Program-made: the position numbers and the translations under genes
Shown here: positions 1 through 64,000 of the stretch, piece by piece
Position numbering within the stretch: position 1 is the stretch's first letter
Layout of the letters: each line of letters opens with the position of its first letter
The notes under the pieces: model-generated
Told to the model about the DNA's origin: nothing
Seen by the model: only the letters and a program-made list of their open reading frames with translations
Database searches by the model: none
From: Desertivirga xinjiangensis
GTDB taxonomy: Bacteria; Bacteroidota; Bacteroidia; Sphingobacteriales; Sphingobacteriaceae
DNA length: 64,000 nucleotides
Assembly (NCBI RefSeq): GCF_024436435.1
Contig: NZ_JAFMZP010000010.1
Span: 62,001-126,000 of the forward strand
Reading direction: 5' to 3'

Positions 1-2
1 GT

Positions 3-836
3 ACTGATGAGCAGCTATACGGTGGCGGTAATTATACCGATGAGTATTATAATGATTATAACTACGACTATGGATACGCCTCGAGATTGAATCGATTTTA
101 TGATCGTTCGCCTTGGAGGTCAGGATACTATGATTCCTGGTATTCTTATAGCTATATGCCATGGTATACCTACAGATATGATCCGTTCTTCTACGATCCA
201 TGGTACTATAGTCCCGGTACCTCGGTATGGATTGGTATAGGTGCTTATCCGAGATATGGCTGGTATGATAACTATTACTGGGGACTTTATGGTTCACCAT
301 ACAATAGTCGCTATTGGGGGCCATATTCTTATTACAATGTATATCCTGGATATTATGGTGGCGGATATTATGGCGGTGGCTACTACGGTGGCGCGAACCA
401 GCTTCCTAACAGGCGTCGTCCAAACTATACGGATCCTAATTACAGGAGCAGACCAGGTTCTGGCGGATACAGTAATCCTCCAAGAACAGTGGGCGTTGAT
501 GGCCAGGGTCGGGTAATGACTGGAAACTCCCGTGGAGAGCGCTGGGGGAATGCAAATTCAAGGCCAGCACCTTCGACTGAAACTTCCGGCAGGAACAGTG
601 GCAGAACATCAAGCACTGCTCCTTCCAGAACAGAAAGAACACCAAGCTCAAATGAAAGAACAGGAACTTCCAGGGCTGCACGTCCGGAAAGAGCTGAGCC
701 CGCTTACAGACCTTCACGCGAAAGTTATTCACCTCCAGCTTCTTCGGGTTCATCAAGAAGTTCAGGATCAGGTAACAGCGGCGGCAGTGGAGGTTCTTCC
801 AGGTCATCGAGACCATCAAGAGCCGGAGGTAATTAA
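3..836 (+). CDS. Tyr/Gly-rich then Ser/Arg/Pro-rich protein, 5' end outside window
   Basis: The frame is open from the left edge (about 277 residues visible), so the gene starts outside the window; the first in-frame start-like codon, a TTG at 87, is not credible as the start because the same Tyr/Asp/Gly-rich composition continues upstream of it. The N-terminal half is extremely rich in Tyr, Gly, Trp and Asp, with short runs such as YYGGG repeated three times near 350-400. The C-terminal half is low-complexity Ser/Arg/Gly/Pro. No enzyme motif is visible. Such proteins in Bacteroidota are usually annotated as hypothetical. It ends 32 bases before the outer-membrane protein gene and probably shares its transcript. 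Envelope location is an inference from composition and neighbour only. Confidence 0.75.
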   Translation, partial: TDEQLYGGGNYTDEYYNDYNYDYGYASRLNRFYDRSPWRSGYYDSWYSYSYMPWYTYRYDPFFYDPWYYSPGTSVWIGIGAYPRYGWYDNYYWGLYGSPYNSRYWGPYSYYNVYPGYYGGGYYGGGYYGGANQLPNRRRPNYTDPNYRSRPGSGGYSNPPRTVGVDGQGRVMTGNSRGERWGNANSRPAPSTETSGRNSGRTSSTAPSRTERTPSSNERTGTSRAARPERAEPAYRPSRESYSPPASSGSSRSSGSGNSGGSGGSSRSSRPSRAGGN

Positions 837-868
837 TTATCAATCTATCTATTTATAAACGAATAAAA

Positions 869-2374
869 ATGACCATTAAATATATTACCCTGCTGGGCGC
901 CATGATGGCGCTCAGCTTGCAAACATATGCTCAATTTACAGCTGACGCCTTGAGATTTTCACAAATAGACCAGTCATCATCTGCCAGATTTAAAGGGATT
1001 GGTGGTGCTCAGACTGCTGTAGGAGGAGATATGAGTTCATTAAGCGGAAACCCGGCCGGTATAGGCCTTTTCACCAGGTCCGAGTTTTCTTTAACACCCG
1101 AATTAAATAGCTATAGTGATAAAGCTACCTACTTTAATAACGAATCCATAGGAAAAAAAGACAGGCTGAACTTAAGCCAGATCGGCGTCGTTTTCCGTGC
1201 CCCTACTTACAGGCGGGCTGGCCAGGACACCGAGAATGGCTGGTTAAGTGTGAACTTTGGTATCGGTTTTAACCGCTCACACGATCTTGGGAACAGCTTT
1301 ACCTTTGGGGGTGTTAATCCAAGTAGTTCAATTACAGATTTTTATGCTGATCAGGCGAATTTATCCGGTTTAAACCCGAGTGCACTCATTGATGACTACA
1401 ATGACTTTGGAGACAATGCGGTGGCTGCGGGAGCGTACGAGAATTATCTAATTGGATATGATTCGCAGGATGGGTACTATCCTGAACCTGATCTGAATAG
1501 CATGCAGCGTCTTACGGATAATCGGAAAGGGTCTCAGAATGAGTTTAATTTTGCTGTCGGTGCTAATTATTCGAATAAACTATATATAGGAGCGAGTCTT
1601 GCCTTAACTTCGCTGAATTATCGTTCTGAGTCCATATTCACTGAATCTGGCTACAATCCTTTCCAGGAGAATGATTACCGTACAAACTTCACGCAAATTC
1701 AAGACACAAAAGGCTCAGGAGTTAACGGAAAGCTTGGCGTCATTTACAAGGCGGCCCCTTTTCTAAGGATTGGTGCCAGCTATCAAACTCCGACCTGGTA
1801 CACTATCGACGATGATTACAGCCATGAAATGAGCACTCAATTCGGAGCTTCCCGGATTGATTCCCAATTCTTCAGTCCTCAGGAGGTTTATTCATCTTCC
1901 TATAAAGTAAGAACACCTTCCAGGATCAATACAGGTTTGGTATTGCTAAGCAAATTTGGTTTTATCAGTACTGACGTTGAATTTGTAAATTATGGTGGTA
2001 TCAATTTTACTTCAGCAACCGGAGACGATCTGAATGAGGTCAGGGATGATAACAATATTGTTCGTGATCGTTATGCTAACGCCATTAATTACCGGATTGG
2101 TGCGGAAGTAAAACTGGATAACATATACGCAAGAGGTGGTTTTGGACAATTGGGAAACCCTTACAAAGATAAGGAAAATGAAAATTATCAGAATACCACG
2201 ATAAGTGGAGGTTTGGGATACCGGGTGAGCAATTATTTTATTGATCTAACCTATCAGAATATATCTTACAAAACTTCATACACGCCATATAGTGTTGATG
2301 GAATAGATAGCCCGGTTGCCAGCACTAAAAGCAATACGAGTAACATGTTCCTGACGTTTGGAGTTAGGTTTTAA
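869..2374 (+). CDS. Outer membrane beta-barrel protein, OmpP1/FadL/TodX-like
   Basis: A 501-residue protein with a cleavable signal peptide (cut probably after ...QTYA, residue 21) and a mature part that alternates short beta-strands and Gly/Asn/Asp turns. It ends in a C-terminal strand finishing with Phe (LTFGVRF), typical of outer-membrane barrels. The N-terminal plug region with GGAQTAVGGD followed by LSGNPAGI matches the FadL/OmpP1 family pattern, where a small internal hatch precedes the barrel. In Bacteroidota these proteins are often labelled hemin receptor or aromatic hydrocarbon porin. The substrate cannot be read from sequence; uptake of a hydrophobic compound is the family-level inference. 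Confidence 0.8.
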   Translation: MTIKYITLLGAMMALSLQTYAQFTADALRFSQIDQSSSARFKGIGGAQTAVGGDMSSLSGNPAGIGLFTRSEFSLTPELNSYSDKATYFNNESIGKKDRLNLSQIGVVFRAPTYRRAGQDTENGWLSVNFGIGFNRSHDLGNSFTFGGVNPSSSITDFYADQANLSGLNPSALIDDYNDFGDNAVAAGAYENYLIGYDSQDGYYPEPDLNSMQRLTDNRKGSQNEFNFAVGANYSNKLYIGASLALTSLNYRSESIFTESGYNPFQENDYRTNFTQIQDTKGSGVNGKLGVIYKAAPFLRIGASYQTPTWYTIDDDYSHEMSTQFGASRIDSQFFSPQEVYSSSYKVRTPSRINTGLVLLSKFGFISTDVEFVNYGGINFTSATGDDLNEVRDDNNIVRDRYANAINYRIGAEVKLDNIYARGGFGQLGNPYKDKENENYQNTTISGGLGYRVSNYFIDLTYQNISYKTSYTPYSVDGIDSPVASTKSNTSNMFLTFGVRF

Positions 2375-2410
2375 GAAAAAAGAAACAGGGATCTATTTCA
2401 ACCGTTATCC

Positions 2411-2485
2411 TAAAGACACACACGCGTGCGCCAGCAAGCTATCTAAAAGGTTGTTGCCGGCGTACGCGTGCCGCGTTGTCTAAAT
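2411..2485. repeat. GC-rich imperfect palindrome between convergent genes (copy A)
   Basis: Arms at 2414-2432 and 2459-2481 are inverted to each other around a 26-base AT-richer loop. The right arm read on the minus strand contains CGCGGCACGCGTACGCC, which matches 15 of 17 bases of the left arm of the element at 27168-27186. The local GC content and CG-dinucleotide density are far above the flanking sequence. It lies between the convergent OMP and UbiD genes. A transcription-stop or REP-like role is inferred. Confidence 0.6.
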
Positions 2486-2502
2486 CGCATTGTAGTCGCC
2501 GG

Positions 2503-4338
2503 TTAGATCAATCCATGTAAAGAACCACCCTTCTCTCCTAGTTTGTCGACTCGTCTTTCAACACCGGCATCCTTTATCAGTTCTGGTGCATGGTGCGGCT
2601 TTTTTCTTGCGTCGATAATCAAAGGTCCTCTACATCCCCAGTGTTTATGCTCTGTGAAACTATCTATTCCATGGATATCATGGGAAGGATTGCTCCTCGT
2701 AAATGTTACCCAAAGAAAATTATTTATTGAGTCGGCTGTAAAGCCAGCGTCATCGCACAAAATAATCAAAGCAAGACCCGAGAGGTCCTGTGCTCGTAAT
2801 TGCTGATTCAGTATCTCTACTTCGGCCTCCGACTCCAGCGCGCTTTTATACGGTGAGGCATCCAGTGCAATAATTCCAGGCATCACAAGCTTAAAGCCGC
2901 CAAAAGGACGTGGAATGTTCAATGCCGGTGTTTCCTTCCACAAAGTTCTTATTTTGTCGCCTGCAGCTGCGAATACCACTTTGGAACCACTATTTAAGCC
3001 ATCGCCGCTATAATCGAGGGTGTCAATTGTGGTTTGAGTATGGAAATGCAAGTCTCTTTTGAAATCAATTCGCTCAAATACGTGCATAAGGAACCTATAT
3101 TCATCGTGGGTATGAAGTGAAGGGTCGTCCTCTTTTGCTGTAATGAACAGGTATTTAGCGAGGCTCAACTGATTCTTTCCAAGAATGTGGTTGGAGATCG
3201 TTAATATCTCCTGTGGTTTCCGGTCCCTCAAGTAAGGAGTATATCGTTCGCTTCCTATTGCGAAAAGCAATGGATGAACTCCCGCTGCATCAACGGCATT
3301 CACCTCATGCAAGCCATGGATCTCCTGAGGCAAAGCAGAGCCGGAGATCTCGTGGATAAGAGCGCCGAAACTCGTATCCTCCTGTGGTGGCCTGCCAACA
3401 ACAGTAAACGACCAGATAGGATCCTTTCGGTGATAAACCTGATGGACCTTCATAAGGGGAAAGGGATGTTTAAGGCTATAATAGCCCAGGTGATCGCCGA
3501 AGGGCCCCTCTTCTTTATTTTCATGAGGATAGACTGTTCCTGTGATTACAAAATCGGCATCCGCCGATATACAAAAACCTTCTTCGTCATAAAAGTATCT
3601 AAACCTCCGGTTCCCCAATGCACCTGCAAAAGTTATCTCCGACAATCCTTCCGGAAGAGGCATAACTGCTGCCAGGGGATGCGACGGAGGGCCGCCAATA
3701 AAAATACTGACTTTAAGCGGCTGGTTCCTTGCATTAGCTTTGGTCTGGTGAACACCGATGCCCCTGTGAAGCTGATAGTGTAATCCTATTTCTTTATCAG
3801 GTATATAGTCATTCCCTCCAAGCTGAATCCTGTACATTCCCAGATTTGCATTCATAATACCCGGCCTGGTGATATCTTCAGTATAGACCTGCGGCATAGT
3901 AACAAAAGCGCCGCCATCCATCGGCCAGTTGACTATCGGCGGAAGCTCCGAGATCCTGGTTCTTCCAAACGATATAGGAGCATTCCGCTTTACTTTCAAT
4001 GGCAAGGCGGACAATGCCGTTAAGCCCACATTCATATACCTAAAAGGGCTCTTTAAAGCCTTAACAGGATCAGACTTAAGGTCGACTAGAACCTTAATCT
4101 TCTCAAGCGTGTCACGAAAGATAAATTTTGAGCGCTCAAGTGTCCCGAAAAGATTGGAGACAGCCGGGAATTTGGAACCTTTAACGTTTTCGAAGTAAAT
4201 TGCCGGTCCATTATTTTCAAAGACTCTTAAATGTATCGCTGCCATTTCAAGGATGGGATCAACCTCCTCCTTTATTTTTACCAACTGATTGTTCCTTTCG
4301 AGATCCTCGATGCATGCCCTTAAGCTGGAATAGCCCAT
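2503..4338 (-). CDS. UbiD-family prenylated-FMN decarboxylase
   Basis: A 611-residue protein with the UbiD fold signatures throughout. The family's active-site segment EGPFGD sits at about residues 277-282; Fdc1/UbiD enzymes have Glu at both acidic positions, and the second is Asp here, a change I recall as common in the menaquinone-type subgroup. SHPLAAVMPLP and the following Arg-rich stretch fit the prFMN-binding region. Family role: non-oxidative decarboxylation of an aromatic or unsaturated acid using prenylated FMN made by a UbiX partner, which is not in this window. In Bacteroidota the likely pathway is menaquinone synthesis, but that is inference. I chose ATG at 4338 (MGYSSLRAC) over the upstream in-frame ATG at 4356 because family alignments normally start at this point. 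Confidence 0.9.
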   Translation of the reverse strand: MGYSSLRACIEDLERNNQLVKIKEEVDPILEMAAIHLRVFENNGPAIYFENVKGSKFPAVSNLFGTLERSKFIFRDTLEKIKVLVDLKSDPVKALKSPFRYMNVGLTALSALPLKVKRNAPISFGRTRISELPPIVNWPMDGGAFVTMPQVYTEDITRPGIMNANLGMYRIQLGGNDYIPDKEIGLHYQLHRGIGVHQTKANARNQPLKVSIFIGGPPSHPLAAVMPLPEGLSEITFAGALGNRRFRYFYDEEGFCISADADFVITGTVYPHENKEEGPFGDHLGYYSLKHPFPLMKVHQVYHRKDPIWSFTVVGRPPQEDTSFGALIHEISGSALPQEIHGLHEVNAVDAAGVHPLLFAIGSERYTPYLRDRKPQEILTISNHILGKNQLSLAKYLFITAKEDDPSLHTHDEYRFLMHVFERIDFKRDLHFHTQTTIDTLDYSGDGLNSGSKVVFAAAGDKIRTLWKETPALNIPRPFGGFKLVMPGIIALDASPYKSALESEAEVEILNQQLRAQDLSGLALIILCDDAGFTADSINNFLWVTFTRSNPSHDIHGIDSFTEHKHWGCRGPLIIDARKKPHHAPELIKDAGVERRVDKLGEKGGSLHGLI

Positions 4339-4535
4339 AAAATAATTTTTGATCAAAAGTATCGATTTAAGGATAAACTAATGTCCTGATCATGAAAAAT
4401 CATGTATCGGAATTTCTAAAGTCTTAAAATTTAAGCATCTGCCACCATTACTTTTAAAAATATCATAAATCAAACCCTTTAATGAATAAATATCATAAAA
4501 TTTAAACTATTAATATTAATTTAATACAAAATCTT

Positions 4536-4543
4536 TACTTTTG
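4536..4543 (+). promoter_or_regulatory. Probable -7 element (TACTTTTG)
   Basis: Exact match to the Bacteroidota TAnnTTTG consensus, 22 bases upstream of the ATG at 4566. No clear TTTG lies at the -33 spacing, so only the -7 box is supported. Confidence 0.5.
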
Positions 4544-4565
4544 TTGAGTAATTAATAATGTCGCT

Positions 4566-5066
4566 ATGAAAAAGGCTCTACTCTCATTAATATTTTTTGG
4601 CCTATTGGTTTCTGGTTTCGCTTCAACGAATAAAGGAGAGGACGACTCTCTTAAGATTACACCTGCAGCTATAAGCTGGTTTAAGGCCGAGTTTAAAACT
4701 GCTGTAAATGTAACCTGGGTGCTTGGTTCTGACTATCAGAAGGCTATGTTTACAATAGATGGTAAAAAACTTACTGCTCTTTTTGACCTTAAAGGGAATT
4801 ACCTTGCTTCTACTCAAACGGTAGCTTTTGACGAAATTCCTGAGAGCGCAAAAGCAGAGATTGCAAAGTCATATAAAGATTATAATTTTTCATCTGCACT
4901 GCTTATAGTTAAACGCTCTGCAACCGGCGTTAAGAGTTCTACTGACGCAGGAACGTACTGGATAGATTTGGCAACGGATAATAAACAAGTGTACCTTAAT
5001 TATTCGTCCAATACCGGAGTTGTCCTATACAAAACGATATTTACACAACAAAACGCAAGTAACTAG
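4566..5066 (+). CDS. Secreted PepSY-like hypothetical protein
   Basis: A 166-residue protein with an N-terminal signal peptide (MKKALLSLIFFGLLVSGFA). The mature part has a pattern of F-x-x-x-F/W-x-x-A followed by a beta-hairpin (TFTIDGKKLTALFDLKGNYL-like segment around residues 60-80), then IPESAKAEIAKSYKDY. That resembles the PepSY-like putative beta-lactamase-inhibitor fold frequent in Bacteroidota, but I cannot confirm the family. It is a single gene between divergent and convergent neighbours, with its own -7 box upstream. Periplasmic location is inferred from the signal peptide. Function unknown. Confidence 0.75.
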   Translation: MKKALLSLIFFGLLVSGFASTNKGEDDSLKITPAAISWFKAEFKTAVNVTWVLGSDYQKAMFTIDGKKLTALFDLKGNYLASTQTVAFDEIPESAKAEIAKSYKDYNFSSALLIVKRSATGVKSSTDAGTYWIDLATDNKQVYLNYSSNTGVVLYKTIFTQQNASN

Positions 5067-5092
5067 CAAAAAGCAAGTACGCTTATAGTACG

Positions 5093-5995
5093 CTAGTAAT
5101 ATGTGCTATAAGCTACTCTAAAGGTGTTGCAGTGCGCTTCAACAATATCTGAGATTCGAGCGCTATAACCACCACCCATACTCACCTGCACCGGTACCTT
5201 AAATTTCTTGCAATGTTCAAAAATGAGCCGGTCGCGTTCTTTGCATGCTTCTTTACTTAAACTGAGATGTCCAATTTTGTCTGTATGGAGCACATCCACT
5301 CCTGATAAATAAAACACAAAGTCAGGCTTAACTTTCTCAAAAAGACTTAAAAGCGACTTTCTCAAAACATCAAGATATTCTGTATCCCCTGTGTTATTTG
5401 GCAGGCCTATGTCCCAATCTGAACGTTCTTTTCGGAAAGGGAAATTGTTTTCGGCGTGCATTGAAAATGTGAAGACATCTGAATTATGTTCAAATATCTG
5501 TGCCGTGCCATTGCCCTGGTGAACATCCAGGTCGATGATCAATATCCTGGAGCTCAGCTTGCTTTCTATTAAATAATTTGCAGCAATCGCCTGATCATTT
5601 AGGAGGCAAAACCCTTCCGCCCAGTTCGTACCGGCATGATGTGTTCCTCCCGCAACGTTAAATGCTACTCCATACTTCAGTGCGAATAAGCATCCGTCAA
5701 TCGTGCCTCTTACGATCCTCATTTCCCTTTCGACCAGCTTTTCTGACAAGGGAAAACCACTACGCCGTATCTCTTTCTCAGTTAAACGGAGATTTCGCAG
5801 TCTTTCCCAATACTCTTCATCGTGAGTAGAGGTAATGATTTCCTCGTCTACTAATTCAGGCGAAAACAAGTTATCCTCAGTTATGAGTCCCTCGTAAAGC
5901 AATTGCTCGGGGATTAGCTCATATTTGATCATCGGAAATCGGTGGCCTTCCGGAAGCGGATGAGAATATATGGGATTATAAGCTATTTTAAACAC
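5093..5995 (-). CDS. Histone-deacetylase-superfamily amidohydrolase
   Basis: A 300-residue protein with all HDAC-superfamily landmarks: the catalytic His pair in GGTHHAG (H119, H120), zinc ligands in DLDVHQGNGT (D157, H159), a third ligand Asp in SGVD (D234), and the catalytic Tyr in MGGGY (Y277). Length is typical of bacterial AcuC/HDAH-like enzymes. Family role: zinc-dependent removal of acetyl or other acyl groups from amines (polyamines, protein lysines or small metabolites). The substrate is unknown, and no acs/acuA genes are adjacent. It is cytoplasmic (no signal peptide). The next upstream gene on the same strand ends 44 bases before it, so co-transcription is possible. Confidence 0.88.
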   Translation of the reverse strand: MFKIAYNPIYSHPLPEGHRFPMIKYELIPEQLLYEGLITEDNLFSPELVDEEIITSTHDEEYWERLRNLRLTEKEIRRSGFPLSEKLVEREMRIVRGTIDGCLFALKYGVAFNVAGGTHHAGTNWAEGFCLLNDQAIAANYLIESKLSSRILIIDLDVHQGNGTAQIFEHNSDVFTFSMHAENNFPFRKERSDWDIGLPNNTGDTEYLDVLRKSLLSLFEKVKPDFVFYLSGVDVLHTDKIGHLSLSKEACKERDRLIFEHCKKFKVPVQVSMGGGYSARISDIVEAHCNTFRVAYSTYY

Positions 5996-6039
5996 TACAA
6001 TATGATTGCCGGAGCAAATATATCGATTAGCAAAAAAAC

Positions 6040-6624
6040 CTACTTGGGTAAATTGTGCTTTAAAGTGTTTCTTCTTTCCGCCAGAAACTTTTCGATAACG
6101 GTTGAGTCCTCGTATGTCAGTTCTACATTGTTTTTATTGATCCGAAGTGATATAAGAGCCTTATGTTTGTTTGACAGAACGGATTGCCAGGTGCAGCTAT
6201 AATTTGCAAAGCCTCTTCTTATTGCAATAAGTTCAACGCCATCACCTTCTTTATAAGGTAGTATAAATTCCTTCTTGAATTCACCTCTGCCGTAAACGGT
6301 GTCTATATCGTTTTTAGTATGTAGAAAAAGGTCAAGCACGCTTATGCTGTCGTTTTTTAGTGTGGCTGAAGCTTGGTATAGTGTATCTTTTTCGAACAGA
6401 AACACCACAGATAAGGCTTCCCGGTTCCTAAAATTTAAGTTCGACACTACAAGCTTTTGGTCGGTGGATCGCTGTTTATCGATTTCACCGCCACGTTTCA
6501 GTATTGAATTAGTAATGTCTTCCCTGGTAGAAGAAAAGGGAATTTCATAAAAGGCACGTGTGATCTTCGATTGCCCAAGGCTCAGCAATGGTAATACCAT
6601 TAGCATAAGTAATAGTTTTTTCAT
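6040..6624 (-). CDS. Secreted hypothetical protein
   Basis: A 194-residue protein with a clear signal peptide (MKKLLLMLMVLPLLSLGQ). The mature part is a mix of predicted strands and helices with one Cys (NYSCTWQS) and a charged, Lys/Arg/Asn-rich end. I recognise no family. The middle motif YGRGEF and a Thr/Ser-rich N-terminal segment give no functional clue. It is followed on the same strand by the HDAC-like gene. Codon use and composition look like the surrounding chromosome, so it is probably a lineage-specific periplasmic protein. Confidence 0.7.
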   Translation of the reverse strand: MKKLLLMLMVLPLLSLGQSKITRAFYEIPFSSTREDITNSILKRGGEIDKQRSTDQKLVVSNLNFRNREALSVVFLFEKDTLYQASATLKNDSISVLDLFLHTKNDIDTVYGRGEFKKEFILPYKEGDGVELIAIRRGFANYSCTWQSVLSNKHKALISLRINKNNVELTYEDSTVIEKFLAERRNTLKHNLPK

Positions 6625-6830
6625 AGCAGTTTTCTAGGTAGATGTAAGTAGATACTGCAAAATTAGTGAAGTGAAAGAATGTATCAATGCTGATTAACAG
6701 TCATTTACACTGATCGTATACTTAATACATAGTGCTTTACAATAAATGAAAGAACAGGCTAACTTTAAAGCCTGTCAAATGCCCAGTGTAAATAAAAGCG
6801 GGAAAGAAAGTGTTCGCCCTTATCACGATC

Positions 6831-6860
6831 TTGTTTTCTTTGATACAAATGTTAACTTTG
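6831..6860 (+). promoter_or_regulatory. Bacteroidota-type promoter (TTG-N19-TAACTTTG)
   Basis: TTG at 6831-6833 and TAACTTTG at 6853-6860 with a 19-base spacer fit the TTTG/TAnnTTTG consensus. It lies 31 bases upstream of the lipoprotein ATG at 6892. Confidence 0.6.
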
Positions 6861-6891
6861 GATTAAAATTCAACAATCAAAGTCAAATAAA

Positions 6892-7443
6892 ATGAGAAAA
6901 AATTTACTCCTTACATCAGTTTTCGGATTACTGTTGTTTACCTTTTCAGCATGCGACAAAGTGAAAGATGCGCTTGAAAAAGATGTTAATATCCCTACAA
7001 CCGTTAATTTCACTATAAATCAGTTGGGTGTTGGAGCAGCCGAAACCATTGGAGAGTTCGAGGTTAAATACAATCTTGATTCGGCAGTTAAGGCAAATGC
7101 ACCTTCCCTAAGCGCTGATAATGTCAAAAGTATTAAATTGAAAAGCTTCAAGATTGAACTGATTGATGAGAATGCAGATAATAATTTCCAAGCCTTTAAA
7201 TCGATATATGCCTCGGTATCTGCACAAGGGCTGGATACTAGAGAAGTAATTCGAATCTCTGATTTTAACCCCGCAAATCCAACCTATTCTTTAACCATTC
7301 CGGTAACTGGCGGTGGTATTGAGCTTAAAGATTATCTGAGCAAAAAGATTAAATATTCCATTAAAGGGGAAACACGTAAAACTTTTACAGGCCCTATTAG
7401 GGCGAGAGCAAAAGCTGAATACGAGTTTACTATCGGTTTATAA
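6892..7443 (+). CDS. Putative lipoprotein, function unknown
   Basis: A 183-residue protein with a lipoprotein signal peptide; the lipobox is TFSAC with Cys at residue 21, followed by DKVKDALEKD. The body is predicted to be beta-rich, with repeated [VI]-x-[FLI] strands and a GGGIELKDYL segment. No catalytic motif is visible. It probably sits in the outer membrane facing the periplasm, like most Bacteroidota lipoproteins without an export signal. It is a single transcription unit: promoter at 6831-6860 and a terminator hairpin at 7457-7494. Confidence 0.75.
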   Translation: MRKNLLLTSVFGLLLFTFSACDKVKDALEKDVNIPTTVNFTINQLGVGAAETIGEFEVKYNLDSAVKANAPSLSADNVKSIKLKSFKIELIDENADNNFQAFKSIYASVSAQGLDTREVIRISDFNPANPTYSLTIPVTGGGIELKDYLSKKIKYSIKGETRKTFTGPIRARAKAEYEFTIGL

Positions 7444-7456
7444 ATAGAAAAATCAC

Positions 7457-7494
7457 AAGGTGGGGTATTTAAATAATACTCCGCCTTATTTTTT
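7457..7494 (+). terminator. Rho-independent terminator after the lipoprotein gene
   Basis: Stem AAGGTGGGGTATT pairs (with G-U wobbles) with AATACTCCGCCTT, followed directly by a run of T residues (7489-7494). It separates the rightward lipoprotein gene from the leftward sugar dehydrogenase gene ending at 7504. Confidence 0.7.
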
Positions 7495-7503
7495 CCTCAG
7501 GAT

Positions 7504-8628
7504 TTATTTTCCAGGCATTATTTTTAATAGCTTCCCCGGTCCTTCTGTAACTACGTAAATAAACCCATCCGGACTTTGCGCAACATGGCGTACTCTGCCA
7601 ACGTTCTCCAACAGTTTTTCCTCGCTTTTGAACTTTGTTCCATCTAAAGTGATGCGCCCTAAATATTTAAAGGAGAGATTTGCAATAAGTAGACTTCCCT
7701 TCCACGATGGATATTTGTCACTTGTTACCAGCGCCATTCCACAAGGCGCTGGAGAAGGCACCCAGTATTTGACCGGGTTTTGTACTCCTTTCATTTCTTT
7801 CTTATCAGATATAATTGAACCATCATATCCGATTCCGTAAGTTACAATGGGCCATCCGTAATTCTTTCCTTTTTCAACAAGGTTCAATTCGTCCCCTCCT
7901 TTTGGCCCGTGCTCAACTGCCCAAAGCCTGTTATTGGCAGCATCGTAGGCCAATCCCTGAGGATTTCTATGTCCATACGACCAGATACTTGCTTTCGCAT
8001 TTGCCTGACCAACAAAAGGATTGTCCTTGGGCACCCTTCCATCGTCTAAAAGGCGGTGGATCTTCCCGTGGTCGTTACTTAAGTTCTGAACCTTTTGGTT
8101 CGTTCCGCGCTCCCCTGCTACTACAAACATATATCCCTCTTTGTCGAAGGCTATACGGCTTCCAAAATGATGAGAAGCAGAAAGCGCCGGCCCGGCTACA
8201 AAAATATCTTGTTTTTCAACCAATTGATTGCCCTGAAGTTTCGCCCGCAATATTGCAGTGGAGTAAGCACCACCCAGCGGCTTTGAGTAAGCAAGATATA
8301 TCCATCCATTTTTGCTATACTGTGGGTGTAGCTGAATGTCCATTAAGCCTCCTTGTCCTCTGGCAGCTATTTTGGGAAGGCCGGTGATCTTCTCGCCTGT
8401 ATATTTGTCATCCTTAAAAATCAGGATCTCTCCGGATCGTTCCGTGACCAACAATCTTCCATCCGGTAGCCAGACCATGCCCCAGGGATTATCGAGTTTA
8501 TCATAAAGTGTTAATGTACTTACAGCCGTGGCTGAATTTACGATCTCTTTATCATTGCTGGCCGAAGAGTTTTGCTTACAAGTCGAAAGTGCAAGTATCG
8601 ACGTAAGCACAATACCTAGTTGAAACAT
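7504..8628 (-). CDS. PQQ-dependent sugar (glucose/sorbosone) dehydrogenase family protein
   Basis: A 374-residue six-bladed beta-propeller protein. Supporting motifs include NPWGMVWLPDGRLLVTER near the N-terminus, GGLMDIQLHPQY, a His-containing SASHHFGSRIAFD, GHRNPQGLAYD and EHGPKGGDELN, the last two being strong signatures of the soluble glucose dehydrogenase/YliI group. The N-terminal segment is a signal peptide with a possible lipid-attachment Cys at residue 17 (ALSTC), so a periplasmic lipoprotein is likely. Family role: oxidation of aldose sugars with PQQ and calcium; many homologues lack known physiological substrates and PQQ genes are not present here. It is followed 13 bases upstream-side by a response regulator gene on the same strand. 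Confidence 0.88.
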   Translation of the reverse strand: MFQLGIVLTSILALSTCKQNSSASNDKEIVNSATAVSTLTLYDKLDNPWGMVWLPDGRLLVTERSGEILIFKDDKYTGEKITGLPKIAARGQGGLMDIQLHPQYSKNGWIYLAYSKPLGGAYSTAILRAKLQGNQLVEKQDIFVAGPALSASHHFGSRIAFDKEGYMFVVAGERGTNQKVQNLSNDHGKIHRLLDDGRVPKDNPFVGQANAKASIWSYGHRNPQGLAYDAANNRLWAVEHGPKGGDELNLVEKGKNYGWPIVTYGIGYDGSIISDKKEMKGVQNPVKYWVPSPAPCGMALVTSDKYPSWKGSLLIANLSFKYLGRITLDGTKFKSEEKLLENVGRVRHVAQSPDGFIYVVTEGPGKLLKIMPGK

Positions 8629-8641
8629 AATTAGAGCTTAT

Positions 8642-9022
8642 TTATTCTGATAGGTTTTCTTTATACGCTTTAAATGCCTTACTTACAGTTTCTTCTAATT
8701 CACTGATATTAAACGGTTTTTGCAAAATGAAATCAGCGCCTGCCTTTTCCGCTAATGCATCAATGTCATTGTTTGCTGTAAAATAGATCACAGGTATTTC
8801 CTGGTGTTCGGGATGACTTTTAATTATCTGGGTAGCCTTAATACCCCCTTCGTCGGGGATCTTATTATCCATAAAAATCACAGAAGGATTAATTGATTCA
8901 ATTTTTTCGATAATGTCATTGCAATCAGGTAAAGTATAAACCTCCCAATCTGCATCTGTTAATACTAGAGCCACTATTTCTGAAATAGCAAGATCATCAT
9001 CACATACTAAAACGCGTTTCAT
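8642..9022 (-). CDS. Single-domain response regulator receiver (CheY-like)
   Basis: A 126-residue protein made only of a receiver domain: acidic cluster CDDD near residue 8, phospho-acceptor Asp in IFMDNKIPDEGG, a Thr/Ser switch in YFTAN, and the conserved Lys in LQKPFN. I start it at 9022 (MKRVLVCDDD); the longer in-frame version from 9079 adds a Tyr/Asn-rich tail not seen in receivers. There is no output domain and no histidine kinase next to it, so it may take phosphate from an unlinked kinase or hybrid sensor. It lies just upstream of the PQQ dehydrogenase gene and is possibly co-transcribed. Confidence 0.88.
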   Translation of the reverse strand: MKRVLVCDDDLAISEIVALVLTDADWEVYTLPDCNDIIEKIESINPSVIFMDNKIPDEGGIKATQIIKSHPEHQEIPVIYFTANNDIDALAEKAGADFILQKPFNISELEETVSKAFKAYKENLSE

Positions 9023-9190
9023 TAGCTGGTTGTTCAGGTAAATATGTAACATATTTATGTACAAGTAGTTTGTACACATATGTTATTTATACAAGTAATT
9101 AGTAGAGAATAAAAGCGGAAAGGGTAAGGATAGAGCGGAAAGCATAAAGGATGAACGACTCCATCCCTTATGCTTCTTATGGTATATAGC

Positions 9191-9625
9191 CTAAACTAAT
9201 CTGGCGGCCAGAGTAATATCAACAGCACTTAATGCCTTACTTACCGGACATCCGGCTTTGGCTGCGTTAGCTAGTTCTGAAAACTGTTCTTCCGAAATAC
9301 CAGGGATTTTAGCCTCCAGTTTCAATGTTATAGAGGTGATGCTAAATCCACCTTCCCCGGGCTCAACCTTAACTGCGGCCTCAGTTTTTAATTCGTCGGG
9401 GGTAAAACCTGCACCTGCTAATTGGAAGCTGAGTGCCATTGAAAAACAGCCAGCATGTGCAGCCGCTATAAGCTCTTCGGGGTTCGTTCCGGCTTTACCA
9501 TCCTCGCTTTCAAAGCGTGCTGCAAATGAATAAGGGGTATTACTAAGAACTCCGCTGGTGGAAGTTAAAACTCCCTTTCCTTCTTTGCCTGTACCGTTCC
9601 ATACGGCAGTTGATCTTCTTATCAT
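9191..9625 (-). CDS. OsmC/Ohr-family peroxiredoxin
   Basis: A 144-residue OsmC-fold protein. The two redox Cys are present: the peroxidatic one in AAAHAGCFSMAL and the resolving one in AKAGCPVSKAL. GTNPEELIAAAHA is a family hallmark and the length is typical of OsmC. Family role: thiol-dependent reduction of organic hydroperoxides in the cytoplasm, using lipoyl or other dithiol partners. It stands alone, with a hairpin (9141-9174, one mismatch) between it and the response regulator gene downstream. Confidence 0.9.
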   Translation of the reverse strand: MIRRSTAVWNGTGKEGKGVLTSTSGVLSNTPYSFAARFESEDGKAGTNPEELIAAAHAGCFSMALSFQLAGAGFTPDELKTEAAVKVEPGEGGFSITSITLKLEAKIPGISEEQFSELANAAKAGCPVSKALSAVDITLAARLV

Positions 9626-9712
9626 AACAATTGAAATTTATTGTTGAAATTAACAACTCAACAGCACATTGCCAAAAGAGGTTTCAAATAGTAACAATAA
9701 ATTAACTGCTGT

Positions 9713-10318
9713 TTACAAAAGGATCTTACTACTGATCTCTTTGTCGATGGTAATGTATCCCGGATATTTAATCATTTTGCCGCCCAAACCGATAGTTGGT
9801 TTGATCTTGATGGTGACAATGCCTTTCTTTTCTTCTTTGCCTTCTCTTCCCGCAAGTAAAAAGTCGGTAATGGCATTCTGAGCCTCCTTATCCGACAGCA
9901 GACTATATAGATTGGAGTTTACTTTTATGGGAACAAGTGTCTCACCGCCATTAGGTGACACTGAAATAGTTCTGTCAACTATACCATTTGCGAGTTCATG
10001 ATTTTTGAATAAAACTTTATATTCAAACTGATTTATCCCCGCGAGTTCTGAGGAGGGGTTCTTTATCAGCAGATTTAGCTTTGCAGTAAAGGGAACATCC
10101 TTACGCAATAATGCCAGTGCTAAACGGGGAGTACCCGACAGGTCAAAACCGTTTTTATTGATAACATCTGCAACTCTAATATTAGCGATGTACATGCTAT
10201 CAGCTGATTTAAGCTCATACTTGCAGTCTTCAAAAGCTTTGAGTTGATCAACTTGCTTGTTCAGGCCGCATGCCGATAATAATAGCATCGAGAAACAGAT
10301 ATAGGCTAATTTATTCAT
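9713..10318 (-). CDS. Putative lipoprotein with LEA14/WHy-like domain
   Basis: A 201-residue protein with a lipobox LLSAC (Cys17) when started at the ATG at 10318 (MNKLAYICFSM); the ATG at 10333 would add five residues before the signal. The mature part includes FTAKLNLLIKNPSSELAGINQFEYKVLFKNHELANGIV, shortened here as the N-P-[ST] plus F-x-Y-x-[VL] pattern of LEA type-2 (WHy) domains at about residues 75-110. That assignment is tentative. A periplasmic-facing outer-membrane lipoprotein is likely. It is divergent from ruvB, sharing the roughly 140-base gap upstream. Confidence 0.7.
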   Translation of the reverse strand: MNKLAYICFSMLLLSACGLNKQVDQLKAFEDCKYELKSADSMYIANIRVADVINKNGFDLSGTPRLALALLRKDVPFTAKLNLLIKNPSSELAGINQFEYKVLFKNHELANGIVDRTISVSPNGGETLVPIKVNSNLYSLLSDKEAQNAITDFLLAGREGKEEKKGIVTIKIKPTIGLGGKMIKYPGYITIDKEISSKILL

Positions 10319-10458
10319 GTGTGTATAACGCATTGTAGTAGTTTTTGGTGTGAATTTACTTTATTAAGACTCTGCAAAGTCGATATGGATTAATTATCCT
10401 TCGAAAACTACAAATTATCCGGCTCCTATCTTCAATTAAAATTCTTTATTTTAGCCCG

Positions 10459-11484
10459 ATGCTGAATGAACATCTCGATCCTAGTGCAGAAAGGCTCTCT
10501 TCAAGCGAGCGTGATATAGAAAAAGTTCTCCGTCCGCAGGCTTTTGAGGACTTTACCGGGCAGCATAAAATACTAGAAAACCTCCGGATTTTTGTGCAGG
10601 CAGCCAAGTTACGGGGCGAAGCCCTTGATCATGTGTTGCTTCATGGGCCTCCGGGACTTGGGAAAACTACCCTTTCACACATCATAGCGAACGAGATGGG
10701 GGTTAATTTGAAAATTACTTCCGGACCCGTATTAGATAAACCCGGCGACCTGGCCGGACTTCTTACGAATCTTGAAACCGGAGATATATTATTCATAGAT
10801 GAGATTCACCGTCTTAGTCCTTTAGTGGAGGAGTATTTGTATTCGGCAATGGAAGATTTCAAGATCGACATCATGCTTGAATCAGGACCTAACGCGCGTT
10901 CCGTCCAAATTTCACTGAACCCTTTTACCCTGGTTGGCGCTACCACCCGTTCTGGTTTGCTAACAGCCCCTTTGCGGGCGCGCTTTGGAATTAACTCAAG
11001 GTTACAGTATTACGATGCCAAACTTCTTACAACCATTGTATTGCGATCAGCATCGATTTTAAGAACCCCCATCTCCGATGAAGGGGCTTACGAGATAGCA
11101 CGCCGCAGTCGCGGAACACCCCGTATTGCAAACGCTCTCCTTCGCAGAACGCGGGATTTTGCACAGATCAAGGGTAATGGAAGCATCGACACCGGGATAG
11201 CACAGTATGCATTAAATGCTTTAAACGTTGATAGTCATGGCTTGGATGAGATGGATAATAAAATTCTCGTAACCATTATTGACAAGTTTAAAGGTGGTCC
11301 GGTTGGCTTAAAAACCATTGCAACTGCTGTTGGCGAAGACGAAGGTACGCTCGAAGAAGTATATGAACCCTTCCTTATCCAGGAAGGCTTTATGATGCGG
11401 ACCTCCAGAGGACGGGAAGTAACAGAGTTAGCCTACAAACACCTGGGGAAATTGAAACCTGGCGGTACACAAACGTTATTCTAA
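10459..11484 (+). CDS. ruvB: Holliday junction branch migration DNA helicase RuvB
   Basis: A 341-residue protein with the full RuvB plan: N-terminal [12 protein letters not shown], Walker [10 protein letters not shown] (residues 63-71), Walker [10 protein letters not shown], sensor 1 GATTRSG, arginine finger region [10 protein letters not shown], and a C-terminal winged helix ([20 protein letters not shown]). It forms hexamers that pump DNA through RuvA-bound Holliday junctions during recombination repair. ruvA and ruvC are not adjacent, which is normal in Bacteroidota. The start at 10459 gives the usual length. Confidence 0.97.
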
Positions 11485-11546
11485 GCACTAAAACTGAAAG
11501 CTAAAGTTTAAATATACTTCTAATACAAAGGTTAATTAAAATCATC

Positions 11547-11969
11547 ATGGGAATAATCAAAGAGTTTAAGGAATTTGCTATTAAGGGCAACCTGGTAGAC
11601 ATAGCAATAGGCTTAATTATTGGTGCCGCTTTTGGGAAAGTGGTTACTTCTTTTGTCGAGGATATAATTATGCCGCCAATTGGCTTACTTATCGGCGGAA
11701 CAGATTTTTCGAACCTGAAAATAACTTTAAAAGAGGCTACTATAGTAAACAGTAAACAGGTGGCTGCTGTCACTCTCAACTATGGTAACTTCATTCAGAT
11801 CATTATCGACTTTTTGATCGTTGCCATTTCCGTGTTTGTGGTGATAAAACTGATGAACACCCTTAAGAAAAAAGAACAGGAACAAGCGGTTACACCAGCA
11901 CCTGACGTGCTTACTAAAGACCAGATTTTGCTGACTGAAATCAGGGATTCATTAAAGAACAGGCCCTAA
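11547..11969 (+). CDS. mscL: Large-conductance mechanosensitive channel MscL
   Basis: A 140-residue protein with the MscL N-terminus ([29 protein letters not shown], here cited by its key FAIKGN and IGAAFGK motifs), TM1 at about residues 17-45, a periplasmic loop, TM2 at about residues 78-101, and a charged C-terminal helix. It is a homopentameric channel in the inner membrane that opens under high tension to release solutes on osmotic down-shock. Its stop overlaps by 4 bases the end of the convergent TIGR02757 gene. Confidence 0.95.
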
Positions 11970-12838
11970 AAGCCAAACTTTTCCTCTATACCAAGACCAA
12001 ACAAGGCGAAGTCATATTTAACAGGGTCTGAGGGATCAAATTCCCTCAGTCGCTCTGTTAATTCAAGAGCGGCCTGCCAGTCAACCTGCTTTCGCGTGAT
12101 TAGATTAAGCTTTCGTGCTACCCTTTCTACATGCACATCACATGGACAGATAAGCTGAGAGGGAGAGATCCTCGACCAGAGTCCAAAATCAACTCCATTA
12201 TTATCTTTTCTCACCATCCAGCGTAAAAACATATTCAAACGTTTACAGGTTGACTTCTGCCTCGGAGAACTCACATGTTTTATAGTCCTGGAAGGAAAAT
12301 CCGGTAGACTGAAAAAGTAAGTTTTGAAAGAATTAAGCATGGCTTCCACACCTACCGGCGTCCTTATTAGTTCACCTGAGTAACATACGGGTGATGCGCT
12401 TTCAATGTCACCCTGGTCAGTTACCGACTCGTCAAAATAATCGGCACGAAATGGCGCATCAGTTTTTTTTGGAAGAAAAGCGTCTTCTAAAGATCCAAAC
12501 TTTTCATAATGCTGCTTGAAAAAATGAACAAAGTACAGGAGGTCGGTATCATTAAAAGTGCGATGCTTGAAGCCAAGTAAGGATTTCAAATCGTCTTCCT
12601 GGTGGTTCAGGATAAAGTCGAAAGGTGCAGTGTCCATTCTTTCCATCAGTTCACGGCATTTATTGATTATTGTTTTCCGTTGACCCCAGGCTAACATCGA
12701 AGCAAAAAAACCGCTGATCTCTATATCTTGTTTAAGACTGAACTGATGAGGAATAACTACCGGATCGTTTTCTATAAAAGCTGGTTGATTGTACTGATCT
12801 GCCTTAGAGTCAAGAAATGTTTTAAGATCATTTATCAT
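11966..12838 (-). CDS. TIGR02757 (DUF2400) family protein
   Basis: A 290-residue protein with the family's N-terminal [12 protein letters not shown]-type motif (here [15 protein letters not shown] near residue 45), R[14 protein letters not shown] in the last third, and [15 protein letters not shown]. The latter part looks like a helix-hairpin-type DNA-binding arrangement related to DNA glycosylases, but the family function is not established. It overlaps by 4 bases (ATGA) the stop of the PLP enzyme gene upstream, so it is translated from the same leftward operon. Confidence 0.88.
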
Positions 12839-13974
12839 TTCAGAGCCTGGTCTAAATCATTCAACAGATCTTCAATATCTTCAACACCAACACTTAAACG
12901 CAGCAAATTATCTACCACACCTACCGCTTCGCGGCTTTCCTTGGGAATAGAAGCGTGGGTCATGGTAACCGGATGATTTACAAGTGATTCAACACCGCCC
13001 AGTGATTCGGCAAGCGTAAATACTTTGAACTTTGAGGCTACATTAAAAGTTTTCTGCAGATCAGCATCTTTTAATGTAAAAGATATCATGCCGCCAAAGT
13101 CTCTCATCTGCTTTTTAGCTATACTATGGTTGGGATGATCGCTGAAGCCTGGCCAGTATACCTTGTCAATGGCAGGGTGTGTTTTTAAATATCTGGCAAC
13201 TTCACGGCCGTTCTCACAATGCGCTTTCATCCTTAAGTGAAGTGTTTTTATACCTCTTAATACCAAAAAGCTATCCATAGGGCCTGGCGTTGCACCGCAG
13301 GCATTGTATATAAACCAGAGTTGTTTATACAAAACTTCATCATTTAGCATCAGTGCACCCATCACTACGTCTGAATGTCCCCCTAGATATTTTGTCACTG
13401 AGTGCATCACTATATCGGCTCCCAGGTTAATGGGATTTTGTAAGTAGGGAGATGCGAAAGTATTATCTACAGCCAGCATTATATTGTTTGCTTTCGCGAT
13501 AGCTGATACCCCCATAATATCCACTATTTGCATAGTTGGATTTGTAGGAGTTTCCAACCATATCAATTTTGTATTGCTATTAATGTATTTGTTGACGTTT
13601 TGAGGCGTCGAAAGGTCAACAAAATGAAAAACAATGCCATAATGAGCGAAGATCCGGGTGAACATCCTGAACGATCCGCCATATAGGTCGTTTCCTGTGA
13701 TCACTTCATCACCAGGCTTCATTAATTTTATTACAGCTTCCGTAGCGCTCATTCCGCTGGAAAAAGCCAGGGCAAATTTTGCATTTTCTAAAGAAGCCAG
13801 GCAATTTTCCAGTGCTTTCCTTGTAGGATTTGTACCGCGTGAGTACTCATATCCCTGATGATCTCCCGGAGATTTTTGCCAATAAGTAGAGGTCTGATAA
13901 ATTGGCGTCATTACCGCGCCCGTACTTGGATCAGGTTCCTGACCTGCATGGATGGCTTTTGTGGCAAATTTCAT
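12835..13974 (-). CDS. Trans-sulfuration PLP enzyme (cystathionine gamma-synthase/lyase type)
   Basis: A 379-residue Cys/Met metabolism PLP-dependent enzyme. Visible landmarks: YEYSRGTNPTR near residue 42-52, the aromatic-stacking region SSGMSATEAV, LETPTNPT (~141-148), VDNTFASPYLQNP, and the PLP-binding lysine in HSVTKYLGGH (K195). The family interconverts cysteine, homocysteine and cystathionine; synthase versus gamma-lyase cannot be decided from the sequence by eye. It lies in the folB-glcD-mgtC operon, 27 bases after the MgtC-like gene. Cytoplasmic tetramer by family knowledge. Confidence 0.92.
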   Translation of the reverse strand: MKFATKAIHAGQEPDPSTGAVMTPIYQTSTYWQKSPGDHQGYEYSRGTNPTRKALENCLASLENAKFALAFSSGMSATEAVIKLMKPGDEVITGNDLYGGSFRMFTRIFAHYGIVFHFVDLSTPQNVNKYINSNTKLIWLETPTNPTMQIVDIMGVSAIAKANNIMLAVDNTFASPYLQNPINLGADIVMHSVTKYLGGHSDVVMGALMLNDEVLYKQLWFIYNACGATPGPMDSFLVLRGIKTLHLRMKAHCENGREVARYLKTHPAIDKVYWPGFSDHPNHSIAKKQMRDFGGMISFTLKDADLQKTFNVASKFKVFTLAESLGGVESLVNHPVTMTHASIPKESREAVGVVDNLLRLSVGVEDIEDLLNDLDQALK

Positions 13975-14001
13975 AAATCAACAATTGAAAAAGATGTGAA
14001 T

Positions 14002-14646
14002 TTAGTTAGCAAGAACTTCCTCAGTACTTGGCAGCTCAACAAGATAGGTGTTAAAACTAGCCAGCTCCTTTTTTCTTCCAGAAATTTCAAAAACGGCATT
14101 TAATTTACACAGACTTTTAGAGAGTCGAATCCGCCGAGATTTTAATCCCCTCTTTTCGGCTTCTTGCTCCAGTTGCAAAAGATTACCCAGGTCGTCATTT
14201 TTGAAAGTTACATTAAAGGTTTTTTGATGATTGATATAGTCAATAAAACTTTCAACCTTGTTAAAAACTGATAATATGAGAAGGACTATAAAGGTAAGGA
14301 TAATTGAGAGTGAATAGTGAAATAGTGCAATCACCATACCTAAGGCTGCTACAACCCAGATCACGGCAGCAGTAGTCAAACCTTTAACATTCAGGCCGTC
14401 CTTGAAGATAACTCCCGCACCGATAAAGCCAATACCTGTGATAATATTCGCAGCGATACGATCATCACTTTCTCCTGATGCCCTCTGCGATACAATGGTA
14501 AAGATCGTAGAGCCCATGCATATTAATATCAAGGTTCTAAAGCCGGCTGATTTATTTTTATATTCACGTTCAAAGCCAATAAGACTTCCGCAAAGAATAG
14601 ATAGTATTACCCTAATCAGATCATGTTGTTCAAAATCGAAATCCAT
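14002..14646 (-). CDS. MgtC/SapB-family inner membrane protein
   Basis: A 214-residue protein. The N-terminal half has four to five TM segments with the family hallmark SLIGFEREYKNKSAGFRT (residues ~21-38) and GIGFIGAGVIFKDG, followed by LTTAAVIWVVAALGM. The C-terminal ~80 residues form a soluble ACT-like domain. MgtC proteins support growth in low magnesium and inhibit F-ATPase in some pathogens; the role in free-living bacteria is less clear. It is the third gene of the leftward operon, 29 bases after the GlcD-type oxidase. Confidence 0.92.
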   Translation of the reverse strand: MDFDFEQHDLIRVILSILCGSLIGFEREYKNKSAGFRTLILICMGSTIFTIVSQRASGESDDRIAANIITGIGFIGAGVIFKDGLNVKGLTTAAVIWVVAALGMVIALFHYSLSIILTFIVLLILSVFNKVESFIDYINHQKTFNVTFKNDDLGNLLQLEQEAEKRGLKSRRIRLSKSLCKLNAVFEISGRKKELASFNTYLVELPSTEEVLAN

Positions 14647-14675
14647 TCATTTATCTTTAAGACCGGTAATCTGCT

Positions 14676-16073
14676 TTAAAATATCTTACCCGGATTTAAT
14701 ATACCATTGGGATCAAAGACTTGTTTGATTCCTTTCATCAGGTTCATATGAAGATCGGAATATTTCACTGACATAAACTCCTTCTGCACTAGACCGATTC
14801 CGTGTTCTCCAGAGATTGTTCCGCCAAGGGCAACGGTTAGCTCAAATATTTCACGTATACCTTCTTTTAGTTTAAAATTCCAGTCATCATCACTCATATC
14901 TCCCTTTATAATATTTACATGGAGATTTCCATCGCCAGCATGTCCATAACATACTGAAGAAAAGCCATATACAGCCCCGATATTTTTAATTCCTGTGATC
15001 AGCTGTGGCAAATGTGCCCTGGGAATAACAGTGTCTTCCTCTTTATAAACAGAGTTTGATTTTACAGAAACCGGCAGTACGCGACGTATGCGCCACAGAT
15101 CATCTTTCTGTTCTGCATTTTCAGCGAAAATAACTTCAAGGCAGTCGAATGATGCTAAAACTTGCCTGATCTTCTCACAATCGGACGACAGCACATCTGC
15201 ACTATTGCCATCCAGCTCAATTAAAAGAAATGCTGCAACCTCATCTTTTAAGTGGAAAGGAATCTGTCCATATTTAATTACCCACTCCACTCCTGTTCTT
15301 TCCATGAATTCAAGCGCCGAAGGAACCACGCCGGCTCTAAATATTGCTGAGACTGCAGCACATGCCTGTTCGTTACTTGTAAAGGAAGCCAGCATCAATG
15401 CATCCAGTGAAGGTTTGGTAATCAGCTTTACCACTATCTTCGTAATAATTCCTAATGTACCTTCTGCACCGATCATCAGCTGAGTTAAATTATATCCTGA
15501 AGCATATTTCAATGTATTGGCACCTGTCCATATTATTTCTCCTGTTGGCAGTACTACTTCCAGGTTTAAAATGTATTCTTTTATCGTGCCGTACTTTACC
15601 ACTCTCGGTCCGCCAGCTCCATGGGCAAGATTGCCCCCCATCAGTGATGTTCCCTTACTAGATGGGTCTACAGGATATAACAAGCCTCTTTCTGCAACTG
15701 CATTTATAAAATCCTGGGTGATCACTCCTGACTCAATAGTAGCCTGTAAATTGCTTTCATCAATATTAACGATTCGGTTAAAGCGTTCCATTGAAATAAG
15801 CAGACCTCCGTAAACAGGCAGTGCCGCACCCGATAAACCAGTCCCTCCACCACGTGGAGTTACAGGTATGGTGTGTTCATTGCATATTTTAAGTAGACAG
15901 GAAAGCTGATCAGAGGTGCCCGGGATAGCTACAACTTCCGGATAATACCGCAGATCTTCAGTTTCATCATGGGAAAATTTGCTTATATATTCTTTTTCAG
16001 ATTTGATGTACTGTTCTCCTACACATCCCACAAATAGAGCCAAAATTTCAGGACTAATTTTCTTAAACGCCAT
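14676..16073 (-). CDS. FAD-linked oxidase, GlcD/D-lactate dehydrogenase type
   Basis: A 465-residue flavoprotein. The N-terminal PCMH-type FAD domain shows PRGGGTGLSGAA (~residues 54-65), DPSSKGTSLMGGNLAHGAGG and GAEGTLGIITK; the C-terminal substrate domain shows YGHAGDGNLHVNI and SGEHGIG, where His residues bind the hydroxy-acid. Family role: oxidation of glycolate or D-lactate/2-hydroxy acids to the keto acid. No GlcE/GlcF partner is adjacent, so a stand-alone D-2-hydroxyacid dehydrogenase is more likely. Its ATG follows the folB stop codon directly (TGAATG), implying translational coupling. Confidence 0.92.
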   Translation of the reverse strand: MAFKKISPEILALFVGCVGEQYIKSEKEYISKFSHDETEDLRYYPEVVAIPGTSDQLSCLLKICNEHTIPVTPRGGGTGLSGAALPVYGGLLISMERFNRIVNIDESNLQATIESGVITQDFINAVAERGLLYPVDPSSKGTSLMGGNLAHGAGGPRVVKYGTIKEYILNLEVVLPTGEIIWTGANTLKYASGYNLTQLMIGAEGTLGIITKIVVKLITKPSLDALMLASFTSNEQACAAVSAIFRAGVVPSALEFMERTGVEWVIKYGQIPFHLKDEVAAFLLIELDGNSADVLSSDCEKIRQVLASFDCLEVIFAENAEQKDDLWRIRRVLPVSVKSNSVYKEEDTVIPRAHLPQLITGIKNIGAVYGFSSVCYGHAGDGNLHVNIIKGDMSDDDWNFKLKEGIREIFELTVALGGTISGEHGIGLVQKEFMSVKYSDLHMNLMKGIKQVFDPNGILNPGKIF

Positions 16074-16436
16074 TCAACCCCTAAAAATTAATTGAACTAA
16101 TGAGTTTTTTACCTCACCTTTCATTGGTAAATGCAGCTTACGGATACTTATATCGATGGTATTTACAAAGGAAAACTCTTGTTGTATTTTATTAAGTATG
16201 CCGTGAGCTACTGTTTCAAGAAGCTTCCTCGGCCGGCTCATCTCATCTGCTGCTATCTCGTATAAACGCTCATAATTTACGGTATTTGACAGCTCATCGT
16301 CTCCGCTGCCTGATACTGTAAACTCTGTTATCACATCTATTATATACTCGTTTCCGGTCAGGTGCTCTTCCTCGTAAAAACCATGAAAGGCAAAAAAACG
16401 AACTCCCTCGAGCCCTACCTTCTGTATAATCGCCAT
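16074..16436 (-). CDS. folB: Dihydroneopterin aldolase FolB
   Basis: A 120-residue protein with the FolB fold signatures: VRFFAFHGFYEEEHLTGNEY near the start (substrate-binding), NYERLYEIA, LLETVAHGI with the conserved Glu, and the catalytic-lysine-like IRKLHLPMKGEV. It converts 7,8-dihydroneopterin to 6-hydroxymethyl-dihydropterin in folate synthesis. It is first in a leftward five-gene run that otherwise has no folate genes. The start at 16436 gives the normal family length. Confidence 0.93.
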   Translation of the reverse strand: MAIIQKVGLEGVRFFAFHGFYEEEHLTGNEYIIDVITEFTVSGSGDDELSNTVNYERLYEIAADEMSRPRKLLETVAHGILNKIQQEFSFVNTIDISIRKLHLPMKGEVKNSLVQLIFRG

Positions 16437-16446
16437 GAAGGTAAAG

Positions 16447-16502
16447 GTAGTAAGTAAGTTTTAAGTTTTAAGTGGTAAGTTATAAGTCGTACGTTTTAAG
16501 TC
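16447..16502. repeat. AT-rich short tandem-like repeat (TTTTAAGT/GTAAGT units)
   Basis: About seven imperfect copies of a 7-9 base unit (GTAAGT, TTTTAAGT, GGTAAGTTATAAGT) lie in the space between folB and the acyltransferase gene. It holds no open frame. Such stretches are often simple-sequence drift; it sits where the folB operon promoter should be. Confidence 0.5.
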
Positions 16503-16526
16503 TGCATTCCTAGTTACACTTACAGG

Positions 16527-17675
16527 TCATTTTATTCCGAAAAACAGGCGGCTTACGGCTGTTCGCTTAAGCAGAAACTCATATGCCATAAACATTAAAA
16601 GGAAAGCTATGATGCAAATAGTACTTAGCTTAATACTAATGGAACCATTCCATTGAACTATATAATATCCAATAATGACGATTACTGTTTGATGTAGAAT
16701 ATAGAAGGGATAAACGGCCTGGGTGGCATAATTTAGACGTCGTGAGCCGTAATTAAAGAATCGCATAGCCATACCGAAAATTGTTAAAACCCAGAACCAT
16801 AGGTTTAGAGACTTAAGTATATAAATTACTAAAGATCCTACCTCGGCAACGTTAAGAAAATACATCCTTAACTGACCGTTAGACACAGCTAACAGATACA
16901 AACTAATTGACGCCGACAGCGCAATTCCTAGAGAAACTTCCGTTAGTTTTTCTATCGAAGCTCGGATATGCTTATCCGGCCAGAGCACTGCACCGCAAAC
17001 GAAAAATGGAAAATAATAAACAAAGCTAGACTGGTAGGGATCAGCATGAAAGCCTTTCAAAAAATAATACGGAGCAGTTAGAAACAGGCCCAACGAAAGA
17101 AGACAAGCAGGACGACTAATAAAAAAACATAGCTGGGAAACAAATTTGGATACTTTTTCAGTTCTTAGAACTTGCAAAACCGGCAGCATGATGATGCAAT
17201 AAATAAACACAAATGCCAGATACCACAAATGAAGAAAGTGGATGTTGCCTTTTGGGGACCAGTGCCAGTCGAGCAATAGAAAAGATCGGTAGAATGTCCA
17301 GAAACTTTCCTGGTACCCCAGGTATAGTTTGATAAAATATATCTGGGGGGGGATAATAAAAGCTACTGCAAACAGTAGTGGAATCAGCAGGCGAACAGTT
17401 CGCTCGAGAATAAATGCAGTTGCAGTCTTTCTCTTAAACGACAATGTAACGGCAGCGCCTGAAATGAGAAAGAGAAGCGGCATCCTCCAGGGCAGGAAAA
17501 ACGCAGTAAGATAACTGAGGCTCACAGATGTCTCCGGATTCTTTATCCAGAACTTCCAGTCGACAAATATTTCAGCACTGTGTTCAAGCAACAGAATTGA
17601 AAAGGCCAGAACTCTCAAACGGTCCAAATCATAAAATCGCACAGAAGTGCCGAAAGTGCTAGAAGGTGTACTCAT
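16527..17675 (-). CDS. Acyltransferase family 3 membrane protein
   Basis: A 382-residue integral membrane protein with about ten TM segments. The N-terminal FYDLDRLRVLAFSILLLEHS (R-x-x-A-x-x-x-[LV]-x-x-H pattern, His being the catalytic-site residue of the family) and WRMPLLFLISG, then RTVRLLIPLL, are family hallmarks. Members move acyl (often acetyl or succinyl) groups onto cell-surface glycans or lipids across the inner membrane. The acceptor cannot be told from sequence. It stands alone, separated from folB by about 90 bases and from the downstream kinase by a terminator. Confidence 0.88.
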   Translation of the reverse strand: MSTPSSTFGTSVRFYDLDRLRVLAFSILLLEHSAEIFVDWKFWIKNPETSVSLSYLTAFFLPWRMPLLFLISGAAVTLSFKRKTATAFILERTVRLLIPLLFAVAFIIPPQIYFIKLYLGYQESFWTFYRSFLLLDWHWSPKGNIHFLHLWYLAFVFIYCIIMLPVLQVLRTEKVSKFVSQLCFFISRPACLLSLGLFLTAPYYFLKGFHADPYQSSFVYYFPFFVCGAVLWPDKHIRASIEKLTEVSLGIALSASISLYLLAVSNGQLRMYFLNVAEVGSLVIYILKSLNLWFWVLTIFGMAMRFFNYGSRRLNYATQAVYPFYILHQTVIVIIGYYIVQWNGSISIKLSTICIIAFLLMFMAYEFLLKRTAVSRLFFGIK

Positions 17676-17763
17676 GGGGTTTAAACAGGCAAATGTTTTT
17701 CTCGTATAAAGATAAAGAACTACTGGTGTTTAAACATTTACATACTGTTTCACAATATGAAAC

Positions 17764-17802
17764 AAAAAAACAAGGCTCTGTCAATATCAGACAGAGCCTT
17801 GT
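17764..17802 (-). terminator. Strong Rho-independent terminator of the GH13-kinase operon
   Basis: A perfect 12-base inverted repeat (arms 17771-17782 and 17790-17801, loop of 7) precedes, on the minus strand, a run of T residues (complement of A 17764-17770). It lies 37 bases past the sugar kinase stop codon. Confidence 0.85.
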
Positions 17803-17838
17803 TAATTCCAATACTATCGTATAATAGTTAACGTAGGA

Positions 17839-18696
17839 TTACTTTTCAAATTCGATCATTTGCTTATGATATTGAACAAGCCCTTCGATTGGCGACTTAA
17901 TGATCTTTCCTGTCTTCATTCCGTATTTCTCAGCGGTTGCTGCTAGAATATCCTTAAAGTAAAAGCCAACAGATCCAACGGAGTTGAAAGTGTATTTTTG
18001 ATAATCAGGGTATAAACAAACTAATTGAGTGAAGAACTGATCAAAAGAGGTTTGAACGAGATTATAGATATGTGGATCATCCAGGTTATTTCCAACGAAT
18101 TCGCTAAAGCTTGCGCAAAAACGGTTAGCTAAAGGTTTCGTATAGATCCTGTCGAGGATGTCGCTCGCTCTGTAAGGATAAGTTTCTTCAAAATTGATTC
18201 TCACAGTTTCAGGAAGTGTTCCCCTTAAATAATCCGTAAGCAATTTTTTACCAATATGGCAGCCACTGCCTTCATCGCCAAGAATATATGCTGCAGACTC
18301 AACCTTATGAAAAATTTCTTTCCCGTCATACAGGCAAGAGTTGGTGCCGGTACCTAGTATGGCAGCGAATCCAGCTTCATTACCTAGCAATGCGCGACAA
18401 GAAGCTAAAAGATCGTGGTCTATTGAAATTTCCGCGTTAGAAAATAACTGTTTAAAAGCAAGTTCTAATACGAGAGCTTTCTCCTTATTATGAACTCCGG
18501 CCCCATAGAAATATATTTTTTCTACGGCGTCTGTTATCAGGTCGTCAGGTACAGCCTTACTCAAAGACTCAATAATGTATTTTCCATCAACGAAATATGG
18601 ATTATACCCTTCAGAATAAAAATCTTTAGTACTCAGATCTTTGTTCACTAAACTCCAGTGAGTTTTAGTAGATCCGCCATCTGCAATCAGTATCAT
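17839..18696 (-). CDS. BadF/N-acetylglucosamine-kinase-type sugar kinase
   Basis: A 285-residue ASKHA-fold kinase: phosphate-1 motif ADGGSTKTHW at the N-terminus, adenosine/phosphate-2 motif ILGTGTNSC, and ILGDEGSGCHIGKKLL typical of the BadF/BadG/GlcNAc-kinase family. I start it at ATG 18696 (MILIADGGS); the longer version from 18726 adds an N-terminal tail not seen in the family. It probably phosphorylates GlcNAc, glucosamine or another hexose in the cytoplasm. It sits 45 bases downstream of the alpha-glucosidase gene, so it may phosphorylate a sugar released from oligosaccharides. Confidence 0.88.
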   Translation of the reverse strand: MILIADGGSTKTHWSLVNKDLSTKDFYSEGYNPYFVDGKYIIESLSKAVPDDLITDAVEKIYFYGAGVHNKEKALVLELAFKQLFSNAEISIDHDLLASCRALLGNEAGFAAILGTGTNSCLYDGKEIFHKVESAAYILGDEGSGCHIGKKLLTDYLRGTLPETVRINFEETYPYRASDILDRIYTKPLANRFCASFSEFVGNNLDDPHIYNLVQTSFDQFFTQLVCLYPDYQKYTFNSVGSVGFYFKDILAATAEKYGMKTGKIIKSPIEGLVQYHKQMIEFEK

Positions 18697-18720
18697 ATCA
18701 AAAATTTGCCTTAAATATAT

Positions 18721-18749
18721 AAACATAGTGTTAAACCGACACTATGTTT
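18721..18749 (-). other. Intercistronic hairpin spanning the alpha-glucosidase stop codon
   Basis: A perfect 11-base inverted repeat (arms 18721-18731 and 18739-18749, loop of 7) covers the TAG stop of the GH13 gene and the gap to the kinase. It has only a broken T stretch after it on the minus strand, so partial attenuation or RNA 3'-end protection, setting kinase level below glucosidase level, is more likely than full termination. Confidence 0.6.
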
Positions 18750-20469
18750 CTCCATTATTGCGAAAATTTGCAGAGTTTAATTTACAGATACAAGCTTCAT
18801 AAGCTCTCAGCACGGTTAAAGTATCCATTCCTTTTCGTTCATCTGGATAATTACTTAACAAGACTTTCGCAGCGCTCAGCTCAAGTCCTTCGAGATGCGC
18901 ATTGGCTTCCGAAGCAGAAAAGTTAAGCATGACTATTATGGTAGTATCTTCCCAATGACGGATATAACTGTAAACATGTGGATTATCCCTGTCAAGCAGA
19001 ACATATCTACCATAGACCAACGCCAGCTCTTTTTTTCGTAGCTGAATTAAGTTCCTGAAGAAATTAAGAGGCGATTGGGGATCCTCCTCCTGGGCAGCCA
19101 CATTTACAGTTGTATAGTTTGGATTAACCTTCAGCCAGGGAGTACCTGTACTGAACCCTGCATTTTCAGTGGCATCCCACTGAAATGGTGTCCGGGAATT
19201 GTCTCGCGCCGTGATTTTTTGGTTCTGAAGGAATCGACTCAGATCTTCTCCCCTGCTTTCCATCTGCCGGTACATATTGATCGTTTCAATGTCGCGGTAA
19301 TCATCAATTGAGTCAAATTTTATATTACTCATCCCCAGTTCATCCCCGGCATAGTAATACGGAGTTGCACGCATGGTTAATAAAAAAGCCGACAACATCT
19401 TTGATGACACATTTCTGTATTCCGGACTATCGTTACCCCATCTGGTTAAAATACGCGGATTATCATGATTTCCGAGGTAAATTGTCCCCCAGCCGTTCTC
19501 TGCAAACACAGCATCCCATTTACTATACAAGTCTTTGAATTCAATCAAGCTGAAGCCATTCGGATCAGCTGCTTTAAATTCGTACGGTAACAGGCCAATG
19601 CCTATTCCTTCAAAATGATACAGCATATCAAGCTCCTGCCTGTCAGGCGCTACATATTCCAGAGCTTTGTCGGTTCCAACACCGATGCCTTCGGCCACAC
19701 TCATCACATCATACCTTGATAATACCTCCCGGTTCATTTCATGTAAATATTTATGGAGGAACGGACCCTCGGCGTAATATTTTACAAAGTTCCCGTGATA
19801 TTCTTCAGGCAATTCCGGAAATGTAATATCTTTTGAGATAAAGGGAATTACATCCATTCTAAACCCATCGATACCCTTTTGAAACCAGAAGTGCATCATG
19901 TCGTATATTTCTTTCCGAAGTAAGGGATTTTCCCAATTCAGGTCGGGCTGCTTGACTGAAAAGTAGTGCAGATAATACGAGTTAGTTGCATTATCATATT
20001 CCCAGGCGTCATTATTCACGTCAAAAAAGCTGAAACGCTTTTTAGGTATACCCTGTTCGGCAGGCCACCAATGGTAGTAGTTCCGATAGGGGTTGTCTCT
20101 CGAGCTTCTGGCCTCTTTAAACCAACGGTGTTCATCACTGCTATGATTCACCACCAGATCCAGTATCAGGCGTATCCCTCTGTCGTGCATCCCCTGTAAA
20201 AGTGCATCGAAATCCTCCATAGTGCCAAATTCGCTCATGATACCCTTATAGTCACTAATGTCGTAGCCATTGTCATCGTTGGGGGAGCTAAAAATAGGGT
20301 TTAGCCAAACCACATCAACACCAAGGTTTTTGATATAATCAAGCTTCGAAATTATTCCGTTAAGATCTCCAATGCCATCCCCGTTACTATCTTTAAAACT
20401 TCTGGGGTAAATTTGATATACCACCGCTTCTTTCCACCATTTTCTCTGATTTATTGGAGCTGCATTCAT
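18742..20469 (-). CDS. GH13 alpha-glucosidase (oligo-1,6-glucosidase/trehalose-6-P hydrolase type)
   Basis: A 575-residue GH13 enzyme. N-terminal VVYQIYPRSFKDSNGDGIGD (~17-36), LDLVVNHSSD, nucleophile in GFRMDVIPF (D206), acid/base in MSVAEGIG (E260) and transition-state Asp in LGNHDNPR (D336), then a beta-sandwich C-domain. This is the subfamily that cleaves terminal alpha-glucosides in isomaltose/sucrose-like substrates. There is no signal peptide, so it acts in the cytoplasm. It is in operon with the downstream BadF-type kinase. E in place of the usual VGE context (here VAE) is within family variation. Confidence 0.93.
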   Translation of the reverse strand: MNAAPINQRKWWKEAVVYQIYPRSFKDSNGDGIGDLNGIISKLDYIKNLGVDVVWLNPIFSSPNDDNGYDISDYKGIMSEFGTMEDFDALLQGMHDRGIRLILDLVVNHSSDEHRWFKEARSSRDNPYRNYYHWWPAEQGIPKKRFSFFDVNNDAWEYDNATNSYYLHYFSVKQPDLNWENPLLRKEIYDMMHFWFQKGIDGFRMDVIPFISKDITFPELPEEYHGNFVKYYAEGPFLHKYLHEMNREVLSRYDVMSVAEGIGVGTDKALEYVAPDRQELDMLYHFEGIGIGLLPYEFKAADPNGFSLIEFKDLYSKWDAVFAENGWGTIYLGNHDNPRILTRWGNDSPEYRNVSSKMLSAFLLTMRATPYYYAGDELGMSNIKFDSIDDYRDIETINMYRQMESRGEDLSRFLQNQKITARDNSRTPFQWDATENAGFSTGTPWLKVNPNYTTVNVAAQEEDPQSPLNFFRNLIQLRKKELALVYGRYVLLDRDNPHVYSYIRHWEDTTIIVMLNFSASEANAHLEGLELSAAKVLLSNYPDERKGMDTLTVLRAYEACICKLNSANFRNNGET

Positions 20470-20552
20470 AGAGGTTTTTTTGCTACAATATCAAAAGAGC
20501 CTTGTAAGTTTTGCTTAACGTACATTTAAAACTGTTTCATTAAGAATTTTTC

Positions 20553-20560
20553 TATTTTTG
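20553..20560 (+). promoter_or_regulatory. -7 element (TATTTTTG) five bases from the start codon
   Basis: Exact TAnnTTTG match ending 5 bases before ATG 20566. Transcription would start at or beside the start codon, predicting a leaderless mRNA for the YdcF gene. Confidence 0.5.
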
Positions 20561-20565
20561 ACAAG

Positions 20566-21315
20566 ATGTTTCACCTGCTTTCAAAGCTCCTGCTTATTTT
20601 TATTCAGCCACTTACCTGGGCGCTTCTTCTAATACTTGTCGCTCTACTGGCTAAAAAAACTAAAACCCGGAAAGCATCTCTTATTTTATCGGTACTTGTG
20701 TTGTTAATATTTTCGAATGGTTTTCTATTAAACAGGCTAGCTACCGCCTGGGATATTACCAGCCAGCCGCCTGCCGGTACTAGATATAGTTGCGCCATCG
20801 TCCTTGGTGGCTTTTCATCCAAAGGACCTGGGAGCCAGTATGGACATTTTAATGCTTCTGCCGATCGCTTTATTCAGGCCCTGGTATTATGGAAGCAAAA
20901 AAAAGCAGACAGGATCCTGGTAAGCGGCGGAAACGGGCACCTGACGAAAAGCACTTTTCTTGAAGGTCAGTTTGCAGTGGAACAATTAAAAAAGCTGCAG
21001 GTGCCTGACAGTGTTATATTAATGGAATCGGAGTCAAAGAACACCTTTGAAAATGCCTTGTACAGCAAACAACTTTTAAAACAAAAGAATTGCAAGGGAC
21101 CTTTTCTATTAGTCACATCAGCATTTCATATGCGCAGAGCTCTCCAGACATTTAAAAAGGCAAAATTAGATGTGGTACCTTATCCCTGCGATTTTAAATT
21201 GAACACTGGTAATGTTCAGGCAGATGATTTTTTACCCAAAGCGGAAGTACTATCGCTCTGGAGCATGTACATAAAAGAAATTATTGGAGTCATTGCATAC
21301 GACTTAAGATCCTGA
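20566..21315 (+). CDS. YdcF/ElyC/SanA-family (DUF218) membrane protein
   Basis: A 249-residue protein with two N-terminal TM segments (residues ~3-25 and ~35-55) and a DUF218 domain: CAIVLGGFSSKG, DRFIQALVLWKQKKADRILVSGG (cited by its VSGGNG core), S-x-NTFENA, and LLVTSAFHMRRA. In E. coli ElyC and SanA act on envelope precursor metabolism and barrier function; the biochemical activity is uncertain. The second TM places the domain in the periplasm. Length and TM count fit ElyC better than YdcF. Confidence 0.85.
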   Translation: MFHLLSKLLLIFIQPLTWALLLILVALLAKKTKTRKASLILSVLVLLIFSNGFLLNRLATAWDITSQPPAGTRYSCAIVLGGFSSKGPGSQYGHFNASADRFIQALVLWKQKKADRILVSGGNGHLTKSTFLEGQFAVEQLKKLQVPDSVILMESESKNTFENALYSKQLLKQKNCKGPFLLVTSAFHMRRALQTFKKAKLDVVPYPCDFKLNTGNVQADDFLPKAEVLSLWSMYIKEIIGVIAYDLRS

Positions 21316-21351
21316 GTTTGGACTAAGCATCTTCATTATAAATAAAAATAT

Positions 21352-21359
21352 TATATTTG
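21352..21359 (+). promoter_or_regulatory. -7 element (TATATTTG) five bases from the start codon
   Basis: Exact TAnnTTTG match ending 5 bases before ATG 21365, again predicting a leaderless or nearly leaderless message. No TTTG is found at the usual -33 distance. Confidence 0.45.
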
Positions 21360-21364
21360 GAAGA

Positions 21365-21718
21365 ATGGGGTGGAGATTTTCAGTCATTTTTATTTTTGCT
21401 TTATCATTCCTTCTGTTTTGCAAACTCTTTGCAGATCAACCTCTTGCTTCACTAAAAAAAGATAGATCTGAGCTGAAAATTGCATCAATTCTTAAGTCAG
21501 ACCATAGGACTGAGAATAATTTTCATAGCAATAACAATGCTACCCATCCCATATTACATCATATCGTAAAAGGAACTTTCTATAAGTTGTTTTTATCAGG
21601 TAAAGAGCAAACGTTCCGGTGTCCTTTTAGCCAATGTATGGTGATCTTGATAGGTGCCGGGATTATCATCTCCTGCTTCATCTACAGGCTTATTTATCCC
21701 TCTCATTTTTTTTGGTGA
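21365..21718 (+). CDS. Small hypothetical protein with N- and C-terminal membrane segments
   Basis: A 117-residue protein. An N-terminal hydrophobic stretch (residues ~5-22, with a Cys) could be a signal anchor; a second TM lies at ~91-110. Between them is a polar segment rich in Lys, Asn and His, with HPILHHIV and a C-P-F-x-x-C pair just before the second TM. I recognise no family. It has its own -7 box and lies alone between YdcF and the antiporter. Confidence 0.55.
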   Translation: MGWRFSVIFIFALSFLLFCKLFADQPLASLKKDRSELKIASILKSDHRTENNFHSNNNATHPILHHIVKGTFYKLFLSGKEQTFRCPFSQCMVILIGAGIIISCFIYRLIYPSHFFW

Positions 21719-21835
21719 AAGCAAATCTGCCGACAATATTTCCTGTTAATTAAAACAACGTTCTTTGTCAATATTGAGTTCCGGCTATTATCGGCTGGAT
21801 CAGTATTTAACAAGACTTTTCTTAAAATTTTATAG

Positions 21836-24076
21836 ATGATTCATATACCACCACTTATCTCAGACCTTGGTCTGATATTAACTGCGGCTGCAATTACCAC
21901 ATTATTATTCAAAAAGATTAATCAACCGCTTGTTCTCGGCTATATCCTGGCTGGTTTCCTTGTAGGTCCGCATTTTTCTTTTCTGCCAACCGTAATAGAC
22001 AAAGAAAGTATCAATATATGGGCAGAGATTGGTGTTATATTCCTGTTATTTAGCCTCGGACTTGAATTTAGTTTTAAGAAGCTCGTAAAGGTTGGAGGAT
22101 CTGCCTCTATCACAGCAATAGTAGAGGTTGTGGTGATGCTGATATTCGGTTATGTTACTGGAATGCTGATGGGATGGTCGACCATGGACAGCATTTTTTT
22201 AGGCGGCATCCTTTCGGTTTCTTCCACAACCATCATCATTCGGGCATTTGAAGAGCTTGGCTTAAAACACAAAAAGTTTACAGGTCTCGTTTTTGGAGTA
22301 CTTATTGTAGAAGACCTGGTCGCCATCCTCTTACTGGTACTCCTTTCTACGCTGGCTGTAAGCCAGCAGTTTGCGGGCGCCGAAATGGTAAGTTCGGTAC
22401 TAAAGCTGGTATTTTTCCTGATATTGTGGTTTCTTGCCGGTATTTTCCTGATTCCCACATTCTTAAAACGTACCCGGAAATTAATGAATGATGAGACCCT
22501 GCTGATCGTTTCCCTTGCTCTGTGCCTGTTGATGGTGATGTTTGCCACTAAAGTTGGTTTCTCACCGGCATTGGGTGCATTTATCATGGGGTCGGTGCTA
22601 GCTGAAACCCCTCAGGCAGAACGTATAGAACATCTGAGCAAATCGGTAAAAGATCTCTTTGCGGCAATTTTCTTCGTATCCGTGGGCATGCTTATCGATC
22701 CACTTACGCTTAAGGAACATTTTTGGGCTATTTTACTCATTACCGCAGTAACTATTTTTGGTAAGTTTATAAGTTCCGGAACAGGTGCCTTGCTGTCTGG
22801 CCAGACCTTAAAAACCTCCGTACAAACAGGTATGAGCCTTGCGCAGATCGGCGAATTTTCGTTCATTATTGCAACATTAGGGGTTAATCTTAAAGTTACT
22901 AGCGATTTTCTTTATCCTATAGCAGTAGCTGTATCTGCAATTACAACCTTTTCGACGCCTTATCTCATCCGGCATTCTGAAGGGTTCTACAATACCATTG
23001 CAACACATATGCCCCGAAAATGGCTTCACAGCCTTAACTCCTATAGCTCCAGTACCGAAAAAATAACTACTACAACCGATTGGCAGATAATACTGAAGGC
23101 GTATAGCACTAACCTTATCATCCATTCAGTCATTCTAACAGCTATCATTTTCTTGTCAACACGGTTTTTACATCCATTTATTATTAATTATACAGGCTCA
23201 GACAATAACGCAGATATCGTATCTGTGGTGATCTCTTATGGTCTGATGGCCCCTTTTCTATGGGCTTTAGCTGGAAGAAGAATAGAGAAGAGTGCTTATA
23301 CACACCTATGGCTTAAACGGACCACACACCGCGGACCGCTTATCGCTCTGGAAATTTTCAGGATTGTACTGGCGGTATTCTTTGTTGCTGCAACCTTTTA
23401 TTTATTCTTCAAAACCTGGCTGGCTATTGTGATCGCAATAATATTGCTAACAGTGCTGATCCTGCTCTTCTCAAGCAGGTTACAGCAGTTCTATGAGCGT
23501 TTGGAAAAACGCTTTCTGTTTAACCTCAACGCTCGGGAAGCTAGTAATGAATATTCTGACATCGTACCCTGGGATGCGCACCTTGCAGAGCTAGAAGTTT
23601 CACCAGAATCTACTCTGGTAGGAAAAACACTTATGGAGCTTGCTTTCAGAGAAAAATATGGTGTAAATGTCGCATTGATCGAGCGTGGCAAATTGACCAT
23701 ACCTACACCTGTAAGAGATGAACGGCTTTTTCCAAGAGACAGGCTTACTGTAATTGGAACTGATGAGCAACTGGCAATTGTAAAACAGCAGCTTGAAGTT
23801 TCAAATCAGATAAATGAGTATGCTCAATACTCTAAAAAAGATCTACAGTTGCAAAAAGTAAGGGTGCTGCATGAATCGCCTGTTTGTTACAAAACGATTA
23901 AAAATTCGGGTATTCGCGAAAAAACCAATGGATTAGTAATTGGTGTTGAACGTGATAACGAGCGAATCCTTAACCCGGAATCAACGTTTGTGTTTGAACC
24001 CGCAGATATCGTGTATATTGTTGGTGACAAAAGCCGGATAAAGCAATTGCTGGCGCCAGAGAAAAAGAGCGAATAA
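21836..24076 (+). CDS. CPA2 cation:proton antiporter with two RCK_C domains
   Basis: A 746-residue protein. Residues ~1-380 form a Na+/H+ exchanger domain with about twelve TM segments (GYILAGFLVGPH, ELGLKHKKFTGLVFGVLIVEDLVAI cited by its VEDLVAI core, GFSPALGAFIMG). A second membrane block at ~420-560 is followed by two TrkA-C/RCK_C-like domains, at ~580-650 (STLVGKTLMELAFREKYGVN) and ~675-740 (VCYKTIKNSGIREKTNG). It resembles KefB/YbaL-type potassium or sodium efflux, gated by ligand binding at the RCK_C domains; no RCK_N nucleotide-binding part is present. The ion is not determinable from sequence. Confidence 0.9.
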   Translation: MIHIPPLISDLGLILTAAAITTLLFKKINQPLVLGYILAGFLVGPHFSFLPTVIDKESINIWAEIGVIFLLFSLGLEFSFKKLVKVGGSASITAIVEVVVMLIFGYVTGMLMGWSTMDSIFLGGILSVSSTTIIIRAFEELGLKHKKFTGLVFGVLIVEDLVAILLLVLLSTLAVSQQFAGAEMVSSVLKLVFFLILWFLAGIFLIPTFLKRTRKLMNDETLLIVSLALCLLMVMFATKVGFSPALGAFIMGSVLAETPQAERIEHLSKSVKDLFAAIFFVSVGMLIDPLTLKEHFWAILLITAVTIFGKFISSGTGALLSGQTLKTSVQTGMSLAQIGEFSFIIATLGVNLKVTSDFLYPIAVAVSAITTFSTPYLIRHSEGFYNTIATHMPRKWLHSLNSYSSSTEKITTTTDWQIILKAYSTNLIIHSVILTAIIFLSTRFLHPFIINYTGSDNNADIVSVVISYGLMAPFLWALAGRRIEKSAYTHLWLKRTTHRGPLIALEIFRIVLAVFFVAATFYLFFKTWLAIVIAIILLTVLILLFSSRLQQFYERLEKRFLFNLNAREASNEYSDIVPWDAHLAELEVSPESTLVGKTLMELAFREKYGVNVALIERGKLTIPTPVRDERLFPRDRLTVIGTDEQLAIVKQQLEVSNQINEYAQYSKKDLQLQKVRVLHESPVCYKTIKNSGIREKTNGLVIGVERDNERILNPESTFVFEPADIVYIVGDKSRIKQLLAPEKKSE

Positions 24077-24139
24077 AATCACTTCATAAACAACTTATAC
24101 TTATAATTTACTTACGTATCACGTACAAGTTAACATTAG

Positions 24140-24147
24140 TATATTTG
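24140..24147 (+). promoter_or_regulatory. Probable -7 element (TATATTTG)
   Basis: Exact TAnnTTTG match 35 bases upstream of the ATG of the CvfB-like gene; no strong -33 element. Confidence 0.45.
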
Positions 24148-24182
24148 CGCTACTGCAGGTCTTATATTACCTGCTTTGAAAT

Positions 24183-25028
24183 ATGATTGAAATCGGAAAA
24201 TTAAACAGACTAGAGTACCTTAATAAAGTAGATATAGGATTAATATTGGGTGATGGAGACAGGGAGGTTTTTTTACCTGCTAAATACGCTCCTGAAAATA
24301 TAAAGCAGGGAGACGTCCTGGATGTTTTTGTTTTTATAAACGCTGAAGGCAACATGATTGCTACTACCCGCATACCTTACGCTTGTGTAGGTGATTTTGC
24401 CTGCCTCACCGTAACAGACGCAACAGAACGTGGTGTTTATATGGATCTGGGAGTAGACAAGGATGTTTATGTATCCGACCGGGAAATGAAACGCCCTATG
24501 CATGTGGGAGAAAAACATGTAGTATATATTTATCTGGACGAAAAGAATGATCGTCTCCTTGGCTCTTCAAAACTGGTAAACTTTGTGGAAGAAGATGAGT
24601 TTGACCTTGAAGAAGGAGACGAAGTTGAGTTATTAATTGCCGATCAAAGCGATCTTGGATACAACGCTATCATTGAGAACAAATATATTGGCCTTCTCTA
24701 CCAAAACGAGGTATTTGAAGAATTGCAGCCAGGTGACATCAGAACAGGCTATATAAAAAGGATCCGTCCGGAAGATAAGATTGACCTAAGCCTTCAGCCT
24801 ACCGGCTTTAAACATATTTTAAGTCTGCGAGACGATCTGTATGCCTATCTCAAAGAAAACGGTGGCTTTTTAACATTGGGAGACAAAAGCTCACCGGACG
24901 ATATAACCCGGCGTTTGAAAATCAGTAAGAAGGCATTTAAAAAAGCGATCGGCGGACTTTATAAGGAAAGGCTGATCGTGATTTCGGATTATGAGATACG
25001 ACTAGTGGATCCTTCTGAATCAAAATGA
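24183..25028 (+). CDS. CvfB-like S1 RNA-binding protein
   Basis: A 281-residue protein with tandem S1-like OB folds (first at ~1-60, VGLILGDGDREVFLP; second at ~65-135, with DATERGVYMDLGVDKDVYVSDREM; third at ~145-210) and a C-terminal winged-helix (SPDDITRRLKISKKAFKKAIGGLYKERLI, cited by its KKAFKKAIGGLYK core). This is the CvfB/YitL arrangement. In Staphylococcus CvfB affects virulence gene expression through RNA binding; the role in Bacteroidota is unknown. It has its own promoter-like -7 box. Confidence 0.9.
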   Translation: MIEIGKLNRLEYLNKVDIGLILGDGDREVFLPAKYAPENIKQGDVLDVFVFINAEGNMIATTRIPYACVGDFACLTVTDATERGVYMDLGVDKDVYVSDREMKRPMHVGEKHVVYIYLDEKNDRLLGSSKLVNFVEEDEFDLEEGDEVELLIADQSDLGYNAIIENKYIGLLYQNEVFEELQPGDIRTGYIKRIRPEDKIDLSLQPTGFKHILSLRDDLYAYLKENGGFLTLGDKSSPDDITRRLKISKKAFKKAIGGLYKERLIVISDYEIRLVDPSESK

Positions 25029-25094
25029 TAATTTTTAACCTAGGAGGAACTAAAAGCCGGTGTTCTTGTTGTTAATGTTAAACAGAATTCAAAT

Positions 25095-25298
25095 ATGGAA
25101 AATACACACGAGCAACACAAAGCAGAAATAGCACCTCAAACAATTGAAACTGATTACAATAAACATCAGGAGAATCCGGGACCCGCACCAGAAGCTGTTT
25201 TCGAGCACGACGATGAAGGCGCCGGTCAGGCACTTAAATGGATCTTACCACCAATAGTGTTATGCCTGTTGATTTTCTGGTTAATCTTTAAATTATAA
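25095..25298 (+). CDS. Small single-pass membrane protein, C-tail anchored
   Basis: A 67-residue protein: an acidic, His/Gln/Glu-rich soluble N-terminal part of about 45 residues, then one TM (LKWILPPIVLCLLIFWLIF) ending at the C-terminus. Its hairpin terminator begins at the stop codon. No family recognised. It could be a small accessory subunit or an assembly factor, but nothing in the sequence says so. Confidence 0.6.
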   Translation: MENTHEQHKAEIAPQTIETDYNKHQENPGPAPEAVFEHDDEGAGQALKWILPPIVLCLLIFWLIFKL

Positions 25299-25337
25299 AA
25301 GAATGGGTTGCAGCATTAACTCGCAACCCATTCTTTT
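25297..25337. terminator. Bidirectional terminator shared by convergent genes
   Basis: A perfect 15-base inverted repeat (25297-25311 and 25323-25337, loop of 11) ending in TTTT on both strands. It begins at the last base of the 67-residue gene's stop region and covers the last seven codons of the leftward STAS gene, so part of the stem is coding. Confidence 0.85.
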
Positions 25338-25678
25338 GCTCGCTCATATTCACTGGTCGCAAAGCCCTTGGCTTCGCCAGGAGCTACAAAGCTGAATGCG
25401 TCTGTAAATGTCCTCACCCCTTCCTGATCACTTACTATAGCCATCTTATGCCATTTCGAAAAGTGTTTTAATCCCAACAGGCCATCTTCCAGCCAGGCTC
25501 CCGGGCTGAAGTTAGCTACATCCGTTTCAAGGTACAGCAGAAAATGGATTTTACCAGCACTTTGCAGCTTACTTTCAACTACCGGCTTAACTACCGTTTC
25601 ATAATCATCTTTGGTAACTCTGCCTTTTGCCCTGAAACCAGCGACATTTGAGGCTACATCATTTTGTACTTCAATCAT
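25316..25678 (-). CDS. STAS/SpoIIAA-like protein
   Basis: A 120-residue protein of the SpoIIAA-like (STAS fold) type, with G-R-V-T-K-D-D-Y near residue 20, LLYLETDVANFSPGAWLEDG in the middle and F-x-x-x-E-Y-x-x-A-K-E-W at the end. Members are small cytoplasmic proteins, some lipid-binding; unlike true anti-sigma antagonists no phosphorylatable Ser with partner kinase is adjacent. The final codons are part of a bidirectional terminator stem. Confidence 0.85.
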   Translation of the reverse strand: MIEVQNDVASNVAGFRAKGRVTKDDYETVVKPVVESKLQSAGKIHFLLYLETDVANFSPGAWLEDGLLGLKHFSKWHKMAIVSDQEGVRTFTDAFSFVAPGEAKGFATSEYERAKEWVAS

Positions 25679-25786
25679 AGATTTATAATTATAAATGCTT
25701 TAAGTCAGAAATGTGAATTATGTTTGCCCGACATCCTGTAAATTGCAGCACTAAACAAAATTTGACACCTGGATAAATTAATTAAC

Positions 25787-26611
25787 ATGAAGATTTTAAG
25801 TACCCTTTTGCTAAGTAGCAGTATTGTACTGTCGGCAAGTGCACAGAAGCACCAGTTAAATAAACTTTGGGAAGCGGGAGATCTGGCGGTGCCGGAGTCT
25901 GTTCTGCCAGATCTGAAAGAGAAGATATTATATGCCTCCCTGATTGATGGCAGTGGAACTGGTGTTGATGGCAAGGGCGGAGTAGCTAAAGTTAGCCTTG
26001 ATGGGAAAATTATTGATGCCGGCTGGATTACTGGATTAAATGCTCCGAAAGGTCTGGCTCGCCATGGAAATAAACTGTATGTGGCTGATTTAACCGAGCT
26101 TGTTATTGTAGATATTCGTGCAGGAAAAATCGAGCGTAAAATTTCCGTTGAAGGTTCTGTTTTTCTGAATGACGTAGCTGTCGATTCCAAAGGCACTGCT
26201 TATGTATCTGATACCAGAACAGCCAAAATTCATAGGATCGTTAACAACAAAGCGGAGTTATGGCTTGATAATATCGCTGGAGTCAATGGCTTAAAGTTTA
26301 TTGGAGATGATCTTTATATCTTGTCGGAAACAAAACTAATAAAGGCAAATAAGAACAAAGAAATCAGTACCGTTGCTTCCGGATTTGCCAAAAATGGCGA
26401 CGGAATTGAACCCCTTCAAAATGGTGATTATATTGTTACTTGCTGGAGTGGTTTGATCTATTACGTGTACAAAGACGGCAGAACGGAACTTCTTTTAGAT
26501 ACACAGGGACAAGGTATTAATACAGCCGACTTAGGAATCGATCCTTCCAAAAACATTATTTATATCCCAACGTTCAATAAAAACAGCATTATCGCGTTTC
26601 AGTTAAAATAA
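25787..26611 (+). CDS. Secreted SMP-30/gluconolactonase-like beta-propeller protein
   Basis: A 274-residue protein with a signal peptide (cut after ...LSASA, residue ~19) and a six-bladed propeller of the SMP-30/NHL type: LARHGNKLYVADLTELVIVD, FLNDVAVDSKGTAYVSDT and NGLKFIGDDLYIL (each cited in part) are blade motifs. The metal-binding Glu/Asn/Asp of gluconolactonases can be partly matched (NDVAVD), but I cannot assign the lactone substrate. Periplasmic. It is followed after 8 bases by the DUF2911 gene and is probably co-transcribed with it. Confidence 0.8.
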   Translation: MKILSTLLLSSSIVLSASAQKHQLNKLWEAGDLAVPESVLPDLKEKILYASLIDGSGTGVDGKGGVAKVSLDGKIIDAGWITGLNAPKGLARHGNKLYVADLTELVIVDIRAGKIERKISVEGSVFLNDVAVDSKGTAYVSDTRTAKIHRIVNNKAELWLDNIAGVNGLKFIGDDLYILSETKLIKANKNKEISTVASGFAKNGDGIEPLQNGDYIVTCWSGLIYYVYKDGRTELLLDTQGQGINTADLGIDPSKNIIYIPTFNKNSIIAFQLK

Positions 26612-26619
26612 CATATATC

Positions 26620-27135
26620 ATGAACAGATTATTTTCCATTGTTTTAACCGTAGCTATGTTCAGCGGCCTGACGGTTTCTGCTCAGCAGGATAAAAGTAAG
26701 CGCGTAAGTCCTCCGGCACAGGTAAGTCAAACCCTTGGAAAAGGGGCAACAGTCACTATTGTCTATAGCCAGCCATCGCTGAAAGGCAGAAAGGTTGGGA
26801 CTGACCTCGCCACTTATGGAAAAGTGTGGCGTACTGGTGCCAATGAAGCAACGGTGTTTGAGGTTAGCAAGGATGTAAAAGTTGAAGGGAAAGCTCTTCC
26901 AGCCGGAAAATACAGTTTGTACACCATTCCCGGTGAAAAAGAATGGACTATTATTTTCAACAAAAGCTGGGACCAATGGGGAACCAAATATTCTGAATCG
27001 CAAGATCAGTTGCGTGTCTCCGTGAAACCTGAAAAAACCGAATCCTTCAAGGAAAAAATGATGTTCGAAATTTCAAAAGATGGAGAAGTTTCTTTGGAAT
27101 GGGGAGATACTGAAATAGAGTTTGAGGTAAAGTAA
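26620..27135 (+). CDS. Secreted DUF2911 protein
   Basis: A 171-residue protein with a signal peptide (cut after ...TVSAQ, residue ~22). Typical DUF2911 motifs: VSPPAQVSQTLG, VTIVYSQPSLKGRKVG, KVWRTGANEAT and LPAGKYSLYTIPGE (all within residues ~30-110). The domain is common in Bacteroidota; its function is unknown. It is second in a two-gene unit with the propeller protein and is followed by the GC-rich palindrome at 27153-27239. Confidence 0.92.
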   Translation: MNRLFSIVLTVAMFSGLTVSAQQDKSKRVSPPAQVSQTLGKGATVTIVYSQPSLKGRKVGTDLATYGKVWRTGANEATVFEVSKDVKVEGKALPAGKYSLYTIPGEKEWTIIFNKSWDQWGTKYSESQDQLRVSVKPEKTESFKEKMMFEISKDGEVSLEWGDTEIEFEVK

Positions 27136-27152
27136 TTTACAGCGCTTTGTAT

Positions 27153-27239
27153 AGCCTGTTCTTGGCACACGCGGCACGCGTGCGCTAAGAACAGGCTACA
27201 TACCGTGCACTTGCTAGCGCACCCGTGCCGCGTGTTCTG
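27153..27239. repeat. GC-rich nested palindrome between convergent genes (copy B)
   Basis: An outer 11-base perfect stem (27153-27163 with 27187-27197) encloses an inner CACGCG/CGCGTG stem (27168-27173 with 27177-27182). A second inverted copy of the inner arm follows at 27216-27234 (one mismatch over 19 bases). It shares a 17-base core with copy A at 2411-2485. There is no U-tract, so it is not a normal Rho-independent terminator. Location between convergent DUF2911 and ddl genes suggests a REP-like or transcription-blocking element. Confidence 0.7.
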
Positions 27240-28229
27240 TTATATCCCCAGCGAAACCTCTATTAACTCTGTATAGAAGTCTTTAATAGTCCTGCCAATA
27301 CACCTTACCTGTTGCGGGATAAGACTGTTTTCAGTTTGCCCTGGCACCGTATTTACCTCGATAAAATAGAATTTACCAGAACCTTCCTCCAGAATGTAGT
27401 CTATCCGAACCACTCCCCTGCAATTGAGTTTAACATAAGCATCTTTTACCACTTGTTCTACAAGTTCCTTTTCTTCAGCGCTCATTCTGCCGGGAGTTAT
27501 TTCTTCCGTTATTCCCGTAGTGTATTTCGCTTCAAAGTCAAAAAACTCTTTAGAACTGACTATTTCCGTCGCAGGAAGCACTTTAATACCATCCTTACCT
27601 TTATAAACTCCGATTGTAAATTCCCTGCCTTTAATAAACTCTTCAACGAGCACCTGGTTATCTTCTTTAAAAGCTTTTTCAAGGGCATCAGTAAGTTCGG
27701 ATGCTTCTTTTACCTTACTCATGCCGATACTGCTGCCACCGTTATTCGGTTTTACAAATAAAGGCAAAGTAAGCTTCGCCAGCACCTCTTCAGCTGCGTT
27801 ATCGCTATTGGAAAACAATTGTACCGACCTTGCGATATTCAAACCGGAAACTCCATCCACTACAGCCTTGGTATAGCCCTTGTTCATGGTAATTGCGGAT
27901 GTAATGGCATCGCATGTAGTATAAGGTATCCCAACCAGATCAAAGTATCCCTGCAGTTTTCCATCTTCACCCGGCGATCCATGCAGGCCGATAAAGACTG
28001 TGTCAAAACGAACTGTTTTATCCTTAAGAGGAATGGAAAAATCATTTTTATCAATAGTGTGTTTTACGGCATTTTCGTCTACATAATACCAGCTTTCGCG
28101 TGTGATGATTATTTTATATACATCGAATTTATCTCTATCCAGATTGCTGTCAATTACTTCAGCACTTTTTAAAGAGATTACAGACTCGCCGGTAAATCCG
28201 CCCGTCACAAGAGCTATGGTTTTCTTCAT
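27240..28229 (-). CDS. ddl: D-alanine--D-alanine ligase
   Basis: A 329-residue ATP-grasp enzyme. N-terminal GGFTGESVISLKSAEVI (where most Ddl have GG.S.E..VS), GLHGSPGEDGKLQG, KPNNGGSSIGMSKV (ATP-binding), EFIKGREFTIGV, and EVNTVPGQTENSL (magnesium-binding and C-terminal loop) are in order. It makes the D-Ala-D-Ala dipeptide of peptidoglycan precursors in the cytoplasm. It is divergent from the PASTA-rhodanese-mltG operon, so cell-wall genes face away from a shared roughly 210-base control region. Confidence 0.95.
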   Translation of the reverse strand: MKKTIALVTGGFTGESVISLKSAEVIDSNLDRDKFDVYKIIITRESWYYVDENAVKHTIDKNDFSIPLKDKTVRFDTVFIGLHGSPGEDGKLQGYFDLVGIPYTTCDAITSAITMNKGYTKAVVDGVSGLNIARSVQLFSNSDNAAEEVLAKLTLPLFVKPNNGGSSIGMSKVKEASELTDALEKAFKEDNQVLVEEFIKGREFTIGVYKGKDGIKVLPATEIVSSKEFFDFEAKYTTGITEEITPGRMSAEEKELVEQVVKDAYVKLNCRGVVRIDYILEEGSGKFYFIEVNTVPGQTENSLIPQQVRCIGRTIKDFYTELIEVSLGI

Positions 28230-28276
28230 AAGACAAACTTAATAAAAATCGAAAACTATAAACCTCACGCTGACGT

Positions 28277-28436
28277 TTCACAAAAACAATTAACTTCGAA
28301 ATCTAATATTTGATAAGTTGCATGTTTTTGCCAAAAGTTCAAAAACCAATAAACCGCTCTGCGGGTTCACAAAAACAATTAACTTCGAAATCCTGAATAT
28401 TTGAATTAAGTTTGGGGCTTATTTGCCGAAAGTTCG
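28277..28436. repeat. Direct duplication upstream of the PASTA gene
   Basis: A 27-base segment (28277-28303) recurs exactly at 28366-28392, and similarity continues for about 40 more bases in each copy (ATATTTG, TTGCC, AAAGTTC in the same order). The copies are 89 bases apart, in the gap between ddl and the PASTA gene. A duplicated promoter or operator region is the likely reading. Confidence 0.65.
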
Positions 28437-28441
28437 AATTA

Positions 28442-29218
28442 ATGAATAAGTTTTTAGCATACCTGCGCACAAGTACCTTCCGTAGAAACCTCATCATCGC
28501 TATATTATCGATAGCTTTGCTTTTACTAATTATATTCTTCAGCTTGCGGTTCTATACCCGCCATGGTGAAGGTCAGCCGGTTCCTAAACTTAAGGGTCTG
28601 TCAGTTGCCGAAGCAATTGAAATTTTAGATGCCCAGGGATTCAAATACCAGATCGACTCAGTATATCAAATGGATAAAAAACCCGGATTGGTTGTTGAGC
28701 AGGACCCGGACGCAAACACTAACGTTAAAGCTAACCGTACAATCTACCTCACTATCATTACTACAGAGGCACCGGACGTTGGTTTTCCTGATATCTTTGA
28801 AATGACTTATCTCGAAGCACGGGCTGTTCTAAGCAATTATGGAATAAAGATTGGTGATACAACGTATACCTCTGATATTGCGCGTGATCGAATTCTGGAA
28901 GCGAGCTACAAGGGACGTCAGATTTCAAGGGGACAACAAATTCCTAAAGGTTCCGTTATTAGCCTTGTCCTCGGCGACGGAAAAGGTGCCAGCGAAGTAG
29001 ATCTGCCAGACCTGATCGGAAGGACATTAACGGAATCTGTATTCGTACTAAAAGGCTCTTCACTTAATGTTGGAACAGTCAATTACGAAGGAACAATAAC
29101 CGACAGTACAACCGCCAGGGTAATCAGGCAATTCCCTGCATTAAGCGATTCGTTAAATAAAGTGAGCATCGGAACACCTGTTGACCTAACTCTATCAAAT
29201 GGAACACCCGTTGAATGA
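28442..29218 (+). CDS. PASTA-domain membrane protein
   Basis: A 258-residue protein with one N-terminal TM (residues ~15-38 counting from ATG 28442, MNKFLAYL) and three PASTA domains outside: ~48-105 (GLSVAEAIEILDAQGFKYQ), ~115-180 (EMTYLEARAVLSNYGIKIGD) and ~190-250. There is no kinase or transpeptidase domain; stand-alone PASTA proteins are typical of Bacteroidota. PASTA domains bind peptidoglycan or uncrosslinked precursors. I reject the TTG at 28412 because it lies inside the upstream direct repeat. The gene overlaps the rhodanese start by 20 bases. Confidence 0.85.
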   Translation: MNKFLAYLRTSTFRRNLIIAILSIALLLLIIFFSLRFYTRHGEGQPVPKLKGLSVAEAIEILDAQGFKYQIDSVYQMDKKPGLVVEQDPDANTNVKANRTIYLTIITTEAPDVGFPDIFEMTYLEARAVLSNYGIKIGDTTYTSDIARDRILEASYKGRQISRGQQIPKGSVISLVLGDGKGASEVDLPDLIGRTLTESVFVLKGSSLNVGTVNYEGTITDSTTARVIRQFPALSDSLNKVSIGTPVDLTLSNGTPVE

Positions 29219-29522
29219 TATATCAGCTGCTGAACTGAAAGAAAGATTAACAACGGACAAGTTGCAGATCCTGGACGTCAGAGAACAGCTGGAGTACTTT
29301 ACCTATAACATCGGTGGACAAAATCTTCCTCTCGGCGATCTGCCAGAGCGGATAAAAAGCATTGATTATAACAAAGACGAGGAAATTGTTGTTATATGCC
29401 AGCGTGGTATACGCAGTGAAACAGCCCGGCGCATCCTGGCTGCTTCAGGATTTTCAAATGTGAGGAACCTTACCGGCGGGCTACTGGCCTATAGAAAAAT
29501 AACAGAACAAAAAGAATACTAA
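29199..29522 (+). CDS. Single-domain rhodanese-like sulfurtransferase
   Basis: A 107-residue rhodanese domain: LQILDVREQLEY, N-L-P-L-G-D-L, and active-site loop VVICQRGIRSE with the catalytic Cys at about residue 68, then GGLLAYRK. The six-residue loop CQRGIR fits the sulfur-transferase rather than the Cdc25 type. The start (ATG 29199) lies inside the end of the PASTA gene, and its stop overlaps the mltG start by one base (TAATG), giving coupled translation across this operon. Confidence 0.92.
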   Translation: MEHPLNDISAAELKERLTTDKLQILDVREQLEYFTYNIGGQNLPLGDLPERIKSIDYNKDEEIVVICQRGIRSETARRILAASGFSNVRNLTGGLLAYRKITEQKEY

Positions 29523-30580
29523 TGACTGATCAGAAATCAGGTAAAAAATTAAGCCAGAAATCAAAAATTATAATCGCGCTTACCGCGGTACTTGTAATAG
29601 CTCTTGGAATAACCTTCTTTAATTACTACTTAAAGTACTTTGGACCAAGTGTTACCAATACAGAAGAATATTTATATATACGAACGGGTTCAAACGCAAA
29701 CGATGTTTACCGGGCTATTGAAGAGAAGAACATAGTGAAAAAGCCTGAAGTGTTCAAATGGGCTGCAGAGAATATGGATTATCCCTTGTCCGTAAAACCT
29801 GGTAGATACCGCTTAAAAAAAGGAATGAGCAATCGAGCGTTCATTAATATGTTAAAAGCGGGAAATCAGGAACCTGTACAACTCAGGTTCAGAGGGCTCA
29901 GACTTAAAGAAAACTTTGCTGCTTACGTGGCTACGCAGATAGAAGCAGACTCTCTATCTCTTATCCGTTTGTTGGATTCTGCTGCTTATATAAGCAAGTA
30001 CGGCTTCAACAAGGATAACGTGTATGCCATGTTTATACCTAATTCATACGAACTATACTGGAACACCTCAGCAACAGAATTCTTCGAGAAGATGAATAAG
30101 GAGTATGAAAAGTTCTGGACTGCCGAACGCAAGGCAAAGGCAGAAAAAATAGGACTCTCTCCCATTCAGGTTAGCAATCTAGCTGCTATTGTTGACGCGG
30201 AGGCGCTTCACGACAGTGAAATGCCAACAATTGCAGGCTTGTATATGAACCGGTATAAAAGAGGTATCAAGCTGCAGGCTGATCCAACGGTTATTTATGC
30301 CAATAACGACTTTACTATCCGCAGGGTGTTAAACCGGCATCTTGTAAAAAACTCACCGTACAACACGTATATATATTCTGGATTGCCTCCGGGCCCCATT
30401 ATGATGCCAAGCATTAATGCCATTGATGCAGTGCTTAATTACAAAAAGCACAATTTTATTTATATGTGCGCAAAAGAAGATTTTTCAGGCTATCATAATT
30501 TTGCGGTTACCGTTGCTGAACACCAGGCAAATGCCCGCAGATTCCAGCAGGCCCTTAATGAACGAAATATCAAAAAATAA
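29522..30580 (+). CDS. mltG: Endolytic murein transglycosylase MltG (YceG-like)
   Basis: A 352-residue protein with an N-terminal TM (~16-37) and a YceG domain: LKPGRYRLKKGM-type LysM-like subdomain (~95-105), LAAIVDAEALHDSEMPTIAG and IKLQADPTVIYA (the family's active-site region; the conserved Glu falls in VDAEA). It cuts nascent glycan strands in the periplasm and so sets glycan length, anchored in the inner membrane. It overlaps the rhodanese stop by 1 base and its own stop overlaps the thioesterase ATG by one base. Confidence 0.93.
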   Translation: MTDQKSGKKLSQKSKIIIALTAVLVIALGITFFNYYLKYFGPSVTNTEEYLYIRTGSNANDVYRAIEEKNIVKKPEVFKWAAENMDYPLSVKPGRYRLKKGMSNRAFINMLKAGNQEPVQLRFRGLRLKENFAAYVATQIEADSLSLIRLLDSAAYISKYGFNKDNVYAMFIPNSYELYWNTSATEFFEKMNKEYEKFWTAERKAKAEKIGLSPIQVSNLAAIVDAEALHDSEMPTIAGLYMNRYKRGIKLQADPTVIYANNDFTIRRVLNRHLVKNSPYNTYIYSGLPPGPIMMPSINAIDAVLNYKKHNFIYMCAKEDFSGYHNFAVTVAEHQANARRFQQALNERNIKK

Positions 30581-30987
30581 TGTTTAGCCACGAAACTAAG
30601 ATACGTGTACGTTATGGTGAAACAGATCAAATGGGTTACATGTATTATGGAAACTACGCAGAGTTTTTCGAGGTAGCGCGGGTGGAAATGCTTCGAAGTC
30701 TTGGAATGGATTACCGTTCTATGGAGGCTGCCGGTATCAAAATGCCAGTTTTGGAAATGAAATGCAAATACCTTAAACCAGCCTTATACGACGAAGAAAT
30801 AAGGATCAGAACTACTATAGCTAAAATGCCCGGAGTTCGTATCCATTTTCGGTATGATCTATTCAATGAAAACAATGAATTGATCCATGAAGGAGAAACA
30901 ACTCTTGCTTTTGTTGACATGACGAGAAATCGGCCATGTTTACCCCCGCAGGAGTTTCAGGATAAAATGAAAGCTTTCTTTAACTAA
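30580..30987 (+). CDS. Acyl-CoA thioesterase, YbgC/4-hydroxybenzoyl-CoA type
   Basis: A 135-residue single hot-dog fold with the family active site RYGETDQMGYMYYGNYAEFFE (Asp in GETDQMG, residues ~14-21, and Tyr/Asn at the helix start). It hydrolyses acyl-CoA, and YbgC relatives associate with the envelope in Proteobacteria. It is fourth in the PASTA-rhodanese-mltG-thioesterase-YihY run, its ATG overlapping the mltG stop. Confidence 0.9.
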   Translation: MFSHETKIRVRYGETDQMGYMYYGNYAEFFEVARVEMLRSLGMDYRSMEAAGIKMPVLEMKCKYLKPALYDEEIRIRTTIAKMPGVRIHFRYDLFNENNELIHEGETTLAFVDMTRNRPCLPPQEFQDKMKAFFN

Positions 30988-30996
30988 TTTTTTTTA

Positions 30997-31986
30997 ATGA
31001 ACTGGCTGCACAGATTTCTTTTAAAGACTAGGCCCTATCGTTTGCTGATAGAATGGTCAAAAGTGGTCGTAGTTCCAGGCTTCAGCACTTTACCCCTGTA
31101 CACTGTTTGTTCATTTTTTTTCCAGGAGATAGGTAAAGATTCATTGGTGAACAAAGCATCGTCTCTGGCATATAACTTTATGCTGGCAATATTTCCCACA
31201 ATTATCTTCATGTTCACCCTTATACCGTACATTCCAGTTGAAGGCTTCCAGGATCAGCTTATGGAGCAGCTGAAATTAATTTTTCCTGAGTACACTTATA
31301 AGGCTGTTAAAACAACGCTGGAAGAAATAATCAAAAAGCAGAGCGGCGGGGTTTTATCTTTCGGATTCTTTGCTGCATTATTTTTTGCGACTAATGGTAT
31401 AAGTAACCTGATGGCAGCTTTTAATAAATCCTCGCTCATCATCGAATCCCGGGGATGGATCAAACAGCGCCTGGTTGCTATTACCCTGACTTTTGTTCTC
31501 TTTTTCGCATTGGTGTTTGGTATCAGTATCATTACTATCGGCGAGTACATAATTTCCCTGATCCGGGAAGAATTCAAGTTCAAGGACACTTTCTGGGTGT
31601 TCCTGATAGGAACCGTGCGCTGGTTTATATTAATAGCTATTTATTTTATTACCATTTCGATCCTATACCGTTATGGACCGGCCCACACCAAAAAATGGAA
31701 GTTATTCAGCCCAGGTGCCTGGCTTGCAAGTATTCTGGCCATGATCACCTTCTATGGTTTTGGCTTTTATATCAATAATTTCAGCAATTTTAATAAGATC
31801 TACGGGTCTATCGGAACGCTTATAGTTGTTATGATCTGGCTCTACTTTAATTCCCTCATCATACTTATCGGATTCGAATTTAATGCGAGTATAGATCTGT
31901 CAAAGCGGAGTATTAAGATTGTAAAACCGCGCTTTAATACTTTCAAAAGCGAAAGTCATACAGAAAAATTGCATAAACGCAGTTAA
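30997..31986 (+). CDS. YihY/BrkB-family inner membrane protein
   Basis: A 329-residue protein with about six TM segments and family hallmarks: DSLVNKASSLAYNFMLAIFPTIIF (A-x-x-x-A-[FY]-x-x-x-x-x-x-P at ~50-70), GILSF/FFATNGISNLMAAFN, and PGAWLASILAMITFYGFGFYINNFSNFNKIYGSIG (cited by its IYGSIG end) and WLYF. Function is not established; once thought to be RNase BN, it is now seen as a transporter-like or envelope protein. Last gene of the operon; 9-base gap after the thioesterase. Confidence 0.92.
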   Translation: MNWLHRFLLKTRPYRLLIEWSKVVVVPGFSTLPLYTVCSFFFQEIGKDSLVNKASSLAYNFMLAIFPTIIFMFTLIPYIPVEGFQDQLMEQLKLIFPEYTYKAVKTTLEEIIKKQSGGVLSFGFFAALFFATNGISNLMAAFNKSSLIIESRGWIKQRLVAITLTFVLFFALVFGISIITIGEYIISLIREEFKFKDTFWVFLIGTVRWFILIAIYFITISILYRYGPAHTKKWKLFSPGAWLASILAMITFYGFGFYINNFSNFNKIYGSIGTLIVVMIWLYFNSLIILIGFEFNASIDLSKRSIKIVKPRFNTFKSESHTEKLHKRS

Positions 31987-32051
31987 ACTAAAAATTATTG
32001 ATCTGGTTTTCAGAAGTCTAAACAAATTATCAAAAAAAACATTTTTCCTGG

Positions 32052-32082
32052 TTTGCAGATGCACTTAGGATTTGTACTTTTG
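32052..32082 (+). promoter_or_regulatory. tRNA-Ser promoter (TTTG-N19-TACTTTTG)
   Basis: Both consensus boxes match exactly with a 19-base spacer. The -7 box ends 4 bases before the first tRNA base. The same promoter precedes the second tRNA-Ser. Confidence 0.8.
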
Positions 32083-32086
32083 TGGC

Positions 32087-32171
32087 GGAGAGTTGGCAGA
32101 GTGGTCGATTGCGGCAGTCTTGAAAACTGTTGACTGTAACAGGTCCTGGGGTTCGAATCCCTAACTCTCCG
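32087..32171 (+). tRNA. tRNA-Ser (anticodon TGA), copy 1
   Basis: Acceptor GGAGAGT (32087-32093) pairs with ACTCTCC (32164-32170); discriminator G; CCA is not encoded. Anticodon loop CTTGAAA in stem GCAGT/ACTGT gives anticodon TGA, which reads UCA and related Ser codons. A long class II variable arm (TGACTGTAACAGGT) and T-loop TTCGAAT follow. 85 bases. T-stem pair T-A replaces G-C of copy 2. It is followed by a strong terminator at 32177-32208. Confidence 0.97.
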
Positions 32172-32176
32172 CTGAA

Positions 32177-32208
32177 AAAAGCCCTTTAATGACAGTTAAA
32201 GGGCTTTT
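32177..32208 (+). terminator. Terminator of tRNA-Ser copy 1
   Basis: Perfect 13-base inverted repeat AAAAGCCCTTTAA / TTAAAGGGCTTTT with a 6-base loop and T-rich end, six bases after the tRNA. Confidence 0.9.
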
Positions 32209-32391
32209 TAATTATTTTGGATTTTATCTTTCGATGAAAATGGAGGATCAGGCGGAAAACTTTGGGCACTGGTCCAAAGTTTTGGCTGTTATCGGGACTT
32301 TGCATTGATTTGTAACCAGCCTATCTCCTAAAATTACTCTTGATCCTGAAAATTTCTCAAACCATTTCGTAAATCAAAGGGTTTTAAGGGC

Positions 32392-32874
32392 ATGGAATCA
32401 AACCTAAGAGCTTCACTTGCTGTCGAGTTAATCGAATTGATGACTAAAGGCAATGCACATATGTCTTTTGAGGAAGCCATAGCGGATATTCCTCCGCATT
32501 TGAGATTAGTGACACCTGATAAACTCCCATACAGTATCTGGTCCCTGGTTGAGCATATTCGCATAACGCAATGGGATATTGTGGAGTTCTGTAGTTCCGC
32601 TGACCATGTCTCCCCGAAGTGGCCTGATGAATACTGGCCTGCACCCCTCGAAACTTTAACAGACTCCGCCTGGGAAAATTCAATAGATCAGATCATATCC
32701 GACAGAGAACGCTTCTTCGAATTACTGAAGGATGAAAGAAATAATCTTTTCCATCCATTTGAGTACGGTACCGGTCAGCATCTTTTTAGGGAGGCAACGC
32801 TAATAGCTGATCATGCCTCCTATCACATCGGTCAGATTATTCTTATTCGTCGATTATTAAATAACTGGAAATAA
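32392..32874 (+). CDS. DinB-like four-helix-bundle protein
   Basis: A 160-residue protein of the DinB/YfiT type: the metal-ligand His pattern is LVEHIRITQWD near residue 47 and DHASYHIGQI near residue 145 (H-x-x-x-H). PYSIWSLVEHI is a family signature. Such proteins bind a divalent metal; known relatives act as thiol S-transferases or stress proteins. The true start may be the ATG at 32392 as given. It stands alone. Confidence 0.88.
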   Translation: MESNLRASLAVELIELMTKGNAHMSFEEAIADIPPHLRLVTPDKLPYSIWSLVEHIRITQWDIVEFCSSADHVSPKWPDEYWPAPLETLTDSAWENSIDQIISDRERFFELLKDERNNLFHPFEYGTGQHLFREATLIADHASYHIGQIILIRRLLNNWK

Positions 32875-33032
32875 GATAGAACTCCTAAAGTAAAACCGGG
32901 CTCACACGCCTTTGTAACCAGTGCCATGGACTCTCTATAGAGTTTTCGGCAAATTTATCGTTTTTATCTTCCAGGCTATTCGATTTATCTTCATAAAATG
33001 TTATTATTGTCCGATCCTAATGTCTTATAACA

Positions 33033-33959
33033 ATGAAGATAAAAATAATTTTAGCCCTGGCTTTAGTCAGTGTTAGATTGCAAGCGCAAGAGAATTCTAT
33101 TAAGATAACTCTTACCCCGAATAACGACAAAAGTGTCGACTTTAAATACGATAAACAGACGCCTGGCAGTTATTACGTCCAGGTAACGCTGAAAAACCCA
33201 AGTAACGCATCCGACGGACCTGTTTTCGATGAGACAATAGAAGGTATCCATGGCAAGCTTTTCACTCTAAAGCCACAAGATCCGCAAAGACCAATAGGGT
33301 TTAGTTACACTTACAGGTCGGCAATGGGTGTTTACAGACCTAAATTAAAAACTGATTTCTTGTACATTTTTCCTTATACTAAAAATACAAAATTCAGGGC
33401 TTTGGAATCGGGTTTCGTTGGATCAAAATATCTGGGACAGGCAACCCCGGCCGATTGGAAAGCATACGCATTTGTGACCAACAAAGAAGATAGTATTGTA
33501 GCGTGCAGGAAAGGCCTGGTTACAGAAGTTAAAGATCTGTATAAAACCGAAGGTAAAGCTGGTTTAGTGTCTTATACCAGCCAACGCAATGCAATTTACA
33601 TAGAACATGCCGATGGAAGCATTGCCCGTTACCTTGGCTTCAAACATGGCAGCATCGCGGTTAAACCTGGCCAGGTGGTTTATCCAGGCACTTTTTTAGG
33701 TATGAACAGTAACATTACTGATGTCAGGAGATACAGTTTCTCATTAATGCTTATGTATATCAAAAGACCTTTCGGTGAAACCGGCGAAGATGGTAAGGAA
33801 CTGAATGTTTACAGCTATATCGATCCGGTATTTTACGACCCGAAACTGGGAAATATTAAACTGACAAGCGGAACAGAGTATACAGCCGATACTAATGAAG
33901 GTATTTATAAAAAAGAGCTGTCTAAAAAGGAATTAAAGCTTTTCGGCTTAAGCAAATAG
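33033..33959 (+). CDS. Secreted M23/LytM-like protein, metal ligands apparently lost
   Basis: A 308-residue protein with a signal peptide (MKIKIILALALVSVRLQAQ). The C-terminal half follows the M23 (lysostaphin/LytM) fold: VACRKGLVTEV, IYIEHADGSIARYLGFKHGSIAVKPGQVVYPGTFLG (cited by its IEHADG and KPGQVVYPG parts). The usual H-x-x-x-D pair before the first strand is absent (TNKEDSIVACRKG) and the H-x-H near YAHL is replaced by RYLGFKH. So I expect no peptidase activity; degenerate LytM proteins such as EnvC act as amidase activators. The N-terminal ~130 residues are a beta-rich domain I do not recognise. Confidence 0.75.
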   Translation: MKIKIILALALVSVRLQAQENSIKITLTPNNDKSVDFKYDKQTPGSYYVQVTLKNPSNASDGPVFDETIEGIHGKLFTLKPQDPQRPIGFSYTYRSAMGVYRPKLKTDFLYIFPYTKNTKFRALESGFVGSKYLGQATPADWKAYAFVTNKEDSIVACRKGLVTEVKDLYKTEGKAGLVSYTSQRNAIYIEHADGSIARYLGFKHGSIAVKPGQVVYPGTFLGMNSNITDVRRYSFSLMLMYIKRPFGETGEDGKELNVYSYIDPVFYDPKLGNIKLTSGTEYTADTNEGIYKKELSKKELKLFGLSK

Positions 33960-33980
33960 TGGCCGAAGCCTGAAAAGCTT
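33936..33980. terminator. Possible bidirectional hairpin between the M23-like gene and sbcC
   Basis: Arms AAGCTTTTCGGCTT (33936-33949) and AAGCCTGAAAAGCTT (33966-33980) pair with one bulge across the M23-like stop codon. There is no long T-run, so the terminator call is weak. Confidence 0.35.
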
Positions 33981-33987
33981 ATGTACT

Positions 33988-36900
33988 TCATGCACTTAGG
34001 TAGCTCACAACTTTGACCCGGCTTGAGCCACCGGGCTGTTTCTGCACCTGTATCTGTGTGCCAATACGTTCTTTCAGAGCCTCAACATGCGAAATGATGC
34101 CAATAGTTTTTCCCTTCGACTGAAGGTTTTCCAGGGCTGAAATAGCAATATCCAGTGTTTCGGCATCGAGGGTACCGAAGCCTTCGTCTATAAATAAAGA
34201 ATTTATTTCGACCTTACGACTCGCCAGATCAGATAAGCCCAAAGCCAAGGCCAGACTTACGAGGAAGCTCTCCCCTCCTGACAATGTAGCCATTGGACGT
34301 ACCACATCGGCCTGATAGGCATCCAGAATCTGCAGTTCAAGGTCTTTTTCAGCTGTCTTTAAGATCCTGTAGCGGTCGCTTAGCTTTTTCAGGTGATAGT
34401 TGGCCAGTTCTGTTAAGCGTGCCAGGGTAAGGCCCTGGGCAAAACGGCTGAATTTCTTGCCGTCTGCTGAACCTATCAGGGATGACAATTTCTGCCATCT
34501 CGAAAATTCCTTTTCTTGTACAGCAATTTGCCCTGCTACTTCTGCAAACTTAAGTTTTAACTTATCATCCTCAACGATAATCTGGTTTAACTTCCCGATC
34601 TCCTGGTTTAAGGAACTGAGCTGCTGATCGAGAGTTTCAAGTTGCACCTGCAAGTGACCCACATCTTCGTCGCCCATATTCTTACTTAGTTCCTGGTTTA
34701 GTTCGAGCTGAGTATCATGTCTCATCTGCCTTAAAGTATCTAACTTTGATTCCAGTTCCTTTTTTAGCTTCGTAAGCTGCAGTGTAGTCTCTTCAGGTAA
34801 AAAAAGCATTTGCAGAGCTGCTATGGATTCGATATTACAGTACTTCAATTCAATAACCAGATCATTGTTAAGCTGCGATAGCATGTTTTTATTATCATCC
34901 AGGTCTGCCAGCAAACGATTGATTTTTGATTCAATGACTTTCAATCCTGATTCCTTTTCCTGCAATATATTTTGAATCTTATCCTTAAGATCGCGGTATG
35001 TCTGTAGTGTCTTGTTCAGTCGCTCACGTTCCTGCCCAGGCTCCTTATCGCCAAATAATGTACGCCGCTCAGTTAACAGCCTTTTGTACTTTTCCTCTTC
35101 TTGTTTTAACTCGTTTTGTTGTTTCAACAAACTACTTAATTTATCAGCCAGCATTTCGCCCGTTTTAGCGAGGTCCGTCTTTACCTGAATAAGCTCCAGT
35201 TCCATTTGCTGGAAGGTATTCAGTGCTTTTGAGTACTTTTCGGCTCGCTCAAGCAAAGCAGGTTCAATAAGATGAATGTGCTGAGGATCGAATTCAATAT
35301 GAAATGGAGATAGCAATCTGGATATATCCGAAAAGACACTTTGCTGTTTCTCCTTCAGTTCGTCAATAGTTTTGCTGATCCGGATGGTTTGTTCTTCGAT
35401 AGATTGCAAGCGCACCGATACAGATTCATTTTTACTTCTTGCCTGGATCAGTGATTCATTTTTCAGCGTAATCTGCTCCTGGATTTTAATAGCATATTCT
35501 TTGGATTGCCGTATCTCTTTTATCTGTCCATGCAATAAATTCAAGCGTTCTTTTTTCTTCTGAATAATTGCAGCTATGATGTCGGTCTTTTCAATATCCA
35601 GCGGCCTTGGCAACAAGGTGTTTGTGTTCAAAAACTCATCCCTAACACTTGTAATCTCAGAATTCAATTTAACAAGTTGCTCCTGTGAAGACTTTAGGTT
35701 TAGCTGTAATGTATTTAAACTAATAGATTGACTGTTGAATGTTAAAGTTAAATCCTTTAAATATTTATCTTGTTCATTCCGCTTTCTTTCCGCATCGGTA
35801 AGGGCTGATTGGTAGTTAGTTTCAATATAAGGATGATGAAGAGAGCCGCAAAGAGGACAGGGCTCTTCAGGTTGAATCAATAACCGGTCGGCCTCATATT
35901 TCTGGATGCGCTGTTGTAGCTCTACCACTTGCCTCAGATCATTTAAATTTGCTTCGGCTGCTTCCTTTTCGGAGCTGAGTATACCGAACAACTTTTGCTC
36001 TGCAGCAAAGTTTTCCTGAGCTTTTTTGGTCGCTAAATCAAGTTCTTTGTAACTATCCGAAAGGCTATGAAATTGCTTCGATAACCTATATTGTTGTTCA
36101 CAATAGCCTAAGATCGCCGGAATTTCGTTCGCCTCCTCCTCCAGCTCTTCCAATGTTCTACTTTCAAGGATCTGTTGCTGCTTAAGCAGGCTTAGCTGGA
36201 GCTTCTCTCTATCCTTCCACAGGTCCTTTTCTGCCGCTTCTATGTCAACAGTGTTACTTGCAATAAAAGTTTCAGCCTCATTTTGCTGCTTTTTATACAT
36301 AAGCAGCTCAGAATTTCCAGTCTCTAAAGCGTCTGTATTTAACTCGTACTGTTTATTTAATTGAGCGAAAACAAGCACCTGTTTTTCAATATGTTTATCC
36401 TGGTTGTTTTCGCGGATCCAACGGTCCAGATCTGTAAGTTGAGCCACTAGTTTACTTACCTGCGCCGCTTTAGTCTCTTCGACTTTTATTACACTATTTA
36501 CATCTTCCTGGCTTAACTGACAGGCTGCGCCGTAGCGTTCAATCTGACTTTTTAAAGATGCCAATCCGGAGTCCATCTGAACCACTCTCGCTAAAAGAGG
36601 TTCGGCTATCGTCAGTTCTCTTGTGGCTGTTTCAACGCTTAATTTGACCTGCTCTAGCTGCTGACTGGCCCTGTCAACCTCCACGCTGATTTCAGGATAG
36701 TTTTTTTGCAGAATATCCAGCTCCTGACGTTGCTTAGAACGCTGCTCCTGGTAACTATTAATTTGAGCAAGTGCTGGCTTAAATTCAAGGGCCTGCACAT
36801 GAAGTCTTAAACGCTCAAAATCATCTTTTTTGCTTTCAAACACCGCAGACTGTTCTTCAAGCTCAACATTAAGCGCTTGTATTTTGATACTTAGTTTCTC

Positions 36901-37656
36901 AATATTATTTAGCCAGCTGATCTTGTCTGTGATACTGCTTTGATCAGTTTTTAACTGTTTGGCTTCCCGCTGCAGCTCGCTTAGGCGCAACTGATATCCA
37001 GCTCGCTCCTCTTCAGATAAGAGATGTACACTTTCCAGCCTTGATTGAAGGTTCTCTAAGCGTTCCCGCTCAACTTTTTGCCTCTCGAATGTAAAACGAG
37101 ATATTTCAGAATAAATGCCCGTATCTGTTATTTTCTCAAGCAACTCACTTCTTTCATTGTCGTCAGCTTTGAGAAATCTTGTGAAATCCCCCTGGGATAA
37201 CATAACGGAACGGAGGAACTGGTTGTAGTCCAGGCCGCAAAGTTCTATAATTGCCTGCTTAACTAATGTGGTGGTATGCCCACCTATAAACTCTCCGCTG
37301 CTGAGTTCGGCGAGTTCCATCTTTTCGTTCTGAATGGCACCGTCTACACGGCCCCTGCTCCTTCTAAGTGACCACTTAGACCGATAGAATTTCTTCTTTA
37401 CCTCAAATTCAATTTCTGCGAAGCATTCAGCAGTATGCCTGGACATGATCTCTTCCACGTCCTTATTATGCCGGTGAACTTTTCCGTACAAGGCGACAGT
37501 GATTGCATCTAATATGGTTGTTTTACCAGCCCCTGTCGGACCAGTAATAGCAAATAATCCGCTTTCATTAAATGGAGCCTGATCAAAGCGGATTTCATGT
37601 AACCCTTTTAAAGAATTTAAATTCAGGAATCTGATACTTACAATGCGCATACCCAA
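33988..37656 (-). CDS. sbcC: Exonuclease subunit SbcC (Rad50-like ATPase)
   Basis: A 1222-residue SMC-like ATPase. Walker A GPTGAGKTT (~39-47); long coiled coils on either side of a zinc hook CPLC (C600 and C603); ABC signature LSGGESFLVSLALALG (~1120-1135); Walker B LFIDEGFGTLD (~1155). With SbcD it forms the complex that cuts hairpins and protein-blocked DNA ends. A second in-frame ATG at 37650 (MRIVSIRF) matches the usual N-terminus equally well. It is 18 bases downstream of sbcD. Confidence 0.96.
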   Translation of the reverse strand: MGMRIVSIRFLNLNSLKGLHEIRFDQAPFNESGLFAITGPTGAGKTTILDAITVALYGKVHRHNKDVEEIMSRHTAECFAEIEFEVKKKFYRSKWSLRRSRGRVDGAIQNEKMELAELSSGEFIGGHTTTLVKQAIIELCGLDYNQFLRSVMLSQGDFTRFLKADDNERSELLEKITDTGIYSEISRFTFERQKVERERLENLQSRLESVHLLSEEERAGYQLRLSELQREAKQLKTDQSSITDKISWLNNIEKLSIKIQALNVELEEQSAVFESKKDDFERLRLHVQALEFKPALAQINSYQEQRSKQRQELDILQKNYPEISVEVDRASQQLEQVKLSVETATRELTIAEPLLARVVQMDSGLASLKSQIERYGAACQLSQEDVNSVIKVEETKAAQVSKLVAQLTDLDRWIRENNQDKHIEKQVLVFAQLNKQYELNTDALETGNSELLMYKKQQNEAETFIASNTVDIEAAEKDLWKDREKLQLSLLKQQQILESRTLEELEEEANEIPAILGYCEQQYRLSKQFHSLSDSYKELDLATKKAQENFAAEQKLFGILSSEKEAAEANLNDLRQVVELQQRIQKYEADRLLIQPEEPCPLCGSLHHPYIETNYQSALTDAERKRNEQDKYLKDLTLTFNSQSISLNTLQLNLKSSQEQLVKLNSEITSVRDEFLNTNTLLPRPLDIEKTDIIAAIIQKKKERLNLLHGQIKEIRQSKEYAIKIQEQITLKNESLIQARSKNESVSVRLQSIEEQTIRISKTIDELKEKQQSVFSDISRLLSPFHIEFDPQHIHLIEPALLERAEKYSKALNTFQQMELELIQVKTDLAKTGEMLADKLSSLLKQQNELKQEEEKYKRLLTERRTLFGDKEPGQERERLNKTLQTYRDLKDKIQNILQEKESGLKVIESKINRLLADLDDNKNMLSQLNNDLVIELKYCNIESIAALQMLFLPEETTLQLTKLKKELESKLDTLRQMRHDTQLELNQELSKNMGDEDVGHLQVQLETLDQQLSSLNQEIGKLNQIIVEDDKLKLKFAEVAGQIAVQEKEFSRWQKLSSLIGSADGKKFSRFAQGLTLARLTELANYHLKKLSDRYRILKTAEKDLELQILDAYQADVVRPMATLSGGESFLVSLALALGLSDLASRKVEINSLFIDEGFGTLDAETLDIAISALENLQSKGKTIGIISHVEALKERIGTQIQVQKQPGGSSRVKVVSYLSA

Positions 37657-37674
37657 TCAGCTTTCTACCAGTTC

Positions 37675-38895
37675 TTAGTTTTCTTTCTGGCCCATTTGTT
37701 CCAGAGCCTCTTCAAATGTCTTTACCAGATCCATGTAGTCTGCTTCTCCAAATTCAGCTTCACATCTTTTCAAAAAAACCGTTTTGGGTTCCAGATCAGT
37801 TAATGCTGCCACTTCCGCAAGCTGCTGATCCAGATTCATCAAAGGCCGGCTTCTAACCTGCCGGGAAAAGAAACGATCAATAAAAGCTTTGTTTTCCCTT
37901 AGCTTATTTAACTGTTCATCAAGATCATGAATAAATTTATCCGTCTCTACCTGAACCTCTACCCAGGCGGGATATTTCAGCTGGTGATCTTCGAGGATCA
38001 GCAATTTACGCTTTACCGTATCCAGATCACCTTTAATGCGTATCAGTTTCCGGCAGCAGGGCACCTCATGTTCTTCAAGCCGGCTTAACTTGCCGTCTTC
38101 AAACTCGAGAATGATCACTTGCTTTTTATCCTCAGTCTCCGAAAAGCTCAATGGAACCGGCGAACCCGAATACCTGATATGATTCATCTTATTGACTGTT
38201 TGAGGCCGGTGAATATGACCTAAGGCAATGTAGTCGAATTCCTCCGGAAACTGATCTCCATATACCTGTCCCAGGTTACCAACATGGATTTCCTTTTCGC
38301 TGTCTGAGGTACTAGACCCCGCTGCAAAAAGGTGACCGGTAGCGATCACAGGAATGCCTTCCGACTTGAAAGGCGCTATATATTCCCTGAACTGGTGATA
38401 ATGATCGCGGATACCTTGTTTGATCCGTATTTCGCGTTCTTCACTGGTTTCTCCGGTAATCGAGAGCCGTATGTCCTTATCCCGGAGAAATGGAACAGCG
38501 CATACTACTAATTTCAGATCGCCCTTTTTATCATGAACCGGAATGATCTGTTCGGTGAATTCATCCGGCACACCTCCGATGATATGAACATTGAAATATT
38601 TCAGCAGGTCTTTAGGTGCATTAAGTGTGCTGATAGAGTCGTGGTTCCCCCCTATAATGATCACCTCCCTGCAACACGTGTTTTTCACATGCCGCAGAAA
38701 GCGATAATACTGTTCGAGAGCTGCATTCGACGGTGTTCCGGTGTCAAAGATATCGCCGGCAATAATTAAGACCTCTATACATTCCTCATTGAGTTTATGA
38801 ATCAGCCAGTTTAAAAAATCCTGATGCTCGTCAGTTCGCTCACATTGCTCTAATTTCTTTCCGAGATGCCAGTCTGCAGTATGTAAGATCTTCAT
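37675..38895 (-). CDS. sbcD: Exonuclease subunit SbcD (Mre11-like nuclease)
   Basis: A 406-residue calcineurin-fold phosphoesterase: HTADWHLGK (~5-13), IAGDIFDTG, IGGNHDS, ATGHLF and ALGHIHRPQ are the five metal-binding blocks in the right order. A C-terminal capping domain follows. It is the manganese-dependent nuclease partner of SbcC and is encoded first in the two-gene operon. Confidence 0.96.
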   Translation of the reverse strand: MKILHTADWHLGKKLEQCERTDEHQDFLNWLIHKLNEECIEVLIIAGDIFDTGTPSNAALEQYYRFLRHVKNTCCREVIIIGGNHDSISTLNAPKDLLKYFNVHIIGGVPDEFTEQIIPVHDKKGDLKLVVCAVPFLRDKDIRLSITGETSEEREIRIKQGIRDHYHQFREYIAPFKSEGIPVIATGHLFAAGSSTSDSEKEIHVGNLGQVYGDQFPEEFDYIALGHIHRPQTVNKMNHIRYSGSPVPLSFSETEDKKQVIILEFEDGKLSRLEEHEVPCCRKLIRIKGDLDTVKRKLLILEDHQLKYPAWVEVQVETDKFIHDLDEQLNKLRENKAFIDRFFSRQVRSRPLMNLDQQLAEVAALTDLEPKTVFLKRCEAEFGEADYMDLVKTFEEALEQMGQKEN

Positions 38896-39034
38896 TAGCC
38901 GGTTTTTTTGCTAACAAAAATAGCAATTTAAAGCAAACAATATGAGCCTGGCTCAACTTATAGCGCTTCTTTTTTTCAACAGCGCTTTATAAAGAAGGAA
39001 AGATCAATGGTCAGCATCATTGATCCCTACTGGC

Positions 39035-39394
39035 TTAATATTGTTCTTCTTCTTCAAGAACTAGCTCCCCTTTGGGGTCCTGACCATATTCGTTTTCTCC
39101 TACGGTGCCATTGGTACATGCCAGCACAAGATTATAGATGGGAATCAGTAGATACCAACCACTTTTTCCTACATCATGCATTCTTCTAACGCCAACAGCT
39201 ATACTTGGTATAAAGGCAACAAGCTGGTAGGCTGTAACCAGAATTGTGAGGAAAGTTGTCTCCTGAGCTGCATTCAGAAGTGTCAAACCGTAAATGATGA
39301 TAACATGAAACAGAGTGAAGTACCAGTACTCGCTGCGCCTTGCCCTGCCTGAAAATACAGCATAATTTTTAAAAGCACTTAAATAATAATTCAT
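39035..39394 (-). CDS. DUF805 inner membrane protein
   Basis: A 119-residue protein with three or four TM segments and the DUF805 hallmark FSGRARRSEYWYFTLFH (residues ~14-30) and VGVRRMHDVGKSGWYLLIPIYN (cited by its RMHDVGKSGWY core). Widespread small membrane protein of unknown function. It stands alone, and the long gap upstream of it (39395-40127) holds the small-protein locus described separately. Confidence 0.92.
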   Translation of the reverse strand: MNYYLSAFKNYAVFSGRARRSEYWYFTLFHVIIIYGLTLLNAAQETTFLTILVTAYQLVAFIPSIAVGVRRMHDVGKSGWYLLIPIYNLVLACTNGTVGENEYGQDPKGELVLEEEEQY

Positions 39395-39567
39395 AACTTA
39401 ATTGATTTAATTGAACGTAAGGAAAGCCTCTGTACAGTTTCACCCACTTTCATAAGTTCCGGGAAGGAAATATGGCAGTTAAAGAAATTGTGATCAAGGT
39501 ATTCAAATCTAACAGAGGGAAAGAAATAAAACAATACCTCGTGCTATTATAGACGAAAATATTATTA

Positions 39568-39610
39568 ACAAAAAAGAGGCTGCGAAACCATCATACAGGC
39601 CTGCAGCCTC
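39568..39610 (-). terminator. Rho-independent terminator after the 34-residue ORF
   Basis: On the minus strand GAGGCTGC pairs with GCAGCCTC (39603-39610 with 39576-39583) and is followed by a T6 run (complement of 39570-39575). It lies about 50 bases past the stop codon of the 34-residue ORF, which is strong support that this region is transcribed leftward. Confidence 0.85.
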
Positions 39611-39657
39611 ATCATCTATTCAAAGGATTCAAATTGTTGAAATATTTTGATCTGAAT

Positions 39658-39762
39658 TTATCTGACCAATACTCTGATGATAGCATAAATTGCAACAGCC
39701 AATAAGGCAATTTCAGTGCCGACTGTTAATTTTAAAACGGAGTCTAATATTTTACTTTTCAT
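39658..39762 (-). CDS. Putative 34-residue membrane microprotein
   Basis: ATG at 39760-39762 opens a 34-codon frame: MKSKILDSVLKLTVG, then a hydrophobic helix TEIALLAVAIYAIIRVLV and a terminal Arg. It has a positively charged N-terminus and one TM with charged end, as in real small membrane proteins. A canonical terminator lies 48 bases downstream in the right direction. No clear TAnnTTTG promoter is found directly upstream. The G-T-E-[IV] motif before the TM recurs in the 40-residue ORF at 39924-40046. Function unknown; coding status rests on context, not homology. Confidence 0.5.
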   Translation of the reverse strand: MKSKILDSVLKLTVGTEIALLAVAIYAIIRVLVR

Positions 39763-39923
39763 GATATTGAGGGTTAATTGTTTGATATAAATATGCGACC
39801 TGATGTATTGAAAAGAAATGAGCTTCGTCACAGAAAATCAAATCATTAGACACATAACATCTGTATTTAGATCACAAACAACCTCAGGGAGACGCGATTG
39901 ATAGGCGGGGCGGCTTTAGACTA

Positions 39924-40046
39924 TCAGGAAAAGATTAGAATACCCAATAAAATTCCTGCAATCATGGTGATATACAACAATACTTCGGTTCCTGCAAAAC
40001 GTTTGTACTTCGTCCAGAACGAATAATCACTTTTTTTATCGGGCAT
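39924..40046 (-). CDS. Putative 40-residue membrane microprotein
   Basis: Starting at ATG 40046 the frame encodes MPDKKSDYSFWTKYKRFAG then TM helix TEVLLYITMIAGILLGILIF and stops. An upstream in-frame ATG at 40109 would add 21 residues read from a terminator hairpin, so I prefer 40046. A consensus promoter (TTG-N19-TATTTTTG, 40105 to 40076) points at it, and between promoter and start lies a hairpin ending in T6 directly before the ATG. It shares GTE-[IV]-x-L before the TM with the neighbouring 34-residue ORF. Function unknown. Confidence 0.6.
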   Translation of the reverse strand: MPDKKSDYSFWTKYKRFAGTEVLLYITMIAGILLGILIFS

Positions 40047-40073
40047 AAAAAACCGGAGCTTGATTAGCTCCGG
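40047..40073 (-). terminator. Hairpin with T6 tail directly before the 40-residue ORF
   Basis: CCGGAGCT (40066-40073 complement) pairs with AGCTCCGG across a 5-base loop, followed by TTTTTT and then ATG. It can serve as the terminator of the redoxin gene ending at 40128. It also lies inside the predicted 5' leader of the small ORF, so it could act as a leader attenuator. Confidence 0.8.
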
Positions 40074-40075
40074 CA

Positions 40076-40105
40076 CAAAAATAAGATTTTCTAATTCCCC
40101 TTCAA
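40076..40105 (-). promoter_or_regulatory. Consensus promoter in front of the 40-residue ORF
   Basis: On the minus strand TTG (40105-40103) and TATTTTTG (40083-40076) are separated by exactly 19 bases, a full match to the Bacteroidota consensus. The start point would be near 40070, within the hairpin that precedes the ORF. Confidence 0.6.
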
Positions 40106-40127
40106 GCATAAGAGTCCGATCGAGAAA

Positions 40128-40739
40128 TTAAGCACCTTGTTTTTTCCATTTTATGGTACATCCGATTGCCTTTGTAGTAGTGACCGCTGGCTTTCTACCT
40201 GAAGACAGGGCATCGACAGCCGCTTCAACATATTTAAGTTTTTCTGGATTATTTCCTTCAGTATCGTTATCTATCGCACCAATATACTGAACAACATTCC
40301 CCGTAGGCGACTTCTCTACAACAAACACATGAGGCGTACGACTGGGGCCAAATTGCCTGGTAACTACTTGATCCGGATCAGTTAGGTAAGGGAATTTAAA
40401 GTTTTTCTCCTTTGCCCGTTGCTGATTTTTCTCATACGAATCAGCAGGCTGCACACCGGCATCGTTCGGATTGATGGCAATTACAGGATAACCAAGGGGA
40501 GCGTATTTTGCGTTCAGAGCAATAAGCCTGTCCTGGTAAGCGATGGCATAAGGGCATGTATTACAGGTAAAAACTACAATGTACCCTTTAGCATCTTTAT
40601 AATCGGCCAGGGAAACTTTATTGCCATCAACATTTTTAAGACTGAAATCAGAAACAGCATCTCCTACTTTGTACCCGGCAGTTTGAGCGCTGGCAAAGAG
40701 TACCAGGCACGACAAAAAAATGGTTATTAGTGTTTTCAT
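40128..40739 (-). CDS. Secreted redoxin (AhpC/TSA-like thioredoxin fold)
   Basis: A 203-residue protein with a signal peptide (cut after ...VLFASA, residue ~18). The thioredoxin-fold core has FTCNTCPYA with a C-x-x-C pair (~54-57), YPVIAINPNDAGVQPADS, and a late ...TPHVFVVEK segment. This matches the periplasmic 'thioredoxin family/redoxin' group that has CNTCPYA. It is last in the leftward mutS-NlpC-TlpA-redoxin run and begins 20 bases after the TlpA gene. Likely a periplasmic thiol-disulfide oxidoreductase or peroxidase. Confidence 0.9.
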   Translation of the reverse strand: MKTLITIFLSCLVLFASAQTAGYKVGDAVSDFSLKNVDGNKVSLADYKDAKGYIVVFTCNTCPYAIAYQDRLIALNAKYAPLGYPVIAINPNDAGVQPADSYEKNQQRAKEKNFKFPYLTDPDQVVTRQFGPSRTPHVFVVEKSPTGNVVQYIGAIDNDTEGNNPEKLKYVEAAVDALSSGRKPAVTTTKAIGCTIKWKKQGA

Positions 40740-40759
40740 AGCATTTATTGTTTATAGTC

Positions 40760-41239
40760 TTAGTTTACAGACTGATAGATTTTCTCCAGATCATTATACG
40801 TGAATTCTTTCTCATAAAACTCCCGAACATTTTTTTGTTTATTTACTATCAGTGTTGCAGGCAGCGCGCCTGACCATTCTTTGCTTATCCGGTCGATATA
40901 CTGTTGAGCATTACTTTCATTCAACAGAAACACTTCGTTTTTGAGTTGCTTTTTCCTCACAAAAGGAACAACGCTCGAATTCATCTTTGATTTAAAGTCG
41001 AGACTGATCAGTAAGACCTTTAGAGGCTGAGATTTATAGCTTGCCTGCAATTTTTCAAAGTGAGGTAATTCTTTGATACAGGGCGCGCACCAGGTGGCCC
41101 AGAAGTTTACGACATAAATAGTATCTTTACCTTGGTTAATTCGTTTTTCAAGCTGATCCACCGTAAGCAGATTTACTGTCTGCGCTTTTACCGGCGACAT
41201 CGAAACTATGAACAATCCTATTGTAATGAATAATTTCAC
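40760..41239 (-). CDS. TlpA-like thioredoxin-fold thiol-disulfide oxidoreductase
   Basis: A 159-residue protein with a signal peptide (cut after ...SPVKA) and the active site FWATWCAPCIKELPHFE with CAPC at about residues 51-54. The cis-Pro region is ALPATLIVNK. Family role: periplasmic reduction of disulfides, for example in cytochrome c maturation. It is adjacent to a second thioredoxin-fold gene (40128-40739), and both are probably made together. Confidence 0.92.
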   Translation of the reverse strand: MKLFITIGLFIVSMSPVKAQTVNLLTVDQLEKRINQGKDTIYVVNFWATWCAPCIKELPHFEKLQASYKSQPLKVLLISLDFKSKMNSSVVPFVRKKQLKNEVFLLNESNAQQYIDRISKEWSGALPATLIVNKQKNVREFYEKEFTYNDLEKIYQSVN

Positions 41240-41271
41240 AGGCTGCTTTTGTTCCTATAAAATTAAGATGT

Positions 41272-41844
41272 TTATTGGGCATCTGAAAATAAAAGATCGT
41301 TTTTTATACTACCCGCGCGTGAGAAGTATTTGTAATACCATGGATCTTTTAAATAGCTGATAATAACACCTTTGCTCGTTGATACATGAACAAAGCGATT
41401 GTTCTTAAGATACACGCCAACATGACTGAATGGCTGGCCGCTAAAATCGAAAAACACGAGGTCACCTTCTTCCAGCTGTTCCTCGTACTTTCGTTTAACC
41501 GTCTGTGCCATTTGCCTGGCCACTCGCGGCAGGTTCTTGTTATAAATTTCCCTTTGAAGTAATGTAGTAAAGCCAGAACAATCAACCCCTCTCTTATCCA
41601 TTCCGGCATTTTTGTGAGGAACCCCCATCCACTCGTCAATGAACCTATAGAGTTTTTCGTTCTTTATTTCCCTTTCCGACACATCAAGTAGTTCTGCATA
41701 TCGCTCTTTTACAGAACCTTTAAAGGTTTTACCTCTACTTTTAGATGCATCTGTAAGCATCTTTTTACTGTTGCAGGATGTTAAGAGCGTTGCAGCTATA
41801 AACATTAAAGCAGCTATTTTACTTAGTCCCTCGAATCTAACCAT
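41272..41844 (-). CDS. NlpC/P60 cell-wall peptidase lipoprotein
   Basis: A 190-residue protein with a lipobox (LLTSC, Cys24) and a C-terminal NlpC/P60 domain: catalytic Cys in GVDCSGFTTLLQ (~90-95), catalytic His in FSHVGVYL and third polar residue His in FVHVSTSKG. It hydrolyses D-glutamyl-diaminopimelate bonds in peptidoglycan stem peptides from the outer membrane. It lies 32 bases upstream of the TlpA gene on the same strand. Confidence 0.93.
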   Translation of the reverse strand: MVRFEGLSKIAALMFIAATLLTSCNSKKMLTDASKSRGKTFKGSVKERYAELLDVSEREIKNEKLYRFIDEWMGVPHKNAGMDKRGVDCSGFTTLLQREIYNKNLPRVARQMAQTVKRKYEEQLEEGDLVFFDFSGQPFSHVGVYLKNNRFVHVSTSKGVIISYLKDPWYYKYFSRAGSIKNDLLFSDAQ

Positions 41845-41923
41845 AGTGCCAAGGTCTCAAAACTTACTTTTTTAAACTAACAGAAGTTTTTAACACCTGT
41901 TAGTTTAGCCCGATGCTTTCATA

Positions 41924-44539
41924 TTAATTCTTTATCACCCGCTGTATCTCATCCAGCTTCATCAAAGCTTCTACCGGTGTCAGAGTATTTACATCAAGGT
42001 TGTTAAGAAGATCCCGGATCTTTACCAGCACCGGATCATCGATGGAAAACATCTGCAGCTGGTAAGCTTGTTGCTGGACTTTTTTGATGCTGTCTTTAAT
42101 ATGTTCACCACCTGTGCGTTCCTGCTCCAGTCGTTTTAATATCTCATTTGCGCGGCCGATAAGTTTTGGGGGCATTCCCGCCATTTTTGCCACATGAATG
42201 CCAAAACTGTGTTCACTGCCGCCAGGAACCAATTTTCGCAGGAAAATGACTTTATTTCCAACCTCCTTTACAGATACATTGAAATTCTTTATGCGGTTAA
42301 AAGAATTGGAAAGTTCATTTAGTTCATGATAATGCGTAGCAAACAAGGTTTTGGCTTTTGCTACCGGGTTGTTATGAAGAAACTCTGCTATAGCCCAGGC
42401 TATAGAGATCCCGTCATAAGTGGAAGTACCCCTGCCTATCTCATCCAGCAGGATCAAGCTCTTATCCGAAAGGTTATTCAGGATACTCGCGGTTTCATTC
42501 ATCTCCACCATGAAGGTTGACTCCCCGGAAGAGAGATTATCTGACGCACCTACCCGGGTAAATATTTTATCTACCAAACCTATCCTGGCGGTCTTGGCAG
42601 GCACAAAGCAACCGATCTGAGCCATTAGCACGATCAAACCGGTTTGTCTCAGTAAGGCCGACTTACCAGCCATGTTTGGTCCGGTGATGATAATGATCTG
42701 CTGGGTTTCGCTGTCAAGAAACACATCGTTGGTGATATACTCCTCTCCTGCCGGAAGGTTCCTTTCTATTACCGGGTGCCGTCCTCCCTTGATGTCAATG
42801 ATCGACTCGGTATTGATCTCAGGCTTGACATAATAGTTCTTGATGGCAGTGCTTGCAAAGCAAAGCAGCACGTCCAGCTGGGCGATCAACTGTGCATTAA
42901 GCTGGATAGGCTTGATGTATTCAGATAAGGCAAAAACCAGCTCATTATAGAGTCTTGTTTCGAGTGCATGGATCTTCTCTTCTGCACCCAGGATCTGCTC
43001 TTCATATTCTTTCAGCTCTGGAGTAATATACCGCTCGGCATTCACCAGCGTCTGCTTTCGGATCCACTCAGAAGGAACCTTATCTTTATGGGCATTAGTA
43101 ACCTCGAGGTAGTAGCCAAAAACGTTGTTAAAAGCCACTTTCAATGAAGGGATTCCCGTAGTTTCCGCTTCTCTTTTCTGGATCTCCAGCAAATAGCCCT
43201 TTCCGCCAAAAGCAATTTTTCTCAGCCGGTCAAGTTCTTCATCGATTCCTTCTGCTATTACGCCACCCTTTATTACCATTACAGGAGGTTCAGGATGTAG
43301 TTCCCTTTCGATCTTATCGCGAATGATCGAACATGGATTTAGCTGCTCTGCTAAAGTTTTAAGAGCAATATTATCCGCCTCTCCGCACTGTTTTTTTATA
43401 GCTTCAATGGCAATTAGTGCCCTTTTTAACTGACATACTTCGCGTGGATTGGCTTTAAGCAAACCAATTTTGGAGATCATTCGTTCCAGATCCCCTATCT
43501 GTTTAATTTCCTGTGCCAGCGATTCCCTTAATTCGTCATGCTGGATGAAATATTCCACCACATCCAATCGGTCCTGAATAGGCTTTTTTTCCTTCAATGG
43601 CATCACTATCCAGCGTCTCAGCATCCTCGCTCCCATCGGAGAACAGGTTTGGTCCAGAACATCCACCAGCGTTATCGCATTTTCGTTGGCCGAGCCTACA
43701 AGTTCGAGGTTGCGGATAGTAAAGCGGTCGAGCCACATATAGCGGTCTTCCTCAATCCTGGAAATATTCGAAATATGCTGAAGGTTCCGGTGTTCTGTTT
43801 CGTTGAGGTAATGCAAGGCAACTCCAGCCGCTGTGATAGCCAGAGGCAAACGTTCAATCCCGAATCCTTTCAAGGATTTAACCTCAAAGTGTTTCAGCAA
43901 ACACTCATGAGCATAATCACCGGTATAGGGCCATTCGTCGAGACAATAGGTATAAAATCTATCACCAAAGGTCTCTGCAAAGTCACGGTTACGGCTCTTC
44001 TGAAAGATCACTTCACTCGGCTTGAAGCCCTGCAGCAACTTATCTATATACTCGCAGTTTCCCTGAGCCACCAGGAATTCGCCGGTAGAAATATCGACGA
44101 AGGCGATTCCTACGGTATTCTTTTCAAAATATATAGAAGCAAGGTAGTTATTGGTCTTTTGCTGAACAATATTATCACTATAGGCTACACCAGGAGTAAC
44201 AAGTTCCGTCACCCCCCGTTTTACAATAGTTTTGGTTGTTTTAGGATCTTCAAGCTGATCACAGATTGCCACCCGTTGGCCTGCCCTGACTAGTTTAGGA
44301 AGATAGGTTTCCAGCGAATGGTGAGGAAAACCTGCCAGTTCGATATATGCAGCGGATCCATTTGCTCGCCGGGTCAAAACAATACCTAAAATTCCCGAAG
44401 CTTTTACAGCATCTTCACCGAAGGTTTCATAAAAATCGCCAACCCTGAACAACAACAAAGCACCAGGGTATTTAGCCTTGATGGTATTGTATTGCTGCAT
44501 TAAAGGGGTCTCTTTAGTCGCGGTTGCAGTTTTTGCCAA
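41924..44539 (-). CDS. mutS: DNA mismatch repair protein MutS
   Basis: An 871-residue MutS. Mismatch-recognition motif F36-Y37-E38 occurs at the same positions as in E. coli; Walker [16 protein letters not shown] (~617-631), Walker [17 protein letters not shown], and [10 protein letters not shown] follow, with a C-terminal helix-turn-helix for dimer contacts. It binds mismatched DNA and recruits MutL. It heads a leftward run with the NlpC/P60, TlpA and redoxin genes, although a 79-base gap suggests only loose coupling. Confidence 0.97.
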
Positions 44540-44635
44540 GCCTTTTCTAATTTTAACCTGCGAATTTAAATCATTGTATTTGCTTTAAGACGTGTTGTGG
44601 AAAAAGAAGGGAAATGTGGATAGGTTTGTTTTGAG

Positions 44636-44728
44636 AAACCACAGAGAACATGGAGCAGGCACAAAGGTACACGAAAATTTCTTCTCTGTGTACTCTCTGG
44701 TTTAACTTTGTGCCCTATGTGTTTCAAA
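44636..44728. repeat. Long imperfect palindrome (ACCACAGAGA... type intergenic repeat)
   Basis: Several nested inverted pairs centre on AAAATTT near 44676: GGCACAAAG (44658-44666) with CTTTGTGCC (44706-44714), GTACAC with GTGTAC, and AACCACAGAGA with TCTCTGGTT. The CACAGAGAA/TTCTCTGTG wording is a known type of dispersed extragenic palindrome seen in many genomes. It has no coding frame and lies between divergent mutS and the SGNH hydrolase gene. Confidence 0.65.
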
Positions 44729-44793
44729 AAAATATTTATATTTCGCCCTTAAAGTGATCAATTTACTATCAAACCAGATATACTTCCATATTC

Positions 44794-45561
44794 ATGAAAA
44801 CAAACAACTCTAACAGAAGAAACTTTTTACAAAAAGCTTCACTAGGCACCCTTGCGGCTCTGACTATGCCACAGGTAATCGTTTCTTCCTTTGCTTCAGA
44901 AAATGCAAAATCAAAGAAAATTTCTCTAAAAGCGGATGATGTCATTCTGTTTCAAGGCGATTCAATAACCGATGCAGGCAGAGTACGCACAGAAACTGCG
45001 TTCAACAACCAGAAAGCGCTTGGAGGCGGTTACTCATTTCTAGCAACGGCAAGTCTTTTAAATAACCACCCTGGTAAACGTTTAAAAATCTACAATAAAG
45101 GAATAAGCGGCAATAAAGTTTACCAACTGGCAGAGCGATGGGATGCCGACGCCCTGGAATTAAAACCCAATGTTCTTAGCATACTTATCGGCGTAAACGA
45201 CTACTGGCATTTCAGGAATAAAAAATACGATGGTACAATCGAAACATACAAGAATGACTATAAAGCTCTGATTGAAAGAACCCTGAAGGCTTTGCCTGAT
45301 GTTAAGCTGATCATTGGCGAGCCTTTTTCTATCATTGGCAAATCCGTTGATGCCAGCTGGGCTCCGGCACTAAAGCCCTATCAGGAAGCTGCCAGGAATA
45401 TTGCAGATACTTTCGGAGCTGCGTTTATTCCTTATCAAAAAGTGTTCGATAATGCTTTGAAGGTTGCGCCTGGCGACTACTGGGCTCCAGATGGGGTGCA
45501 TCCGAGCATTGCAGGTGCCCAGCTAATGGCAAATGCCTGGCGGGAAGTGATAAGTGGCTAA
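44794..45561 (+). CDS. Secreted SGNH/GDSL-type hydrolase (Tat-like signal)
   Basis: A 255-residue protein whose N-terminus NSNRRNFLQKASLGTLAAL resembles a twin-arginine signal. SGNH blocks: I with the nucleophile in FQGDSITDAGR, II around GISGNKV, III in IGVNDYWH, and V with catalytic Asp/His in PDGVHPSIAG. Likely deacetylates or de-esterifies a carbohydrate or lipid in the periplasm. It is a single gene with a -7-like TATATTTC about 40 bases upstream. Confidence 0.9.
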   Translation: MKTNNSNRRNFLQKASLGTLAALTMPQVIVSSFASENAKSKKISLKADDVILFQGDSITDAGRVRTETAFNNQKALGGGYSFLATASLLNNHPGKRLKIYNKGISGNKVYQLAERWDADALELKPNVLSILIGVNDYWHFRNKKYDGTIETYKNDYKALIERTLKALPDVKLIIGEPFSIIGKSVDASWAPALKPYQEAARNIADTFGAAFIPYQKVFDNALKVAPGDYWAPDGVHPSIAGAQLMANAWREVISG

Positions 45562-45661
45562 AGTCCTCTCCTTCGTGTAACATCATTGTAGCTTTCACAA
45601 GTTTCTCAATTTGCGTAATATTGCCGGCTAATACATCAGGCATCAACCGGTAATATTACGC

Positions 45662-46462
45662 ATGAAAAAATCAATCCCCCATTATAAATTTCAACTTCTT
45701 TTTCTCGGTTTCCCTTTGTTGATAAACACATCCTTTATCAGCCTGCAAAAAACCCCTCCAGGATTGAAAAGTATAGTGCTCGATGCCGGGCATGGAGGTG
45801 TCGACAGCGGCACTCGTGGCAAAAATTCACGCGAAAAGGATATTACTCTGAAAGTTGCACTTAAACTAGGTAAAGCGTTGAAAGCCAGATATCGCGACCT
45901 TAAGGTGCTCTATACAAGAACGAGTGACGTGCAGGTACCTTTATATAAGCGAATTGCATTAGCCAACAACGCAAAAGCAAGTTTATTTATTTCTATCCAT
46001 TGTAACTCATTACCCGCTAACGCAGCCAACAGGGCTAGTATAAAAGGTACCGAATCCTTTGTTTCCGGATTTGGACGCTTGAAAGAGCAGGACGTTGCCT
46101 TACGTGAAAACGCATCCATTTTGCTTGAAAAAGACTATAAAAAGAACTATGACGGATATGATCCCCGCGACCCGGAGAGTATCATCATTTTTTCTTTGAT
46201 AAAAAATGCTAATCGGGATCAGAGCATAAATTTTGCCCGTATCATGCAGCAGCAATACAGGAAGATCGGCCGACAGGATCGCGGCTATAAAGAGCAAAGC
46301 CTGGCCGTCCTTGCACGAGCGGCCATGCCTGCGATATTAACCGAGATCGGCTTTTTAAGTAATAGTGCTGAAGAAAGATATCTGCTCTCAGCAGCTGGAC
46401 AGGATGAGATTGTATCGAGCCAACTTAAAGCTGTTGAAGCCTATAGCAAACTGGTCGACTAA
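45662..46462 (+). CDS. N-acetylmuramoyl-L-alanine amidase (Amidase_3)
   Basis: A 266-residue zinc amidase with a hydrophobic N-terminus (signal peptide, residues ~10-30). Zinc and catalytic motifs: VLDAGHGGVDSG (first His), REKDITLKV (Glu), FISIHCNS (second His), and LTEIGFLSN (catalytic Glu). It removes stem peptides from glycan strands, typically in cell division. It has no SPOR or AMIN domain. It converges on the DUF2807 gene with only 2 bases between stops. Confidence 0.94.
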   Translation: MKKSIPHYKFQLLFLGFPLLINTSFISLQKTPPGLKSIVLDAGHGGVDSGTRGKNSREKDITLKVALKLGKALKARYRDLKVLYTRTSDVQVPLYKRIALANNAKASLFISIHCNSLPANAANRASIKGTESFVSGFGRLKEQDVALRENASILLEKDYKKNYDGYDPRDPESIIIFSLIKNANRDQSINFARIMQQQYRKIGRQDRGYKEQSLAVLARAAMPAILTEIGFLSNSAEERYLLSAAGQDEIVSSQLKAVEAYSKLVD

Positions 46463-46464
46463 TA

Positions 46465-47118
46465 TTAGTTTTTCTTTACAACTCCACCGCTACCGCTGAT
46501 ATTTGAATCTATCACCGGGTTGCCGAAATAATAAACGTTTCCACTACCGCTGATTTTCACCTTCAGACTTTCTGTCGGATTGACCCATACATCTCCGCTG
46601 CCTGAGATTTTAACATCAGCTGAGCTGCTATAAACTTTACTCAGATCAGCGTCACCTGAGCCTGAAACGGTGACGTTCACTTTCCTTGCAACAAACTCAT
46701 CCTCTACCACTATATCACCCGAACCACTTATCCTCACATCGAAATTTTCCTGATAGTCGAAATTTCCGGAGATATTCAGCTTTCCGCTTCCGCTAAGCGT
46801 TGCCCCGTTAATGAACGGCATGGTAACATATACTTCGATGTCGTCGTCCTGCACATTTACACGTTCATAGCCAAGTTTAAGGGTGCCATTAAATACTTCC
46901 GTTTTAAAGTGCGGCAGGAGATTAGATGAACCACGGAGTTCCACCTCGTAGTCTGGTCCATAGCTAATACGGATGTTATTGGCTCCGCTGCTTAGCACCT
47001 GCCGAAAATCGTTGGGTCTGCGAACTTCCGTAGTCCGGTTACCATTTGCTTCCAACCTTTCCTTTGTACACGATACAAAGAGAAATCCTAAAATTGATAG
47101 ATAAAATAAAGCTTTCAT
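46465..47118 (-). CDS. Lipoprotein with DUF2807 (head GIN) domain
   Basis: A 217-residue protein with a lipobox FVSCT (Cys17) and a DUF2807 right-handed beta-helix: many G-S-G-D/N turns at regular spacing (SGSGDIVVED, SGSGDADLSK, SGSGDVWVN, SGSGNVYYFG), each marking one coil. The GIN domain is common in Bacteroidota lipoproteins and its function is unknown. It lies 33 bases downstream of the repeat surface protein gene and is probably in the same transcript. Confidence 0.93.
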   Translation of the reverse strand: MKALFYLSILGFLFVSCTKERLEANGNRTTEVRRPNDFRQVLSSGANNIRISYGPDYEVELRGSSNLLPHFKTEVFNGTLKLGYERVNVQDDDIEVYVTMPFINGATLSGSGKLNISGNFDYQENFDVRISGSGDIVVEDEFVARKVNVTVSGSGDADLSKVYSSSADVKISGSGDVWVNPTESLKVKISGSGNVYYFGNPVIDSNISGSGGVVKKN

Positions 47119-47151
47119 ATGTTTAAATGGTGTTTTACTAAAATGATATGA

Positions 47152-48345
47152 TTAAAAAATAAAGTTTAGTCCCGCCTGATAGCCTATATAAGTAGCATGA
47201 AAATCTTTACCCCAGCGATTTTGATGTTCCCACATATAGTCGTTGATTAATGCCTTACCCTCCAGAGTATTAGTATTAATATAATTAAAGGAAGGACCGC
47301 CGAAGAGTTCCAGTTTTTTAGTAAATCTCACAGAAGGCATGAGTTTCAGTGATGATTTAAAGTAATCGCCGGCTGTAAAGTTTTCCAGCATCTGGAAGGT
47401 AGCTTCGGTGTTTAGTCGAAAAAATCTGGTTCGAAAAAAATGCGCACCAAATCCGGCTTCCATGGCATAAACATGATCTTCGTTTTCAAAGTTATAACCC
47501 GCTCCAAGTATTCCATAAAGTACCTTTCCTCCGGAGCGGAAAGTAAGCAGGCTGGTTTGATTCTCATCGACGCTAAAGCCGATGCTTTTTTCGCCATTTT
47601 TTATAATATTGATGATCCCGACAGGATGATCGCTGCTATCAGCAATATTAATAAATCCAGCTATTTGTGCACCCTTCACTTTTTTCGCGACATTAATAAA
47701 ACCGGCCACCTGCGACCCCGAAACTTCTTTAGCCACATTAATAAAGCCGCTTAACTGCGAACCCTTCACTTTTTGCCCGGTCACGTTGCTAAATCCCGCA
47801 AACTGCGAGCCGCCGACGGCTTTTGCAGTATTGGCGAAACCAGCAAACTGAGATCCGGAAACTTCCATGGCATGATTTGAAAAACCTGCTATCTGAGTTC
47901 CCATCAAGTTATCTGCTTTGTTTAAAAATCCTGCGAACTGCGCCCCTTCAACATTATCCGAAGCCACATTACTGAAACCCGCAAACTGCATGCCTCTGCC
48001 TTCGCCATAAGTATTTGCAAAACCAGCAAATAACATTCCGTCCGCTTTTTTCCCTATATGGTTTGAAAATCCCGCAAAAGCAACTCCCCTGATATTATTC
48101 CGAACCACGTTTGCGAATCCTGCGAAAGCCAAACCTCTCTCTTCGGCAGAAACGCCTCCCAGAAGGTGAAGTGAAAAATCATTTGTATCTAAGGGCGCAT
48201 CAGTGCCGTGTGTGCTTATAGGATAAAGAATACCCAGGTGTACCCGGTCGCTGTTGTGTGTTTGAGCTATTCCCTGCAATCCCGTAAATGCCAGTAATGT
48301 TACTATTATTTGTTTAATCTTAGTGGTGTAATTATAGATCCTCAT
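47152..48345 (-). CDS. Repeat surface protein, LA_2272-like (GF-[ASLI]-N repeats)
   Basis: A 397-residue protein starting at ATG 48345 (MRIYNYTTK), with a signal peptide cut after ...LQGIAQ (~28). Residues ~73-245 hold eleven tandem units of 15-16 residues with consensus [QAL]-[FIVL]-[AS]-G-F-[ASIL]-N-x-[AVTH]-x5-G-[SATM]. The last ~150 residues look like a beta-barrel or strand-rich end finishing with Phe (GLNFIF). The repeat wording matches the family named after Leptospira LA_2272. The regular spacing suggests a solenoid. Outer-surface location is inferred from signal and end. A longer start at 48369 is possible but puts charged residues before the signal. Confidence 0.82.
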   Translation of the reverse strand: MRIYNYTTKIKQIIVTLLAFTGLQGIAQTHNSDRVHLGILYPISTHGTDAPLDTNDFSLHLLGGVSAEERGLAFAGFANVVRNNIRGVAFAGFSNHIGKKADGMLFAGFANTYGEGRGMQFAGFSNVASDNVEGAQFAGFLNKADNLMGTQIAGFSNHAMEVSGSQFAGFANTAKAVGGSQFAGFSNVTGQKVKGSQLSGFINVAKEVSGSQVAGFINVAKKVKGAQIAGFINIADSSDHPVGIINIIKNGEKSIGFSVDENQTSLLTFRSGGKVLYGILGAGYNFENEDHVYAMEAGFGAHFFRTRFFRLNTEATFQMLENFTAGDYFKSSLKLMPSVRFTKKLELFGGPSFNYINTNTLEGKALINDYMWEHQNRWGKDFHATYIGYQAGLNFIF

Positions 48346-48482
48346 TATTGTCTTTTGAGAATATGACAAGACGACAAGCTTTCACCCCTATGCCAGATCA
48401 ATTTATTTTTTCGTATAACAATACATTATCTTTATCATAACATGGGAAATGTATCTTTACTCATATTTTTTTCACTACAGAT

Positions 48483-49520
48483 ATGTTCAAAACACTTACA
48501 ACTAACATTATCTTATTGTTAATGGTTATCTTCAAAATTATGGGCCAGGAACACAAGACAATCTATTTATCTGACTATACGTTTTCTGAAAGCAAGTCTA
48601 AAGTTGGCTTCATAAAGATTAATAAAGAAGGCGCTGCTATTCATTCCGCCAGTGTCACAGGCTATGAAGGAGATCTGTTCAAAATCGGCAAAAATAACGA
48701 GCTGTCTATACGTAAAACTAAAGATCCAAAAAGCTGGTATGATGTAACTGTAGTTGCAAAGACGGATATCGGCGAAATAACAAACACGTTCAGAGTAGTA
48801 AACGATCAGTTTATAAAAAACAAGGTTATAGCGCATCGGGGTGCCTGGAAAAACACCTCCTCCCCTGAAAACTCAGTGGCTGCGTTAAAACACGCCATAT
48901 CTATGGGCTGCGAAGGAAGCGAATTTGATGTTCATCTTTCTGAAGACTCCAGGATCTTCGTTAATCATGATGCGACAATTCAGAATATAGCTATTGAAAA
49001 AACCGGGTCGGAGGTACTCAGTTCTATTAAGCTGTCAAACGGCGAAAGTCTTCCTACCTTGGAAGATTTCCTTCGTGAGGGTATGAAACAAAATAAAACC
49101 AAACTTATCCTGGAGCTTAAACCTTCCGCCGTAAGCAAAGAACGGGGAATTGCCTTAAGCCATAAAGCTTTAGAGATAGTGGAGCAATTTAAAGCTCAGG
49201 GATGGGTAGATTATATCAGTTTCGACTATGACATTTGTAAGGAAATTATCAAGTTGGCTCCATATGCAAAAGTTTCGTACCTGAAGGGCGAAAAGACCCC
49301 TGAAGAACTGGCCAAAGACAAGTTGTATGGACTCGATTATCATCATTCGGTGCTTAGGAAAAATCCCAATTGGATTAGGGAGGCACATCAGAACAAATTG
49401 ACGGTTAACGTGTGGACGGTTAACAGCGAAGACGACATGGACTGGCTATTAAAAGAGAACGTGGATTTTATAACTACGAATGAGCCTGAATTATTACTGA
49501 AGAAGGTTGCCAAGAAATAA
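48483..49520 (+). CDS. Glycerophosphodiester phosphodiesterase with N-terminal cadherin-like module
   Basis: A 345-residue secreted protein (signal ~1-20). Residues ~22-105 form a beta-rich module with a repeat-like D-x-x-x-[FV] pattern that resembles a cadherin-like domain; residues ~112-340 are a GDPD domain: VIAHRGAWKNTSSPENS, GSEFDVHLSEDSR (metal-binding E-x-D), VNHDATIQN, and late VWTVNSEDDMDWLL. It hydrolyses glycerophosphodiesters from phospholipids or teichoic-type polymers in the periplasm. Single gene. Confidence 0.9.
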   Translation: MFKTLTTNIILLLMVIFKIMGQEHKTIYLSDYTFSESKSKVGFIKINKEGAAIHSASVTGYEGDLFKIGKNNELSIRKTKDPKSWYDVTVVAKTDIGEITNTFRVVNDQFIKNKVIAHRGAWKNTSSPENSVAALKHAISMGCEGSEFDVHLSEDSRIFVNHDATIQNIAIEKTGSEVLSSIKLSNGESLPTLEDFLREGMKQNKTKLILELKPSAVSKERGIALSHKALEIVEQFKAQGWVDYISFDYDICKEIIKLAPYAKVSYLKGEKTPEELAKDKLYGLDYHHSVLRKNPNWIREAHQNKLTVNVWTVNSEDDMDWLLKENVDFITTNEPELLLKKVAKK

Positions 49521-49629
49521 AAGAAGCTTCCTAAGAGATTACCTGCCTTTTGTGCTGCAAAATAATAGTCTGATAATGTGTCTGTTTAGGCGAATCTCAC
49601 AGAAAAACGACAAAAAAAAGCAGTTCAGA

Positions 49630-49660
49630 TTTGCAGAAGCACTTAGGATTTGTACTTTTG
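49630..49660 (+). promoter_or_regulatory. tRNA-Ser copy 2 promoter (TTTG-N19-TACTTTTG)
   Basis: Same boxes, same 19-base spacer, and nearly the same bases as the promoter at 32052-32082, so the promoter was duplicated with the tRNA. Confidence 0.8.
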
Positions 49661-49664
49661 CGGC

Positions 49665-49749
49665 GGAGAGTTGGCAGAGTGGTCGATTGCGGCAGTCTTG
49701 AAAACTGTTGACTGTAACAGGTCCGGGGGTTCGAATCCCTCACTCTCCG
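49665..49749 (+). tRNA. tRNA-Ser (anticodon TGA), copy 2, prophage attachment target
   Basis: 85 bases with the same structure as copy 1. It differs at two bases in the body, T to G and A to C, which sit opposite each other at the outer T-stem pair (T-A becomes G-C), so both copies fold. No terminator follows; an integrase gene begins 65 bases downstream, consistent with integration at the 3' end of this tRNA. Confidence 0.97.
49720..49749 (+). other. Candidate attL core in the tRNA-Ser 3' end
   Basis: T-arm and acceptor 3' strand of copy 2, the standard target of tRNA-specific tyrosine recombinases. The same stretch occurs in copy 1 at 32142-32171 with two differences. Its exact limits cannot be set without the right-hand att site. 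Confidence 0.5.
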
Positions 49750-49813
49750 CTTAAAAACCCCTGATAATCAGCATAGAGATTTTGCGTCTGACAAAAACCG
49801 GACAAAAATTAAT

Positions 49814-50989
49814 ATGCCAAATTACAAGTTGCTCAAAGCTTACGATGCAGGGGGTGATATTTCAAAAGAGTGGTTTGTTCAATACCATTACTTAAAACCA
49901 GAAGCTTTACAACGCCCGGATGAACCATTATACGAGCGTTTTAAAGTTGGTTCAACAATTAACTGCTTACATACTATCCCGGAACGTAAAAAGCAACTTA
50001 GGATAGTTTTGAAAACGATGAAACAGCTTCTTGAAGCTGGATTCAATCCATATCAAGCGTACAGGGCCGCTGACAATGTCCAGTACCAGGGATATAACAT
50101 TTGTCGTTGCATAGACAAATATCTTTCAGAGGTTGAACCAGACCTTAGAATCGGCACATTTCGAAAGTATAAGGAGCGTCTCGGATTTTTCAAGATGTGG
50201 CTTGAATCTAAATCACTGGAAAACTTAATGATCTTCCACATTACCAAACAGCATATTTTTGAATTCCTAAAGAGTAAGCAGTTGACAGAGAGATGGAGTA
50301 ACAAAACTTATAATCACTACCTGCAGGCGATTCATACATTCTTTGAGCATATTATCTCTAACTATGATGATTTTGTAAACGTCAACCCATGCGAGAAGCT
50401 TAAAAGACTCCAGATTACCAGAAAGGGAAATCGGCCACTTGACAATCAATCTTTTTCTGAGGTCTTGCAACATTGCAAAGAGAATGAACCATACCTATAT
50501 CAATTTCAAAGGTTCATTTATTATACATGCTTCAGGCCTGATGCAGAGTTAAGACTATTAAAAATATCTGATATTGATCTGATCGATAGAAAAATTGCTG
50601 TTCCGGCCAATCATGCTAAAAGCAAGATCCGGCAGTATATTCCAATTGATGATTCTTTGTTTGAAATCTTAACTGAAATGAACCTCGAGCAGTATCCAAG
50701 GCATTATTTTCTTTTCGGAAAAGCTGGCCGCCCCGGAGAGTTGGCCGTATATCAAAAATATTTCAATAAGCTTTTTAGGAAGGTGAAAAAAGATTTAAAA
50801 ATCGACGTTGAGATAACTCTATATGCTTTTAAGCATACCAGAGTAATTCATATGGTTCAGGATGGTGAGAAATTGCCAAATATAATCAAGCTGACCAGAC
50901 ACAGGACGCTGGCTGAACTAATGGACTATCTTAAAGATATGGGAGTAATTATTGGGGAAGAGGTTAATCTTAAAAGCAGGAGGATATAA
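49814..50989 (+). CDS. int: Tyrosine recombinase (prophage integrase)
   Basis: A 391-residue integrase: an N-terminal SAM-like core-binding domain (~95-200, GTFRKYKERLGFFKMWL) and C-terminal catalytic domain. Arg I lies in CFRPDAELRLLK (~240), the beta-turn Lys in HAKSKIRQYI, the box II region reads YAFKHTR where Cre-type enzymes have H-x-x-R, the late His is LTRHRTLAEL, and the nucleophilic Tyr is in MDYLKD nine residues later. So the canonical His/Arg of box II are Tyr/Lys here, a pattern I recall from other Bacteroidota phage integrases. It inserts the prophage at the adjacent tRNA-Ser. Its final codons are part of a terminator stem. Confidence 0.92.
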   Translation: MPNYKLLKAYDAGGDISKEWFVQYHYLKPEALQRPDEPLYERFKVGSTINCLHTIPERKKQLRIVLKTMKQLLEAGFNPYQAYRAADNVQYQGYNICRCIDKYLSEVEPDLRIGTFRKYKERLGFFKMWLESKSLENLMIFHITKQHIFEFLKSKQLTERWSNKTYNHYLQAIHTFFEHIISNYDDFVNVNPCEKLKRLQITRKGNRPLDNQSFSEVLQHCKENEPYLYQFQRFIYYTCFRPDAELRLLKISDIDLIDRKIAVPANHAKSKIRQYIPIDDSLFEILTEMNLEQYPRHYFLFGKAGRPGELAVYQKYFNKLFRKVKKDLKIDVEITLYAFKHTRVIHMVQDGEKLPNIIKLTRHRTLAELMDYLKDMGVIIGEEVNLKSRRI

Positions 50990-51009
50990 TCCTCAGCTCC
51001 TGCTTTTAA
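50970..51009. terminator. Bidirectional terminator built into two coding ends
   Basis: Perfect 13-base inverted repeat (50970-50982 and 50997-51009) with an inner AGGAT/ATCCT pair. The left arm encodes the last residues of the integrase and the right arm the last residues of the spanin-like protein. Confidence 0.8.
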
Positions 51010-51535
51010 TTAACCAATACAAAATAATGATTATAACAGTACCGGATATAGCCGAAATTACCCAGGCTTTGCCGGTGCTCTTATTTTCGACATTCTTATC
51101 TTCAGTCTTTACGACAGATGTACTATCCCGTTGAGATCGGATATCAGTTTTTGAGGACTGGTTGATTTCAACATCGGTATTTACTTGGGTTGAACCGGAT
51201 GTGTTCTTTTTGCCTGTCAAATTGATCTTTCTGGTCATGGGCTTGCCGCCAGTGTAGATAATCAATGTTCCGTCTGGATGCGATTTTATGCTATCTACGT
51301 TTACTGACGTTTCCTCAACTCGTGAGTTCTCCTCAACGATCGCCTGAGCTGTTGATGTAATCGTCTTGTCAATAACATTCGTGTTAGTCTGGTTTGAAAT
51401 CGATTCAGATTTGTTACCATCTGCTTTTGTTTTTGTCAATGACTTTTCTTTGGCCTTGCATGAACAAATAAATAGGGTTGCTGCCGTTAAAAGCAGAAAT
51501 GTACTTAACAATTTGATGGTTAGAGTTCTTTTCAT
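50993..51535 (-). CDS. Probable unimolecular spanin (u-spanin)
   Basis: A 180-residue protein with a lipobox (FICSC, Cys26) at the N-terminus and one TM near the C-terminus (AWVISAISGTVIIIILYWLI, ~155-174) followed by KSRS. Between them is a long polar, Ser/Thr/Asn/Lys-rich segment of low complexity. This topology, outer-membrane lipid anchor plus inner-membrane TM on one chain, is that of u-spanins such as phage T1 gp11, which fuse the two membranes at the end of lysis. It lies at the end of the leftward lysis block, after endolysin and holin-like genes; it overlaps the holin-like gene by 4 bases. The function is an inference from topology and place. Confidence 0.7.
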   Translation of the reverse strand: MKRTLTIKLLSTFLLLTAATLFICSCKAKEKSLTKTKADGNKSESISNQTNTNVIDKTITSTAQAIVEENSRVEETSVNVDSIKSHPDGTLIIYTGGKPMTRKINLTGKKNTSGSTQVNTDVEINQSSKTDIRSQRDSTSVVKTEDKNVENKSTGKAWVISAISGTVIIIILYWLIKSRS

Positions 51536-51885
51536 TCTATTTTCCCTTTTACAGTTATTTCATCGCCTTGTTTAATTGTTTCCGGCTCTTGGCTCCGACC
51601 TCTTAAAGCCCTTATCCCCTCATTCACCTGCTGCGCGGTGACAATCCCAAAAATGACAAGTATGGTCAGGTTGTAGATCACGCAAAGCCATACCAAAATC
51701 TTAAGGGCCGCAATTGCCTCTTGAGTTGGTTTACGTTGATCTGATATCCTGTAGGCTAAAACTACAATGGAAATCGAAATGCCTGTATTCAATAAGACAT
51801 ACCAGAAGTTTGTTAAAGCCCTGGCCGATGATTTGCCATCCGGCCCCTGGAGGGATGGCGCGAGCCATTTTATAAGTTTGCTCAT
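51532..51885 (-). CDS. Two-TM holin-like prophage protein
   Basis: A 117-residue protein with two TM helices (~27-46 and ~63-87), a short N-terminal polar part and a charged Lys/Arg/Glu-rich C-terminus. Size and topology resemble class II holins, and the gene lies between the endolysin and spanin-like genes, overlapping both by 1 and 4 bases. There is no sequence match I can name. The short TM-linking loop with Arg/Gln is consistent with both ends in the cytoplasm. Confidence 0.65.
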   Translation of the reverse strand: MSKLIKWLAPSLQGPDGKSSARALTNFWYVLLNTGISISIVVLAYRISDQRKPTQEAIAALKILVWLCVIYNLTILVIFGIVTAQQVNEGIRALRGRSQEPETIKQGDEITVKGKIE

Positions 51886-52541
51886 TACGCAGATAGTTTA
51901 TTAAGAACTTGAAGGGTTTTGGGGCCGACAATCCCATCGGGTACAAGCCCATAGGCTTTCTGAGATGCAATCACTGCAGCTCTTGTCTGTGGCCCGAAAA
52001 TCCCGTCGACTGGTATCTTTAGTTTCGCCTGAACGTATTTTACTTGGTTCTTGTAGATATCTTCAACATTATCAATTTTCGGTTTGGCGTCAGGGGTAAA
52101 ATACAGCGCTGCCTCACGCTTTCTGCGGCCTAAAAGGATAGGCTTACCACCGGCATTCTTCCACATCTCGAAGGCGGCTTTAATCCGTAGATCGTTAGGA
52201 TCCTGATTAACCAGTTTAACTACTGTCGACCCTTTATACCCGTTCACGCCAATATTATACGTCAGGCTGGCCATTGCATCAAACTGGTTATGATTGATAT
52301 CATCCCGGGTAACAGAATAAACGGCCCTTTCATAAGTGCGCAACATATTCTTAAAAAGTGATATTGCCCGCTCAGTAGTAATTGCAGGATCCGTCATTTT
52401 AACTTTCCGGCCATCTTCATAGTAAGTACAACCTATTCCAATTGTGGGAATACCTACACTATCCAGGTAAGGACGCTTAACAAGCCCCTCCTCTTTTATC
52501 AAAAACTGTATTCCTGTCGTAGAAACCTCTCTTATCTCCAT
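51885..52541 (-). CDS. Phage endolysin: GH24 lysozyme with C-terminal peptidoglycan-binding domain
   Basis: A 218-residue protein started at ATG 52541 (MEIREVST). Residues ~8-140 are a GH24 lysozyme with IKEEGLVKRPYLDSVGIPTIGIG: the catalytic Glu, Asp and Thr (E-x8-D-x5-T) are all present. Residues ~150-215 are a PG_binding_1 domain (VDGIFGPQTRAAVIASQKAYG and DGIVGPKTLQVLNKL, each only partly quoted). It cuts the glycan strands of peptidoglycan at lysis. It has no signal peptide, so it needs a holin. The longer start at 52565 overlaps the upstream gene. Confidence 0.93.
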   Translation of the reverse strand: MEIREVSTTGIQFLIKEEGLVKRPYLDSVGIPTIGIGCTYYEDGRKVKMTDPAITTERAISLFKNMLRTYERAVYSVTRDDINHNQFDAMASLTYNIGVNGYKGSTVVKLVNQDPNDLRIKAAFEMWKNAGGKPILLGRRKREAALYFTPDAKPKIDNVEDIYKNQVKYVQAKLKIPVDGIFGPQTRAAVIASQKAYGLVPDGIVGPKTLQVLNKLSA

Positions 52542-52543
52542 AG

Positions 52544-52813
52544 TTATTTGTTTTTTAAGGCCCAAATAGCTTCTCTGAGCTCGTCTATTGCATTTTTCAA
52601 TTCAGAAATTTCAGGGCTAACCTTTCGTTCGACGACATCTTCAATAAACTTAGCCTGCTGCTTAAGCTTGTAATCGAAATAGCGGTCAATAAACTTATTG
52701 AAGCTGAACATTGTAGCAAATGATCCACTAACCCAGGCTATGCCCCATTTTATAAATTCAATCCAGTCGTTAGGTTGGTCTGTATTCATTCTCGTTCTTG
52801 ATGTCGCTTCCAT
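52544..52813 (-). CDS. Small prophage membrane protein with coiled-coil tail
   Basis: An 89-residue protein (81 if started at ATG 52789): one TM (~21-40, WGIAWVSGSFATMFSF) and a C-terminal coiled coil (PEISELKNAIDELREAIWALKN). It is the first gene of the leftward lysis block, two bases before the endolysin ATG. This place and shape suit an antiholin or a second holin component, but no motif proves it. Confidence 0.6.
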   Translation of the reverse strand: MEATSRTRMNTDQPNDWIEFIKWGIAWVSGSFATMFSFNKFIDRYFDYKLKQQAKFIEDVVERKVSPEISELKNAIDELREAIWALKNK

Positions 52814-52914
52814 GATATCTGTTTATCAGGGATGTCATCAAATTTCGATCTTGAATTGTAAAACAATAAGAGTGATCCGTTTACAAATCAGTTTATTAAT
52901 GATATAGCGTTAAA

Positions 52915-52945
52915 TTTCACAGGTGGGAAATTCTTGCTACTTTTG
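52915..52945 (+). promoter_or_regulatory. Promoter of the DUF4468 cargo gene (TTTC-N19-TACTTTTG)
   Basis: The -7 box matches exactly and the -33 box differs at one base; the spacer is 19. The -7 box ends 4 bases before the ATG, so the message is predicted to be leaderless. Confidence 0.6.
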
Positions 52946-52949
52946 ATTT

Positions 52950-53510
52950 ATGAAAAAACTTATACTCTTATCATTAATTGTGTTTCCAATATTAGCTTTT
53001 TGTCAAGGAAAAAAAGATAGGACGCCAATTGTTATTCCTATTAAGGATGGTAAAATTTTTTACGAACAAATAGTGACTGTGGATAGCGCTTCAAAGAGTG
53101 ACTTATATGATAAATCCCGGAAATGGCTCGCCGAGGCGTTTAACGATTCGAAAGAAGTAATAAAAGTTGATAACAAGGAATCTGGTAATATAGTAGGATC
53201 TGGAATATTCGACATCGTCACAAATACTTTCTTTGGAAGTGCAAGTCGAATTTCTTTTATGATCGACATAACTATTAAAGACAGTAAATATCGGGCCCAG
53301 GTGTATCAATTTTCTTATAGACTTTTAAATAATCAATATGCTACTGATAAATTTTCACCGCTTGAGCCAGTTTGGAAGAAATTCAATGAGGGAAATTCCA
53401 TGACCCCAAACGACGATCGACGGCTTTTCAAAGGGATAGATGATAAAATAAAAGCATTGCTAGAGGATCTGAAAATATCAATGACAAAAGTATCGAACGA
53501 TAACTTTTAA
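52950..53510 (+). CDS. Secreted DUF4468 protein, probable prophage cargo
   Basis: A 186-residue protein with a signal peptide (MKKLILLSLIVFPILAFCQ) and a body that follows DUF4468 (TBP-like fold): IVTVDSASKSDLYDKSRKWLAEAF and ISFMIDITIKDSKYRAQVYQFSY, each partly quoted. This domain is found in secreted Bacteroidota proteins of unknown role. The gene faces against the lysis and tail genes, has its own promoter and looks expressed in the lysogen. Its first 24 coding bases are identical to those of the next gene. Confidence 0.8.
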   Translation: MKKLILLSLIVFPILAFCQGKKDRTPIVIPIKDGKIFYEQIVTVDSASKSDLYDKSRKWLAEAFNDSKEVIKVDNKESGNIVGSGIFDIVTNTFFGSASRISFMIDITIKDSKYRAQVYQFSYRLLNNQYATDKFSPLEPVWKKFNEGNSMTPNDDRRLFKGIDDKIKALLEDLKISMTKVSNDNF

Positions 53511-53707
53511 AAATGATAGTGGCGAGTTTGTTCCGGTTTATATCCATAGCTCCAAATACACTCTCTTAAGCTTATACAGAACAGGTTATCAATTATATAA
53601 GGAATCGAACAAAAAATAATAATTAGTAAAATTGACTCTATTTATTACTCCACCCTCTTAAACTGAATACTTATTGCGGAGTCATCTCATCCTCAGAGAA
53701 AATTCTT

Positions 53708-53715
53708 TACATTTG
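53708..53715 (+). promoter_or_regulatory. -7 element (TACATTTG) three bases from the start codon
   Basis: Exact TAnnTTTG match ending 3 bases before the chosen ATG at 53719, again predicting a leaderless message. Confidence 0.5.
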
Positions 53716-53718
53716 TGT

Positions 53719-54195
53719 ATGAAAAAACTTATACTCTTATCACTGATTTTATTTGTATTCGCGGCATGTAAGAAAGATGAGGATGATGAGAACTCAGACC
53801 CTAAGCAAACCCAAATCACAATTAGAACATATAAAGTACTTGACGCCGAATCCGGAAAAATTGATACAGTTTTCCTTAATGGGTCAATCTATCTTTGGGA
53901 TAATAGTCAAGGAAATTTAGAGATTAACAACTTGGGGCAAGCATTGGAAGGATTCGCATATAATAAATCTACCAACACCTATGTTAAACATACTGCGGAA
54001 AATAGGCATGGAATTTTAGTAACAAATCAGCCTAAAGGCAAATATCTTGTTTTTGCTATTGATGATGTTACAACTGAATCTGGCCGACTAGCTTACTCTC
54101 ATAAATTCTTTGAGGTGAATGACCAACCAAAGCTGTTTATGGACAAAACTTTCAGCCTGAATGCACAAGCCGAAAGTTTTGAGGAATGGAAGTAA
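53719..54195 (+). CDS. Putative lipoprotein, probable prophage cargo
   Basis: A 158-residue protein started at ATG 53719 (MKKLILLSLILFVFAACKK), with a lipobox FAAC (Cys17) and an acidic DEDDENSD spacer after it, which is a known outer-membrane export-like feature in some Bacteroidota. The mature part is beta-rich, with no recognised domain. The upstream in-frame start at 53674 would put the signal 15 residues inside, so I reject it. The first 24 coding bases are identical to the DUF4468 gene. It converges on the tail fibre/hub gene with 3 bases between stops. Confidence 0.75.
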   Translation: MKKLILLSLILFVFAACKKDEDDENSDPKQTQITIRTYKVLDAESGKIDTVFLNGSIYLWDNSQGNLEINNLGQALEGFAYNKSTNTYVKHTAENRHGILVTNQPKGKYLVFAIDDVTTESGRLAYSHKFFEVNDQPKLFMDKTFSLNAQAESFEEWK

Positions 54196-54198
54196 CCC

Positions 54199-56328
54199 TT
54201 AACTTACAGATACTAGTATCCCATGCACGAATTTTAAAGTAGTTCCATTTATTACTACATCCTGAGTCAATCCAGGGCTTAAGTCATCTCCAGTCCTGAT
54301 ACCTCCTTTTATGTCAGCAACTCCGCTCAAGAAAAGTCCACTTTGACTCAAGGTAGAGAATCCGTTTGAATCGGTTGTTCCTTTTCCTATGCTTATTCCA
54401 GGCCCTGTATTATAGAAATAGCTACGCCATTGAGAATTAATTAGTCTTGTATACATGTAATTCGGAGGATATTCTGGCCCATCAGGAGTTTGAAGCGGAG
54501 ACCAGTCTACTATGTAATACGAAGTTCTTAACAACGCGTTATCATCGTCAATTCTTAATACTTCATTTCCGGATCCATCGAATAATTTTAAATTATTTTC
54601 AGACCCGTCTATAGAAATCCTTTTCCCAGTTTCTGAGCTTTGAATTGACGCATTGCTCATAAAGACCTTTCCATCCTTCTGCACCCTAAACACCGCACTA
54701 TCTCTATTAGCAAAGGAAGCCCCTGACCAGATCATAACACTTTCAGGATCTTCTCCTATGCCGGTTATTCCTGTTTCAACATCGCCACCTTCAGAACCTA
54801 ATAGCATTGTCCCGGAGGTTATTAAGTTCCCATCTACAATAGAAGAAGTTCCATTGTTACCAAACCTTATACGACCAGCTACAAAGTCTCTGATAGTTCC
54901 ATCAAGAGCCCTGACCTTATTTATGTCGTTGATCTTTGAAGTGTCTACAGCCTTTTGTATGCGTTCCTGGGCTGCTACCTGACGAACGATCCTTTGTATC
55001 TGCGTAGTTTCTGCCAGCTCCAGGTTATAATTGTAATAGTCTTGAATATCGCGTGAATAGCCATTGATCCGGATAGCCTTGTTTAAATCAAAATCAACAT
55101 CTTTAAGAGTCACATAATTACCCAGGATCAATGCTATGTTTTCCCTCCTGAAATACATTTTATCGCATTGAACGATGTAATTAATGATTGGCTCCTTTCG
55201 GCCATCAAGGAAAGCCTGAGCGCGATCCTGAAGTTCTAATTCTGCAGCTGTGATATAATCGACAGGCATTGTAATATCGACCAGGATATATTTATCCTCT
55301 ACAGCTGGTCGAATTAGTTCAGACGGTATTTCAACTGACTTTTCATCCTTTACCACATTAACTGTAAAGGTCTTAGTAGAATGATTGTAAGACTGCAGTT
55401 CAATTTCATAACCTGCCAATTGCCCCGTCTGAAAGATCACTTTTGCTACTAGCCCCGAAATCAGATAATCATTCACATTGAACTCCATTGTAGCGTCTGT
55501 AAACTTTAACGGGTTCAACGGATCTACCTCAGTAACCGTTCCTGTACGATGAGGATAAACATCGTCAAAGATTTCCGTATGTTCAATGATTCCAAACTTA
55601 TCAACGTTATCTTCCAGGTAGTTAATACCTACAGGCATACGCAATCTTTTAGCAAATAACCCGCGATAGTTTGAGGGTAGATTTTTATCAGATCCAAACG
55701 CGTACAACCTTGTAATTACATTGCTGTTTGCTACAGATTGCCGGGTGATATTGTAAAGTCCTTTATTCCGGCCATACTCAAAAGTGAAATTCTGAACACC
55801 TTCGCGTTTGCTTAAGTGGATAACCTGATTTTCTATCCACCATTCAGTTTCAAATGCTTCTGCGAAGTCTGATAAAGCTGACAGGCAGTTTTGATTACTG
55901 AAGGTTAGATTCTTAGCTATGGTGGCATCGACAACGCCCTTCGTCCAGCCAGAAGAAACCCGGTTAGCATTCGTAACAAGCAGATCAATAAAGGTTTCTG
56001 CATTAGCCATTAGGCTAAAATCACCCTCTTGTAGTTCATTATTTGAATCGTACATGAAGAACTGTACCTCGGCAAGATCATACTGCTTTGACTTTAATTC
56101 TCCCTGGTATTCCCATTTGTTATTTGATACCTTTTTTACAGTCGGTAGTTCCTTGAAATAGTACCTCTGACCGTCATAGGTGATGTAATCGCCAATAAGT
56201 ACGTTAACATACGTAAATAGGGAGAAAGCGACAGAGAGTGTATTCTCTGCCATTATTCTGCGTTGCTGTCTACCCTCTGGCCTGATGGTTGCAACTGTAT
56301 TTGAGCCTCGTTTTATCTGATACCTCAT
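54199..56328 (-). CDS. Phage tail hub/fibre protein
   Basis: A 709-residue protein. The N-terminal ~370 residues resemble prophage tail-hub proteins (tail-associated, 'endopeptidase-like' type): IGDYITYDGQRYYFKELPTVKK, SALSDFAEAFETEWWIENQVIHLSK, then V-x-T-R-L-Y-A-F-G-S. The C-terminal ~280 residues are Gly/Ser/Asn-rich with repeated short beta segments (VFRVQKDGKVFMSN, ISIDGSENNLKLFDGSGNEVLRID, SGLFLSGVADIKGG), like a fibre shaft. So it may connect the tail tip to the receptor-binding part. No catalytic site seen. It lies 2 bases after the tailspike gene. Confidence 0.75.
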   Translation of the reverse strand: MRYQIKRGSNTVATIRPEGRQQRRIMAENTLSVAFSLFTYVNVLIGDYITYDGQRYYFKELPTVKKVSNNKWEYQGELKSKQYDLAEVQFFMYDSNNELQEGDFSLMANAETFIDLLVTNANRVSSGWTKGVVDATIAKNLTFSNQNCLSALSDFAEAFETEWWIENQVIHLSKREGVQNFTFEYGRNKGLYNITRQSVANSNVITRLYAFGSDKNLPSNYRGLFAKRLRMPVGINYLEDNVDKFGIIEHTEIFDDVYPHRTGTVTEVDPLNPLKFTDATMEFNVNDYLISGLVAKVIFQTGQLAGYEIELQSYNHSTKTFTVNVVKDEKSVEIPSELIRPAVEDKYILVDITMPVDYITAAELELQDRAQAFLDGRKEPIINYIVQCDKMYFRRENIALILGNYVTLKDVDFDLNKAIRINGYSRDIQDYYNYNLELAETTQIQRIVRQVAAQERIQKAVDTSKINDINKVRALDGTIRDFVAGRIRFGNNGTSSIVDGNLITSGTMLLGSEGGDVETGITGIGEDPESVMIWSGASFANRDSAVFRVQKDGKVFMSNASIQSSETGKRISIDGSENNLKLFDGSGNEVLRIDDDNALLRTSYYIVDWSPLQTPDGPEYPPNYMYTRLINSQWRSYFYNTGPGISIGKGTTDSNGFSTLSQSGLFLSGVADIKGGIRTGDDLSPGLTQDVVINGTTLKFVHGILVSVS

Positions 56329-56330
56329 AA

Positions 56331-58538
56331 TTAACTCCTTACCCCTGTTGAATTAATATTAGCAAGGAAATCGCCCATGCCAGTTGCTTTCACATTATTA
56401 GCGTTCACTTTGATCCGGTAAGTCCTGAAGTTATATTGCCACCATAGAAGTTTTGGAATTGCAGATTTCTTATTATTGATCTCCACGTTATCCATGTTAA
56501 GGATATAATCCTTTCCTGCTGTATAGTTATTCAGTTCCCTAAAGAAAATCATTCCACCACCCGCAGGCGCATAGCTCTCCGAAATATTGAACCGGCAATT
56601 TTTAAATGATAGCGCATTAGTGAATGTCGCAGCAGTAGTGATCGGCGGATAAAGCTCAGTATCTTCAAACGAGCAATCCTCATAAGTGACATTTAAAACG
56701 GCCGAAACAATATTATCGGCTAACAGTCCTGTAAAGGTACATTTTACGAAATTGAAGCCTTTGATAACCGGCAAGAACGGGTCAGCAGCGCCAGCAAAGG
56801 CATCACCCCAATACAGCCTGCAGTTATCTATCTTATTATTGCTACCTTCTACATATCCGTTGAAGTATAACCTTACGTTATTAGGGGCATTAAATGCGGG
56901 CCATCTCGTGATGAGTCTGTTCCCGTGAATGTTCCTGATATTGGAGAGGGTTGAATACGAGGCTCCAGCAGTTCCATTGTTTGAGAAGTACAACACGTTA
57001 TTAACAAAGCTGATATTGTCGCCTCCATCAATAAGATATATCCGTCTCCCGTAAAATTCATTGTTTTCTATTCTTATCTCCGTATTAATTAATTTAGAGG
57101 CTGACAAATCAATCATAATATCCCCAGACTCAAACTTGTTTCCGTAAACTGCTATCGACCTTATATTACCTCGTGTACCATTCCCATCAAACAGATTAAA
57201 CGGGGGTAAAATACCTCCATTAGCAGAAACTTTATTATTGGCAATTACAGCCGAGCTGCACCGGAAAATTACTATCCCGCCAGTATTAGATAGCTGATTG
57301 TTATGGATTTTAATAGTTTCAGAACCAATCAGAATTCCATGATATCCAGCATACAGCTTGTTGTTCTCAATTGTTACGTTAGCACTATAAATATCCTCTA
57401 TGTTTATTTGGTAACGGGTTGTCCCTGGGAATAATGGTGCTCCAATCCCACTGTCAAGTCCATTATTATAGATCTCATTATAATGAATTATACAGTCATC
57501 AGGCATGTTCGATATACCGCCCCTGTGATTATCGTGTATCTTACAGTCCCTGATCTCAACATGTCTTTGATTTGGAATATTGAGGTGCAGGGAATACATT
57601 CCATGCGTAATTGATGCCTGGCCGTCCACCTCGTTGAATATCTGCATCCTTACTTTAGCAGCATTTCTTGGTAGCTTGATCAAGTCAAATGGAGTATATA
57701 GGTCCCTGCTAATCATTGCACCCGCAGCGGTAAAGAAGACAAGCTCAAACATAGGGTTCGCCAGCATAGGCGTACGGTCAACACCGCCCATTCTCCTAAC
57801 CTGAACAACTCCGGGTGAATACCTGTTATTAGCAGCCTCTTTAACCAAATCAATATCAATCAAATTGGTAACATAACATCCCGCTTTAGCGATAACAGAA
57901 GATCCGTTAAAATAGCCAGGGTAATACGTTCCTATGTCCGCTAAGACATTGTCCTCAGCTGACGGCCCCCGACTTGAAAACGCATCTCCCATGAACCCGT
58001 AGAAATCACAGTCAAATACCCTGACGTTATTTGACAGGGTGCCAAAGTCAAAGGCATACGTCTGCTCTTCATTTTTCTCATTAGTGTTGGCAAACGACCG
58101 AAAGAAGATGTCTCCTTTAATCTCAAGGTTTCGCAGGATAACATTATTTGCCCCTTTACTTGTGATCACCCGCCCGTTTAGCTGATAGGGATTGGTGAAA
58201 TTGTTAACCGTGGTATGATAAGGGGATTTGTTCGCGCTATCGAACATCATTTCGATTTTGGAAAAACCGAAATCATACTCTGTGTTGCTACGGAGATTGA
58301 TTAAGTCAGCACCATTGCCAGCAAATGCAGAATCTACCGTTAGTTCATAACCCAACGTCAGCTCACATTTTTTAAAAGACACCTTTGTATACCCTTGATT
58401 GTAAGCTGTATCTATTTCATCCTGAATAGCAATGCGGTTATTATGAGCATTTAGATATTCCTGTGGGGTGTATGGCGGAGCTCCAAAAAAGCCGAGAGTT
58501 ACCCCGGGAACTGTACTCAAATCAATAAATTTTTCCAT
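56331..58538 (-). CDS. Right-handed parallel beta-helix tailspike-like protein
   Basis: A 735-residue protein with many N-[NR]-x-[FIV] turns: NNVILRNLEIKG, VEIRDCKIHDNHRGGIS, VTIENNKLYAGYHGILIG, ETIKIHNNQLSNTGGIVIF and others in a row (~130-520), a pectate-lyase-like solenoid. The N-terminal ~70 residues resemble a capsule-binding head (AIQDEIDTAYNQGYTKVSF). Such proteins bind and often cut surface polysaccharide. No clear catalytic Asp/Glu cluster can be chosen by eye. Its start overlaps the upstream gene by 1 base (TAATG). Confidence 0.8.
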   Translation of the reverse strand: MEKFIDLSTVPGVTLGFFGAPPYTPQEYLNAHNNRIAIQDEIDTAYNQGYTKVSFKKCELTLGYELTVDSAFAGNGADLINLRSNTEYDFGFSKIEMMFDSANKSPYHTTVNNFTNPYQLNGRVITSKGANNVILRNLEIKGDIFFRSFANTNEKNEEQTYAFDFGTLSNNVRVFDCDFYGFMGDAFSSRGPSAEDNVLADIGTYYPGYFNGSSVIAKAGCYVTNLIDIDLVKEAANNRYSPGVVQVRRMGGVDRTPMLANPMFELVFFTAAGAMISRDLYTPFDLIKLPRNAAKVRMQIFNEVDGQASITHGMYSLHLNIPNQRHVEIRDCKIHDNHRGGISNMPDDCIIHYNEIYNNGLDSGIGAPLFPGTTRYQINIEDIYSANVTIENNKLYAGYHGILIGSETIKIHNNQLSNTGGIVIFRCSSAVIANNKVSANGGILPPFNLFDGNGTRGNIRSIAVYGNKFESGDIMIDLSASKLINTEIRIENNEFYGRRIYLIDGGDNISFVNNVLYFSNNGTAGASYSTLSNIRNIHGNRLITRWPAFNAPNNVRLYFNGYVEGSNNKIDNCRLYWGDAFAGAADPFLPVIKGFNFVKCTFTGLLADNIVSAVLNVTYEDCSFEDTELYPPITTAATFTNALSFKNCRFNISESYAPAGGGMIFFRELNNYTAGKDYILNMDNVEINNKKSAIPKLLWWQYNFRTYRIKVNANNVKATGMGDFLANINSTGVRS

Positions 58539-59284
58539 TATCTACCGTAATAATTTTCGATGTTATAAATATTTGACACACTGAGTCCCTGCTTCATAAA
58601 TGTGCCGGTTGTCTGAGCAGTATCGGCTATAGCGGCATCTTTAATCGCCACAAGTATTTCACCAGCGGCATTCTTTGCCTGATCACCCGTTTTATAGCTT
58701 TTAACAGCTACGGCAGCCGATGGAAGATTAACCCGTTTCCAGATTGTTTCGGGAACTATGCCTGGTTCCTGTCCTGCAGTAGTGTTTACAACGGCCTCAT
58801 AGAAGTTGCCATTCCTGTTAACCTGAAGCCCTGCGGTATAAACCTGAGCTTGCCATGCAGGTATTTTTGGCGGCGGAACTGTGACTGGCACTGATTTGCT
58901 TAATACCCAGGTAGCGCCATCGGAACTTAGCACATTCAGGTTTTCGGTGGTCACGATTGTTCCGCCTCCGGGCTTGTTGAAAGTTCCCGGGCCAACGAAC
59001 ATAAACTCTTTAGTTGTCGTTGCAGGAAGAGTACCACCGCTGCCAACTACGGTCGGGTTAAAGCCTACAGCACCATTTAGTATCAGCTCCCTGATTTCAA
59101 CCTTTGACAGGGAACTGTATTCTGTTTCAGAAAATCTAGCCCCGTCAATAAGGGAAACTTTCATTTTTACATCTTCACCATCCTTGACAAAGATCAGTTC
59201 GCCCTTTAATAATTGAGGATCAGCAACCAGCCATTCATTCTCGGTAAAGAGTTTATTTTTAATTCTTCCGCTTAATATAGTCAT
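58538..59284 (-). CDS. Tail-associated protein with carbohydrate-binding (CBM5/12-like) module
   Basis: A 248-residue protein. Residues ~155-195 read PAWQAQVYTAGLQVNRNGNFYEA followed by WKR, the aromatic pattern W-x5-Y-x-x-G-x-x-V-x-x-x-G-x-x-Y of CBM5/12 chitin-binding-like modules. The N-terminal part (LKGELIFVKDGEDVKMKVS) recalls a phage 'hyaluronidase/fibre trimerisation' segment often placed before host-range domains. Likely helps the tail bind cell-surface glycans. Overlaps the next upstream gene by 4 bases. Confidence 0.7.
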   Translation of the reverse strand: MTILSGRIKNKLFTENEWLVADPQLLKGELIFVKDGEDVKMKVSLIDGARFSETEYSSLSKVEIRELILNGAVGFNPTVVGSGGTLPATTTKEFMFVGPGTFNKPGGGTIVTTENLNVLSSDGATWVLSKSVPVTVPPPKIPAWQAQVYTAGLQVNRNGNFYEAVVNTTAGQEPGIVPETIWKRVNLPSAAVAVKSYKTGDQAKNAAGEILVAIKDAAIADTAQTTGTFMKQGLSVSNIYNIENYYGR

Positions 59285-59751
59285 GGGAATATTATATCTA
59301 CAGTGGTTGTATCAATTATTAATGTGTCAAAGAATGGGTCTATCACTTCTTTTAGTGTGAGGGCAACTTTTACATATACTTTATTGCCACCCTTCATCCG
59401 GGTAAGGCGCTCTGTTTGCTGAAATTGCTCACAGAACACTAAAACAGTTTCTCCGATCTCAATCGCTTCAATTTGCCTGGCGCCACCTAATTGCCATAAT
59501 GTTTTAAAGGCGTTCCACTTAAGTTGAAAATCAAGTTCATCACTACCCTCAATAGTTCCTTCAAGCTGTAAGGTCCTGGGTTCAAATGTTGGATCAGCCA
59601 AATCATACTCAACGCCATTTTCATCCTTCCAGTCATACTGATCAGGAGCCTTGCGTTTTCGAGGCTGAAGGAAAGTATCAGAGCCTTTGGAAACGATAAA
59701 CCTATAGGTTTCATAAACATCCTGGGTGTCTATTTTATAAAGTCCTTTCAT
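59281..59751 (-). CDS. Small tail protein, function uncertain
   Basis: A 156-residue protein with segments DVYETYRFIVSKGSDTFLQP and EVIDPFFDTLIIDTTTVDIIF. It lies directly between the tape measure and the CBM protein, two bases after the tape measure stop, where siphoviruses usually encode distal-tail (Dit-like) proteins. I cannot name the family. Overlaps the CBM gene start by 4 bases. Confidence 0.75.
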   Translation of the reverse strand: MKGLYKIDTQDVYETYRFIVSKGSDTFLQPRKRKAPDQYDWKDENGVEYDLADPTFEPRTLQLEGTIEGSDELDFQLKWNAFKTLWQLGGARQIEAIEIGETVLVFCEQFQQTERLTRMKGGNKVYVKVALTLKEVIDPFFDTLIIDTTTVDIIFP

Positions 59752-59753
59752 GT

Positions 59754-62700
59754 CTATCCTCCTATTTTCCCGTTAGCTGCAAGGGCGTTGCTGTTTTTAT
59801 CCATCTTCTCAGAAATAGACTTAAGCGAACTTTCAATCGACTGCATTCGGTCAGTATTATTGGCAGTTCGCAAAGTGTTGGCCTCGATGGCCTGCCAGTG
59901 TCGTATTCCAGCCATGGCGATATTCAATTGATCCTGAAGGATTCCCTTTTGACTGGTCAGTATGAGGTTTGTTTGCAACTGTGCCAGTCTCATTCCTCCA
60001 GTCTGACCAGCTAATAAGTCGATGCTTTCTTGTGATGCTGACTTGTAAGCGCCAGAAAGGGAGTTTGACGACGAGGCTGATTCACTTGCAAAATCCATCC
60101 CTGTTGCTTTCTCCAATTCTTCAAACTGTTTCTTGGAATTGGCAATTATGGCATCATACAAGGTTTTGAGGCTGCCTAATTCACCCTGATCTAGTCCTCC
60201 ACCTGATTCCGCTTTGGCTGCAAAATCCTGATAGAACTTCTGCAGCTCTTTTTCAAGTGAATTGCGTTTGAAAGAGTTCAGGATTGATTTTTTCATTATC
60301 TCCTCGAAGTTCTTCCCGAAGTCTTCAGCCGCTGCATTCCCCCGAGCAAACATATCAACGATGCTATCAACTACTTCATTGAACCCTATTCCGGTCGCCT
60401 CTTCACGCATCGCATTAAGAGTGTCTTTATATTGCTGCTCAAAGGTTATGAGATTCTGTACGGCGGTTCTGGTAACCTCGTCCAACCTGCCAGAATCCAA
60501 TAGTTGAGTAAGTTCTTCTACGGTTTTACCCTGGAGGCTTGCGGCGCTCTCGGCGATATCAATATAGTATTGAGTGACATCCAGGTTTCTTTTTCTGTTA
60601 TCAGCCTGGAACTTATCCATAGAGCTGTATCTATATTCCAGGCCCTTTTTCTTTAAGTCGTCTAAATACTTCCTATCATTTTCAACCTCCTTCGCGAGCT
60701 GGTCGCGCTCTTTTCGCATTTCATCCAGGTTGAATTGACCCGAATTGAACCGAGCCAGTACATCGCTGTCGGATTTATCATCGGAAAGCATGTATTTACC
60801 GTTTAATGAATTTTGAAGTTCTTCCCTCTTGCGGGTTATCTCTTCAAGCGATTGTCCATATTTTTCCAGACGTTCAGCGCCATAAAGGTCTTTTATCACA
60901 GAAAGTTGCCTCTCCATCGCCTTTGTTTGGGCTTCAATGGCTTTGATCTGAAGATCCTGGGAATATGCGCGTTGTTCTTCGGCTTTTCGTCTTTTCTCCT
61001 CTGACTTATCGAACAAGGAAACAATGCCTTTCACGACACCTATCGCTGAGCCTATAGTATTAAATCCGGATAATATGTTATCAAAGCTTCCCTCTGTTGC
61101 CTTCGCTGCTTGCATCGCCTCGAGGCCTTTGGAAACATTCCCGATTCCGTTTGAGATTTCTCCGATCTTACCCAGAACTTTACTAAACAAAGGATCAACG
61201 TCATGTAGCGCCTCTGACCAGTACCACAGGCCATCAGCCACACCATAAGCTTTGTCTCCAAGCTCTCTGAATCTGGTTTCCGCACTCTTTACTTTAGGCA
61301 GAAATCCCTTAGTGATTTCCTTGTTTATATTTCCTACAGTTGCCTCAACATCTTCTCCAGCCTTCACCAGATCTTGAAACTCTTTAACCGACTGCTTTGC
61401 CTTATCCTCTAATTCTCTGGCATCAACTCCTATCTGGAATTTGTTCCCCTCAATGGAATTCAGTTCCTGATTGAATTTAAAAATCTTATCTGTAACATCG
61501 ACTATAGCCCTATCTGTGGGCTTAATCCCATTGTCAAGTAAAGATTTAAGAAGACTCTCATAGGCATTGATCTTTTGTTCATCAATCTCTTCGAGCGAAA
61601 GCTTTTTGTCGAGATTAATAAAATTCAAATCACTCTGAAGTTTATTATAAGCATTAGAAATTCTTTCTAACCTCCTTTCCTCATCTGTCTTTCCATTTTT
61701 CGAAGTTCCGAAATTTGAATCCGCCTTTTTGTTCTTATTCTTTACATACTGAACTGCACTATCGTTAATGATCTTTTTAGCTTTTTGATATTCAGCATCA
61801 ATTGCCTTCCTTAAGTTTGGATCATTAACTCCTTTCAGCGCAAAAGCTCTTTCCTTTTCAAGCTTTTTATATTGCTCCTGATATTGTCTGAAATACTTAG
61901 CGTTTTCTAAAAAGATGTTATTTTGCTCGGATAATCCCTTGTTTAACTCTTGAACAAATCCAGCTTGATCAGGATTGCTATTAAGAAGAGACATTAGACC
62001 AGAGAAAGGGCCTCCAAGTAATCCTGATGCATTGGGCTTCGAACTAGACAAATTATACTTGCTGGCTATATTTGCCTTATCAACATACTCTGTAACAGCA
62101 TCAAGCATTTTAGATAGAGCAGTGATAGCTGAACTAAAAACACCATCCGTTCCCTCTCCTATTGTTTTTAGAAGTTGATCCCAGTTATCTTCAAGATTAG
62201 ATATCTGCCCTCCCAATGTACCAGAAATAGCGGCCATGGATCCTGAAACACCTTCAGCATCGCCTAAGGATGTGATATAGTTCCGAATTGAAGAAGATGT
62301 TTTATCAACTTCAGTTGCAACACCTTTAAAAGTGAAAACAACTTTATCTCCTGCATCTTTGGCTTTAATACCAAACTCCTTCAGCCTCTCAAATTCGCCT
62401 GTTTGAGCGTCGAGGATAGCTTCTGCCAACTGATTGAAGTCTTTGCCGGTAGATGAAGCTAGGTCTCCCAGCTGCCGCATTTGCTTTCCTGTAGGGACAA
62501 AGCCCTGATTGGCAAGCTTCACAAATGCATCAGTGAGCGTTCTGACAGAAAAGGGGGTTTTTGCAGCAAAATCCTGAATCTGACTCATGGCAGAATCAGC
62601 GAGAGCTTCGGATCCTAAGGTATTGGTTAATACAGCCTGGAACTTTTGAAATTCGGCGGTTATATCAATTACCTTCCTCGAAAAATCAGTTAAGGCCTGG

Positions 62701-62888
62701 ACAGATAAATATCCGGCAACGGCACCTCCGATGATTTGGAAGTATCGGTCCATTTCAGAACCTCCGTTTTTCATGTTTCTGGAGAAGTTGTTTATATCAT
62801 TCTCCATTTTTCTTATCTGACCATTAAATTGAGACCCATTTATTATGGCATCCCATTCTAACTCGCCGCCTGATATATTTACTCCCAT
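59754..62888 (-). CDS. Phage tail tape measure protein
   Basis: A 1044-residue protein. The N-terminal ~260 residues match the phage tape-measure core (FQAVLTNTLGSEALADSAMSQIQDFAAKTPFSVRTLTDAFVKLANQGF, partly quoted; LKEFGIKAKDAGD). Alternating coiled coils (~340-460, 700-800) and Gly/Ala-rich hydrophobic segments (~600-650, SFDNILSGFNTIGSAIGVVKGIVSLF) follow. It sets tail length and leads DNA out. At roughly 1.5 angstrom per residue the tail would be near 150 nm. Its ATG lies 2 bases after the end of the G/GT-like extension frame. Confidence 0.93.
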   Translation of the reverse strand: MGVNISGGELEWDAIINGSQFNGQIRKMENDINNFSRNMKNGGSEMDRYFQIIGGAVAGYLSVQALTDFSRKVIDITAEFQKFQAVLTNTLGSEALADSAMSQIQDFAAKTPFSVRTLTDAFVKLANQGFVPTGKQMRQLGDLASSTGKDFNQLAEAILDAQTGEFERLKEFGIKAKDAGDKVVFTFKGVATEVDKTSSSIRNYITSLGDAEGVSGSMAAISGTLGGQISNLEDNWDQLLKTIGEGTDGVFSSAITALSKMLDAVTEYVDKANIASKYNLSSSKPNASGLLGGPFSGLMSLLNSNPDQAGFVQELNKGLSEQNNIFLENAKYFRQYQEQYKKLEKERAFALKGVNDPNLRKAIDAEYQKAKKIINDSAVQYVKNKNKKADSNFGTSKNGKTDEERRLERISNAYNKLQSDLNFINLDKKLSLEEIDEQKINAYESLLKSLLDNGIKPTDRAIVDVTDKIFKFNQELNSIEGNKFQIGVDARELEDKAKQSVKEFQDLVKAGEDVEATVGNINKEITKGFLPKVKSAETRFRELGDKAYGVADGLWYWSEALHDVDPLFSKVLGKIGEISNGIGNVSKGLEAMQAAKATEGSFDNILSGFNTIGSAIGVVKGIVSLFDKSEEKRRKAEEQRAYSQDLQIKAIEAQTKAMERQLSVIKDLYGAERLEKYGQSLEEITRKREELQNSLNGKYMLSDDKSDSDVLARFNSGQFNLDEMRKERDQLAKEVENDRKYLDDLKKKGLEYRYSSMDKFQADNRKRNLDVTQYYIDIAESAASLQGKTVEELTQLLDSGRLDEVTRTAVQNLITFEQQYKDTLNAMREEATGIGFNEVVDSIVDMFARGNAAAEDFGKNFEEIMKKSILNSFKRNSLEKELQKFYQDFAAKAESGGGLDQGELGSLKTLYDAIIANSKKQFEELEKATGMDFASESASSSNSLSGAYKSASQESIDLLAGQTGGMRLAQLQTNLILTSQKGILQDQLNIAMAGIRHWQAIEANTLRTANNTDRMQSIESSLKSISEKMDKNSNALAANGKIGG

Positions 62889-62890
62889 TT

Positions 62891-63130
62891 TTATTTACCG
62901 CTTATAAGTCTTCTTATTTCTCTTTCTTCATCTTCTGGCGATACCTCGATAATATCATTTTCTTTTTTGTCAGGTTTATAGGTTGGGATTGTTGCCATAT
63001 ACATTAAGAGCTTATTCCAGCTTAGCTTCCATAGCACATACTCATCGGTCCATCCAAAATATTTGCATACGCTTCCTATTAATCCAAAAGGGCTATTATC
63101 TCCCTTTAATCTGTCGGGCTCACTTTTTTC
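62891..63130 (-). CDS. GT-like extension in the -1 frame (no own start), probable frameshift product
   Basis: A 79-codon open frame, minus strand, from the GAAAAAA at 63124-63130 to the stop at 62891. Its protein is coherent and phage-like: SPFGLIGSVCKYFGWTDEYV, WKLSWNKLLMYM, then an acidic Lys/Glu-rich tail ending RRLISGK. It contains no early ATG, starting only with an internal ATG near the middle. It overlaps the end of the 162-residue chaperone gene and lies in its -1 frame. Its stop is 2 bases before the tape measure ATG. This is the gene order of lambda G, T, H. Fusing at the six A run would give about 234 residues. The heptamer (G AAA AAA) is not the strongest canonical form. Confidence 0.7.
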   Translation of the reverse strand, partial: EKSEPDRLKGDNSPFGLIGSVCKYFGWTDEYVLWKLSWNKLLMYMATIPTYKPDKKENDIIEVSPEDEEREIRRLISGK

Positions 63131-63594
63131 TGACTCAGAATTTCTGCTCCCAGAATCAATATGATAGATTTCATAAAAGCTTGGACATCTATGGTTGATA
63201 GGGCTTTGTCCAGGAGTACCGCTAATGTTTTGTCATCGACCCATCTCAACTCCTCTAAAAGCTCCTTAGAGGGCTCGTTTCGGTCATTTTGAATAGCAAC
63301 TGCAGCAATATAAATGAAGTCATCTGTGTGATCATGAGACCCTTTCATGATAGCAGTCATAATCCCAGATTCTAAAATTGAAGATGGGATATTCAGAGCT
63401 TTACAGGCTATTTTATACCTGTTACCGACCAGAATCGGGCGTAACTCATAAGACATGATTTGCTTCTTTTTTAACCTGAGTTTAACCAAAAGCTTGTCTA
63501 AAAATGTCTTGGGTTCTATAGTGAATTCTAGCCTATCTGATGCGCTATCGGTAAGGATGCCGCTAGCATTAGACAGTACATTTTTCTCTTCCAT
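63106..63594 (-). CDS. Tail assembly chaperone (lambda gpG-like)
   Basis: A 162-residue protein that reads as a soluble helical protein: FTIEPKTFLDKLLVKLRLKKKQ, then ILVGNRYKIACKALNIPSSILES and ELLEELRWVDDKTLAVLLDKALSTIDVQAFMKSIILI (partly quoted). Position directly upstream of the tape measure is that of gpG-type chaperones, and a second, -1 frame follows (see the extension). Near its end are codons Q155-K156-K157 (CAG AAA AAA), the possible slip site. It ends with V-S-P-T-D. Assignment rests on place and on the frameshift pair, not on a sequence family I can name. Confidence 0.65.
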   Translation of the reverse strand: MEEKNVLSNASGILTDSASDRLEFTIEPKTFLDKLLVKLRLKKKQIMSYELRPILVGNRYKIACKALNIPSSILESGIMTAIMKGSHDHTDDFIYIAAVAIQNDRNEPSKELLEELRWVDDKTLAVLLDKALSTIDVQAFMKSIILILGAEILSQKKVSPTD

Positions 63595-63680
63595 GCCTTA
63601 AAATTACCGCAGATAAAACGAGTAAGGCTGCCATCTTAACCGCAAGACATTAATATTCAAAGATGTTTATAGAATAATAG

Positions 63681-63702
63681 AAAAAGCCCCCAGATGGAGG
63701 CT
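63681..63702 (-). terminator. Terminator-like hairpin between major tail protein and chaperone genes
   Basis: On the minus strand AGCC-T-CC pairs with GG-G-GGCT (one mismatch) with a 4-base loop, followed by T5. It could reduce transcription into the chaperone and tape measure genes relative to the abundant major tail protein. Confidence 0.6.
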
Positions 63703-63728
63703 AATTCATGAAAGGAAAGAGTATAATA

Positions 63729-64000
63729 CTAAGCCGCTACACCGAATACAATATTCCATGGAGCTGTTGCAGCCTTAGTTGGAATTAATACAGTACCGGT
63801 CCAGTTAATTTGGCCTAATCTGGTCTTGTCAAATGTCGCTTCCAGCGCACCTGAAAGCTTCATACGAACAAAGTTGAACTTGATACCAGACTTAGTTTCC
63901 GCCACAACAGACTTCTCTATGCTGGGTACAACTCCATCAACAGGTGCCGACCAGGTTTTATTTTCTCCTGTCCCTGTTACGGTGCCTCCAAACAATAGAA
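63729..64000 (-). CDS. Major tail protein, partial (5' end outside window)
   Basis: The last ~90 residues of a protein whose frame stays open to the right edge; the first start-like codon (TTG, 63995) is therefore not credited. The visible part is beta-strand rich with LSGALEATFDKTRLGQINWTGTVLIPTKAA (partly quoted), typical of the tail-tube fold. It is separated from the chaperone gene by a terminator-like hairpin, as expected for a protein needed in many copies. Tail-tube identity is inferred from place and size. Confidence 0.7.
   Translation of the reverse strand, partial: LLFGGTVTGTGENKTWSAPVDGVVPSIEKSVVAETKSGIKFNFVRMKLSGALEATFDKTRLGQINWTGTVLIPTKAATAPWNIVFGVAA

Follow-up and report, generated by a model that had tools for sequence, protein, structure and literature searches.

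A probable -1 frameshifting G/GT tail-assembly cassette in a Bacteroidota prophage, and conservation of its T_TTT frame junction among related phages

The slip heptamer of phage lambda is GGGAAAG, and -1 frameshifting of the E. coli dnaX type uses an upstream Shine-Dalgarno (SD) sequence. In lambda G/GT and in the tail chaperones of other tailed phages, ribosomes shift by -1 close to the end of the gene that precedes the tape measure gene, which gives rise to a short product and a fused product, an arrangement described as widely conserved among long-tailed phages (PMC5009743). The slip motifs vary, and the classic motif is reported to be absent from most annotated sites (PMC10885494). The locus described here resembles these systems both in the place of the predicted shift and in the predicted pair of products, but differs from lambda in that the slip core is T_TTT, read by tRNA-Phe and preceded by a variable P codon, instead of the lambda heptamer; in that its T domain is that of phrog_11996, a family listed by PHROGs as of unknown function; and in that the stimulators change between lineages. 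No description of a G/GT frameshift in a phage of Bacteroidota was found among the titles and abstract openings of the open-licence PMC papers listed, nor in the portions covered of PMC8008677, PMC10367356 and PMC3711429. The frameshift is ordinary in purpose and apparently undescribed in Bacteroidota.

The window, the whole stretch of 64,000 nucleotides that was analysed, contains a prophage locus in which the G gene lies directly upstream of the tape measure gene (Table 1); the prophage has genes for terminase, portal, head morphogenesis and major head proteins further upstream. The initial annotation had described the G frame as one of 162 residues ending at 63106, had placed a run of six A's on the minus strand, and had noted a -1 frame stopping two bases ahead of the tape measure ATG; all of these were found, the stop at 62893-62891 and the ATG at 62888. 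The -1 frame, which had been described as 79 codons from the A run, is actually open for 113 codons (63232-62891) and overlaps the end of G. The 173-aa protein encoded directly upstream of G is perhaps, by position, the tail tube protein. On the evidence set out below, we consider it highly probable that the locus is the G/GT tail-assembly cassette of a Bacteroidota prophage, with a -1 slip at T_TTT and GT as the minor product.

Table 1. Features of the putative G/GT locus and its surroundings, in window coordinates
Feature	Position	Strand	Basis
G frame, 162 aa, probable tail assembly chaperone	63106..63594	-	ORF call; weak structural match to 2ob9
T frame, slip site to stop	62891..63178	-	whole open frame 63232-62891; phrog_11996 match
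Slip site A_GCT_TTT (TTTT 63178-63175)	63175..63181	-	alignment with relatives
Possible vestigial stem downstream of the heptamer, 5' arm (AAUCUAUC)	63163..63170	-	4 nt after heptamer; place homologous to covarying stem of relatives
Possible 3' arm of the same vestigial downstream stem (GACAGAUU)	63108..63115	-	one-base overlap with G stop codon
A6 run, site of the initial annotation; probably not the slip site	63124..63129	-	letters; relatives; dN/dS
Tape measure protein, 1044 aa	59754..62888	-	phrog_9959, 5062, 1716, 973 (tail length tape measure)
C-terminal part of 173-aa protein directly upstream of G	63729..64000	-	phrog_6767 (function unknown)

The -1 frame of the window matches phrog_11996 (E 1.2e-17) and, at E <= 0.01, 57 phage records (hosts Bacteroides 22, Riemerella 18, Porphyromonas 12, others 5), so it is not a chance open frame; the search against phage sequences that had been suggested for this segment found it conserved. 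In each of the matches listed (40 of the 57, and 24 of 24 in a second search), the feature under the T match is named a hypothetical protein or the record is unannotated. The phrog_11996 profile was matched by T in all 26 diverse family members that were aligned, and a T match is present in 49 of 399 genomes of the host's family, Sphingobacteriaceae, with the window's own counted. The T homology opens with F-Y-x-x-Y, which in the window lies 16 codons upstream of the A6 run. A peptide-pattern search for relatives of the window T found none in viral_contigs or genome_contigs, and the structure model of T is poor (pLDDT 66.5), with no useful match in a structure search. One locus from the host's family (L209, genome G005) encodes a T that shares all of 95 residues with a T of Parapedobacter soli. 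A Cys-rich, zinc-ribbon-like insert with CxxC and GxGC motifs occurs in T soon after the slip site in eight loci (L002, L212, L217, L218, L222, L258, L287 and L291).

Viral contigs, phage records and bacterial genomes supplied the related loci, which were collected into a final set of 238, comprising 76 lineages, defined as having T below 70% identical. In these 238 loci the frames meet at NNT_TTT, with the G frame as the 0-frame. Where loci were located purely by alignment, TTTT is present at the start of the T homology in 190 of 190, and where they were located purely by profile, it is present at the junction in 41 of 41, with no filter on the run in either case; four or five of the 238 (L237, L242, L243, L247, L016) were placed by a script that required TTTT, which leaves the 190 and the 41 unaffected. 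In 237 of the 238 loci the site is preceded by 60 or more open codons of G (the exception, L141, is cut by a contig end), and in all 238 G stops 20-45 codons downstream of it; the G codon TTT for Phe at the site (63177-63175 in the window) is invariant in the 26 aligned G proteins. Two of 192 loci (L004, L016) failed the filter of the alignment-placed set, and 80 of 109 relatives were kept in one collecting step. Loci lacking the F-Y start are under-sampled, because the collection was mostly gathered with T queries starting F-Y. Left out were duplicates (L001, L009, L010, L014, L196-L200, L203, L249-L256, L259), two loci with one-frame T genes and no shift (L004, L232) and a degraded locus (L246). 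Among a later 42 loci the ten new ones were examined, with a 35-codon fragment (L277) left out and an opposite-strand match in L296 taken as chance; these ten, outside the 238, all have TTTT, eight of them passing the script filter, while in the other two (L282, L283) the site is followed by a 14-codon G tail.

The overlap thus contains a conserved -1 slip site of which the heptamer varies between phages. Among the 76 lineages the heptamers are GGATTTT (23), GGGTTTT (10), CCCTTTT (9), AAATTTT (9), GGCTTTT (8), GTCTTTT (5), AACTTTT (4) and eight other kinds; a strict heptamer with three identical X bases is present in 28 lineages, the window not among them. Individual sites include G_GGT_TTT in Versailles and L002, G_GCT_TTT in L003, A_AAT_TTT in RAP44 and C_CCT_TTT in BKO1-TP4. 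A T-frame stop lies within five codons ahead of the site in 16 of 76 lineages, and in L002, the G protein of which is 34-36% identical to that of the window, such a stop directly precedes GGGTTTT, which leaves no room for an earlier shift. The base before the P codon (X1) is the same as the first base of that codon (X2) in 65 of 76 lineages; at other junctions that precede a T-ending codon, taken as background, the two are the same in 773 of 2834 cases (27%; p 1e-25 for 64 of 75 lineages, kinship ignored; by P-codon class 7 of 8, p 7e-4). X1 is a wobble base of G and has no T-frame meaning if the slip is at TTTT, and tandem slipping predicts that X1 equals X2. The conservation of T and that of TTTT together support the proposal of the initial annotation that a -1 programmed frameshift ahead of the tape measure gene makes a G/GT-like fusion.

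Selection on the two frames was measured as dN/dS in four groups of relatives (B, C, V and R), to which the window does not belong and within which pairs are not independent. Past the G stop, the T segment has a dN/dS of 0.02-0.11 in the T frame versus 1.57-3.75 in the other two frames. The T-frame value drops across the T run in all four groups, from 1.39 (B), 11.63 (C), 4.37 (V) and 2.83 (R) at codons -24 to -4 to 0.32 (B), 0.52 (C), 1.00 (V) and 0.49 (R) at codons 0 to +8, with the V value just after the site not below 1. In groups C, V and R it returns to about 1 or above deeper in the overlap, which leaves B as the one group with a clean dual-coding signal; taken across the entire overlap, the T-frame value is 1.80 for V, 0.91 for C, 1.11 for R and 0.46 for B, and group B has 0.53 in the G frame and 1.63 in the third frame.

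In relatives, the sequences around the site contain stimulators that differ by lineage, being either a covarying downstream stem or an upstream hairpin with GGAGG. The 65 nt right after the site fold more strongly than shuffled sequences (mean z -1.76, with 19 of 39 lineages below -2), whereas the effect declines to -0.87 at +60 and is absent both upstream of the site (-0.26) and at +200 (-0.24). A stem opening 2-22 nt after the site is found at p <= 0.05 in 28 of 75 lineages and at 0.01 in 16. The Versailles-like, L012-like, L171-like and Riemerella-like groups and L204, L205 and L209 (host's family) share a stem of approximately 12 pairs beginning 5 nt after the heptamer, with a loop of 28-58 nt; in most cases 0-20 nt separate the end of its 3' arm from the last base of the G stop. 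In 43 sequences, the rows of which are not independent, 87.0% of the cells of this stem are paired versus 24-47% when it is slid, and there are 53 double changes versus 21.5 in shuffles; the number of doubly changed pairs (6 versus 5.2) and of pair types (15 versus 15.2) shows no excess. The B-group (BKO1-TP4-like) loci are without the common stem and have a different, weaker hairpin (alifold -1.1).

Twelve loci in which T starts F-F-R (L223, L224, L231, L237, L242-L245, L247, L248, L282 and L283), the window not being one of them, have a hairpin around GGAGG upstream of the heptamer, within the G codons for (V/I)-Y-(R/G)-R-L-D; the distance to the heptamer is 11 nt from the end of GGAGG and 3 nt from the end of the hairpin. 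These loci resemble E. coli dnaX in the SD sequence upstream of the slip site, but differ from it in that GGAGG is inside a covarying hairpin and in that the hosts are Bacteroidia, the ribosomes of which mostly ignore SD sequences (PMC9976891, PMC8710568). In the 12 loci, which as rows are again not independent, 94.0% of the cells of the hairpin are paired versus 18-43% when it is slid, and there are 7 double changes versus 3.1 in shuffles, confined to two pairs of which one is unpaired in 5 of the 12. Synonymous sites at the hairpin are strongly constrained, with codon identity in 208 of 226 pairs versus 324 of 850 upstream (10 loci). Folding of ten loci with RNAfold mostly also pairs two G's of GGAGG with an inner CC, which L282 lacks. 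SD-like motifs upstream of the site, present in 13 of 76 lineages versus 80 of 1292 background windows, are not a general excess, because 8 of the 13 lineages belong to the GGAGG-hairpin group. As a tentative reading of the whole, to which we would give slightly less than an even chance, a single family of Bacteroidota phages keeps a fixed T_TTT core for tRNA-Phe that tolerates poor re-pairing in the P site, with one stimulator exchanged for another from lineage to lineage: a long stem downstream of the site that closes close to the G stop, a hairpin upstream of it that presents GGAGG to ribosomes that otherwise do not respond to SD sequences, or a T9 run maybe acting via RNA polymerase, the frameshift being lost in another case (L004) for a T gene in one frame.

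Other explanations of how the two frames are expressed were weighed against a ribosomal slip at T_TTT. The initial annotation had placed the slip at the A6 run (G_AAA_AAA, 63130-63124), as the only slippery-looking site in the overlap, which also contains TTTT at 63178-63175 within A_GCT_TTT. The A6 run is in register and ahead of the G stop, and in E. coli slippage on A runs decoded by tRNA-Lys is described (PMC5009743), but T residues with homology to those of relatives are encoded from 16 codons upstream of it, A6 runs occur in the overlap of only 3 of 75 lineages and in three different registers, and selection on the T frame sets in at the T run, ahead of the place of the A6 run in the window; this site is accordingly very unlikely and was rejected. 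Separate synthesis of T, by reinitiation or from an internal start, is hardly more than a theoretical prospect. A possible start lies upstream of the site in 17 of 76 lineages, the window has its first in-frame start 47 codons after the site, and a short T gene is annotated with a start inside the frame in three phage annotations. In 59 of the 76 lineages, however, T is without a start codon upstream of the site; the window, too, has no ATG, GTG or TTG in the T frame from its upstream stop to the slip site, in agreement with the earlier observation that this frame lacks a start of its own near the overlap, and a start at codon 47 would lose the invariant residues F1, Y5, G32 and G42. An independent T start was rejected on these grounds.

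Joining of the frames by slippage of RNA polymerase rather than of the ribosome is suggested by T9 runs at the site in five loci of two unlike kinds (L011, L193, L194 and L195, and L016), a T9 run being long enough in principle for such slippage. A T4 run is short for it, however, and T4 is what is present in the window and in 207 of 233 loci, with a covarying stem 5 nt after the site in T4 lineages, so that polymerase slippage is exceedingly improbable as the explanation for this locus. The possibility that the window copy is decaying, with frameshifting in its relatives and poor or absent frameshifting here, deserves more weight and is nevertheless unlikely. In its favour, about one of three positions would presumably re-pair if the tRNA on the P codon GCT of the window moved to AGC, and by pairing rules we take this P-site re-pairing to be among the poorest of the 76 lineages; moreover, no significant stem opening 2-22 nt after the window site was found (z 0.11, p 0.525). 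These weak signals of the window also tell against the slip at T_TTT, together with an MFE z of -0.94 for the sequence after the site (65 nt, offset 5) and the lack of an SD-like motif upstream of the window heptamer; at the place homologous to the stem of relatives, 7 of 8 positions pair by direct reading, which is not significant. Against decay, the T frame of the window is intact over the 95 codons from site to stop, the terminase, portal, head and tape measure genes are long open frames with family matches, and L287, in which the start of T is similar to that of the window, has G_CTT_TTT. On the same pairing rules, the A-site tRNA-Phe at T_TTT can presumably re-pair fully; given the poor P-site re-pairing, we infer that tandem slipping of two tRNAs is less likely in the window than a slip of tRNA-Phe by itself, either while it is in the A site or once it has been translocated to the P site.

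With the slip at T_TTT, most ribosomes would read G through to its stop at 63106, and a minority would slip back one base with tRNA-Phe on TTT at 63177-63175 (T_TTT within A_GCT_TTT) and continue in the -1 frame from TAT at 63175. The predicted product is a GT fusion of 234 residues, of which 140 would come from G (through Phe) and 94 from T. The total agrees with that of the initial annotation, since the length is independent of where within the overlap the shift takes place, but the predicted junction differs from the 157 + 77 given there. Because by analogy with lambda G would coat the tape measure protein and the T part would recruit tail tube subunits, the slip rate may be expected to set the ratio of G to GT.

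The G protein of the window was compared with sequence and structure collections. No match was found to Pfam or PHROG profiles, nor to phage records at E 1, and sequence matches are present in 4 of 100 genomes, with the window's own counted. Among 26 G members, one matches PF12363 Phage_TAC_12 (E 0.0021) and one the tail chaperone family phrog_183 (E 0.0097), at E values similar to those of the unrelated families CheZ (0.0044) and MORC2 (0.0067). In structural comparison, the AF2 model of G (pLDDT 80.7) gave 2ob9, the tail assembly chaperone of HK97, as its first row (Z 4.5, rmsd 4.8, 97 aligned) and 3klu, YqbN of B. subtilis, as its second (Z 4.1, rmsd 4.9, 102 aligned), both low scores, and neither protein has a sequence family in common with the window G. 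The remaining PDB rows for G rule nothing out. The best Foldseek match in the PDB had E 0.53, and in BFVD a 'Pre-tape measure frameshift protein G' was row 11 (E 0.16), the best row being uncharacterized (E 0.0068). The low structural scores alone prove nothing; the assignment of G as a tail chaperone, which is probable, is carried by its position and by the frameshift.

The analysis suggests what some protein families listed as unknown in PHROGs may do, and that they have a concealed C-terminal half, namely phrog_11996 for T and phrog_12247, 15994 and 14983 for G. The gene tables of Riemerella phage RAP44 and of Bacteroides phages Versailles and BKO1-TP4 show GT as two separate hypothetical genes and make the second one too short. 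The family also offers a large natural collection of variants on a single frameshift signal. These include a set with an SD hairpin that is apparently active in Bacteroidia, in which SD sequences mostly have no part in initiation, and so the use of the anti-Shine-Dalgarno sequence by elongating Bacteroidia ribosomes for -1 shifting becomes a testable question.

In two loci the frameshift has apparently been replaced by a separate long T gene. The G gene of L004 (genome G017) matches phrog_12247 (E 0.00057) and, by hhalign, the G family (E 9.7e-7); it is followed by a separate one-frame gene (1847-2485) with its own start, encoding 213 aa that end in a T domain (hhalign E 9e-9; phrog_11996 E 0.0029), and one frame beyond this lies a tape measure gene (phrog_20660, E 2.9e-11). 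L232 has a similar one-frame T gene (1035-1727; phrog_11996 E 7.9e-5), and no tape measure gene was seen in that locus. The 213-aa protein of L004 had no match among phage records at E 0.01. The N-terminal parts of the two one-frame T proteins are 35% identical over 154 positions; their derivation from a copy of G is unsupported, with profile comparison probabilities of 0.1 and 7.5. In the degraded copy at L246, T is read in the G frame. In Riemerella phage RAP44 (L005, 2941-5151), antirepressor and Ig-domain genes on the opposite strand lie between T and the tape measure gene. The L257 locus encodes (7280-9034) a head morphogenesis protein of 585 aa, for which one PHROG match, best over residues 197-346, is named Bxa ADP-ribosyl transferase, by name only.
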